A program made the position numbers and the translations under genes. A DNA stretch of 33,697 bases from a virus. The stretch lies in IMG/VR virus record IMGVR_UViG_3300030329_000852, positions 1 through 33,697 of that record. The stretch is one strand, 5' to 3'. The notes beneath the pieces are model-generated. The model did no database searches and was not told the DNA's origin. It worked only from the letters and a program-made list of their open reading frames with translations. Positions 1 through 33,697 of the stretch are shown here, piece by piece. The stretch's first letter is position 1; every line of letters begins with the position of its first letter.

Positions 1-98
1 TACCCCAATACACCAATACAAAAGCTTCACACTCTGGGCAGGACAAGTTCGTTACCATGCTATGCGACTCATCCTCTTTACAGTCTTTATGGCTACCC
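1..98. repeat. Terminal direct repeat, left copy
   Basis: The first 98 bases recur exactly at 33599-33696. The next base differs (t at 99, a at 33697). A reading frame on the minus strand continues without interruption when the two copies are merged, so this is best explained as the overlap of a circular or circularly permuted assembly with a unit of about 33,598 bp. A genuine short terminal redundancy in the virion cannot be excluded from sequence alone. Confidence 0.9.
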
Positions 99-133
99 TG
101 AATGAGCTTTACGTTACAATACCAACAATTCAT
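1..133 (-). CDS. Small zinc-ribbon protein, 5' part (gene crosses the window ends)
   Basis: On the joined circle this is a 54-aa protein running from ATG at 133 through base 1 (equal to 33599) to a TGA at 33569-33567. It begins MNCWYCNVKL and has two CxxC knuckles, CWYC near residues 3-6 and CPEC near residues 33-36, the pattern of a zinc ribbon, followed by a Lys/Glu-rich tail. The ATG overlaps the TGA of the upstream 48-aa gene (ATGA), which implies translational coupling within the leftward early operon. The specific role is unknown; small CxxC proteins in phages often bind nucleic acid or protein partners, but nothing here shows which. It is too short for most gene finders and is cut in linear annotation. 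Confidence 0.8.
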   Translation of the reverse strand, partial: MNCWYCNVKLIQGSHKDCKEDESHSMVTNLSCPECEAFVLVYWG

Positions 134-276
134 AACTCTCTCTCAATAGGGTAGATTGCTATAAGCTTTTCTTTGTATTTGTTTTGCAGATATCCCTTTG
201 CCTTTAAATCATTAAATAGGCGATACATCTTGTACTGCACCCACTTCTTCCCTTGTATTGCTGCTATGTAGTCCAT
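130..276 (-). CDS. Hypothetical 48-aa basic protein
   Basis: The frame starts at ATG 276, preceded by a strong AAGGAGA Shine-Dalgarno (SD) sequence five bases upstream, and ends with TGA overlapping the ATG of the zinc-ribbon gene. It overlaps the 3' end of the adenine methyltransferase gene by 65 bases in another frame. The product begins MDYIAAIQGKKWVQYKMYRL and is rich in Lys and Tyr with no membrane segment. I recognise no family. The ribosome site and the coupled stop/start make it a likely real gene of the leftward operon despite the overlap. Confidence 0.65.
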   Translation of the reverse strand: MDYIAAIQGKKWVQYKMYRLFNDLKAKGYLQNKYKEKLIAIYPIEREL

Positions 277-793
277 ATAAATCTCCTTGTTTACTGTGTT
301 TATCCAATACCTGATACTGGCATTGCTCCGAATGTGGCCTATTCCATATCGCTATGGCTAATGCTCTATCCGGCTTGCCACCCTTCCCCAGATAGTCCTC
401 CCTCCATGTCAGGTTGTACCAATGGCTAGGTCTATGCCTGTTCCATTGCGCATACCCCCTTCCACAAGCCCATAAACGCTCTGGACATACCAATGCCATT
501 TTCTCCACCCCTATATCAAAGGCATGATCGATAAACTCACGTATGCTGTTAAAAGGTGGATTAGTAACCAAAGCCGGGGCTAGTGCTTCCTTATACCAGT
601 AAAAGTTTTGGTTCGTTCTTATATCCGTAGATATGACTTGCCTGTCATTGTTGCTTAAAGCACTACTGAAACGCATATCCCCTGCACAGGGTTCCCATAT
701 ACCTTTTACATCCCATTGCTCGTCTATGAGCCTTACAACAGTATCTACGATGCTATAAGGTGTTGGATAGAAGTCATGTTGGTTTCTTGTCAT
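212..793 (-). CDS. DNA N6-adenine-type methyltransferase
   Basis: 193 aa. The sequence shows an SAM-binding motif I (WEPCAGD, residues 33-39), an acidic residue after the next strand (STDI, residues 55-58) and the catalytic NPPF motif (residues 78-81), the signature of the amino-methyltransferase class that modifies adenine N6 (or cytosine N4). The N-terminal DFYPTP segment is common in phage methyltransferases of this size. The start has AAAGGAAAG upstream. It sits in the leftward early operon after the C5-methyltransferase and overlaps the 56-aa gene before it and the 48-aa gene after it. No restriction endonuclease lies nearby, so it is probably an orphan enzyme used to protect phage DNA or alter its regulation. 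Target sequence is not predictable here. Confidence 0.85.
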   Translation of the reverse strand: MTRNQHDFYPTPYSIVDTVVRLIDEQWDVKGIWEPCAGDMRFSSALSNNDRQVISTDIRTNQNFYWYKEALAPALVTNPPFNSIREFIDHAFDIGVEKMALVCPERLWACGRGYAQWNRHRPSHWYNLTWREDYLGKGGKPDRALAIAIWNRPHSEQCQYQVLDKHSKQGDLYGLHSSNTREEVGAVQDVSPI

Positions 794-944
794 TACTTTC
801 CTTTGTTAGTTCCATTGGATCTGCTTTGGTATTGATGGTGTATTTAAGATCGTTGTCTCTTATCCTGCAAAAGAGAAAGTCATTGAGTTCAGATAGCTTG
901 GGCTTTCTGTTGGCAACAAAAGTTATAACAATCTCATACTTCAT
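774..944 (-). CDS. Hypothetical 56-aa protein between the two methyltransferases
   Basis: ATG at 944 overlaps the last codons of the C5-methyltransferase (stop at 934) and is preceded by GAAGGAG about eight bases upstream; TGA at 776-774 lies 20 bases inside the adenine methyltransferase gene. The product begins MKYEIVITFV and is a mixed charged protein without recognisable motifs. Overlaps at both ends are typical of this operon. It covers what would otherwise be an unexplained 140-base gap. Function unknown. Confidence 0.65.
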   Translation of the reverse strand: MKYEIVITFVANRKPKLSELNDFLFCRIRDNDLKYTINTKADPMELTKESNDKKPT

Positions 945-2313
945 CCCATAGCTCCTTCATTGCCAATCCCAACTGATACACCACTTGAGGCACCACCGCA
1001 TTTCCAAGCATTTTCAATCTTTGCGTCCTTCCTGCTTGATTTGTTGTAACTCTTGGGATGTCAGGTTCGTCCAACCACGAGGAAACCCCATCAACCACTC
1101 CACCCAGTCTGCGTTCAATGCTCCCTTGTTGATATTGTTCTCTGTCTTTGCCACTCTGTGCATTAAGCTCTCCTGTCTCTTTGGATCTGCTAGTTTCTCT
1201 ATCGATCCGCTGTCCTTCCAATCCCTTGCCTTGGGTGTTGGGTACATCTGCACCATCCCTCTCAAGTTGCCCTTGGCTATGTCGTGTGGTATACCCTCTT
1301 TGTTTTTCTTCATATGTGCTGAATTCATGTCTGATGTCTTGGGAGTTGGCCACATTTTCTGTGCTACTCTCTCTTCTAACTTTGCTCCCAATGGCCCCTT
1401 TTTCTCTATTCTCTTCTGTATCGTGTTGGTGTTCTCGGCCATCGCTGCCGAAGCTCTGGGTGTTGGCCACATCTGTACTGCTCCTTGTAAATCTATTTGA
1501 TGCTTCCCCACTCTGTTTTCCCAATATTCTTTTGTTCTTTCGTGTCCGTTGTCTGTTGTTGGTGTTGGCCACATCTTTTGCTTCTCCTCGTAATCCACCG
1601 CATCCTGTAACCTCACTCCCCATCGTACTCCCTTCTTGTTCTTGCGGCTGTAATTCCCGTTCTGCTTCTCCACTCCCTCTGGTATTCCCCCTTGCTTCGC
1701 TGTCGGTGTTGGCCACATCTGTACTTTGTCTGCTAGATTGAGACTGTGGCTGCTCTGCTTGTCCTTCGTCATGCGTCTGCCTGTCTTTGTCAGTTCTGCG
1801 TTGGGATGTTCTATCTCCTGTGTTGTTGGAGTAGGCCACAATCCAGACACGCTCTCTTTTATGGTTGGCATCGACTGCTGAAGCTGGAATAACAAACGCC
1901 CTCGTGGAGTAGCCTTCACTCTCCAAGTCAAGTAACACTTCATCGAGGCCCAAGACAATGTGACCAGACACATTCTCGCAAAGGATGAGAGAGGGTCTTT
2001 TGTGTTTAATAATTTCAAACATTCTCGGCCAGAGGTGGCGGTCATCTTGCGTGCCTTTTTGCTTCCCGGCAACGGAGAAGGGTTGGCATGGGTAGCCCCC
2101 AACGATACAGTCGATTTCTCCGCAACTGTCTGGGTCAAAGGTTTTGACATCTCCCCAAACAGGGACATCTGGCCAATGTCTTTTAAGTATGTGTTGGCAG
2201 TAGGGGTCGTATTCAACGAACTGGACTGTTTCAAAGTGTCCTGTTGCTTCAAGCCCAAGGTCAATTCCTCCGATGCCTGCGAAGAGGGAAAGTGTTTTGA
2301 TTTTTTCATTCAC
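934..2313 (-). CDS. DNA cytosine-C5 methyltransferase (Dcm-like)
   Basis: 459 aa with C5-methyltransferase motifs in order: I (FAGIGG, 11-16), IV with the catalytic Cys (GGYPCQPFSVAG, Cys 76), VI (ENV, 113-115), VIII (RERVW, 153-157) and X (GNAVVPQ, about 437-443). Between VIII and X, where the target-recognition domain should be, lies about 270 aa of hydrophilic, disorder-like sequence with repeated VANT/VANS/VPNT units; the protein is about 100 aa longer than many phage relatives. The start is GTG at 2313, overlapping the TGA of the upstream gene (GTGA). The AAGG of the putative SD is only about four bases away, closer than ideal. A second frame (1014-2309) is open through nearly the whole gene. 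The role is methylation of cytosine in phage (or host) DNA; no partner nuclease is visible. Confidence 0.9.
   Translation of the reverse strand: MNEKIKTLSLFAGIGGIDLGLEATGHFETVQFVEYDPYCQHILKRHWPDVPVWGDVKTFDPDSCGEIDCIVGGYPCQPFSVAGKQKGTQDDRHLWPRMFEIIKHKRPSLILCENVSGHIVLGLDEVLLDLESEGYSTRAFVIPASAVDANHKRERVWIVAYSNNTGDRTSQRRTDKDRQTHDEGQAEQPQSQSSRQSTDVANTDSEARGNTRGSGEAERELQPQEQEGSTMGSEVTGCGGLRGEAKDVANTNNRQRTRKNKRILGKQSGEASNRFTRSSTDVANTQSFGSDGREHQHDTEENREKGAIGSKVRRESSTENVANSQDIRHEFSTYEEKQRGYTTRHSQGQLERDGADVPNTQGKGLEGQRIDRETSRSKETGELNAQSGKDREQYQQGSIERRLGGVVDGVSSWLDEPDIPRVTTNQAGRTQRLKMLGNAVVPQVVYQLGLAMKELWDEV
1014..2309 (-). CDS. Overprinted protein on the C5-methyltransferase gene (WPTP-repeat protein)
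   Basis: A 431-codon frame, +1 relative to the methyltransferase frame on the same strand. It starts at ATG 2309, directly after the TGA of the upstream gene, with AAGG about eight bases upstream (better spaced than for the methyltransferase GTG). It contains a segment LTWRVKATPRGRLLFQLQ-S-MP, six W/Y-P-T-P units, and near the end LNADWVEWLMGFPRGWT (398-414). From memory, proteins with this LTWK...WPTP...WVEWLMG pattern occur in phages and bacteria next to, or fused to, C5-methyltransferases, so the frame appears conserved rather than accidental. It may serve as the target-recognition or accessory part. It could be reached by its own start or by a +1 frameshift. Function is inferred; absence of stops over 431 codons in an AT-rich genome is the direct evidence. 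Confidence 0.65.
   Translation of the reverse strand: MKKSKHFPSSQASEELTLGLKQQDTLKQSSSLNTTPTANTYLKDIGQMSLFGEMSKPLTQTVAEKSTVSLGATHANPSPLPGSKKARKMTATSGRECLKLLNTKDPLSSFARMCLVTLSWASMKCYLTWRVKATPRGRLLFQLQQSMPTIKESVSGLWPTPTTQEIEHPNAELTKTGRRMTKDKQSSHSLNLADKVQMWPTPTAKQGGIPEGVEKQNGNYSRKNKKGVRWGVRLQDAVDYEEKQKMWPTPTTDNGHERTKEYWENRVGKHQIDLQGAVQMWPTPRASAAMAENTNTIQKRIEKKGPLGAKLEERVAQKMWPTPKTSDMNSAHMKKNKEGIPHDIAKGNLRGMVQMYPTPKARDWKDSGSIEKLADPKRQESLMHRVAKTENNINKGALNADWVEWLMGFPRGWTNLTSQELQQIKQEGRKD
1233..1841 (-). repeat. Six dispersed copies of a 15-bp WPTP/VANT-coding unit
   Basis: Near-identical 15-mers lie at 1233-1247, 1341-1355, 1458-1472, 1560-1574, 1704-1718 and 1827-1841 (plus-strand consensus GGGTGTTGGCCACAT). 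They are 102 to 144 bases apart, always a multiple of three. On the minus strand they encode (M/L)-(W/Y)-P-T-P in one frame and VANT-like residues in the other, so selection on either frame fixes both. Confidence 0.85.
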
Positions 2314-2561
2314 TTACCCTTCCCAAAATAAGGCTTGCGTTTCTTTGGTTTGTTCATCATGTCCTGTGCTTTCTTAACCAATAAATGTGTGTATCCATTA
2401 GCTGCTTTCTTTTGCGACATTTCTATATGGCCTTTGTCATAATCTTGTCTTGCTTGTATCACTACATCAGGCTCTATCTCTATCCACTTATCTGAATTAG
2501 GTCTCTTAAAAGCAATAGGATGCCATTGCATACTTTTTCGTAGTCTTTGATATTCACTCAT
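2310..2561 (-). CDS. Hypothetical protein, 83 aa
   Basis: Starts MSEYQRLRKSMQWHPIAFKR with an AAGGTGA ribosome site upstream. The product is charged and Lys-rich at the C-terminus (KPKKRKPYFGKGK), suggesting nucleic-acid contact, but no family is recognised. Its TGA overlaps the GTG of the C5-methyltransferase and immediately precedes the ATG of the overprinted frame, so translation of those two is probably coupled to this gene. It is the second gene of the leftward early operon. Confidence 0.7.
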   Translation of the reverse strand: MSEYQRLRKSMQWHPIAFKRPNSDKWIEIEPDVVIQARQDYDKGHIEMSQKKAANGYTHLLVKKAQDMMNKPKKRKPYFGKGK

Positions 2562-2609
2562 ATCGAATCACCTTCGCATTTATTATAATAAACACTTAAC
2601 ACTAACTGT

Positions 2610-2816
2610 CTATTCCATATAAAAATCATTGGGCTGTACTGCTCCATCTGTTAATCGTAATATTGCCATCATAAACTTGCGGTCAGGTATCATACTATTA
2701 GGGTGTGTAACTGGTAAACACCAACGTCTACAGACTGTTGCATGACTACATCCTAATAACATGGCAAGCCTTCCGTATGTCATATTTTTGTTTAGTCTAT
2801 ATTCATTTAATTTCAT
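2610..2816 (-). CDS. Cro/YdaS-like helix-turn-helix regulator
   Basis: 68 aa. Residues about 12-32 (MTYGRLAMLLGCSHATVCRR) fit a helix-turn-helix: A-x-x-L-G-C-S-x-x-T-V. Length and single-domain layout match Cro-type or YdaS-type phage regulators rather than a full CI repressor with an oligomerisation domain. It is the first gene leftward from the divergent control region. No SD sequence is visible; a TATAAA lies nine bases before the ATG, so the message may be leaderless, as for lambda cI transcribed from PRM. It probably binds the twin TTTATAAA palindromes just upstream. Whether it acts as repressor or Cro is not decidable from sequence. Confidence 0.7.
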   Translation of the reverse strand: MKLNEYRLNKNMTYGRLAMLLGCSHATVCRRWCLPVTHPNSMIPDRKFMMAILRLTDGAVQPNDFYME

Positions 2817-2823
2817 AATGCTT

Positions 2824-2864
2824 ATTTTATAAATTGTAACTAATATAAATATAGTTTATAAAAT
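2824..2864. promoter_or_regulatory. Divergent early control region with twin palindromic operators
   Basis: A 10-bp inverted repeat (ATTTTATAAA at 2824-2833, TTTATAAAAT at 2855-2864) frames 21 bases. Each arm contains the 8-bp palindrome TTTATAAA, so it can be read as two operator copies 29 bp apart. Rightward, TTGTAA (2834-2839), 17 bases, TATAAA (2857-2862) is a good sigma70-type promoter for the exonuclease operon whose -10 lies in the right palindrome. Leftward, TATAAA (2831-2826) lies in the left palindrome, with no good -35. Binding at either site would block the matching promoter. Sites are inferred, not proven. Confidence 0.6.
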
Positions 2865-2909
2865 TAACACGAAGAGTCAAAGATTAATTAATATAGAAAT
2901 GAGGTAAAT

Positions 2910-3875
2910 ATGGCAGAAGAAATGACTCCCAAGTATGCAAGGGATAAATACTATTTTCATCATAGTAATCCATCGAGTAGTGATGGACAAACCTTTTGGA
3001 ACAAGTGTAGGAAAAGACAAATAGTCAACAAAGCTTGGTCTATTCTTAAAGGCGAAATAAAAGGCGATAGAGAACTAGCATCTAAAACTATAGAGGAATA
3101 CTTTGACTCTAACGTAAAGATGCACTCAGGCAAAATTGTACAGGATATATGCGATAAACATTTACTAGATAATATGTCTTATGCTCAAGCATTAAAAGAG
3201 GGTTATGAAAAATTAAGAGAATACAAGATCCCATCGTGGAGAGACCACGCTAAAGAAACAGCAGAGTTAGAACACAAAGAAAAATTATTGTATGCCCAGA
3301 AAGAAGTTAAAGGCGAAATGGTATGGAAGAAGTCTGATCAAGGCACAGCTAGTGAGATGGATTTAGTTGCAGCTCATGCCATAGAAGGATTAAGAGAAGC
3401 TCAAAATATAAACAAGTTAAATAGATTAGAAGCCGAAGTGGATCTATACAAACCTCTACCCGGTTGCGACCTAATGTATAATGGCAAGCCTGATTATAGC
3501 AAAATGATAGAACTTAAAACACAATGGGATGGCAATGTTCATACAGGAAGTCCAAGAGCAAATAGTTTACCGCAAGAGATAAGACCTGCACACATGACAC
3601 AGATTGCAGGCTACTGGCATTTAACAAATAAGACTATACCAACGATTGTTTATGCAAATAGAGTTGGGTACAGATTGTTTACACCTTCAGAGGATCAGTT
3701 ACATAACGCATTGGAGTTTATTATAGAGAGCTGCCAAAGAAGAGAACGACTACTAAAGACAGCCAAGGATGTAGAGGACTTACTAAGACTATGTGATCCT
3801 CAATGGGGTGCGATGTTTGGTTGGAAAGATTTAAACCCTACAGTTTTACATAATGCTAAAAAAATATGGAGGTAA
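2910..3875 (+). CDS. PD-(D/E)XK (RecB/Cas4-like) exonuclease
   Basis: 321 aa. The nuclease core is visible: E174 region (EAEVDLYKPLPGCDLMYNGK), then GKPDYSKMIELKTQ (about residues 192-205) with D195, E201 and K203 giving the D...ExK arrangement, followed by HMTQIAGYWHL where the Q is the usual motif of lambda-exo/RecB-type nucleases. The SD GAGGT is four bases before the ATG. It heads the rightward early operon and is paired with the annealing-type protein two genes downstream, as in lambda exo/bet or other SynExo pairs. It likely resects double-stranded ends during recombination-dependent replication or repair. Confidence 0.8.
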   Translation: MAEEMTPKYARDKYYFHHSNPSSSDGQTFWNKCRKRQIVNKAWSILKGEIKGDRELASKTIEEYFDSNVKMHSGKIVQDICDKHLLDNMSYAQALKEGYEKLREYKIPSWRDHAKETAELEHKEKLLYAQKEVKGEMVWKKSDQGTASEMDLVAAHAIEGLREAQNINKLNRLEAEVDLYKPLPGCDLMYNGKPDYSKMIELKTQWDGNVHTGSPRANSLPQEIRPAHMTQIAGYWHLTNKTIPTIVYANRVGYRLFTPSEDQLHNALEFIIESCQRRERLLKTAKDVEDLLRLCDPQWGAMFGWKDLNPTVLHNAKKIWR

Positions 3876-3876
3876 T

Positions 3877-4089
3877 ATGAAGCGAAAACTTAAACGATCC
3901 TTTAACGAATATGAAGGATTAAATTTTAATTTAATTAAGGATCATATACAAAATACTACAATACATAAAAAACACAAAACTAATACTATGATAGTAAAAT
4001 ATATATGCATTGCAGGACTACTGTTAAGTGTTGGTTATTTAATGGGATGTGTATATATAGATTGGTCAGGTTTATATGGAACAGATTAA
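3877..4089 (+). CDS. Small single-pass membrane protein, 70 aa
   Basis: The preferred start is ATG 3877 (MKRKLKRSFNEY), with GGAGG-T four bases upstream, one base after the exonuclease TAA; an earlier in-frame ATG at 3853 lies inside the exonuclease gene. A basic N-terminal half is followed by one hydrophobic stretch near residues 37-57 (IVKYICIAGLLLSVGYLMG), so the N-terminus is probably cytoplasmic. It sits between exonuclease and annealing protein genes and overlaps the latter by 14 bases. Function unknown; no link to recombination is evident from sequence. Confidence 0.65.
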   Translation: MKRKLKRSFNEYEGLNFNLIKDHIQNTTIHKKHKTNTMIVKYICIAGLLLSVGYLMGCVYIDWSGLYGTD

Positions 4090-4729
4090 TCATAAAGTTG
4101 TAATGGCTGAAGCAGAAAAACTTACTGCTATTGCTGGTGTAAAAGTTAAGGGAAATAAAAAGTATTTAATGGTAAAAGATAGAGTAGAAGTATTCCGTAA
4201 ATACTATGGCCTTAATCTTGGTATAGATACAACTGTCTTACATATAGATGATAGTGTTGTACGAGTACAGGCAAAGATAATAGATGCTAATAATAAAGTG
4301 ATTGGATCTGGTCTTGCTGAAGAAGTAAGAGCATCATCACACATTACAAAAACATCTGCTTTAGAAGTATGTGAAAGTTCTGCAATAGGTAGAGCTTTAT
4401 CTAGTATAGGATTGCATGGCGGAGAGTATGCATCGGCAGAGGAAATGTTAAATGCTGTAAAAAAACAAGAAAAAGTAGAAGAAAGTATTACAAAAACTAA
4501 AAGAGATGAACACCCATTAGACGATGTTTCTTTTCATCCTAAAAATAATTGGGAAGCTTGGAGAGACATTAATATGAAAACACTAGGCAAGTATAAGTTC
4601 GTTGCAGAGTTTCAGAAATGGCTTGCTGCTAACAATGAATATTTAGTGGAATATAAGAATGAAGATGCAGATAGTTACGAAGTTTTAAAACAATTTATTA
4701 CAACAAAAATGAAAGGATGTGCAGAATGA
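4076..4729 (+). CDS. Putative single-strand annealing/ssDNA-binding recombination protein
   Basis: 217 aa. The N-terminal 130 residues contain HITKTSALEVCESSAIGRAL then SSIGLHGGEYASAEEM, a motif (S-A-x-E-x-x-E/C-S-S-A-I-G-R-A-L-x-x-x-G) that recurs in phage proteins annotated as Erf/Rad52-type or ssDNA-binding recombination proteins. The C-terminal 80 residues are charged, with Trp pairs, possibly a partner-binding tail. Position after a PD-(D/E)XK exonuclease supports an exonuclease/annealase pair. ATG 4076 overlaps the membrane-protein gene; a weak AGG lies upstream. The exact superfamily cannot be settled without a profile search. Confidence 0.6.
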   Translation: MEQINHKVVMAEAEKLTAIAGVKVKGNKKYLMVKDRVEVFRKYYGLNLGIDTTVLHIDDSVVRVQAKIIDANNKVIGSGLAEEVRASSHITKTSALEVCESSAIGRALSSIGLHGGEYASAEEMLNAVKKQEKVEESITKTKRDEHPLDDVSFHPKNNWEAWRDINMKTLGKYKFVAEFQKWLAANNEYLVEYKNEDADSYEVLKQFITTKMKGCAE

Positions 4730-5013
4730 GTAGACCAGAGTTTGGAAATAGTAAGATAAAGATTGTTAGTAATATGAATGTTGATGACCATGTTACAGCA
4801 AGCTGTTGGTTAAATGTAACGGATGAGGATCTAGCTAAAAGAATGGTAGAGTATTTCTCTGATACAAATAACTCTAAGATAAATGTAGTCATACAGAAAA
4901 GAACTGGCGAAGGATATAACACAACAAAGATTGCTAGTTTTAATTTGTTTGTTAATACACCTAAAGAAGAAACTATACAAAAGAAGGTAGATACAAATGG
5001 ACTACTCCCATAA
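4726..5013 (+). CDS. Hypothetical protein, 95 aa
   Basis: The start chosen is ATG 4726 (MSRPEFGNSK), which overlaps the TGA of the annealing-protein gene (ATGA) and has AAAGGA about eight bases upstream; an in-frame ATG at 4717 is less well placed. The product is hydrophilic with beta-strand-like segments and no motif I recognise. Its stop lies 17 bases inside the next gene. Operon position suggests a role in recombination or DNA metabolism, but this is only context. Confidence 0.6.
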   Translation: MSRPEFGNSKIKIVSNMNVDDHVTASCWLNVTDEDLAKRMVEYFSDTNNSKINVVIQKRTGEGYNTTKIASFNLFVNTPKEETIQKKVDTNGLLP

Positions 5014-5221
5014 AGCATTATTAAACTCAGCAGAAGCCATTAGAGAATTATGGGGCGAAGAGATTAATGAGACTAACAGAAAAAGATTAAGATACTTTAT
5101 TAATGCAGGTTTTATAAAAGGATATAAGATTAAAGATGGTGGAAGATGGCACATACCCAGAGCAGAAATTGACAAGTTCAAAGGAACGCATATTGATATG
5201 GGCAACAGAAACAGAGATTAG
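4997..5221 (+). CDS. Excisionase-like winged HTH (MerR/HTH_17 type) protein
   Basis: 74 aa. It reads LNSAEAIRELWG ... TNRKRLRYFINAGFIKGYKI ... GGRWHIPRAEIDKF, the layout of small excisionase/AlpA-like proteins: a recognition helix after (R)LRYFINAGFI and the hallmark wing R-W-x-I-P-x-x-x-I-D. AAGGTAG lies about six bases before the ATG. It ends about 130 bases from the 3' end of the tyrosine integrase, encoded head to head with it, so a role as recombination directionality factor is plausible. The same fold is used for transcription control, so Xis activity is inferred from neighbourhood. Confidence 0.6.
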   Translation: MDYSHKALLNSAEAIRELWGEEINETNRKRLRYFINAGFIKGYKIKDGGRWHIPRAEIDKFKGTHIDMGNRNRD

Positions 5222-5363
5222 TATTCTTATAGGTAACAAGCTTTATAAGAAGCCTGTGAATAAAGAACAGTTGTTAAACCTTGCCCAGATGTTTCTGAGC
5301 AAGGCTATCAACTATGACTTTTATAAAGAGTTTGAATATACTAAAAATCCTTTTAAAGACTAA
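5193..5363 (+). CDS. Hypothetical protein, 56 aa (TTG start)
   Basis: The frame is open from 5136, but residues there overlap the excisionase-like gene completely. The best start is TTG 5193, seven bases after AAAGGAA, giving a product that begins (M)IWATETEISILIG. It has a short hydrophobic strand pattern and a charged C-terminus, no known motif. Its last 11 bases overlap the 3' end of the integrase on the other strand, so it is the final gene of the rightward operon. Confidence 0.5.
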   Translation: MIWATETEISILIGNKLYKKPVNKEQLLNLAQMFLSKAINYDFYKEFEYTKNPFKD

Positions 5364-6327
5364 ATGCTGCATCAAGTTTTGCTGCATCTTCTGCATTACG
5401 CTTCTTGTCATCTAACCAATGACCATAAACTTTTCTAGTCATCTCTATAGATCCATGACCCATGAAGCTAGTTACTTTGTGTAAGTCATCTCCGTAAGTT
5501 TGCAGTAAGATAGAAGCATAGAAGTGTCTAAGGTCATGCCAACGAATTACTTCTACACCTGCTTGCTTACAAGCTTTCTTTAATACATCTCTTAGCTTTT
5601 GACCAAAGATACGCTTGCCATTGTTATGAAATACTAAAGCTTCTTTATTTGGCACTCCTTGAGACATACGATATACTTTTAAATCTTTTGCAAGTGATTC
5701 GCTAAGAGGTACTTGTCTTTGACCATTCTTAGTTTTTGTAAAACCAACTGTATCAAACAACTGTACACATCGAGTAACAGATATAGTTTTGTTCTCAAAG
5801 TTTATATCTTTCCAACGTAGTTCTCTTTGCTCTCCTTGTCGCAAACCTGTGTGTGCTGCAAACTTTACAGCTAGTTTATATTCTGCATCAGTTTTGGATA
5901 AGATAGTTTGTATTCTATCCTTGCTAATTTTAATTGCTTTGTTATCTACATCAAAACTTGTATGCTGTCTCTTTGGAAACTTAACCATACCCAAAGCAAA
6001 AGAATGTGTATAACCGCTGTCTAGAAAAAAACTAAAGATACTACGAAAAGTATTGTAGTAGCCTATCATAGTTTTGTATGACAAACCAAAGACCATAATC
6101 TGATCTATTATCTGTGCAGCAATAGTAGCTGGTGTTCTTGTATCACTTACTAGATTTCTTATATTCCAATCAGCTATCTTCTTGCCATCAACTTTAAGTG
6201 CAAGAAACTTGTTTGCTACATTTATTTTATAATGTAATTCTTGTTTTAAAAATTCATGTCTATCAAATCTTTTGTTTTGATACTCTAACCATTTATCAGT
6301 AGCTAATCTTCCCAGTATTGTTTTCAT
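5353..6327 (-). CDS. int: Tyrosine recombinase (integrase)
   Basis: 324 aa from ATG 6327 (MKTILGRLATDKW), with GGAGG six bases upstream; earlier in-frame codons lie before the ribosome site. The catalytic set is complete: R163 (GLRQGEQ), Lys near 198-200 (TKTKNGQR), H264 and R267 (HDLRH), H291 (GHGSIEMT) and Y301 (VYGHW). The N-terminal half forms the SAM-like core-binding domain. It catalyses site-specific integration into, and with an excisionase removal from, the host chromosome. It is the last gene of the leftward late-gene array but has its own promoter with a 17-bp inverted repeat. No attachment site could be identified. Its presence implies a temperate lifestyle. Confidence 0.92.
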   Translation of the reverse strand: MKTILGRLATDKWLEYQNKRFDRHEFLKQELHYKINVANKFLALKVDGKKIADWNIRNLVSDTRTPATIAAQIIDQIMVFGLSYKTMIGYYNTFRSIFSFFLDSGYTHSFALGMVKFPKRQHTSFDVDNKAIKISKDRIQTILSKTDAEYKLAVKFAAHTGLRQGEQRELRWKDINFENKTISVTRCVQLFDTVGFTKTKNGQRQVPLSESLAKDLKVYRMSQGVPNKEALVFHNNGKRIFGQKLRDVLKKACKQAGVEVIRWHDLRHFYASILLQTYGDDLHKVTSFMGHGSIEMTRKVYGHWLDDKKRNAEDAAKLDAAFSL

Positions 6328-6346
6328 ATTAACCTCCATTAATACT

Positions 6347-6375
6347 AAAATAATACTGTTGACAGAAAATGTCAA
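6347..6375 (-). promoter_or_regulatory. Integrase promoter with 17-bp inverted-repeat operator
   Basis: On the minus strand TTGACA (6375-6370), 17 bases, TATTTT (6352-6347) precedes the integrase ATG by about 20 bases. The -35 is one arm of a perfect inverted repeat, TTGACA-GAAAA-TGTCAA (6359-6375). The same TTGACA-N5-TGTCAA architecture occurs at 31382-31398. A regulator bound here would cover the -35 and spacer, so this is a candidate operator controlling int. Confidence 0.6.
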
Positions 6376-6504
6376 TTATTGTTTTTTAGGTCTACCTCTT
6401 TTATTTTTTTTAGGAATTACTTTGTCTTTACATTCACATAGCTTACCCACTAATCTTTGTTTTATTCTATTAAATAAATTTTTTATTTTATTTACAATTA
6501 ACAT
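6376..6504 (-). CDS. Small AT-hook protein, 42 aa
   Basis: ATG 6504 overlaps the stop of the preceding basic-protein gene and has AGGAG about six bases upstream; TAA ends at 6376, directly against the inverted repeat of the integrase promoter. The product is Lys/Arg-rich and ends NKRGRPKKQ, where RGRP is the core of an AT-hook that binds the minor groove of AT-rich DNA. Two Cys (CEC) occur mid-protein. Position between the late genes and int, and the abutting operator, suggest it could affect local DNA architecture or int expression; this is inference. Confidence 0.6.
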   Translation of the reverse strand: MLIVNKIKNLFNRIKQRLVGKLCECKDKVIPKKNKRGRPKKQ

Positions 6505-6773
6505 TTCCATCTCCTTCTTGCTTGTCTTAAACGTGAGTTAGGGTTCTTCGCTGCCTTCGGAAACTGCTTCATCTGTCCTGCACTTCTAGCGCAATATGAC
6601 TTTCTTCTCTTAGCTGCTGCACTACCTTTTTTAACTTTGCCAGTAACAGCAGTTTTAAGTTTAGATCCGGGGTTATCTCTTCTATATTTTTTAACACCTG
6701 CTTGTGTCATACCTGCACCAGACTTTGTAGATCTATAATACTTTTTAGTTCTAGGTGGTTGTTTATCAGCCAT
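6498..6773 (-). CDS. Conserved small basic phage protein (DUF6321-like)
   Basis: 91 aa, strongly basic. It contains GVKKYRRDNPGSKLKTAVTG, KKGSAAAKRRKSYCARSAGQ and a C-terminal LRQARRRWKC. From memory this K/R pattern with YRR-NPGSKL...KRRKS-CAR...R-R-W-C is widespread in marine phages of cyanobacteria and SAR11. The function is not established; the charge suggests nucleic-acid binding, perhaps a DNA- or capsid-associated protein. It overlaps the upstream membrane-protein gene by eight bases and the AT-hook gene by seven. Confidence 0.7.
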   Translation of the reverse strand: MADKQPPRTKKYYRSTKSGAGMTQAGVKKYRRDNPGSKLKTAVTGKVKKGSAAAKRRKSYCARSAGQMKQFPKAAKNPNSRLRQARRRWKC

Positions 6774-6981
6774 TACTAAACCTCTTTTTTAACCATAAAT
6801 ACAATGTGTAACAAACAAATAAATATACAGTAGCCACACCTACATCTACTATATGCTCACGCATATTAAAAATAAATTCTATACCAGCTTGCACATCCGA
6901 TAGTTCGCCACCACTAGAGTTAATGGTAACATTCTTCGTACCAATATCTCCTGTGGTTTGCATCATGTTTATTTCAGACAT
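6766..6981 (-). CDS. Small membrane protein, possible holin-type
   Basis: 71 aa. A Ser/Gly-rich hydrophilic N-terminal half is followed by one strong membrane segment (VATVYLFVCYTLYLWL, about residues 48-64) and a short basic tail KKRFSNG. ATG 6981 overlaps the upstream TAA (TAATG). Small one-pass proteins close to endolysin genes can be pinholin-like or antiholin-like, but a separate 3TM holin candidate exists at 7709-8077, so this assignment is weak. Confidence 0.55.
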   Translation of the reverse strand: MSEINMMQTTGDIGTKNVTINSSGGELSDVQAGIEFIFNMREHIVDVGVATVYLFVCYTLYLWLKKRFSNG

Positions 6982-7124
6982 TACTTCTTCTTCTTTTTCT
7001 TTTTAGGAAAACCAGCTTTCATATTTGCGTATGCCTTTGGAGTAATAGTTGATTTCTTTTTACTTCTAGATATTCCTTTTTTCTTTCTTGCATTTATGTT
7101 TGCGTATAATCCTCTTTTAACCAT
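6981..7124 (-). CDS. Small Lys-rich protein, GLYANI family, 47 aa
   Basis: Begins MVKRGLYANINARKKKGISR and ends AYANMKAGFPK followed by a run of lysines. It is flanked by TAATG overlaps at both ends, a strong sign of real translation. From memory, proteins starting with GLYANI(H/N)AKRKR are common companions of late genes in marine phages. Extreme basic charge suggests DNA or RNA binding, or packaging with the virion; the role is unknown. It falls below usual gene-length cut-offs. Confidence 0.65.
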   Translation of the reverse strand: MVKRGLYANINARKKKGISRSKKKSTITPKAYANMKAGFPKKKKKKK

Positions 7125-7249
7125 TATGACCTCCCCATTTTCTTTTTTCTTTTTGATGCAATTATTTTTTTCTTTAGTGCGTTAGGTAAGTTCTTTTGTT
7201 TACCCTTTAAAGAACCATTCATAGGTTTTCTTTTTTTACCATAAGCCAT
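7124..7249 (-). CDS. Small Lys-rich protein, 41 aa
   Basis: ATG 7249 lies just after the endolysin stop (7251), and the TAA overlaps the ATG of the next gene (TAATG). The product begins MAYGKKRKPMNGSLKGKQKN and is almost half Lys/Arg. It belongs to a series of three tiny basic proteins plus a DUF6321-like one between endolysin and integrase. Function unknown. Confidence 0.6.
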   Translation of the reverse strand: MAYGKKRKPMNGSLKGKQKNLPNALKKKIIASKRKKKMGRS

Positions 7250-7250
7250 G

Positions 7251-7697
7251 TTATTCTCCTTTACTAAAATTATTAAAAACTTCTGCTACTCTCTCACAAC
7301 GATTTGGAGTTTGATGAAACCATTGCGAGTTTTTACACTCTGCTGCTGCCATCGCATATCTTCCATTTTCAATATGATCTAATGTTTTTTTAAATTGTAA
7401 TAACTTTGGTACACCTAATTGATACGCCATGTTTGCCAATGCTATCTTGATTGGATCTGGTTGCTCCTTGTACCAAGGTAATTTACTGTGCAGTTCTACT
7501 AAGAATTGATTAACAGTAGTTTCTAATAACATCTCTGCTTGTGCTTCTGTAATGCCAGCTCCGGGAACATCTGGATCTATTAGCAATCCATAACAAATCG
7601 TTAGTTTATTTTCGCTGCATCGGTATGGTATGTGTTTACCATCTTTCATCTTGCTGCCTTCTTCTTTTTTAATCACTTCTAGTAGTTCTTTAATCAT
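7251..7697 (-). CDS. Endolysin, GH24-type lysozyme (muramidase)
   Basis: 148 aa. N-terminal LLEVIKKEEG supplies the catalytic Glu (E13); then Y-R-C-S-E-N-K-L-T-I-C-Y-G gives C27 and T33. T4 lysozyme uses E-8aa-D-5aa-T; here the middle residue is Cys, a known E-D/C-T variant, and five extra residues separate Glu and Cys. Later residues (FLVELHSKLPWY, ALANMAYQLGVPKL, CERVAEVF) match the helical C-lobe. It hydrolyses the glycan backbone of peptidoglycan at lysis. No signal peptide is seen, so it needs a holin, and the next upstream gene is a holin candidate. SD AAAGGAG precedes the ATG. Confidence 0.85.
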   Translation of the reverse strand: MIKELLEVIKKEEGSKMKDGKHIPYRCSENKLTICYGLLIDPDVPGAGITEAQAEMLLETTVNQFLVELHSKLPWYKEQPDPIKIALANMAYQLGVPKLLQFKKTLDHIENGRYAMAAAECKNSQWFHQTPNRCERVAEVFNNFSKGE

Positions 7698-7708
7698 GTA
7701 TTGCTCCT

Positions 7709-8077
7709 TTATTTTTTAAATTGGCCTATAGACTTGAGTCCAAAACTAGCTCCTATACTTGCTAGTATACCCCAAGATAGCCAATCAGGGCAATCCTCTC
7801 TTAAAAATTTAAAACCATCGGATAGGTATGGTTGGCAAGCAGGAACAAAACAAGCAATGATTATTCCACAAAACAATAATGTCCAGAGTTCATCCTTCCA
7901 ACTAGAAGCAGAAGCATCCATTGCTTTCTCTTCCCAGTTTGCATCGCTCTGTACTTTTTTTGTTGTAGCTTCTATCTTTGCAACTGCTAGCTTTTGTTTT
8001 GCTTTTGCTTTCTCTGCTCGGTTCTTTAAAAATGTTGTGGCAATATTTCCTATTGGCCCAAGTAATGCTTGTAACAT
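7709..8077 (-). CDS. Holin-like 3TM protein (GTA-holin type)
   Basis: 122 aa. A helical charged N-terminal part (FLKNRAEKAKAKQKLAVAKI) precedes WKDELWTLLFCGIIIACFVPAC and a second hydrophobic block ending WGILASIGASFGLKSIGQF. This W-K-D-E-x-x-T-L-L-F plus FGLK/R arrangement matches the holin family described for gene-transfer-agent release. It would form membrane lesions that let the endolysin out. ATG overlaps the upstream TAA (TAATG) behind AGGAGG, and the endolysin follows 11 bases downstream, making a holin-endolysin cassette. Confidence 0.75.
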   Translation of the reverse strand: MLQALLGPIGNIATTFLKNRAEKAKAKQKLAVAKIEATTKKVQSDANWEEKAMDASASSWKDELWTLLFCGIIIACFVPACQPYLSDGFKFLREDCPDWLSWGILASIGASFGLKSIGQFKK

Positions 8078-8703
8078 TATTCCTCCTCTACAATTATGGT
8101 TGTATCTTCTATATGTTTTTTATCTTGATCTCTTTTACTCTCAGCTATTCCTGCCCCTTCGTTTACGCATAAGAAATAGTAATGTGTCGCTAAATCAGGA
8201 TGAAAGATTGTACAGTCATGCGACCTTGCTGTTTTTATAGTTAATAGATAAGCAACAAATAAATAAAACAAATAAACAAATACAAGACCAAACACTCCAA
8301 TAAAAGAATACTCCATAAGTTTCTTTCTTTTTTCTTGCTGCTTATAAATCATCTCCTGTCTTTGTTTTCTTATCTTCGCTTGCATACCCAACAACTCTTG
8401 CCATGCTTGTGGGCCATAAGAAAAATTAATAAACTGCCGAAGCTCCGCTTCCATAGCCTGTGCTTTTTTTTTTGCAGCAAATGCGTTTAATGCTTCTTCC
8501 TCAACGCTTGCTCCTACAAATATCTTTTTAAAGATAGGTGGATTTTTAGCTTGCTTCTCTGCTTGGTTAATATCGGAAACAGCACCCATCCATTTACCCA
8601 TATCGCCATACATAGAATCCAAATCTCTACCAACTTCAAAACCTTTTTTGATTGTATTAAATGCAGCAGTAGCTATTCCCAATGCTGATATTGGATCTAT
8701 CAT
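8077..8703 (-). CDS. Conserved phage protein with coiled coil and one membrane segment
   Basis: 208 aa. N-terminal MIDPISALGIATAAFNTIKK, then GDMGKWMGAVSDI and KNPPIFKKIFVGASVEEEAL, a charged helical region (AKIRKQRQEMIYKQQEKRKK), a membrane segment near residues 133-155 (FIGVFGLVFVYLFYLFVAYLL), and a hydrophilic tail with a Cys pair. From memory, proteins starting DPIS(A/L) with FAAKKKAxAME and FSYGPxAW are found in many marine phages close to tail and lysis genes, without assigned function. Position next to the holin could mean a spanin- or lysis-related role, or a virion component. Function unknown. Confidence 0.65.
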   Translation of the reverse strand: MIDPISALGIATAAFNTIKKGFEVGRDLDSMYGDMGKWMGAVSDINQAEKQAKNPPIFKKIFVGASVEEEALNAFAAKKKAQAMEAELRQFINFSYGPQAWQELLGMQAKIRKQRQEMIYKQQEKRKKLMEYSFIGVFGLVFVYLFYLFVAYLLTIKTARSHDCTIFHPDLATHYYFLCVNEGAGIAESKRDQDKKHIEDTTIIVEEE

Positions 8704-8781
8704 TTTATGCCTATAATGTGTAAATTAAAGAGCCGTTTAAATGCCCCAGTTTGATTTTCGAGGTAGTTTAGTACCCCCTTT
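8704..8781. other. Non-coding spacer between two late genes
   Basis: 78 bases lie between the stop of the TM/coiled-coil gene and the start of the next late gene, unusually long for this tightly overlapped array. On the minus strand it starts AAAAAGGGGGTACTAAAC and one frame is open to a TGA that overlaps the next ATG, but it has no ATG, GTG or TTG start. No clear hairpin terminator or sigma70 promoter was seen. Confidence 0.4.
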
Positions 8782-9033
8782 TTAATGTTTAATTTTAAGG
8801 TTATCTATCTTTTCGTTTAATGTTTTTAGCTGATCTATAATATGTTTAATATCATGATGGAAATCTGATTTTACATCTTTTAATTCTGTCTTGGTTGAAT
8901 AACTTTCTCTAGTATCAATTATTCTATCTTGCAAATTTTGTACTTTACGAACTAAGGTTGTAAACATATAAGACAATAAAGCTATTATCATAGATAGTAA
9001 CCCGCTCCATATCATGTAAGGTTCTATACTCAT
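8782..9033 (-). CDS. Small membrane-anchored coiled-coil protein
   Basis: 83 aa using ATG 9033, which overlaps the upstream TAA (TAATG); an in-frame ATG at 9048 would lie inside the upstream gene. The N-terminus has one membrane segment (YMIWSGLLSMIIALLSYMFTTL, about 6-27), followed by heptad-like sequence (VRKVQNLQDRI ... DHIIDQLKTLNEKIDNLKIK). The layout, N-terminal anchor plus coiled coil, resembles hemolysin-XhlA-like and i-spanin-like small lysis proteins, but specific motifs are missing. It lies between tail-fibre-associated and lysis genes. Confidence 0.6.
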   Translation of the reverse strand: MSIEPYMIWSGLLSMIIALLSYMFTTLVRKVQNLQDRIIDTRESYSTKTELKDVKSDFHHDIKHIIDQLKTLNEKIDNLKIKH

Positions 9034-9407
9034 TATTCTTGTACCCATTGTTTATTATCTTCATTCCAAATGTATATATTACCATCATTAGGATGAGCTA
9101 CAGGTGGCTCATACAAACAAGTGGTTTCATTTAATACCCAACTATTATAAATTTTAGGAGGGATAAAAGCATCTCTAGAAGAATCATAAGTATAACCTAA
9201 TCCTGCATAATTTTTTCTATAAGGAGTTCCTCCTAACAAATGTACATTACCATAAGTATTGTAAGATGTTTGTTTCCATGTATGCGTAGTTTTATATAAA
9301 TTATTTAAAAATGTTTGGCCGTCAGCATCATTATTAGCATCACTATCGGATACTACAACTACTTTTACTACTATATTGTTTTCATCTATTTTTGCAAAAT
9401 GTGCCAT
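9033..9407 (-). CDS. Conserved tail-fibre-associated protein (MAHFAKIDENN family)
   Basis: 124 aa from ATG 9407, two bases after the stop of the Gly-rich gene, with AGGA upstream. It contains MAHFAKIDENNIV, GQTFLNNL, W-K-Q-T-S-Y-N-T-Y-G-N, GGTPYRKNYAGLGYTYD and DAFIPPKIYNSWVLNE. From memory this pattern is very common in marine cyanophages and pelagiphages beside tail-fibre genes; the role is not established, perhaps a structural or fibre accessory protein. Later residues (EPPVAHPNDGNIYIWNEDNKQWV) are rich in aromatic residues. Confidence 0.75.
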   Translation of the reverse strand: MAHFAKIDENNIVVKVVVVSDSDANNDADGQTFLNNLYKTTHTWKQTSYNTYGNVHLLGGTPYRKNYAGLGYTYDSSRDAFIPPKIYNSWVLNETTCLYEPPVAHPNDGNIYIWNEDNKQWVQE

Positions 9408-9408
9408 A

Positions 9409-10302
9409 TTATCCTGTGTATGTTCCTGATGATGAAAAAACGTGCATGGTGTCTCCACTAGGAGTGCTAACTGTTCCACCACTTCCTCTTTGAGAACCAG
9501 AATATCTTATAATAACTACTCCTGAACCACCTGCTCCTCCGGTTGCATAATTGTTTGACCAACCTCCACCAGCACCTCCTCCACCAGTATTAGCTGTTCC
9601 TGCTTCTCCTGTGCTTGCACTAGCTTGACCTGTGCCACCGCCACCTGTACCACCTGATGCAGCTCCACCACCAACATTACTTTGAGAGCCACCTCCGCCC
9701 CCACCAGCAAACAATCCACTATCAGCTCCTACACCTGTTCCAAAATGTGAGCTTAAATCTTGTCCATTACCTCCTACACCTCCTACGTTACCACTAACTC
9801 CTGCATCTCCTCCAGCAGCTCCAGCACCTCCACCACCAGCAGCGGATGCAGTTCCTCCAGAATTATCTCCACCATCATTTCCATAGGTTGTATACCCAGT
9901 TGCAGAAGTTCCTACTGCTGAACCACCAACAGCACCAGAAGCACTATTAGCTCCTCCTCCAGAACCTCCATCTCCACCATTTTTATTACTTGCATGGAAT
10001 CCACCACCACCACCTCCGATAGCGGTTACTGTTCCAAATACACTATTATCTCCATCACTAGAGTTACCGGTACCTCCACTATAAGGAGAACCAGCACCTC
10101 CAGCACCAACTGTAACAGTATATGTTTGATTAGGTACTATATCAATGGTAGCTCCATAGAGGACTTCTCCTCCTCCTCCACCACCTCCTGTGGTAGAACC
10201 TCCTCCACCACCTCCAGCTACTATTAATATCTTAGCTTGATAAGGAGGTAATGCTGATACACCAGTACCAAAACCTAATATGTTATATCCAAAACCTGTC
10301 AT
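9409..10302 (-). CDS. Glycine-rich tail fibre/adhesin protein
   Basis: 297 aa, dominated by Gly. After a short N-terminus (MTGFGYNILGFGTGVSALPP) it reads ILIVAGGGGGG, polyglycine runs, then NQTYTVTVGAGG, a pattern of phage Gly-rich domains that probably form stacked polyglycine-II-like sandwiches as in receptor-binding adhesins. Asn/Ser/Thr loops between Gly runs could be the variable receptor contacts. The C-terminus has SGVVIIRY then SGDTMHVFSSSGTYTG. SD AGAGGT precedes ATG 10302. It follows the main fibre gene, so it is probably a fibre-tip or second receptor-binding protein. Confidence 0.75.
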   Translation of the reverse strand: MTGFGYNILGFGTGVSALPPYQAKILIVAGGGGGGSTTGGGGGGGEVLYGATIDIVPNQTYTVTVGAGGAGSPYSGGTGNSSDGDNSVFGTVTAIGGGGGGFHASNKNGGDGGSGGGANSASGAVGGSAVGTSATGYTTYGNDGGDNSGGTASAAGGGGAGAAGGDAGVSGNVGGVGGNGQDLSSHFGTGVGADSGLFAGGGGGGSQSNVGGGAASGGTGGGGTGQASASTGEAGTANTGGGGAGGGWSNNYATGGAGGSGVVIIRYSGSQRGSGGTVSTPSGDTMHVFSSSGTYTG

Positions 10303-10310
10303 GTTTACCT

Positions 10311-12779
10311 CTACGAATCATTGGCTGCATCAGTAGTAAAGAATAATTTTATGCCAAGTAATTTTGCATCTACTGATAAATCATCCTCTGATACATCTCT
10401 CATAATTTGAAAAAATACATACTCATCTGTTGAAGGAGAACCAGCTATTGTTATAGCACCACTTTCTGCTGTAACTGCTAGATCATTTGCTGTACCGCTC
10501 ATAGCTTTAGCTGTCGGGCCAACTGCTGTTCCAAATACTGTATTTAAATCTCCATTGTCTGCTAGTGCTACTGCATTAATTACCCATTTAGTAGTGCCTG
10601 TATTTGTTGTATTAGCTGTAAAAAATGCTTGGAAAGTAACAGTTCCTTCATTCCATGATTTAGGGAAAGCTACTGCAAACTGTGCAAACTCATCTGAGTC
10701 TTTATCAAAATCTAAAGTTTTTATTTCTGGGCCATTGCTTAATTCTGTTTGAGCTATAGCTGCACAACCATTTGTAGTATTAGGATACATAGATACTGCT
10801 GGTACCCATATTGTTTCTTTACCAGCTTTTTTAACTGTACTAGCTAAAGATACAGCACCACTTGATGTACTAAAATCTGTACTTGTAAAAGAAGCTATAC
10901 CTTTTGCACTTGTGCTTGCATCTGATACAGCTACAGTTGCAGTACCACTTGAATACCCAACACTTACTGGAGAAGTTCCTGCTACTATAACTGCTCCTTT
11001 AGTATCTGATGCACTATCTGCTAAGGTTATTGTTACTGTTCCTGATGTACCTCCACCAGATAAGTTTGTTCCAGCAGTTACACCTTCTATATCTCCAGTT
11101 CCATCTGCACCTGAATAACTAAAGTGTACACCTACTCCATCTGTGTTAGAAAATGAACCATTAGAAACAACATGAGTAACTGGAACTTTTGTATAACCAC
11201 TTGCATCTGTTACAGCACCAGAAACTTTAAAGGTTGCATAAGTTGATGCAGTTCCTTCTTTGGTTACAGTAATAATTCCTCTTGCAGTTGAATTAGAAAC
11301 ATCATCAAAACTTTGAACATATCCACTAATGTCTGCACCTGCGTCATCCGCATCATCTATATATAATATACTTACACTAGATAATGTTCCGTTATTAAAA
11401 GCTATCTTCCCTGCACCCGGATCTGCATCAGAAGTGCTATTAGAAAAAGTCATTGATAGTTGTGAGTTCGTTCCCGCACTACCGGTGCTACCGGTACTAC
11501 CGGTACTACCGGTACTTCCAGTCGAACCAGTATCGCCTTTATTTCCAGATCTTGTAAAGTGTACAGATAATTCATCTGCGGCACTAAATGTATTATTAGA
11601 AGCTACATGAGTAACAGCTAGTTTATTATATCCAGAAGCATCAGTAGATGCTCCCGTTATATTAAATCGTGCATAAGTAGAACTATCATTTATATCTACT
11701 ATATGTAAATGCCCTCGTATTGAACTGTCGCTATCATCCCAAGTTAAAACATCTGTAGAAGTTGTAACACCATTTGAATCTGCGTCATCTATATAAATAG
11801 CAGTAACACTTGCGTATGTTGCATGATTAAATGCTATCTCGCCAGCTCCGGGATCTGCATCAGATGTTCCTGTATCAAACTTGTAAAAGTAGCCCGGTAT
11901 TGCTCCATCCTCGCCAGAAGCTACAAAGCTTATAAATACTTTATCATTGTTAGCTAATGTGCCTGCTCCATCTATGTACACTAAATTTACTTTCGTATAT
12001 CCAGAAGCATCGACCACAGCACCCGTTACTTTATAGACTGCCCATACTACTAAACTATTTGATTTACTTACTCTTATTCTACCTCTGTTAGTATCATTTC
12101 CAGTAACGTCATCAAAGCTTTGCACCCACGCAGATACATCCGTACCATTGGCTTCAAGGTCATCTATATATGCAATTGTTGCAGAAGCTAAAGAACTATT
12201 ATTAAATCGTACAACACCTGCACCGGGATCACTATCTGTAGTGGTAGTGCTGTAAGTAAACTGTGCTGCATCTCCGCCGATCGGCAGGAAGTCAGAAACA
12301 GTTGTTAAATTACCATCGCTATCAAAGCCTAGTGTTTTACTTGCTCTACTTGTAGCATCATCAGCAAACTCTGAAGTGGTAATACTATTAGTACGGGAAA
12401 CTTTAAAAGAACGATCTAGTTCTTCCTGCATTTCAATAATTTGATGGGTTGCTCTATCTAAAGCATCTTCAAAACTACCAGATAAGAAAGGATCGTTTTC
12501 AACCAAATCTAGTGTTTGAGTATTAGCCGTATTTCTAATGATAACAACTGTCTCGCCACTAGCAGGAGCAGAACCAAAGGTAACATTACCTCCACCATCA
12601 ACACCTACATTAGATACAGTATAATGGGTAGTTAAAGTCTTAACTGTTTCTACACCTGTTGAGCTTCTAATAATTACAGTCAGATCTGCTTCTGCAAATA
12701 TTTTATAGCCATAAGCAAATGCTGTGGTGCTGCCATCTCCGCTGTAGCTGTTTTTAATGGTTGAACTTGATACTGTCAT
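10311..12779 (-). CDS. Tail fibre protein with T7 gp17-like N-terminus
   Basis: 822 aa. Residues 1-130 (SYSGDGSTTAFAYGYKI ... ENDPFLSGSFEDALDRATHQ, EMQEELDRSFKVSR) match the N-terminal virion-binding domain of T7-type fibres. Then come three related repeats of about 115-120 aa (174-296, 298-412, 442-558) marked by DxDPGAG...YIDD...DASGY-K, with a collagen-like G-x-x stretch (414-436) between the second and third. The C-terminal part is Ser/Thr/Gly-rich, followed by a more complex domain (about 655-822) that may bind the receptor. ATG overlaps the upstream stop (ATGA). It mediates host recognition. Confidence 0.85.
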   Translation of the reverse strand: MTVSSSTIKNSYSGDGSTTAFAYGYKIFAEADLTVIIRSSTGVETVKTLTTHYTVSNVGVDGGGNVTFGSAPASGETVVIIRNTANTQTLDLVENDPFLSGSFEDALDRATHQIIEMQEELDRSFKVSRTNSITTSEFADDATSRASKTLGFDSDGNLTTVSDFLPIGGDAAQFTYSTTTTDSDPGAGVVRFNNSSLASATIAYIDDLEANGTDVSAWVQSFDDVTGNDTNRGRIRVSKSNSLVVWAVYKVTGAVVDASGYTKVNLVYIDGAGTLANNDKVFISFVASGEDGAIPGYFYKFDTGTSDADPGAGEIAFNHATYASVTAIYIDDADSNGVTTSTDVLTWDDSDSSIRGHLHIVDINDSSTYARFNITGASTDASGYNKLAVTHVASNNTFSAADELSVHFTRSGNKGDTGSTGSTGSTGSTGSTGSAGTNSQLSMTFSNSTSDADPGAGKIAFNNGTLSSVSILYIDDADDAGADISGYVQSFDDVSNSTARGIITVTKEGTASTYATFKVSGAVTDASGYTKVPVTHVVSNGSFSNTDGVGVHFSYSGADGTGDIEGVTAGTNLSGGGTSGTVTITLADSASDTKGAVIVAGTSPVSVGYSSGTATVAVSDASTSAKGIASFTSTDFSTSSGAVSLASTVKKAGKETIWVPAVSMYPNTTNGCAAIAQTELSNGPEIKTLDFDKDSDEFAQFAVAFPKSWNEGTVTFQAFFTANTTNTGTTKWVINAVALADNGDLNTVFGTAVGPTAKAMSGTANDLAVTAESGAITIAGSPSTDEYVFFQIMRDVSEDDLSVDAKLLGIKLFFTTDAANDS
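11106..12260 (-). repeat. Three tandem ~120-aa fibre repeats
   Basis: Within the tail fibre, residues 174-296 (11892-12260), 298-412 (11544-11888) and 442-558 (11106-11456) share the order DPGAG, F-N-x-x-x-x-x-S, YIDD, (S/T)(F/W)DD, RG, DASGY-K and F-x-x-S-G. They have diverged in sequence, so the duplications are not recent. Confidence 0.75.
11472..11540 (-). repeat. Collagen-like triplet repeat with 9-bp DNA period
   Basis: Fibre residues 414-436 are G-S-T and G-x-x triplets, encoded by tandem copies of a 9-bp unit (plus strand CTACCGGTA). Collagen-like segments trimerise in phage fibres. The near-perfect DNA copies mean length can change by slippage in 9-bp, in-frame steps. Confidence 0.75.
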
Positions 12780-15700
12780 TGACCTCCTCCTATAAATTCT
12801 TGTCTGTTTGTTATTGCTTCAAATATTTGTGGGTATGCTTGAAATAAAAATTCTTCTGATGCTGCTTCGTAATATTTATTTTCTGTACTTTTAATAGCAG
12901 CTTGTCTTTGTTTGTCTGTCATTCTTGAATATGATCTAGAATAAAACAAATTTTCTAATGCTTGTACAAATGTTGCACGCCTACCTTTAATTCTTAATAA
13001 TTGTTGGTTCTTAGCATACTCTGTCCATTCACTAGCTTGCATCCTTGTCAATGGAACACCTTTTATTGTATTACGCTCTGTAACTAATGGAACTCGCAAT
13101 CTTACAATCTCTGCTTGTAGTTCATTAAAAGATTCACCATAAGATATAGTAAAAGGTGTAATCATATTCCAATAAGCTAAAACTCTATTTGTTGATAATT
13201 TTACACCTCTAGTTTTTACCTTACCATACACATCATACTGTGGCGCTTTTCTATCTTCATTACTTACTTGAGCTGATTCTACTCTTGAATATAATTCATG
13301 AAATGCAGAAGTATCTAATTCTAATATTCTTTCTACCATACTTTTCTTTAATCCAATATTTTCATAATAAGGTTCTCCATCTATTCCATAACGATTATTT
13401 TCTTCAGCATCTTTTACAACATCTTCTAATGTCCATAATTCAAAATTTTCATTTGGCTTTGTTCTTTCTGTATTTTCTAATCTATCTATATTTCTAATTA
13501 ATGAACTATAAAATTTTGGTATAGGGCCTATAAAATTAGACATAGGAGAATTGTAAATAATACTAGGATCGCCTTCTTGTAATGCTTTAGCTATTGTTCC
13601 AAAAGTATGGATCATTGGCATTTCTTGTATGTAATCTAGCATACCAAAAACATAACGATCTGCTTTTCCCTTTAACCAATTAAGATCTCTACTTCTTCTT
13701 GCACTCTCTACAAAATTTGCCCCAAGTGCAAAGAGTAAACCTACTGGCTCTAAACCTGCATAACTTACATAAGTAAGATTGCCATTAGGATTACCATAGT
13801 CATCAAACAAAGGTGTATCTTTTGGAAAACCCTCTCCTCTAAATACTATACTATGTGGTTGCCATCCCGGAGGTAACATCTCTCTTTCTTTTTTATCTCT
13901 AGGTAATGCCCCAGTAACTCTTCCTTGTGATGCTAAATGTGAAACATACATAAACATCCCTGATGCAGTTCCTATTTTAGCTAATGCTTTACCTCTTTTT
14001 GCTGGCCCTCCTGCAAATATATCTTTATATATTCTTGGATTTATTATCTGTAATGCACTTCTTGATACAGCATTAATACCTACATTTGTAGGAACAGTTG
14101 CAAAAGGCATAATTAATCTACCAAATGGCATACGCTGTAAAGCTCTTGATATTTTTCCAAAAGATTTAGTATCATTAGTAAGTGTTGCATAGTTAGCTGC
14201 ATAGTCTATTTCTTCAGCTAAAGAATTTGGATCTAATAATACTTCTAGACCATCCTGTGCTGCTTCTTCGTTACTCTTACCTAAAAATTTTGCTTGTTGA
14301 GCTTTATTTACAGCTTGTCTATATAACTCTGCTCTTTGTGCAATACCCTTCCAGAAGTCATCTGTAGATTGTAAGGCAAGGCCGGGTACTCTAGTTATTC
14401 TTCCTATATAATCTATAGTATTTCCCCACCATCCAGTTAAACCTAAAGTTTGAGAATCTATTGCTTTAAATCTTTGTGTGTCTATTCTTCCAATAGCAGA
14501 AGCACTAGATTCTGTTTTTATTGTTTCAACACTATTAGCCCAAGCATCTCTAAAAGCATGAATATATCCGTATACTTGTGCAGTAAGTTCTGTGAAGTAA
14601 ACTCCTTCAGCATCTTGTGGAGTAAGTTTTTTACCTCGCCATTTTTTACTTGTTCTCTCTAATGTATTTAATGTTGCAGCAACAGCATCTTCTGCTAATA
14701 AGTAAGTCATAAACAATGGTGTACCTAATGCATTTTTAAAAAATGTTTTAGGCCCAGACAATAAACCATTAATGTAAATTTCATAAGCTGCATTACCCCA
14801 AGCATTAGCCTTATCTACAAAAGTATTAAGACCGGAATTACCACCATCATTAAATGCTTTTTGTAATCCTTGTGCCATTTTTTTTGTATCTTCTATTCCT
14901 CCAGCAGAATTAATTACATCATTCATAAGTTTATCTTCTAATACAATGTTCTCTCCTACATCTATATTATAAGAACTTAAACCTCTGGCTAATTGTGTTT
15001 GTTGTTTTTTAGCTGCTATCTGCAAACCTGCGTGCAATGCTAATTGCCTTCTTAAAGCAAATAAAGTTTTCGTACTTGTGTCTAATACCTTTTCTCCATT
15101 TTCATCTACAAAAGTTCCATTAATTTTTTTTTGTAATATATTTATTTTAGCAGCAGACTTAACAAGCAACATTCTTAATGCTGTTGATTCAGAAGCATCT
15201 AATAAACCTCTTCCTTTTTTTAATACCTTTTTAGCTAGACCTAATTCATCAGCTAAAAGTTGCATAGCTTCTTCTTTAGTTTCTTCTCTGCTAACTACTC
15301 CACCAGTAGCAGCTTGTGTTTCTTTTTTATATATTTGACTAGTAGCTTGTATAACTCTTTTTATGTCATTGTCTGTTTTAATTCTTTCAAAATTAAAATC
15401 AATATCATCGTCAATAACTACTCTACCTTTTTTATCTTTTTTATTTTTTTTAACAACAATAGCATCATCGCCACTTGTCATGTTTAACATTTTTTCAGTT
15501 GTTAACATATCCTCCATAGCTTGTTCGGAAGATAATGTTTCAGCAGCTTTATCTAACACTTGTTGTTCATCTGAACTAGTAGCACTAAAATTTCTACTTT
15601 TAAAACTTTCATAACGCTCTGGAGATAATAACTCTTTTGCCCAATAATCTTGCGTAGCTTTATCATCTTTATCTGTAGCTAATCTTTTTTCTATCTGTGT

Positions 15701-15937
15701 CGTTACTCTACCACCTATATTTTCTGCTTGACCCTCTACTCCCTGTCTAGCACCTTTCATTTTAGCAGTAGCATTTAAAATAGTAGTCATTATGTTAGCA
15801 ACTTGTATGCTGTCTTGTGTAGGATCTTTTGCTTGTTGTATAACTCCACCTGTAGCTGAAGCATCTAATACTTGTTCCTGCACATTAGCTGCTTGATCCT
15901 CTACAGTATTAAACATAGATAGTTGTGTTTTAGCCAT
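12776..15937 (-). CDS. Large internal virion (DNA-ejection) protein
   Basis: 1053 aa, one of the largest products. It sits in the place of T7 gp15/gp16 between the other internal proteins and the fibre. The N-terminal 350 residues are mainly charged helices; then INGLLSGPKTFFKNALGTPL, a pattern seen in large polyvalent or internal virion proteins of podoviruses, and several moderately hydrophobic stretches (LFMTYLLAEDAVAATL, GTASGMFMYVSHLA, YAGLEPVGLLFALGANF), suited to crossing membranes after ejection. No transglycosylase motif was recognised. A terminator-like hairpin lies just upstream of its ribosome site. Function is inferred from position and composition. Confidence 0.65.
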   Translation of the reverse strand: MAKTQLSMFNTVEDQAANVQEQVLDASATGGVIQQAKDPTQDSIQVANIMTTILNATAKMKGARQGVEGQAENIGGRVTTQIEKRLATDKDDKATQDYWAKELLSPERYESFKSRNFSATSSDEQQVLDKAAETLSSEQAMEDMLTTEKMLNMTSGDDAIVVKKNKKDKKGRVVIDDDIDFNFERIKTDNDIKRVIQATSQIYKKETQAATGGVVSREETKEEAMQLLADELGLAKKVLKKGRGLLDASESTALRMLLVKSAAKINILQKKINGTFVDENGEKVLDTSTKTLFALRRQLALHAGLQIAAKKQQTQLARGLSSYNIDVGENIVLEDKLMNDVINSAGGIEDTKKMAQGLQKAFNDGGNSGLNTFVDKANAWGNAAYEIYINGLLSGPKTFFKNALGTPLFMTYLLAEDAVAATLNTLERTSKKWRGKKLTPQDAEGVYFTELTAQVYGYIHAFRDAWANSVETIKTESSASAIGRIDTQRFKAIDSQTLGLTGWWGNTIDYIGRITRVPGLALQSTDDFWKGIAQRAELYRQAVNKAQQAKFLGKSNEEAAQDGLEVLLDPNSLAEEIDYAANYATLTNDTKSFGKISRALQRMPFGRLIMPFATVPTNVGINAVSRSALQIINPRIYKDIFAGGPAKRGKALAKIGTASGMFMYVSHLASQGRVTGALPRDKKEREMLPPGWQPHSIVFRGEGFPKDTPLFDDYGNPNGNLTYVSYAGLEPVGLLFALGANFVESARRSRDLNWLKGKADRYVFGMLDYIQEMPMIHTFGTIAKALQEGDPSIIYNSPMSNFIGPIPKFYSSLIRNIDRLENTERTKPNENFELWTLEDVVKDAEENNRYGIDGEPYYENIGLKKSMVERILELDTSAFHELYSRVESAQVSNEDRKAPQYDVYGKVKTRGVKLSTNRVLAYWNMITPFTISYGESFNELQAEIVRLRVPLVTERNTIKGVPLTRMQASEWTEYAKNQQLLRIKGRRATFVQALENLFYSRSYSRMTDKQRQAAIKSTENKYYEAASEEFLFQAYPQIFEAITNRQEFIGGGQ

Positions 15938-15946
15938 AATTTTTCC

Positions 15947-15974
15947 AAAAAAAAAGCAGTCCTAAAACCGCTTT
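15947..15974 (-). terminator. Rho-independent terminator-like hairpin
   Basis: On the minus strand AAAGCGGT-TTTAGG-ACTGCTTT forms an 8-bp stem (one G-U pair) followed by six more T residues. It lies in the only sizeable gap (15938-16009) between two internal-protein genes. The T-run ends about ten bases before the next start codon, so partial termination or attenuation is more likely than a full stop. Confidence 0.55.
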
Positions 15975-16009
15975 TAATATTTATAATATATATGTGTGTA
16001 GTTTATTCT

Positions 16010-18613
16010 TTAGTCTTTTGACTTTCCTTTGTAGGCTGAGTTGTAGTCAAGTTTTGTCCATCCGTAGTCTCTGACGATTTCGTCTTCGACTGCTTCGATC
16101 CTGTCTGCAAATTTGGAGACGATATTACGAATCCTTTCTTGAACACTACGTCGTCCTCCGAAAGTTCCTTCCAAATAATTTTCTCCATTAGGTTTCTCCT
16201 TCCAACCAGTTCCTGCATCGTAATCTGTGTTAGTGACATACACTTTTTGTGATGCAGCAGTACCAGCTTCTAGTTTGCCACTAGGAGTATCTATATCAGA
16301 TATTTCTAGCATATTCAAGACTTTTCTAACTCTTTTCTGAAAGTCAGTAAAATCCATCTTTCCACGCTCACCCATCCAATGAACAATGTTAACACCATAT
16401 TCTGTAGCTGCTGGAGAAAAGTCAGTTGTGCCAAATTCTTCTGTTAGCAATTTATCTAACTTAACTATTTCATCATCAGTAAAACGCCTACCTATATTTA
16501 CTGTAACAGCATCTCTATCAGCAGCCTTGCCTGCTTTTTTAAAAACTCTATGAGCGCCTACACTATCTTGTTTTAACAATATACCTTTTGCTACAGCATA
16601 TATTTTAACAAGATCTAATGTAGCTTCATCCACCTCTCCTGCCTGACCTTTGTACTTCATAGGCATCAATGCATAAGTTTGTGTACCCGGACTTAAAACA
16701 CCTTCGTATATACCGGGTGCATCAAAACTACCCGGCGTAAGTAAACCAACCTCTTTAGCTAATAAATCTTTACCATTATCATCTGTTAATGCTTTCGACA
16801 TTCTAAAGTGAAAATCAGCTTGTTCTTTCATTTCTGCATCAAATATTTCTGGAAAATGACCACTAGTTTTTGATGGTTTTGTTTCTGAAGATATCTGACC
16901 TAAGTTTCTTTTTAACGCATCAGAGTAATCAAATTTCATTTCTGATACAGGCTTACCAGCTTTGTCTGCTTTCTGTTTTACCCACATAGCAGCTTGAACC
17001 TGATATGGTGTCCAACCTAGTTTGTTAGCTATTCTGTTTACCTCGTTCTCTACAAATGTATATTGTTGATCTGTTGGCATTTCATTCTTTTTATCAAATC
17101 CAAATATTCTTAACATATGCATATCAACAGTAACGCCTTGCGCTCTGCTAGGATCTGCTACTGCCATTATATTGTTATAAAAAGTATTTGTTTTTCTGCC
17201 TTCCCAGTCTTCGCCATCAAATAATTTTTTTAATCTAGCACTCATTGCTTTAGGAAATTTACCTGTAAATATTTCTTTACCAGCTAAATGTTGATTGTAT
17301 GCTTGTATAGCAAATTGAAAGTTAGCTAACACAGGAGTAGAGCCTGCACTTGTTATAGCTATAGCTTGTGCAATCTTATCAGCTTCTTCTACATTACCAT
17401 CTACTAAATCTAATATTGCATTACCTGAACGCTCATACCAGAAACGACCTTCCTCACCAGCTTCAGCTAGTTTCAATAAGTTCTTTCTGTATGCTCCAAG
17501 TTTTTGTTGGCTAGTTATAGATTTAGGTGCGCCAACATATTCGCCACTTTCACCCGGTCTACGCTTAACTGGCTTAACTATGGCTGGTGTAATTTCATTA
17601 TCAACTGCAGTAATTTCTTCTGGTCTTAACCTTAAAGGTATATTCGTAGAACCTAATGTACTGTCATCTATCTCTATACGCTTTGCAGTATCTACTACTT
17701 TCTTACCTGCTGCTAATGATGCTGTACCAACTACACCTAAAGCTTTTGTAAAAGTTTTCCAAGGTAGTATTCTTGCACCATATATAACACCCTCTACTAA
17801 TGCTCCAACGATTGCTCCTTGATTAGCAGTTTTTAATCTTCTTAATATCTCGCTATCAGGATCATGCTTTTCAATAATGTGCATAGTAGTATCTAATAAA
17901 GCACCTCTTTCCTCTTGATCCAAACCAGATACAAAACCTTTTACAGCATCTACTAAATCTGGTGCATCTGGATCTATAACTGTTGCATCAGCTAAACCAC
18001 CCCATGCTAATCCTCTTACTGCTGCATTAGGTGCAAACAATCCGTACATACCTTTTGTAAGTCCTACAACTTTTGCTGCTGGAACTGCCCCTGTAGCAAA
18101 CTCTGATATACCTTGTATAATTCCACTATATATTTCATTTGTATATTTTCTTTCTATGTTTGCAGTAGAACCTCTTGCAAATTCTGGTATTAAATTTTCA
18201 TCTATCCATGAAAGACCAGACTGTATATTTCTAGTAGCAGTTTCTTGATCAAGACCGGGATAATCGTAGTCAGGATCATCCATAATTTTTTGTCCTAAAA
18301 AATCTGCTAACATATCTGGAGCAGCAGCTACTTGACCTAAAAATTGATTAAAGTTTTTACCTGCACTTTCCATCCCAGTTGGAATAGCTTGTAGTGTATC
18401 TAAACCAATATCCTTTACCTTATCTGATACTGTTCTAGTTTCTTGTACTTCTTGACCTTCTACTTTATTTTTTTCTGCAAGAGGAAACTCTACACTTATA
18501 TCAACATCCTTATCAATGTTTTGTTGAACTTGACTTTGTAATAAATTAGCTTCATCTAAAGTGGTATTTAAATCATACTTTGATAATAAAGATTCTGTTA
18601 CTAAATCATTCAT
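16010..18613 (-). CDS. Internal virion protein, 867 aa
   Basis: The N-terminus is acidic and helical. A middle region (about 380-560) contains ANFQFAIQAYNQHLAGKEIF, GRKTNTFYNNIM and GVTVDMHMLRIFGFD with GWTPYQVQAAMWVKQK; I recall this module in marine phage virion proteins and believe it carries a domain-of-unknown-function label, but I cannot name an activity. The C-terminal part (EYGVNIVHWMGERGK, GTFGGRRSVQERIRNIV) looks like a globular domain. ATG 18613 overlaps the upstream TGA (ATGA). By position it is one of the ejection proteins packed inside the head. Confidence 0.6.
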   Translation of the reverse strand: MNDLVTESLLSKYDLNTTLDEANLLQSQVQQNIDKDVDISVEFPLAEKNKVEGQEVQETRTVSDKVKDIGLDTLQAIPTGMESAGKNFNQFLGQVAAAPDMLADFLGQKIMDDPDYDYPGLDQETATRNIQSGLSWIDENLIPEFARGSTANIERKYTNEIYSGIIQGISEFATGAVPAAKVVGLTKGMYGLFAPNAAVRGLAWGGLADATVIDPDAPDLVDAVKGFVSGLDQEERGALLDTTMHIIEKHDPDSEILRRLKTANQGAIVGALVEGVIYGARILPWKTFTKALGVVGTASLAAGKKVVDTAKRIEIDDSTLGSTNIPLRLRPEEITAVDNEITPAIVKPVKRRPGESGEYVGAPKSITSQQKLGAYRKNLLKLAEAGEEGRFWYERSGNAILDLVDGNVEEADKIAQAIAITSAGSTPVLANFQFAIQAYNQHLAGKEIFTGKFPKAMSARLKKLFDGEDWEGRKTNTFYNNIMAVADPSRAQGVTVDMHMLRIFGFDKKNEMPTDQQYTFVENEVNRIANKLGWTPYQVQAAMWVKQKADKAGKPVSEMKFDYSDALKRNLGQISSETKPSKTSGHFPEIFDAEMKEQADFHFRMSKALTDDNGKDLLAKEVGLLTPGSFDAPGIYEGVLSPGTQTYALMPMKYKGQAGEVDEATLDLVKIYAVAKGILLKQDSVGAHRVFKKAGKAADRDAVTVNIGRRFTDDEIVKLDKLLTEEFGTTDFSPAATEYGVNIVHWMGERGKMDFTDFQKRVRKVLNMLEISDIDTPSGKLEAGTAASQKVYVTNTDYDAGTGWKEKPNGENYLEGTFGGRRSVQERIRNIVSKFADRIEAVEDEIVRDYGWTKLDYNSAYKGKSKD

Positions 18614-20286
18614 TTTGCTAACTTTCCAAAATCATTTATAAAATCTAAATCATTTCTTATCTTATTCCTAAAAGCTGTTAATTTTTTTTCATCTATATCA
18701 TTTCTATTTTCATATATTAAAACAAGTTGATTTAATTTTTCTTTAGCAACATTTACATCGTCAAAATTAGTAAGATTAAAATTATCGTTTTTTATGGCTA
18801 ATTTAACTAATTCTAAATTTGCGTATTGCTTAGCTATTCCTATCAGTTCATCTGCAAGTGTTTCACTATATATAATTTTTTGTTCGCCTTTAAAATCTTT
18901 TATTAATCTATCAGCTTCATCTCTTAATTCTTTTTTTGAAGGATTAGTTTCAATAAATCTGAAAAATTTTATTATGTAAGGACTTGCTGCTTTATTTACT
19001 ATTTTAAGTGTGTCTTGATGGTAAGACTTTATAAACCTATCGGCAGTTTTTGTAACTACAGCAATTTCTTTTAATATATTTTTTTCTGATTCTTTTAATT
19101 CAGTATTTAATTCTTTTCTTAAAGTTTCGTATGTTTCTTTAGTAAATTTTCCTTTAAAATCAGGAGATGTAATTAAATCATCTTGGCTAACTGATCCATT
19201 ATTTCTAGCAATTATATATTTTTCATACGCATCATCATCATCCTCATCTCTAAATACTGTAGAACTTAATCCCTCTAATTGTTTTTCAAAATTATCTCTT
19301 TGACTTAAAGTGTTATAACCATTAGTTTTAAGTAATAATTCATGTATTCTAAATTGTTCTGTCTTATCATTAGAATTGGTAAATTGTCTTTTTAATTCAT
19401 TATGTTTTTTATCTATCTCTGCTTCATCTCTTTTTACTCTATCTTCATCTGCTTTCATAATACTATCTGCTTTTTTATTAGCGTATTCTTGTACTTTTAT
19501 TTTTTGATCAGAAGTTAATTTTGCATAATATTTACTTAATATTAAATCTTGTGCATCGCCTTGCCCTTGTAAAAAATCTTCATCTTCTATTGCTTGGGCA
19601 ATAAGATCAGGACTGTTTGATCCGTACATTAATGATGCTATAGTATTCTCAACCATATTGTAATTAAACTTACTTACTTCTTCCTTGTATTTTATATCAC
19701 TCAAAACAAAATTATCTTTTGCAATTTTTAATTCTTCTTCAGCATTTGTTGCAGCATTTAATCTATTATTCAATTCGTTACCAGAATCTACTGCAATATC
19801 TAAATGGTTTGTTACTCTTTGAGCAACATTAACTTCTCCTAGTTGTATTTTTTTTTCTAAAAACTCATCTAGAAATTTATTTTTTTTATCTATAGCAATT
19901 ATTGAAGCATCTAACATAAATAGTTGCTGTATTTTTTTATTGTCACTATAAGCATTTTTATATTTATTAAAAGTTTCTGCTATAACTTTTGGGGCTGTAT
20001 CATAAGCGGTTGTAGGATCTGCTGTTGTTCTTATTTTTCTTAATTTTGTATCTACCTCATCTTTAAATGCTGTAACTGCTAAAGTTGCTTTATTTCGGTT
20101 ATCTAATTTTTCATTTGCTTCATCGTACTTTAATTTTTGTACTCCTAAATTAGTAATAGCTTTACCAATGTTTGTTGCAGCTCCTCCTAGTTGTGCAAAT
20201 AGATTAGTATTCACTTGAGCAGTTAGTGTTCTACTTCCTGTATCATCTGTCCTATTTAATTGGCTTTCGTATAATTTTACTTTCAT
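18610..20286 (-). CDS. Internal virion protein, 558 aa, helical
   Basis: Almost wholly alpha-helical and charged (Lys/Glu/Asp/Asn-rich) with long coiled-coil-like stretches, for example EDRVKRDEAEIDKKHNELKR. The N-terminal 60 residues are Ala/Gly-rich (FAQLGGAATNIGKAITNLGV). No enzymatic motif is seen. TAATG coupling to the gp14-like gene upstream and ATGA coupling to the 867-aa gene downstream place it in the internal-core group, corresponding to T7 gp15. The assignment is positional. Confidence 0.6.
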   Translation of the reverse strand: MKVKLYESQLNRTDDTGSRTLTAQVNTNLFAQLGGAATNIGKAITNLGVQKLKYDEANEKLDNRNKATLAVTAFKDEVDTKLRKIRTTADPTTAYDTAPKVIAETFNKYKNAYSDNKKIQQLFMLDASIIAIDKKNKFLDEFLEKKIQLGEVNVAQRVTNHLDIAVDSGNELNNRLNAATNAEEELKIAKDNFVLSDIKYKEEVSKFNYNMVENTIASLMYGSNSPDLIAQAIEDEDFLQGQGDAQDLILSKYYAKLTSDQKIKVQEYANKKADSIMKADEDRVKRDEAEIDKKHNELKRQFTNSNDKTEQFRIHELLLKTNGYNTLSQRDNFEKQLEGLSSTVFRDEDDDDAYEKYIIARNNGSVSQDDLITSPDFKGKFTKETYETLRKELNTELKESEKNILKEIAVVTKTADRFIKSYHQDTLKIVNKAASPYIIKFFRFIETNPSKKELRDEADRLIKDFKGEQKIIYSETLADELIGIAKQYANLELVKLAIKNDNFNLTNFDDVNVAKEKLNQLVLIYENRNDIDEKKLTAFRNKIRNDLDFINDFGKLAK

Positions 20287-20762
20287 TATTTTAACAAAGC
20301 TCCTGCACTAGTTAATAAAGTTCCAGCAGCTTGGTATCGTGATATTGTTCTTGCAGCTCTTCCTTCCATTCTTGATATTTCTGCTTTTAGTCTTTCATTA
20401 GTTGCTACTTCTTTTGATTGTTGTTGCTTAACTCTAGAATTATAATTTTGTATTTCTATATCTTGTTCAAAACGTAAAGCATTTTGCATAAGTTTTTTTA
20501 ATGGTGTACCAGTTGTTGCAAGCCAACCTTGACCCCTATATAACATTTGTGTTCTATCATTTAATTCTTTAAACTTTTCTCTATCTTGTAATGTTTTTAT
20601 TTTGTTTTGTCGTTCAATATTTTCTGCTTGTATTTCAGCGGCTTGTGCATTTCTATCGTTTATACTTGCATTATAATTTGCAGCTTTCTGTGCTGCCTTA
20701 CCTGCTGCAAGCTGTCCTTGTACAGTCATTGCTGTACCCGCTATCATTAATACATTTGCCAT
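20286..20762 (-). CDS. Internal virion protein, gp14-like
   Basis: 158 aa. It begins MANVLMIAGTAMTVQGQLAA, a hydrophobic Ala/Gly-rich N-terminus, then repeated Gln/Asn/Ala-rich helix (KAAQKAANYNASINDRNAQA, EIQAENIERQNKIKTL) and GWLATTGTPLKKLMQNA. This composition and length are characteristic of the small internal virion protein (T7 gp14 type) of podoviruses, which inserts in the outer membrane during ejection. It follows the gp13-like gene and overlaps the next gene by one base (TAATG). Confidence 0.7.
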   Translation of the reverse strand: MANVLMIAGTAMTVQGQLAAGKAAQKAANYNASINDRNAQAAEIQAENIERQNKIKTLQDREKFKELNDRTQMLYRGQGWLATTGTPLKKLMQNALRFEQDIEIQNYNSRVKQQQSKEVATNERLKAEISRMEGRAARTISRYQAAGTLLTSAGALLK

Positions 20763-20763
20763 A

Positions 20764-21192
20764 TTATTTTATCCTTCCCATTACAATATAGTCTGATCCT
20801 TCTGGGCCAAACTTTTTCATTAAACCTTCTTTTTCAAAACCTAAAAATTCTGCAAAGCGTATCGCTTCTATCCAATCAGCTTTTACATTTGCGTGCATCC
20901 TTGCATAAGGTGCTTTGCTCATAATATCTTTTGTAGTTTTTACAACAGACTTAATTCTTGTTTGTATTTTATTGCTACCTATAAACCAACATTCTGCAAC
21001 ACCATCCCACATAGGAATAAAACCTGCTGCTGCGATAATGTGTCCATTTACTATTCCTGTCCACGCATCGTGTTGTGCTGCTCGTTCCATGTGGTGTTCC
21101 CAATCATGGTCAGGTCTTTGTGTTCCAAAAGATAATTTATTTTCTACGACTAATTCTTTTGCGTGTTCTGGTATAAACTTTATTAATCGCAT
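20764..21192 (-). CDS. GNAT-fold protein, T7 gp13-like
   Basis: 142 aa. WTGIVNGHIIAAAGFIPMWDGVAECWFIGS is a beta-hairpin core of the GNAT fold, followed by RIKSVVKTTKDIM and ARMHANVKADWIEAIRFAEFLGFEKEGLMKKFGPEGSDYIVMGRI, the typical end. Phage T7 gp13, needed for internal core assembly, has this fold. Acetyl-CoA binding is not certain, since the R/QxxGxG/A loop is not evident. TAATG couples it to the tubular protein B gene upstream. Confidence 0.75.
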   Translation of the reverse strand: MRLIKFIPEHAKELVVENKLSFGTQRPDHDWEHHMERAAQHDAWTGIVNGHIIAAAGFIPMWDGVAECWFIGSNKIQTRIKSVVKTTKDIMSKAPYARMHANVKADWIEAIRFAEFLGFEKEGLMKKFGPEGSDYIVMGRIK

Positions 21193-24011
21193 TAGTCAAA
21201 ATCTTGTACTACTACTCTTGGATAAATACCTACAATCGTCATTGGTAGTGGTTGTGTTTGTTGTACAACAATAGCCCCTTCAGTATCCCAATTACTTGCA
21301 GCTTCTATAGACTTATCTCCAGTAAATAATGGTACTGCTGTGTCTGTTGAATCGGAACTGTCTCGGAAGGGGATGGTGTCGACATTCGTGAGACTAGTTC
21401 CCACAGAAGCACCCACAGTCCTAAATAAACGCAAAACCACACTATGAATTTTCTTAATTTTGCCTTGAGCTGTTCCACTTACACTCCCGCTTTCTAATCG
21501 AACAGTTTTTAATGTAGAAGTATATGCTAAACCAACATGAGTTTTTAATGTTGCTCTGTCTAAAGTAATTGCTCCACTTGAAACTGTTTTGTCTGGATGT
21601 GCTGATCCTTCTTCTAAAACAGATAAAGCTTGTCCTTCTAAATGTTCTAATCCTGTTAATGATGAAGTAGAAGAACCATTATAGGATAGACCACTATCTA
21701 CAAAGAAAGCATCTGATACATCATCGCCAAAATCAATATCAGATAATATTTCTACATATCTTCTAGTCGTTCCATTAATGGTTCTCTTAACAACCATATA
21801 TAAATTATCTTGATTTAACTCGCCCGGTATTACAGATAAGTTTTCTACTACTGCTATTCCTTCATCGGTAGTTGTTAGCCTTGTAGTATCAGAACTTACC
21901 ATCGTTAAAAATCCTGTACTACCATGCGCAGTTTCTGTTACAGTAACTACATTAGAACTAACTGTTGCTGTTAAATTACTTTGTGCATCTATAATCGTTT
22001 TTAAATTATCAGCACTCGTATTATTATTTGTTGCAACTTGAAAGTTTGTACCACTTCCTGTAGATGCAGTAGAAGTAAAAGTTGTTGTAGTGCCTGCTGA
22101 ATCTGTTATTTTAATTGTCGTGCCTGCACTAATATTATCGTAATCTGTTAATGTAATTGTAGCTACACCAAACCTGCCACCAATTTTATGTTGATGCCAA
22201 GCTACTACCTGCTCTTCTCTTCGGTATGTCATACCTATTAATCTACCATCTCCAGTAGCACCCCAGACAACACTAAAAGGTTCTTGCTGGTAAACTAATT
22301 CTACAATACCATTTTCACTTACATGATCTGCAAGTATAGTTAAATCTACAGCTTGATAAGCATCAGTATCATACACATATCCTAACTCTCGTACTTTTCT
22401 TTTTGCTCGTTGTACAAACAATGTATAAGAGCCTGCCTGTACGGGTTGTATGTCTGCACTTCCATAGGTAGCCTGTTGTTTAATCTGTACATTGGTAGGT
22501 GTAATAGGCTCGTCTGTACCAGATGCTCGTACAACAAATTCTCCACCCGTTGTTCCTACAACCATTGCTCTTGCTGATGCAAGATATAAAATTCTATTGA
22601 CCTGATTACTACCAATAGTATACGTCATAGCAGAACTATCAGTAATAGATTCTGTCATGTTTTCAAAGTCTCCAGCAACACTAAAAAATATAGTTTGTGG
22701 TTGCAATGTTGTGCCTGCAAAAACTAAACGCTGTTCATAAAAAGCACAGGCTCTTGGAAATCCTGTTGTTTCTGAAAACGCACCTAATGACCAATCTGTT
22801 GTAGCATTTAATTTACCAACTAATGTAATTGTATTACTTGCACTTTCTGCTACTACATCGTCAACAGGAACTAAAGTTAATTCATCACTTGTTACCTTAA
22901 CTATTTCATAATCTTTATTGTTAGCAGAAGTTCCAGCACCACTTGCAGTAATCGTCATACCTTCAGTAAAACCTTCTTCTACAAATTGTTTTGCACTATC
23001 TCTTATAAAATCATTGTGTGATGATCCTGTACCACTTGGATCTCCTTCTACAAAACTAATCGTATCACTAGCATAACTTGGCAATATTTCTGCTACTCCT
23101 AATTCATCTGTTTGTACTGTTCCTACAACGACAGTTGCACTTGTGAATGTATCAATCTTTACATACCCATTATAAATTTTTACAAACCTTCCTACATCGG
23201 TGCTAACAAAAGTGCTAGCAGATGCAGTAAGGGTACAACTACTACCAGACCTTGCATTGGGAGTAAGAGTTGTGGTAGTAGCGTTTTCATCTAAGTATGG
23301 CCCATTTATAAAAGACACATCACTTATTGTCCAAGCTGTATTACTAGTTCTTGATATTTTTCTAACAGTATGGGAGCTATGGGTTATGTACATCACATCG
23401 GCAGATTGGGTTACCTTGAGTTCTGGTATTTGTGCTGTAGTATAAGTAGTTGTTACTTCGACTATTCTACTAGCAGTTCCCGCAGAACTGTAAGCTGTGT
23501 ATCCTGTACTGTTTATATTGGTTCCATCAACATCCGTTAATTGAAATGTATTAGTTGTTTTACCTGCTACAATTCCTGTAACACCATTAAGTTCTGTCAT
23601 ACCTACAACACTACTTATAATCACATGATCGCCATTGTTAAAGCCATGACTGCTTGCAGTAATTACAACAGGGTTTGCTTGTGTTGCACCAGATATAGTT
23701 TTACCGCTTTCGGTAACAATACCTCCATCTTGGTACACTCTAAAATAGTTATTACCAAACTCTAATACATAAGTATTAGCAGTTGTGGTGTTAAATTCAA
23801 AAGGTATAAGTCGTGATGCATTAGCACTTACTTTTACCTCATGTATAAATTTTGTACCCGGCCTTCTAGCTGCACCACCAGCAGGATAGACTATAAAATT
23901 TTCTAATGTTTTTGCAGCATTAAAGTATCTGGTTAAATCAGTTCTACCATCAAGCCTGTCGCTTAATTCTCCTGCTGTCCAGTTAGTATATCTAGGACTA
24001 GTATAAGTCAT
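21192..24011 (-). CDS. Tail tubular protein B (nozzle, T7 gp12-like)
   Basis: 939 aa. The N-terminus YTNWTAGELSDRLDGRTDL, followed by TLENFIVYPAGGAARRPGTKFIHE, is the hallmark of podoviral tail tubular protein B. A middle region holds ACAFYEQRLVFAGT, and VWGATGDGRLIGMTYRREEQ then VVAWHQHKIGG, all recurrent in nozzle proteins. Ser/Thr-rich insertions (about 100-170, 230-370 and 620-700) probably form beta domains on the outside. It forms the distal tail tube through which DNA passes. It begins immediately after the stop of the gp11-like gene. Confidence 0.9.
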   Translation of the reverse strand: MTYTSPRYTNWTAGELSDRLDGRTDLTRYFNAAKTLENFIVYPAGGAARRPGTKFIHEVKVSANASRLIPFEFNTTTANTYVLEFGNNYFRVYQDGGIVTESGKTISGATQANPVVITASSHGFNNGDHVIISSVVGMTELNGVTGIVAGKTTNTFQLTDVDGTNINSTGYTAYSSAGTASRIVEVTTTYTTAQIPELKVTQSADVMYITHSSHTVRKISRTSNTAWTISDVSFINGPYLDENATTTTLTPNARSGSSCTLTASASTFVSTDVGRFVKIYNGYVKIDTFTSATVVVGTVQTDELGVAEILPSYASDTISFVEGDPSGTGSSHNDFIRDSAKQFVEEGFTEGMTITASGAGTSANNKDYEIVKVTSDELTLVPVDDVVAESASNTITLVGKLNATTDWSLGAFSETTGFPRACAFYEQRLVFAGTTLQPQTIFFSVAGDFENMTESITDSSAMTYTIGSNQVNRILYLASARAMVVGTTGGEFVVRASGTDEPITPTNVQIKQQATYGSADIQPVQAGSYTLFVQRAKRKVRELGYVYDTDAYQAVDLTILADHVSENGIVELVYQQEPFSVVWGATGDGRLIGMTYRREEQVVAWHQHKIGGRFGVATITLTDYDNISAGTTIKITDSAGTTTTFTSTASTGSGTNFQVATNNNTSADNLKTIIDAQSNLTATVSSNVVTVTETAHGSTGFLTMVSSDTTRLTTTDEGIAVVENLSVIPGELNQDNLYMVVKRTINGTTRRYVEILSDIDFGDDVSDAFFVDSGLSYNGSSTSSLTGLEHLEGQALSVLEEGSAHPDKTVSSGAITLDRATLKTHVGLAYTSTLKTVRLESGSVSGTAQGKIKKIHSVVLRLFRTVGASVGTSLTNVDTIPFRDSSDSTDTAVPLFTGDKSIEAASNWDTEGAIVVQQTQPLPMTIVGIYPRVVVQDFD

Positions 24012-24596
24012 TTAGTATCTCGAATTAATAAATGTATCCGCTTGTACCACTCCTAAATCGGCTCCCTCAACTCCGGGCATACCTTCTGTGGCATCAACAA
24101 ATCGTGCTTCTTTTAATTTTGCTTCATACAGGGATACCATATTTGCAACTAAAGCATTACTATTGGTAATCCCATAACAAATATCTGCTGCTAATCGTGC
24201 TGCAATAGATTCTACAAGTAACGTATCGTATTCATTAGGATCGGTTACTCTTGCAATAAATTTGATCTTCATTGTCTGTTCATCGCTTACAATCGTTCTA
24301 CCTTCTACTTTATAATCTAAGTCTAGCTTTTCTAAACGCAATACTCGTAAACAATATGGATCGGTAGGGAGATTATACGCATAGGTATATCCCCATGTTG
24401 GAGCAGTAGAGTTTTGAGCCAATGATGCTCTTCTTACTAAACAGTTCCAAGGATGCGCTCTAAACACAGCATCTCTAACAAATGTATAACGCTGGTTTAC
24501 AATCCTTGCCGCAACACTATCCTCTGTTAAAGAGTTAATGGTACTTGCACCAATATTGTTTAATGCTGAATTTGCTATATCAACTGCTGAAGTCAT
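24012..24596 (-). CDS. Tail tubular protein A (adaptor, T7 gp11-like)
   Basis: 194 aa. It reads ALNNIGASTINSLTEDSVAA, then RYTFVRDAVFRAHPWNCLVRRASLA, the classic adaptor/gatekeeper pattern (NIG, F-R-D-x-x-x-R-x-H-P-W-N), and ends with the usual helical bundle (VESIAARLAADICYGITN). The protein forms a ring between portal and nozzle. AAGGAA lies seven bases before the ATG, and a stable hairpin lies between it and the upstream head genes. Confidence 0.9.
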   Translation of the reverse strand: MTSAVDIANSALNNIGASTINSLTEDSVAARIVNQRYTFVRDAVFRAHPWNCLVRRASLAQNSTAPTWGYTYAYNLPTDPYCLRVLRLEKLDLDYKVEGRTIVSDEQTMKIKFIARVTDPNEYDTLLVESIAARLAADICYGITNSNALVANMVSLYEAKLKEARFVDATEGMPGVEGADLGVVQADTFINSRY

Positions 24597-24613
24597 AATA
24601 ATTCCTTTTAAGT

Positions 24614-24645
24614 AAAGAGGGAGTGCAAAACGCTACCCCCTCTTT
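24614..24645. terminator. GC-stemmed hairpin between head and tail genes
   Basis: AAAGAGGG (24614-24621) pairs with CCCTCTTT (24638-24645) around a loop with a small GC inner stem. On the plus strand a T-rich tract follows (TTATTTTTT), a good terminator shape against rightward transcription; on the minus strand, the direction of the late genes, the tract is weaker (TTTACTT). It may be a partial terminator or an mRNA stabiliser lowering tail relative to capsid expression. Confidence 0.55.
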
Positions 24646-24654
24646 TATTTTTTG

Positions 24655-25161
24655 TTACTCCACTACATAAGTAATAACAAACGATAGATCGCCTGCTGTA
24701 TCGCCAGCAGCATCGAACTTTAATCCTACATAATAGTAGCCACCGGGATCAGAACTGTCTCCAGCATCTTGATACACCTTTTGACCCATAAGATTAATGT
24801 TCCTCGCTTCAAAAGCAACCTCTGTACCTGTAGTAACCGCACCTCTAAGATCGGTTATTGCGCTTGCATAACAATCATCATCTTTTGCTGTGATTGTGCT
24901 ACTATCTGCTGCATACAATCCTACATCGGTAGTATTGGTTGATCCTGAATCAAGATCATCGTTATAAAGTTTAATACTTACAACTGAAGCATTAGTTGGT
25001 ATAGGAGCAAGCATAACTGTATCAGTTGCACTTAAATCTCCTGCTGCCAACGCTATTGTGCCTTGAGCAATTCTCATTGTTCCACCCAACTGGTAAGAAG
25101 GGCTTTTTACAATAGGCTTCGCTTCAAAATTTGTAACTAAAGTTTGATTAACATTTGCCAT
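24655..25161 (-). CDS. Probable capsid decoration/minor head protein
   Basis: 168 aa. It has Ala/Gly/Ser/Asp-rich beta sequence, for example GTIALAAGDLSATDTVMLAP and TNTTDVGLYAADSSTITA, ending GGYYYVGLKFDAAGDTAGDL with a hydrophobic strand FVITYVVE. SD AGGAGG is present. It lies ten bases after the major capsid gene and before the hairpin and tail genes, where small head proteins or capsid fibres are usually encoded. No enzyme motif. The family is familiar to me only as an uncharacterised marine-phage structural protein. Confidence 0.6.
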   Translation of the reverse strand: MANVNQTLVTNFEAKPIVKSPSYQLGGTMRIAQGTIALAAGDLSATDTVMLAPIPTNASVVSIKLYNDDLDSGSTNTTDVGLYAADSSTITAKDDDCYASAITDLRGAVTTGTEVAFEARNINLMGQKVYQDAGDSSDPGGYYYVGLKFDAAGDTAGDLSFVITYVVE

Positions 25162-25171
25162 GATTTACCTC

Positions 25172-26032
25172 CTATTCAGTACAGGCTATTTCTACTACTT
25201 TATCTTCTTCCATGCGAGTTGCCCCGATGTCCATACAGTAATAGATTTGAGTGGAATACGATTTGTCAGCACGTTCATCAATGCGACTCGTGATGTCTTT
25301 ACCAATAGCAAGCTTGATACCATCGCCAGCAAAAGCTAGAACTTGTCTATTGCCATCGCTGTCTGTACCTAGTCTGTTACTAGTAATGAACTTAAAGCCC
25401 ATATATGTGTCGACATCGCCTTGAACTAACGCTCTCACAGTATTAAAATCAGCACTAGCTACTTCGTTGATACCTAATAGATCTTCCATCTGATCAGGGG
25501 ATACAACCATGTATCTCTGAATAGAAGGATCAACACTATTAGCATCTAGTATCTTTTTTGCAGATAATAATTTTGCTTTATTTAGTCCTGCACTTCCATG
25601 AACAATCTTCTGTCCAGATGGTAGTGCTGTAGATGTTGTACCAGCTTTGCCAGTATTAGCAGAACCAGTTGCTGCGGCTATAACGACATCGTCAATACTT
25701 CTGCCGAGTGCCATCGCTGCTGCTCTAGCATAAGAACTCGTAGGGTCGACTAAAAGCCTGACCTTATCGGGATCGTCAATTAAATCAGCATACTCATAAG
25801 TGGCCATAGTTACCATACGCCTAGCGTGTGGTGTTTCCATCAATGGAGTATCTGAATGTCGTGAAGTTCTTACTTGTGCTGTGGCAGCACCTACTTGATC
25901 GAAAAAAGCCTTTTCGCCAGTAACACTTTCCACATCAACTGCTTCTCTTAACAGAGAACCCATTTGTTGACTTAACATGGTAATGTTGCTACTAAACTGA
26001 TTGACGAAGGCTGTTGTAATTTGCGTACTCAT
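25172..26032 (-). CDS. Major capsid protein (HK97 fold)
   Basis: 286 aa. It lies directly after the scaffold gene. It shows an N-terminal helical arm (FVNQFSSNITMLSQQMGSLL), then RRMVTMATYEYADLIDDPDKVRLLVDP followed by YARAAAMALGRSIDDVVIAA, IQRYMVVSPDQMEDLLG (the typical P-domain region) and GFKFITSNRLG near the C-terminus. This order matches capsid proteins of podoviruses. The length is short for the family, fitting a small head of about 34 kb. A strong ribosome site (AAGGAGAG) and a structured leader upstream suit very high expression. Confidence 0.88.
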   Translation of the reverse strand: MSTQITTAFVNQFSSNITMLSQQMGSLLREAVDVESVTGEKAFFDQVGAATAQVRTSRHSDTPLMETPHARRMVTMATYEYADLIDDPDKVRLLVDPTSSYARAAAMALGRSIDDVVIAAATGSANTGKAGTTSTALPSGQKIVHGSAGLNKAKLLSAKKILDANSVDPSIQRYMVVSPDQMEDLLGINEVASADFNTVRALVQGDVDTYMGFKFITSNRLGTDSDGNRQVLAFAGDGIKLAIGKDITSRIDERADKSYSTQIYYCMDIGATRMEEDKVVEIACTE

Positions 26033-26186
26033 AACGCTCTCCTTGTAAAAAAGTTAATAATATTAAGAAAACAAACTGCTACCCTGCTTACGCAGGACAC
26101 TTCTATATTTAAGGTTAATGACCTTTAGTTGTCGGAACTACCGGTAAGGGCTTTCGCTTATCTTACTTTACGATCTTCTGTAAATT
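26033..26186 (-). promoter_or_regulatory. Structured 154-bp leader before the capsid gene
   Basis: This is the longest gap between the scaffold and capsid genes. On the minus strand it has AAGGT-CATTA-ACCTT (26125-26111), and CCTGC-GTAA-GCAGG (26096-26083) with a GNRA tetraloop, followed by a moderately T-rich stretch. A TACCGGTA palindrome lies at 26139-26146. No full -35/-10 pair is evident. It may act as an attenuator, an RNase-processing site or a stabilising 5' end for capsid mRNA. Confidence 0.5.
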
Positions 26187-27029
26187 CTATTCCTCTTCAG
26201 GGTGCATATACTCCATTAACTCTTGCACTTGTTGTACAGTTCGTAAATGATCGGGATGTTTTTTATCCCAGTATGCCCCTCCATTACGAGGATCGCCACG
26301 CAAGGCGGCAATTTCTTTTTCAGCATCAGCAGGTGTATACTGTTGATCCTGTTTATCGCCAATCATTTTATCTTCGCCTAGTTTACTTTTGATGTAAGAT
26401 CCTATGTTGGCTAGTGTTTTTATAAATGCAGGATCGTTTCCTAATGGTAATCCTTCCTGCGTTATTAGTTGATCAAATTCTTTAGGAGCAAATTCTTCTA
26501 AAACATTTCTTGCTTCCTTCATTTTATTATCATACGCCTTGCCCCATTCTTTTTTTAGAGCAATCTCGGCTTCTCCTCTTTTTATTTCTAGTTGTTCTTC
26601 ACTAGGAGGAGCATTAGCAGATTGTAGTTCTGCTTCCTTTGTCATGTATTCCTGAAAGATAGTATTGGCCTGTCTATCGTTTAAACCTGCTTTATGAGCT
26701 AGTCCTCGATACCAACCCTCTATATCCTTATCTACTTTGGTGCCTTCCTTTACTTCTAGCTTATAGCCTTCTGCATTTTCAGGTTTACCCAGTTTAGTGT
26801 AGACAGAATTCCAGTCATCATCATTTGCCCATTTTCCCGGGATTGGTAACTTTTCAGCTCCTACCATGCTTTGTGCATGAATAGCTGTTTTAGCTAATGC
26901 TTCTACACTATCTAAGTTATGTATTAATTGATTGCCTTTTATATCTTCTGGCAAGTTTGCTTTCCAATCTTCAGACGGAGCCTGCCCAGTTTCCACCGGA
27001 GCTTCCGCTACCTGTTGTTCTTCAGCCAT
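26187..27029 (-). CDS. Capsid scaffold protein
   Basis: 280 aa, acidic and helical. DWKANLPEDIKGNQLIHNLD and VEALAKTAIHAQSMVG followed by P-I-P-G-K-W are the common start of T7-like and marine podovirus scaffolds. A central helical domain (YRGLAHKAGLNDRQANTIFQ) and an EKEIAALRGDPRNGGAYWD element follow. It directs capsid assembly and is then lost or degraded. AAAGGAG precedes ATG 27029. Its neighbours, the portal cluster and capsid, fix the assignment. Confidence 0.88.
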   Translation of the reverse strand: MAEEQQVAEAPVETGQAPSEDWKANLPEDIKGNQLIHNLDSVEALAKTAIHAQSMVGAEKLPIPGKWANDDDWNSVYTKLGKPENAEGYKLEVKEGTKVDKDIEGWYRGLAHKAGLNDRQANTIFQEYMTKEAELQSANAPPSEEQLEIKRGEAEIALKKEWGKAYDNKMKEARNVLEEFAPKEFDQLITQEGLPLGNDPAFIKTLANIGSYIKSKLGEDKMIGDKQDQQYTPADAEKEIAALRGDPRNGGAYWDKKHPDHLRTVQQVQELMEYMHPEEE

Positions 27030-27032
27030 ATC

Positions 27033-27245
27033 TTAATCTCCTTTCGCTTTTTCCTCTAATGGTTTAAAATCTTCTAGTTGTCTAAAAATATAAAACAAGA
27101 CACCTCTAGCCCCTTGATTGTAGGCGGTGGTATCTGGTTCCCCTCTTACAAAAGTTTCTCTATCATAGAAACGCTCTCGTAAATCCTGTAGTACCTTTTG
27201 TCCTTCTTCGGACTTAAATGTAAATTTATAATCGTGACCAGTCAT
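27033..27245 (-). CDS. Small head protein, Bbp19-like
   Basis: 70 aa. It reads GQKVLQDLRERFYDRETFVRGEPDTTAYNQGARGVLFYIF, resembling the Bbp19-type domain (a short helical domain with G-D/E-P...A-x-x-x-G-x-R-x-V/L). It is coupled by TAATG to the portal gene and precedes the scaffold. Its role in the virion is unclear; phages with this order commonly carry it between portal and scaffold. Confidence 0.6.
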   Translation of the reverse strand: MTGHDYKFTFKSEEGQKVLQDLRERFYDRETFVRGEPDTTAYNQGARGVLFYIFRQLEDFKPLEEKAKGD

Positions 27246-28846
27246 TATTGTAACGCTTTCAAGGCAGGTGCAGCTTTACCAGCAGCTTCGGCTGTCTGTA
27301 GAGCTTCTTGTTGTTCTGCCATTTGTTGTTGTTGTTGCTGTCTTGCTTCTCGCTCCTGTGCAACCTGCTGATCGCTTTTAATAGTAGAAGCAGGAACACC
27401 TAATACTCTTATAATATATTTAGCCAAGCCATCCATATCCACATAATCAAAGACTGTAGGATTAACTTGTGATAATGGAGCAAGCATCTCAAACAATCGC
27501 ATCGCAGATTGTACATCGCCTAACCTTTGAGCTTTGGCTAATGGAGAGATATATTCTATTTCTACATCATTGTTTGCTAAGAACTCTGGTGCAGATGCAA
27601 ACTTCTTATTACGCACTAATATATTATAACAACGCTCTATTAAAGGTTGTAACATTTCAGCTTGAAGCCTGCCCAAGACGGGGCCTAATAAACGCATCTT
27701 TTCTTCCGTTCTCTGGATTACTTCGGTAGCAGTCATCTGTGGCCCCTGTGACAGGATCAACTGGTCTACATAAAATGCAGATCGTATAGCATTTCTTCGC
27801 TGCTCTTCCATATTCAATCCAAGAGAATTGTTTGCTCCTATATTTAATGGTTCTATTCTATCTCTTGTACCTGATCGATAATAATTCAACCCACCCGGCA
27901 CAGTTCTAATCGGCATCATAAAGCCATCATCAGGAAGCATTAAAGGTGGATCTACCTGTTTCTGTGCAGAGCGGATTGTAACCTCAGCCATCTTATTGAG
28001 CATCTTTGTATCAGCTAATGCGGTCATAGCCGGAGATCTGCCATAACCACGCTCAAAAGAAGCTTTAAGGAATCTTGGACATACATAAGGCAGTTCATCG
28101 TACCCACTTTCTGATATAGTAATTTTATCATGTGGATCGATGTACACGCTTGCAAACTTTTTATTTAATGAATCTAATTGTGTAATATCATAAGCTTCTC
28201 TTGGAAACACAGCGTGTAGTAATTCTATTTCTTTGTAAGGCTCATTCCTTGCCATATTCTGTAATCTTGGAGGTAGGTTGTCGTTCCCAAACATAGTGCG
28301 CATAGCAATACAGGTCATCTTAAATTTTCTATATACTGTATCTACTCTACCTTCCGCATCCTCAGCTAAATAACATTCTCCTATATGCCTTGTACTAAAA
28401 CGTAAATCATTTTGATCATCCTCTTCAATACTCATAACTCCTGTACCAAAGACCACTAAATCAGAATACATTTCATGGACTGCTTCAGCAAAGTTGGATC
28501 TATTAATAGAGCTATACATGACATCCGTAACACCCTCTAGCCATTCCTTTGCTTCGTCATCCCCGTCTAATTCTCTACTCTTAAAACGCAAGCTAAACCA
28601 TGCAGAACTAGGGTTGGTTAGCATTCCATGTAAACTTGCAGATAACATTTCTGCTGCATGAATAGCGGTACCATCAAAGACTAGTTCGGTGCGTTTATCT
28701 CCAGCAGTACGTTTTTTAGTAATGTCTGCTTTTCTAGGAGATATGTAATCTGCTAATTGTTGCCAATGGCTTTCCCAGTTACTTCTTTGATCCATCAAAG
28801 TTTTAAACTGGTGCATAATTGCAACTGCTTTTTTATCGTCAGCCAT
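27245..28846 (-). CDS. Portal protein (head-tail connector)
   Basis: 533 aa. It begins ADDKKAVAIMHQFKTLMDQR and has SNWESHWQQLADYISPRKAD, ELVFDGTAIHAAEMLSASLH followed by GMLTNPSSAWF, and DLVVFGTGVMSIEED, all standard marks of the T7-type head-tail connecting protein. Later, YGRSPAMTALADTKMLNKM and GPQMTATEVIQRTEEKMRLL-G-P are equally typical. The C-terminus is Gln-rich (QQQQQMAEQQEAL) and probably flexible. Twelve copies would form the DNA-packaging vertex. ATG lies behind GGAGG next to the stop of the upstream small gene. Confidence 0.95.
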   Translation of the reverse strand: MADDKKAVAIMHQFKTLMDQRSNWESHWQQLADYISPRKADITKKRTAGDKRTELVFDGTAIHAAEMLSASLHGMLTNPSSAWFSLRFKSRELDGDDEAKEWLEGVTDVMYSSINRSNFAEAVHEMYSDLVVFGTGVMSIEEDDQNDLRFSTRHIGECYLAEDAEGRVDTVYRKFKMTCIAMRTMFGNDNLPPRLQNMARNEPYKEIELLHAVFPREAYDITQLDSLNKKFASVYIDPHDKITISESGYDELPYVCPRFLKASFERGYGRSPAMTALADTKMLNKMAEVTIRSAQKQVDPPLMLPDDGFMMPIRTVPGGLNYYRSGTRDRIEPLNIGANNSLGLNMEEQRRNAIRSAFYVDQLILSQGPQMTATEVIQRTEEKMRLLGPVLGRLQAEMLQPLIERCYNILVRNKKFASAPEFLANNDVEIEYISPLAKAQRLGDVQSAMRLFEMLAPLSQVNPTVFDYVDMDGLAKYIIRVLGVPASTIKSDQQVAQEREARQQQQQQMAEQQEALQTAEAAGKAAPALKALQ

Positions 28847-29062
28847 CTATCCTCCTAACAAAGTTTTTACAGAAGTGCTATCTCCACTTGCTGTTAACCC
28901 TTGAGTTCCTGTTAATATTGTAGCTCGCTCGCCAGATACTTTTCTTTTCTTCCTATATTCTGGACTATCATCACTAGCTCTTACTGCTGCTCTTGGTTGT
29001 ACAGGCGGTGCAGGTTGTGCTTGAGGTGGTGGGTTGTTGTTTCCTCCAGTAAATCCACTCAT
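28847..29062 (-). CDS. Small phage protein, paralogue of the upstream 71-aa gene
   Basis: 71 aa. Pro/Ala/Gln-rich N-terminal half, then YRKKRKVSGERATILTGTQG and a C-terminal LLGG. The C-terminal pattern R-(x)2-A-T-x-L-T-G-x-x-G-L-T...S...T-L-L-G-G is shared with the gene at 29064-29279, so the two are tandem paralogues. Similar short proteins with the LTG...LLG end occur between terminase and portal genes of other podoviruses, from memory, without assigned function. Its TAG sits in the ribosome site of the portal gene. Confidence 0.65.
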   Translation of the reverse strand: MSGFTGGNNNPPPQAQPAPPVQPRAAVRASDDSPEYRKKRKVSGERATILTGTQGLTASGDSTSVKTLLGG

Positions 29063-29063
29063 A

Positions 29064-29279
29064 TCAATATCCTCCTAACAATGTTGGCGATACACTAGAA
29101 GTTTCTTCTGTTGTAAGACCACCAGATCCAGTTAGCATCGTTGCCTTAACTCCCCTTCTCCTTTTTAATCTTTTTTCTTCCTTATCTATTTCATCTGTTT
29201 CCACAGGTTCAATAGCAGGTGGAGGAGGTGCAGGGGGTGGCGGCGGCGGGGTCGGTATCTTTGGACTTAAAAAACTCAT
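29064..29279 (-). CDS. Small phage protein with polyproline N-terminus
   Basis: 71 aa. It starts MSFLSPKIPTPPPPPPAPPP, continues with an acidic then strongly basic segment (DKEEKRLKRRRGVKATML), and ends TGSGGLTTEETSSVSPTLLG-G-Y. ATG overlaps the TGA of the large terminase gene (ATGA). The C-terminal half is clearly related to that of the next gene. The function is unknown; a polyproline arm plus conserved tail suggests an adaptor between virion or packaging proteins. Confidence 0.65.
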   Translation of the reverse strand: MSFLSPKIPTPPPPPPAPPPPAIEPVETDEIDKEEKRLKRRRGVKATMLTGSGGLTTEETSSVSPTLLGGY

Positions 29280-30583
29280 AACTCTCCTGTATGTGTAAAT
29301 GGGTTATAATTACTCGATGCGGATCTTGGCATCGGTTGGTTCCAGTTAGTTCTTTCTTTTAGGCCAATAGCTAAATACCTAAAGGCATCGGCTGCATGGC
29401 TAGAGAAATCATGAACTGGACTATTTCTAAAACTTCTTGTTCTTTCATTATAGGCTCGATGGTAATGCCTTAACGCATCCAGACCTAGCTTGCAACGCTC
29501 ACTATCAAACCAACATCGTGGTATTAACATTTGTGCTGCGTGTATACCATCCTCTAATGGCAGCTTTGGTGCCACCCTAAAGTCTAGTCCTAGGTCGTAG
29601 GCTACTTCTCTTCTGCTTTTACCAGAGCCAAGCTCTCGTACTTCTATATCATGGGGTGCTATATGATCCCCGTATAAATATTTTTTTCTCTGCAATACAT
29701 CCACATAATGGGGTAACCCCTCATTTCTATTCTCATAATAATCAATGACATTAATGGCACGCCCATCATTCTGTGCAAACCATATCGCTGTACTATCGCC
29801 AATTCCTAGATCCCAATAAGTATCTACTTTTAAAGAAGGATCATAAGGAACTTTGGTAATACGATTATCTTCCATCGCTTCTTCTAAATACTTGCCATAG
29901 ATTGAGCCGGGTACATTTGCCACCCAACTACATTCAAATTCCTGATTGTATTGATCTTCGGTCATCATAGTCTGTGCAGCTTCTAGTTCTTCCTGATCAA
30001 CTATCCCTGTCTCTGATGCTTTATAGACTACGCTATACCAGTCTTTACTTTTTGTAGCCTGCTCATATAAGTCAAAGAAAGCATTATGCCCTCTAGGTGT
30101 ACCTATAAAATAACAAAAGGTAGGTTTCTCTTTAGAGTTCCTATCCGATAATGCAGGTCGTATTACTTCAGGGAATACCGCTTCTGGGATATCCGCCGTT
30201 TCATCGATGCAGCAGCCGTCAAGGTAAAGGCCCCGGAGGTTATTATAATTTTCTGCTCCGAGCAAACTTATCCTTGCTCCGTTAGGTAGATCTATCCGTA
30301 GTTCCGTTTCATGGAACTTTACATTAGGGATCTTCCTAGAAAAATCTTTTAAATAGTCAAATGCAACACTTTTAGCCTGCCTATAAGTAGGTGCTATATA
30401 CGCATACCTTGGATTAGGTCTAGCATTTAGTATTGCTTCTCTTAATAGATGATTAATAATCATCACAGTCTTACCCCACCTTCTATGCATTACCAGTACC
30501 GCCCATCGGTGTTTTGGCAATTCAGCGTGTAGTTTTGCTTGGAGTGGTCTTGGTGTGTAGGGTATTTCAATGTGTGTGGGCAA
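29276..30583 (-). CDS. terL: Terminase large subunit (TerL)
   Basis: 435 aa. The ATPase domain has a variant Walker A (MHRRWGKT, about 32-39), Walker B (GLYLDGCCIDE, 118-128) and an FIGTPRG motif III (159-165). The nuclease domain has YWDLGIGDSTAIWF (D258, D263) and HDFSSHAADAFRYLAIG with D399. It translocates and cuts DNA during packaging. The start is TTG 30583, seven bases after AAAGGAG; no ATG fits better. A consensus TATAAT lies 20 bases upstream. The 241-base gap to the small terminase is exceptional in this array. Confidence 0.93.
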   Translation of the reverse strand: MPTHIEIPYTPRPLQAKLHAELPKHRWAVLVMHRRWGKTVMIINHLLREAILNARPNPRYAYIAPTYRQAKSVAFDYLKDFSRKIPNVKFHETELRIDLPNGARISLLGAENYNNLRGLYLDGCCIDETADIPEAVFPEVIRPALSDRNSKEKPTFCYFIGTPRGHNAFFDLYEQATKSKDWYSVVYKASETGIVDQEELEAAQTMMTEDQYNQEFECSWVANVPGSIYGKYLEEAMEDNRITKVPYDPSLKVDTYWDLGIGDSTAIWFAQNDGRAINVIDYYENRNEGLPHYVDVLQRKKYLYGDHIAPHDIEVRELGSGKSRREVAYDLGLDFRVAPKLPLEDGIHAAQMLIPRCWFDSERCKLGLDALRHYHRAYNERTRSFRNSPVHDFSSHAADAFRYLAIGLKERTNWNQPMPRSASSNYNPFTHTGEL

Positions 30584-30602
30584 GACACTCTCCTTTCCTA
30601 GT

Positions 30603-30608
30603 ATTATA
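30603..30608 (-). promoter_or_regulatory. Possible -10 element before terL
   Basis: The minus strand carries a perfect TATAAT at 30608-30603, about 20 bases before the TTG start of terL. The expected -35 position (about 30626-30631) has no TTGACA-like sequence, so the promoter is incomplete, would need an activator, or is a chance match. Transcription would begin almost at the ribosome site. Confidence 0.3.
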
Positions 30609-30618
30609 CCCTATAGCA

Positions 30619-30649
30619 GGGGCTGGGTGTTTTTGGGGGTGGTGGGGGG
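30619..30649 (+). other. G-quadruplex-type G-tract
   Basis: Four G-runs (GGGG 30619-30622, GGG 30625-30627, GGGGG 30635-30639, GGGGGG 30644-30649) with spacers of 2, 7 and 4 bases satisfy the G3+N1-7 quadruplex rule. The tract is striking in an AT-rich genome and lies just upstream of terL; the terL transcript would carry the C-rich complement. Confidence 0.65.
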
Positions 30650-30668
30650 TAACTATTTTAAAAAATAG

Positions 30669-30688
30669 CAGCACCAAATCAGCACCAA
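30669..30688. repeat. Direct repeat of CAGCACCAA
   Basis: Two copies (30669-30677 and 30680-30688) are spaced 11 bp apart, about one helical turn, in the terS-terL spacer. Helically phased direct repeats are what a DNA-binding small terminase could recognise at a pac or cos region; this is inference. Confidence 0.45.
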
Positions 30689-30723
30689 CAATAAGCAAAG
30701 CCCTAGAAAACTAGCATTATTGT

Positions 30724-30740
30724 ACGGGTAAGTTACCCGT
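30724..30740. other. 17-bp palindrome in the terS-terL spacer
   Basis: ACGGGTAA-G-TTACCCGT is an inverted repeat with a single central base. With almost no loop it is unlikely to be an RNA hairpin and fits a dimeric protein site or cleavage site. A smaller CTAG-AAAA-CTAG (30703-30714) and CTATTTT-AA-AAAATAG (30653-30668) lie close by. Confidence 0.6.
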
Positions 30741-30750
30741 TACACCTAGC

Positions 30751-30780
30751 AAAACCCCAGAAATCTAAGCTTTCTTGGGG
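30751..30780 (-). terminator. Terminator-like hairpin after terS
   Basis: On the minus strand CCCCA(A)GAAA pairs with TTTCTGGGG (one bulged base, 7-base loop), followed by TTTT. It lies 45 bases beyond the small-terminase stop, in the direction of its transcription. The T-run is short, so efficiency may be modest. Confidence 0.5.
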
Positions 30781-30824
30781 GGACTCGTGCGTAGCTCGGC
30801 AAGACAGAGCCTTCATTACACACA

Positions 30825-31241
30825 CTATTCCTCCGTCTTAACCTCAACATTCCCATTACTCCAACTTAAAGTAACAGCCCCGGTATTACCTGCTTCTGTC
30901 TTAACATCCTTTAATCCATAAGGCTGTATCCTTCCAAGTGTCCACTTGAGACTATCCACTTCTAGCCTTCTACGTTGCACTTCTGCATTCAAGAACTTGA
31001 CATCCATATTGTCTGGCAGCTGCGATGTTGCTAGATCTATTATATGGTCTGCATAGAACTCAGCCTGACACACTCTACCTCTTCGGTAGATCTCCCAATA
31101 CTCATCGTTCTTACGAACTGCATTTGTAATAGATCTATAACTGGGTACATCAGGATTATCTTTGCATATCTTTAACAAGCTTTTGCCTGATGCTAATTCA
31201 TCAGCAATCTTGTTCATAATTGTTTTGTTTACTTTTTTCAT
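30825..31241 (-). CDS. terS: Terminase small subunit (TerS)
   Basis: 138 aa. The N-terminal part (IADELASGKSLLKICKDNPDV then PSYRSITNAVRKNDEYWEIY) is a helix-turn-helix for recognising the packaging site. The centre (CQAEFYADHIIDLATSQ) and then (AEVQRRRLEVDSLKWTLGRI followed by QPYGLKD) match small terminases of many podoviruses and prophages, in which R-x-R-x-D-x-x-K-W forms the oligomerisation helices. No clear ribosome site precedes the ATG at 31241, next to a divergent, hairpin-rich region. Confidence 0.85.
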   Translation of the reverse strand: MKKVNKTIMNKIADELASGKSLLKICKDNPDVPSYRSITNAVRKNDEYWEIYRRGRVCQAEFYADHIIDLATSQLPDNMDVKFLNAEVQRRRLEVDSLKWTLGRIQPYGLKDVKTEAGNTGAVTLSWSNGNVEVKTEE

Positions 31242-31259
31242 AGCGAATCACTTAAGGTA

Positions 31260-31354
31260 AAAATAGGGGATTACAATTCTGGTTGTGAATTATTTGGAGT
31301 CTGAAGCCACCCCTATTTTAGAACAAAATACTTTATTTTCGCACCATTCACAAC
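31260..31354. promoter_or_regulatory. Hairpin-rich divergent intergenic region
   Basis: Within the 194-bp gap between terS and the rightward operon there are a perfect 10-bp inverted repeat AAAATAGGGG/CCCCTATTTT (31260-31269, 31310-31319; loop 40), a smaller AATTC/GAATT inside it, and GTTGTGAAT/ATTCACAAC (about 31283-31291 and 31346-31354) whose left arm lies in the loop of the first. The two larger stems overlap, so they are mutually exclusive: a possible switchable structure, or DNA sites for a phage regulator. Confidence 0.5.
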
Positions 31355-31381
31355 ATATATTATCAATAGTTATCAAATACC

Positions 31382-31409
31382 TTGACAGTATCTGTCAATA
31401 TGATATTTA
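31382..31409 (+). promoter_or_regulatory. Promoter with 17-bp inverted-repeat operator for the rightward accessory operon
   Basis: TTGACAG-TAT-CTGTCAA (31382-31398) is a perfect inverted repeat of the same TTGACA-N5-TGTCAA form as at 6359-6375. Rightward, TTGACA, 16 bases, TATTTA (31404-31409) is a usable sigma70 promoter 27 bases before the ATG at 31436. The symmetric arm gives TTGACA on the other strand with TGATAA 17 bases on, so terS might also be served from here. Confidence 0.6.
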
Positions 31410-31435
31410 AATAGGTATAACAAATGGAGGTCTGA

Positions 31436-31600
31436 ATGACTAAATATAACATAGAACTAACAAAGAAAGAGTTACAAATCTTAAAGATGAGACTGAAGGG
31501 CAGTATTGATACAAAAGAAATCATAGCTGATCCAAGGTTAAAAGCTATACAAACAATCTGGGATAAGCTTCTTGAACATGATGTTAAGGAGATTGCATAA
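31436..31600 (+). CDS. Hypothetical protein, 54 aa
   Basis: ATG 31436 with GGAGGT four bases upstream; TAA overlaps the next ATG (TAATG). The product begins MTKYNIELTKKELQILKMRL and is a charged helical protein (DPRLKAIQTIWDKLLEHDVK). The N-terminal ELTKKELQILKMRL is vaguely like the start of short HTH or helical-hairpin proteins, but no family is recognised. It is the first gene of the rightward accessory operon. Confidence 0.65.
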   Translation: MTKYNIELTKKELQILKMRLKGSIDTKEIIADPRLKAIQTIWDKLLEHDVKEIA

Positions 31601-32082
31601 TGAGTACAAGAAGCACACTAACAGTAAGAACAGATAATTCAGTTATTCACTTTTATAGACACTATGATGGTTACATAGCTGAAGCAGGACAAACTATACA
31701 GCTAGCTTTAGCAGAAGCTTATAGCCATGCAAACAAGAATGCTAGCAGATCAATAGAGCATCCGCACTTTAAAAAGTTTGTTAACATGATAATGAGCCAT
31801 AAGTATGAAGCTAGTAAATATCGTTCAGAACAACCAGTTTATGAACTGATAGAAGATCCTGTTTTTCATGCTGACAGAGAGTATCATTATGAAGTAACTT
31901 TTAACGATGCTGGGTATGTAAACATTGAAGTAGAATCATGGTTAGTAAACTTTGATTGTAAAACAGAAAGACATGAAGTTATATTCGATGGTGGCTTTGA
32001 TGCTTACAAAGAGCTAGTAACAAAAGAAATGGCTATCGTTGCTGAAAGAATAGCAGAGCTAGAAAAGAAAAGAGGTGCATAA
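31600..32082 (+). CDS. Uncharacterised protein with STRS...YRHYDGY N-terminus
   Basis: 160 aa. It begins MSTRSTLTVRTDNSVIHFYR then HYDGYIAEAGQTIQLALAEA. From memory, the MSTRSxI...YxHxDGY pattern occurs in a family of small phage and plasmid proteins without known function. The middle part is His/Tyr-rich (REYHYEVTFNDAGYVNIEVE), suggesting a beta domain, and the C-terminus is a helix (VAERIAELEKKRG). It overlaps both neighbours by one base (TAATG), so translation is coupled. Confidence 0.7.
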   Translation: MSTRSTLTVRTDNSVIHFYRHYDGYIAEAGQTIQLALAEAYSHANKNASRSIEHPHFKKFVNMIMSHKYEASKYRSEQPVYELIEDPVFHADREYHYEVTFNDAGYVNIEVESWLVNFDCKTERHEVIFDGGFDAYKELVTKEMAIVAERIAELEKKRGA

Positions 32083-32273
32083 TGATAGATGTTCTTATAA
32101 CTGATTATGGTACTAAATGTAAATTCCATCTCAAGAGCAATCAAGCTCTTGACTGGTGGAACTATCATGTAGCTAACAATAACTACACAGCAGAGCGTAA
32201 ATACGCTAATGACATATACTGCGGTATGGTTACCAATGGTTTAAATATACAAGTATTAAGGAGAGTTGCGTGA
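32082..32273 (+). CDS. Hypothetical protein, 63 aa
   Basis: Starts MIDVLITDYGTKCKFHLKSN; Trp/Tyr/Asn-rich middle (ALDWWNYHVANNNYTAERKY). ATG overlaps the TAA of the previous gene and its own TGA overlaps the next ATG (TGATG). No motif is recognised. The tight coupling argues that it belongs with the flanking genes as a unit. Confidence 0.6.
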   Translation: MIDVLITDYGTKCKFHLKSNQALDWWNYHVANNNYTAERKYANDIYCGMVTNGLNIQVLRRVA

Positions 32274-32608
32274 TGCAATTAATAAAATTACCTAAACTTC
32301 TATACTTTGATTACCTTGATGTATCAAGAGAAGAGAATAGAACTTTTCCAAATTTAATTAAAGAAACTAAAAAAAATATATTTGTAGAGAAGGTTTATAA
32401 CAATGCTTTAAGGTCTTTATATTATGAAGCATGGTATTGGTCGCAACCACATTGGGCTATGCCAATAGGCGATCCAGATGGATCAAAATATACATCATCA
32501 AGGTATACAGTTATAGCTATTAATAAACATTTCAAACATTTAACTGATATAGAAGATTGGAATAATTGTTTTGATGAATGTGGTAACTTTATTAAAAAAG
32601 ATATTTAA
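32273..32608 (+). CDS. Hypothetical protein, 111 aa
   Basis: ATG 32273 is preferred over the GTG at 32270 because AAGGAGA is well spaced and the TGATG overlap couples it to the gene before. The sequence is rich in aromatic residues (LRSLYYEAWYWSQPHWAMPI) and ends with Cys-containing DWNNCFDECGNFIKKD. No family recognised. It is the last gene of the rightward accessory operon and its stop is three bases from the stop of the converging DUF6362-like gene. Confidence 0.6.
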   Translation: MQLIKLPKLLYFDYLDVSREENRTFPNLIKETKKNIFVEKVYNNALRSLYYEAWYWSQPHWAMPIGDPDGSKYTSSRYTVIAINKHFKHLTDIEDWNNCFDECGNFIKKDI

Positions 32609-32610
32609 AC

Positions 32611-33033
32611 TTAACTCTGAAGCCCTTTAATAAGATAGTATGCTTTGATAAGGGCTTTCTCATACTTACCCTTTACACTTCTAGGATCACAATGAAACCG
32701 CTTGGATAGATACTTCCATCGTGGGCCACGCTCTCTATTCACAGCACTCTGTACAGTATACCATAGCACCATTCTATCTTCCTTCTTTAACTCCCACCCT
32801 ATCTCCAGAGCAAACTCTAATCGTGTTATATCCTCTCTAGTAGGTGTCATCCTTACTTCCTTTTCCCAACCATATCCGCTCCAAGCATTTGCTAAGGAAT
32901 AGTCAGGCCACATAGAACTGTACTGTTTCTTTTTAATAACTGGTGGCAAGTGATGTAGAGTTACTGCTGCCTGCCTGTATAAACTTTCCAAACTAGCCAT
33001 ATCCCAGTTCATTGCCAATAACCTAGAGTTCAT
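32611..33033 (-). CDS. DUF6362-like HTH protein, possible late regulator
   Basis: 140 aa from ATG 33033 (MNSRLLAMNWDM), five bases after AGAGGT. It reads LYRQAAVTLHHLPPVIKKK, then MWPDYSLANAWSGYGWEKE, ITRLEFALEIGWELKKEDRM-VLW and GPRWKYLSKRFHCDPRSVKG-KYEKAL. From memory this A-x-T-L-x-x-L-P-P...W-P...YGW...W-x-x-L...HTH order is the DUF6362 family of alphaproteobacterial phages and gene-transfer agents. The last 35 residues form a sigma-region-4-like helix-turn-helix. As the final gene of the early leftward operon it holds the place where phages often encode a late-gene activator or antiterminator; that role is inferred. Confidence 0.65.
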   Translation of the reverse strand: MNSRLLAMNWDMASLESLYRQAAVTLHHLPPVIKKKQYSSMWPDYSLANAWSGYGWEKEVRMTPTREDITRLEFALEIGWELKKEDRMVLWYTVQSAVNRERGPRWKYLSKRFHCDPRSVKGKYEKALIKAYYLIKGLQS

Positions 33034-33577
33034 ACAATACCTCTGCTTCATCCAGCCAATCACTTCTATCTACCCGGGATAACCCTCCAACAAACTTTAC
33101 TGTCTGGTTATACCTATCTAAACTTAATCTTCTACGCAAGGTTCTAAACACTCTTTGCGTTCTCCAATCAATAACATCCATCCTTTTACGCAGATCCTTG
33201 GCACTTCTATAAGCAGGGTTCATGTTTAGCGTTACCCTTCTTAACAAGTCTTGCACATCCTCTTTATCTACCATAGGTGATTCGCTAGTTTGATTATTTC
33301 CATCAATATCGCAATCATCAACAGATAAAATCTGTCTCTGCAAACTAGCACTTTGCTTAGTGTTTCCAAAATCCCTCTTGACAACCCTATCTGGCAACAA
33401 GTAATAACTAGTGTTAATACTAGTATTACTAGTTATAACTATATAGCTATATATAGCTTCTCTAATTAGCTCTCTTTTAAAACAATAAGAATCTAGGTGG
33501 GTTGATACTGCTCCTCTAGATAACTGGTTATTACTAGTGTTAACTAGAGAGTTATAACTAGTGTTTTCACTCTTCAT
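33023..33577 (-). CDS. Early protein of unknown function carrying iteron-like DNA
   Basis: 184 aa from ATG 33577, five bases after AGAGGA; a longer reading from 33628 lies inside the zinc-ribbon gene. The N-terminal 60 residues are Ser/Asn/Thr-rich (NTSYNSLVNTSNNQLSRG, SNTSINTSYYLL) because the DNA there is full of ACTAGT palindromes. It then has RGAVSTHLDSYCFKRELIRE, and a basic C-terminal half (SAKDLRKRMDVIDWRTQRVF, RTLRRRLSLDRY) suited to DNA binding. A replication-initiator role with the origin inside its own gene, as in lambda O, is an attractive guess, but I see no known initiator motif. Confidence 0.55.
   Translation of the reverse strand: MKSENTSYNSLVNTSNNQLSRGAVSTHLDSYCFKRELIREAIYSYIVITSNTSINTSYYLLPDRVVKRDFGNTKQSASLQRQILSVDDCDIDGNNQTSESPMVDKEDVQDLLRRVTLNMNPAYRSAKDLRKRMDVIDWRTQRVFRTLRRRLSLDRYNQTVKFVGGLSRVDRSDWLDEAEVLYEL
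33404..33458. repeat. Palindrome cluster with ACTAGT cores (proximal)
   Basis: ACTAGT occurs at 33407-33412, 33419-33424 and 33428-33433. AATACTAGTATT (33416-33427) is a perfect 12-bp palindrome flanked by ATAACTAGT and ACTAGTTAT arms, and AGCTATATATAGCT (33445-33458) is a perfect 14-bp palindrome. The block is very AT-rich and lies within the coding region of the 184-aa gene. Confidence 0.75.
33521..33565. repeat. Iteron-like T(A/T)ACTAGTGTT repeats (distal)
   Basis: TTACTAGTGTT (33531-33541) and TAACTAGTGTT (33555-33565) are direct copies of the element also found at 33405-33415. A degenerate TAACTAGAG lies between them and TAACTGGTTA (33521-33530) precedes them. With the proximal cluster this gives at least three direct iterons and five exact ACTAGT cores in about 160 bp. 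Confidence 0.7.
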
Positions 33578-33697
33578 GCTTATCCTCTTTTTTTCTTTTA
33601 CCCCAATACACCAATACAAAAGCTTCACACTCTGGGCAGGACAAGTTCGTTACCATGCTATGCGACTCATCCTCTTTACAGTCTTTATGGCTACCCA
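33567..33697 (-). CDS. Small zinc-ribbon protein, 3' part (gene crosses the window ends)
   Basis: This is the other end of the 54-aa CxxC protein that starts at 133. The part here includes the second knuckle CPEC and a basic/acidic tail ending KHEE, then TGA. Its stop overlaps the ATG (33577) of the next leftward gene by 11 bases, consistent with a tightly packed operon. Reading starts outside this copy, so the fragment alone has no proper start codon. Confidence 0.75.
   Translation of the reverse strand, partial: GSHKDCKEDESHSMVTNLSCPECEAFVLVYWGKRKKEDKHEE
33599..33696. repeat. Terminal direct repeat, right copy
   Basis: Exact copy of bases 1-98. The only disagreement is the last base of the window (33697), which may be an assembly-end error. 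Merging the copies closes the genome and completes the zinc-ribbon gene that is cut by both window ends. Confidence 0.9.

Follow-up and report, generated by a model that had tools for sequence, protein, structure and literature searches.

The window analysed here, a stretch of 33,697 nucleotides from an IMG/VR virus record, carries on its minus strand two long open reading frames that occupy nearly the same DNA. The longer one, referred to as M (frame alpha; positions 934 to 2313, minus strand), starts at a GTG and encodes 459 residues that carry motifs I-VIII and X and correspond to the large domain of a C5-cytosine methyltransferase. The other, W (frame beta; 1014 to 2309, minus strand), lies in the +1 frame relative to M, starts at an ATG 4 nt downstream of the M start and encodes 431 residues; it matches the family phrog_1008, has zero internal stops and exhibits codon-phase constraint. 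A putative ribosome-binding site read from the sequence, AAGG (2320 to 2323, minus strand), would be common to both frames, with 4 nt separating it from the GTG of M and 8 nt from the ATG of W; relatives display a similar layout. The W ATG is retained in close relatives, and codon 2 of M is variable there (N/H/Y). A first-pass annotation of this DNA had described the two overlapping same-strand frames with these boundaries and spacings, and our analysis agrees with it in both respects. It likewise confirms the six W/Y-P-T-P units in W (five WPTP and one YPTP), the segments TWRVKATPRGRLLFQLQ and LNADWVEWLMGFPRGWT in the same frame, and the DNA repeat, recurring at spacings of 102-144 nt, that underlies both VANT in M and WPTP in W.

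The openness of W was compared with what its overlap with M would allow. Permuting synonymous codons inside the gene predicts 8.5 stops and the codon usage of the window itself predicts 29, whereas the 431 codons contain none. Across 5000 permutations the minimum stop count was 2 over the whole 434-codon stretch used, whose two observed stops are those bounding W. Other large genes of the window have +1 stop counts close to expectation, with a longest +1 opening of at most 86 codons. The depletion of stops, in these permutations as well as in the nested loci described below, rules out that W is a chance open reading frame.

Two further genes of the window are of note. The next gene on the 3' side (212 to 793, minus strand; 193 residues) probably encodes an adenine methyltransferase, as it matches phrog_799 ('DNA methyltransferase') at 1e-22 and contains an NPPF motif; judging from these sequences, the phage may carry two adjacent modification activities. 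An integrase (phrog_1, 1e-47) is encoded at 5353 to 6375 (minus strand), and the phage is therefore probably temperate.

Distribution of the methyltransferase motifs between the two frames

Frame M matches the Pfam family PF00145 (7e-45), phrog_363 (6e-70) and M.HhaI (3.6e-19). Alignment to M.HhaI places motif I (LSLFAGIGGIDLG; LSLFAGIGG) at 2254 to 2292, motif IV with the catalytic PCQ (GGYPCQPFS) at 2074 to 2100, motif VI (ENV) at 1969 to 1977 and motif VIII (HKRERVWIVA) at 1834 to 1863, the last overlapping the WPTP unit 1 region of W; motif X (MLGNAVVPQ) follows at 985 to 1011, 3' of the W stop (all minus strand). These are the five motifs that the first-pass annotation had named. As a member of PF00145, M thus possesses motifs I, IV, VI, VIII and X in the catalytic fold and lacks motif IX and a target-recognition region on the same chain; in none of the 173 nested loci does frame M contain a canonical-looking motif IX. 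The AlphaFold2 model of M points in the same direction. As far as about residue 160 its catalytic domain is confident, pLDDT exceeding 85 for the most part and dipping in places to near 70. The C-terminal helix carrying motif X is also confident, while residues of about 180-427, the VANT stretch, stay mostly at 34-54 and are without predicted structure. Superposition of the model on M.HhaI (VIA-align) gives a Z score of 23.9 over 222 residues with an rmsd of 3.0. As modelled, M is the large domain of HhaI with the small domain absent, and its VANT middle is predicted to be a disordered passenger.

Frame W matches the phrog_1008 profile, annotated as 'DNA methyltransferase', at 6.4e-41 and so belongs to this family, as do its relatives by profile score; it has no family in Pfam or NCBIfam. 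The phrog_1008 annotation is silent on the overprinting on a methyltransferase gene and on the absence of catalytic motifs. Near its C-terminus W carries the block LNADWVEWLMGFPRGWT (1068 to 1118, minus strand). In the relatives L047 and L061 a block of this type lies in the methyltransferase frame itself, immediately 5' of motif X, and PF00145 spans the open reading frames of both nearly end to end; in L061 HMMER aligned the block on M.HhaI LHPRECARVMGYP...GNSVV, a second domain that is weak alone yet in order and in frame with the strong first domain. Because L047 and L061 carry the block in the methyltransferase frame, where PF00145 aligns it, we identify LNADWVEWLMGFPRGWT by sequence comparison as the C5 methyltransferase motif IX that is missing from M. 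The first-pass annotation overlooked that this WVEWLMGFP block is motif IX itself; W therefore supplies a defined conserved motif in addition to a probable recognition region. The position of motif IX in the M frame of L047 and L061 also means that the division of labour is not universal.

A conserved N-terminal part of W, identified in alignments (approximately residues 64-156; 1842 to 2120, minus strand), lies over motifs IV-VIII of M. An AlphaFold2 model of W alone, calculated for the relative L006 from an input alignment that left out phage and plasmid records, is of low confidence (pLDDT 66) and shows two helices and a hairpin formed by TWRVKATPRGRLLFQLQ (the TW-K-TP-GRLLFQL segment); this hairpin is retained in stand-alone W genes. 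Such low confidence would be expected of a partner-dependent domain and equally of a poor model. A fold search with this model returned nothing below E 0.25, which says little because the model is weak. By sequence, W has no match at E up to 10 among solved structures, target-recognition domains included, and the split relative L018 gave weak unrelated matches only. The W reading frame of L018 contains a long WPTP-free insert between its WPTP units, in which helix-turn-helix families of Pfam are weakly hinted at (E 0.05, below the cut-off).

Change of the constrained frame along the gene

Mismatch rates were determined for each codon position of M over 10,055 locus pairs. At M positions 1, 2 and 3 they amount to 0.163, 0.098 and 0.459 over motifs I-IV and to 0.246, 0.153 and 0.341 over motifs IV-VIII. 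The corresponding values are 0.387, 0.143 and 0.105 in the WPTP repeats and 0.280, 0.109 and 0.159 around motif IX, and 0.120, 0.047 and 0.484 in the motif X part 3' of the W stop. Since position 3 of M is position 2 of W and position 1 of M is position 3 of W, it is W that is conserved in the repeats and at motif IX, and M elsewhere. Between the window and its 10 closest relatives the difference is more pronounced, with rates at M positions 1 and 3 of 0.184 and 0.018 in the repeats and of 0.024 and 0.36 in the motif X part 3' of the W stop. When each locus was used only once, giving 83 independent pairs, the informative pairs were W-like by 45:0 in the repeats and M-like by 41:0 in motif X.

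Stop codons were counted in the 173 nested loci as well. Over motifs IV-VIII the W frame contains 10 stops where 276 are expected. In the repeats the M frame contains 0 where 784 are expected, a figure that is partly conditioned because the loci had already been classed as open in M. M must therefore remain open across the repeats if motif X is to be reached, although its sequence can drift freely there. Both frames are conserved, with motif IX located in W; the repeats are under selection as W, and the parts on either side of them as M.

Exchange of WPTP units and spread of the nested arrangement

Read from the N-terminal side of W, the repeats consist of unit 1 (family A, 41 residues; 1716 to 1838), unit 2 (family B, 48 residues; 1572 to 1715), unit 3 (34 residues; 1470 to 1571), unit 4 (family D, 39 residues; 1353 to 1469), unit 5 (36 residues; 1245 to 1352) and the YPTP unit 6 (42 residues; 1119 to 1244), all on the minus strand. 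Across 569 units from 198 loci the median length is 41 residues, and the number of units per locus ranges from about 1 to 7. Similarity between units does not follow similarity between catalytic parts. Unit 1 of the window shares 78% identity with a unit of L100, although the catalytic parts of these two loci agree at only 48%; for unit 2 and its counterpart in L014 the figures are 72% for the units and 45% for the catalytic parts. Conversely, the catalytic parts of the window, L001, L002, L009, L006 and L005 are 96-99% identical, yet their unit sets differ: A B - D E E in the window, A F D E G in L001, A H E G in L002, I E G in L009, H in L006 and - F in L005. From these sequence comparisons, the WPTP units of about 41 residues behave as swappable cassettes, and the repeated VANT/WPTP DNA would be a plausible place for recombination between units.

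Relatives of W were found in viral contigs, annotated phages, plasmids and bacterial genomes of many phyla, where the scan of bacterial-genome contigs used a set of closely related sequences as query. Of the non-identical loci, 201 have both motif IX and a catalytic half; 198 of them encode motif IX in the +1 frame, and in 175 motif X is back in frame 0. This set was mostly found through W, and 95 non-identical loci fetched by their catalytic part alone provide a less biased check: all 95 keep evidence of W in the +1 frame, which is motif IX in most of them and the N-terminal part of W in the others. The homologues with a broken alternative frame that the first-pass annotation had held to speak against its reading are thus absent from this set, and its further counter-indication, that no database protein would match W, does not apply in view of phrog_1008 and of the nested genes annotated in the phages Diva and Lily. 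Canonical methyltransferases taken from some of the bacterial genomes that carry W relatives have 9-33 stops in the +1 frame.

Several variants depart from the nested layout. In L014, L018, L021, L064, L147, L106, L210 and L313 frame M ends soon after motif VIII and the W frame continues through motif IX into X. In a tree of the catalytic part such split forms arise several times within the nested clade, which suggests that the nested form was converted repeatedly and independently into a split resembling that of M.AquI. L202 and L060 possess a W gene that does not overlap a catalytic half, located just 3' of a methyltransferase (3429-4223 in L202 and 3441-3905 in L060) and with 13 and 6 stops, respectively, in the old M phase. 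The nested copy of L202 is without motif IX, and the separate W therefore probably serves it. In L060, a Paenibacillus bovis plasmid, the extra W stands beside an intact nested W and perhaps represents a second specificity for one catalytic subunit.

The nested pair was also encountered in chromosomes. In the E. coli KA0011 prophage (L430, 1610-2353) the nested W frame is intact and unannotated, the cytosine methyltransferase being the one gene of the pair that the record shows; a related stretch occurs in 66 of 5426 complete E. coli genomes. Roseovarius sp. OX638333 carries five copies of one nested pair at five chromosomal places (L160, L161, L163-L165), possibly a multiplied prophage or mobile element.

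Precedents, proposed mechanism and alternative readings

Multispecific C5 methyltransferases of phages carry several short recognition modules in a row on a single chain, and Trautner and colleagues reportedly described in 1996 such enzymes of Bacillus phages with tandem target-recognising domains (cited in PMC12707154). The units of W may be comparable modules: they stand in tandem and are exchanged between loci, show no match to solved target-recognition domains, and lie on a separate, overprinted frame.

The closest precedent for the window is M.EcoHK31I, whose small chain is encoded in another frame within the gene of the large chain. Specific for YGGCCR, it has motifs I-VIII and X on the large polypeptide and motif IX on the small one (PMC3404938), the same division as in the window, and its predicted target-recognition domain is reported on the large chain (PMC3404938). 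In the window, by comparison, the middle of the large chain is a predicted disordered passenger, and the repeats are under selection in the small frame; the accessible part of the published description, with which the comparison is made, does not mention tandem exchangeable WPTP units. M.AquI combines a catalytic chain with motifs I-VIII and a second chain with part of the variable region and motifs IX-X (PMC3404938). This division is common to the split members of the window's family listed above, and motifs IX and X lie together on the second chain in L014, L018, L064, L147, L106, L210 and L313. The window itself lacks this feature, as it keeps motif X on the catalytic chain and its two genes overlap almost wholly. 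In the Paenibacillus larvae phages Diva (gp50 in gp49) and Lily (gp63 in gp62) the genes are nested as in the window and the inner one is annotated as 'internal gene'. The Lily pair is listed as two cytosine methyltransferases (PMC6070908); the accessible text on these phages proposes neither a function nor a subunit relation for the nested genes. A text search, whose coverage lay outside most subscription journals, turned up no article that describes a methyltransferase gene nested in the way of W.

The large domain of M.HhaI comprises motifs I-VIII and X and its small domain the variable region and motif IX (PMC3404938), and we therefore propose that each of the two frames specifies one domain of a single enzyme. 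Split C5 methyltransferases, artificial or natural, reassemble if cut between motif VIII and the recognition region (PMC5944983, PMC3404938). With high probability, the locus would thus specify one C5-cytosine DNA methyltransferase as two associating polypeptides from one DNA, M being the catalytic and W the small domain. M would be translated into the large catalytic domain with motifs I-VIII, a long unstructured linker and motif X, and W, from the ribosome site common with M, into the small domain. The N-terminal part of W probably docks on M, the row of WPTP units of about 41 residues would take the position of the target-recognition region, and behind it comes motif IX. M and W would bind to form the active enzyme, methylating sites chosen by the W units and most likely marking the phage genome. 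W is most likely the target-recognition domain, and its six units most likely serve as alternative or additional modules of recognition that phages exchange by recombination. On balance, we favour the fuller picture in which the W units are target-recognition cassettes gained, lost or swapped by phages, M, kept open to motif X, tolerates the changes as a disordered linker, and the frames correspond to two structural domains of one enzyme. The first-pass annotation had suggested an old, conserved overlap whose second product supplies recognition; this proposal withstood every test run, while translation of both frames, their association and the reading of DNA by the WPTP units are what we infer.

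The features of the locus can be read in other ways. The possibility that W is a non-coding shadow, open and similar merely through conservation of the M protein, has next to no probability in our judgement. Some W similarity over motifs IV-VIII must indeed derive from M; in the repeats, however, position 3 of M is the least and position 1 the most variable, the opposite of an M-coded region, the depletion of stops exceeds what the M protein forces, and W persists without M overlap. The phase inversion refutes the shadow, barring an alignment artefact in the 83 independent pairs. In programmed frameshifting, a +1 shift after motif VIII into the WPTP units and motif IX and a shift back before motif X would yield one chain, and the order of I-VIII in M, WPTP and IX in W and X in M matches the product of such a double shift. 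Frameshifting is nevertheless very unlikely: it requires two opposite shifts in each member, its product needs neither the opening of W for about 100 codons 5' of the repeats (10 stops versus 276 expected) nor that of M through the repeats (0 versus 784), an ATG for W is preserved close to where M starts, the own stop of W lies between IX and X, and the separate W genes of L202 and L060 speak against it. The single +1 shift that the first-pass annotation had offered as an alternative is disfavoured by the return of motif X to frame 0, by the needless openness of both frames and by the few loci with a separate W.

It is also conceivable that M alone is an active methyltransferase and W an independent accessory, for example a regulator or counter-defence protein. 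M does keep the catalytic motifs and the cofactor motif X, but it is without motif IX or an ordered recognition domain, whereas W carries motif IX and in several relatives (L014, L018, L064, L106, L147, L210 and L313) is fused in frame to motif X; this reading is highly improbable. Finally, both subunits could be real and the WPTP units serve as spacers, multimerisation or DNA-scanning repeats, with specificity residing in the N-terminal hairpin of W or in M. The variation in unit number from about 1 to 7, the lack of a unit match to known target-recognition domains and the location predicted for that domain in M.EcoHK31I would be in line with this. We regard it as unlikely, as the units lie between motifs VIII and IX, the usual site of the target-recognition domain in C5 methyltransferases, and because they are under tight constraint in W and move as modules among distant backbones, a pattern more in keeping with specificity than with spacing; the stretch of M opposite the units, moreover, is predicted to be disordered.

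Two-polypeptide C5 methyltransferases as such are already known, with M.EcoHK31I, where motif IX alone is on the small chain, the nearest. Novelty appears to lie in how broad and how deep the arrangement is, in the switch of the selected frame where the domains meet, in an M middle reduced to a passenger and in exchangeable tandem units located in an overprinted frame. An oddity of few two-polypeptide methyltransferases thereby turns into a common and ancient design, in which two genes overlap nearly completely and their products would be the two lobes of one enzyme. This nested design spans phages, plasmids and bacteria of many phyla, including E. coli prophages, where in the strain looked at just one of the two genes is annotated, and it offers a clean natural case of overprinting where the frame under selection changes at definite positions in the gene. 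Should the units be recognition cassettes, the methylation specificity of phages could be read from them as a code, and split methyltransferases that can be re-targeted would be readily available.
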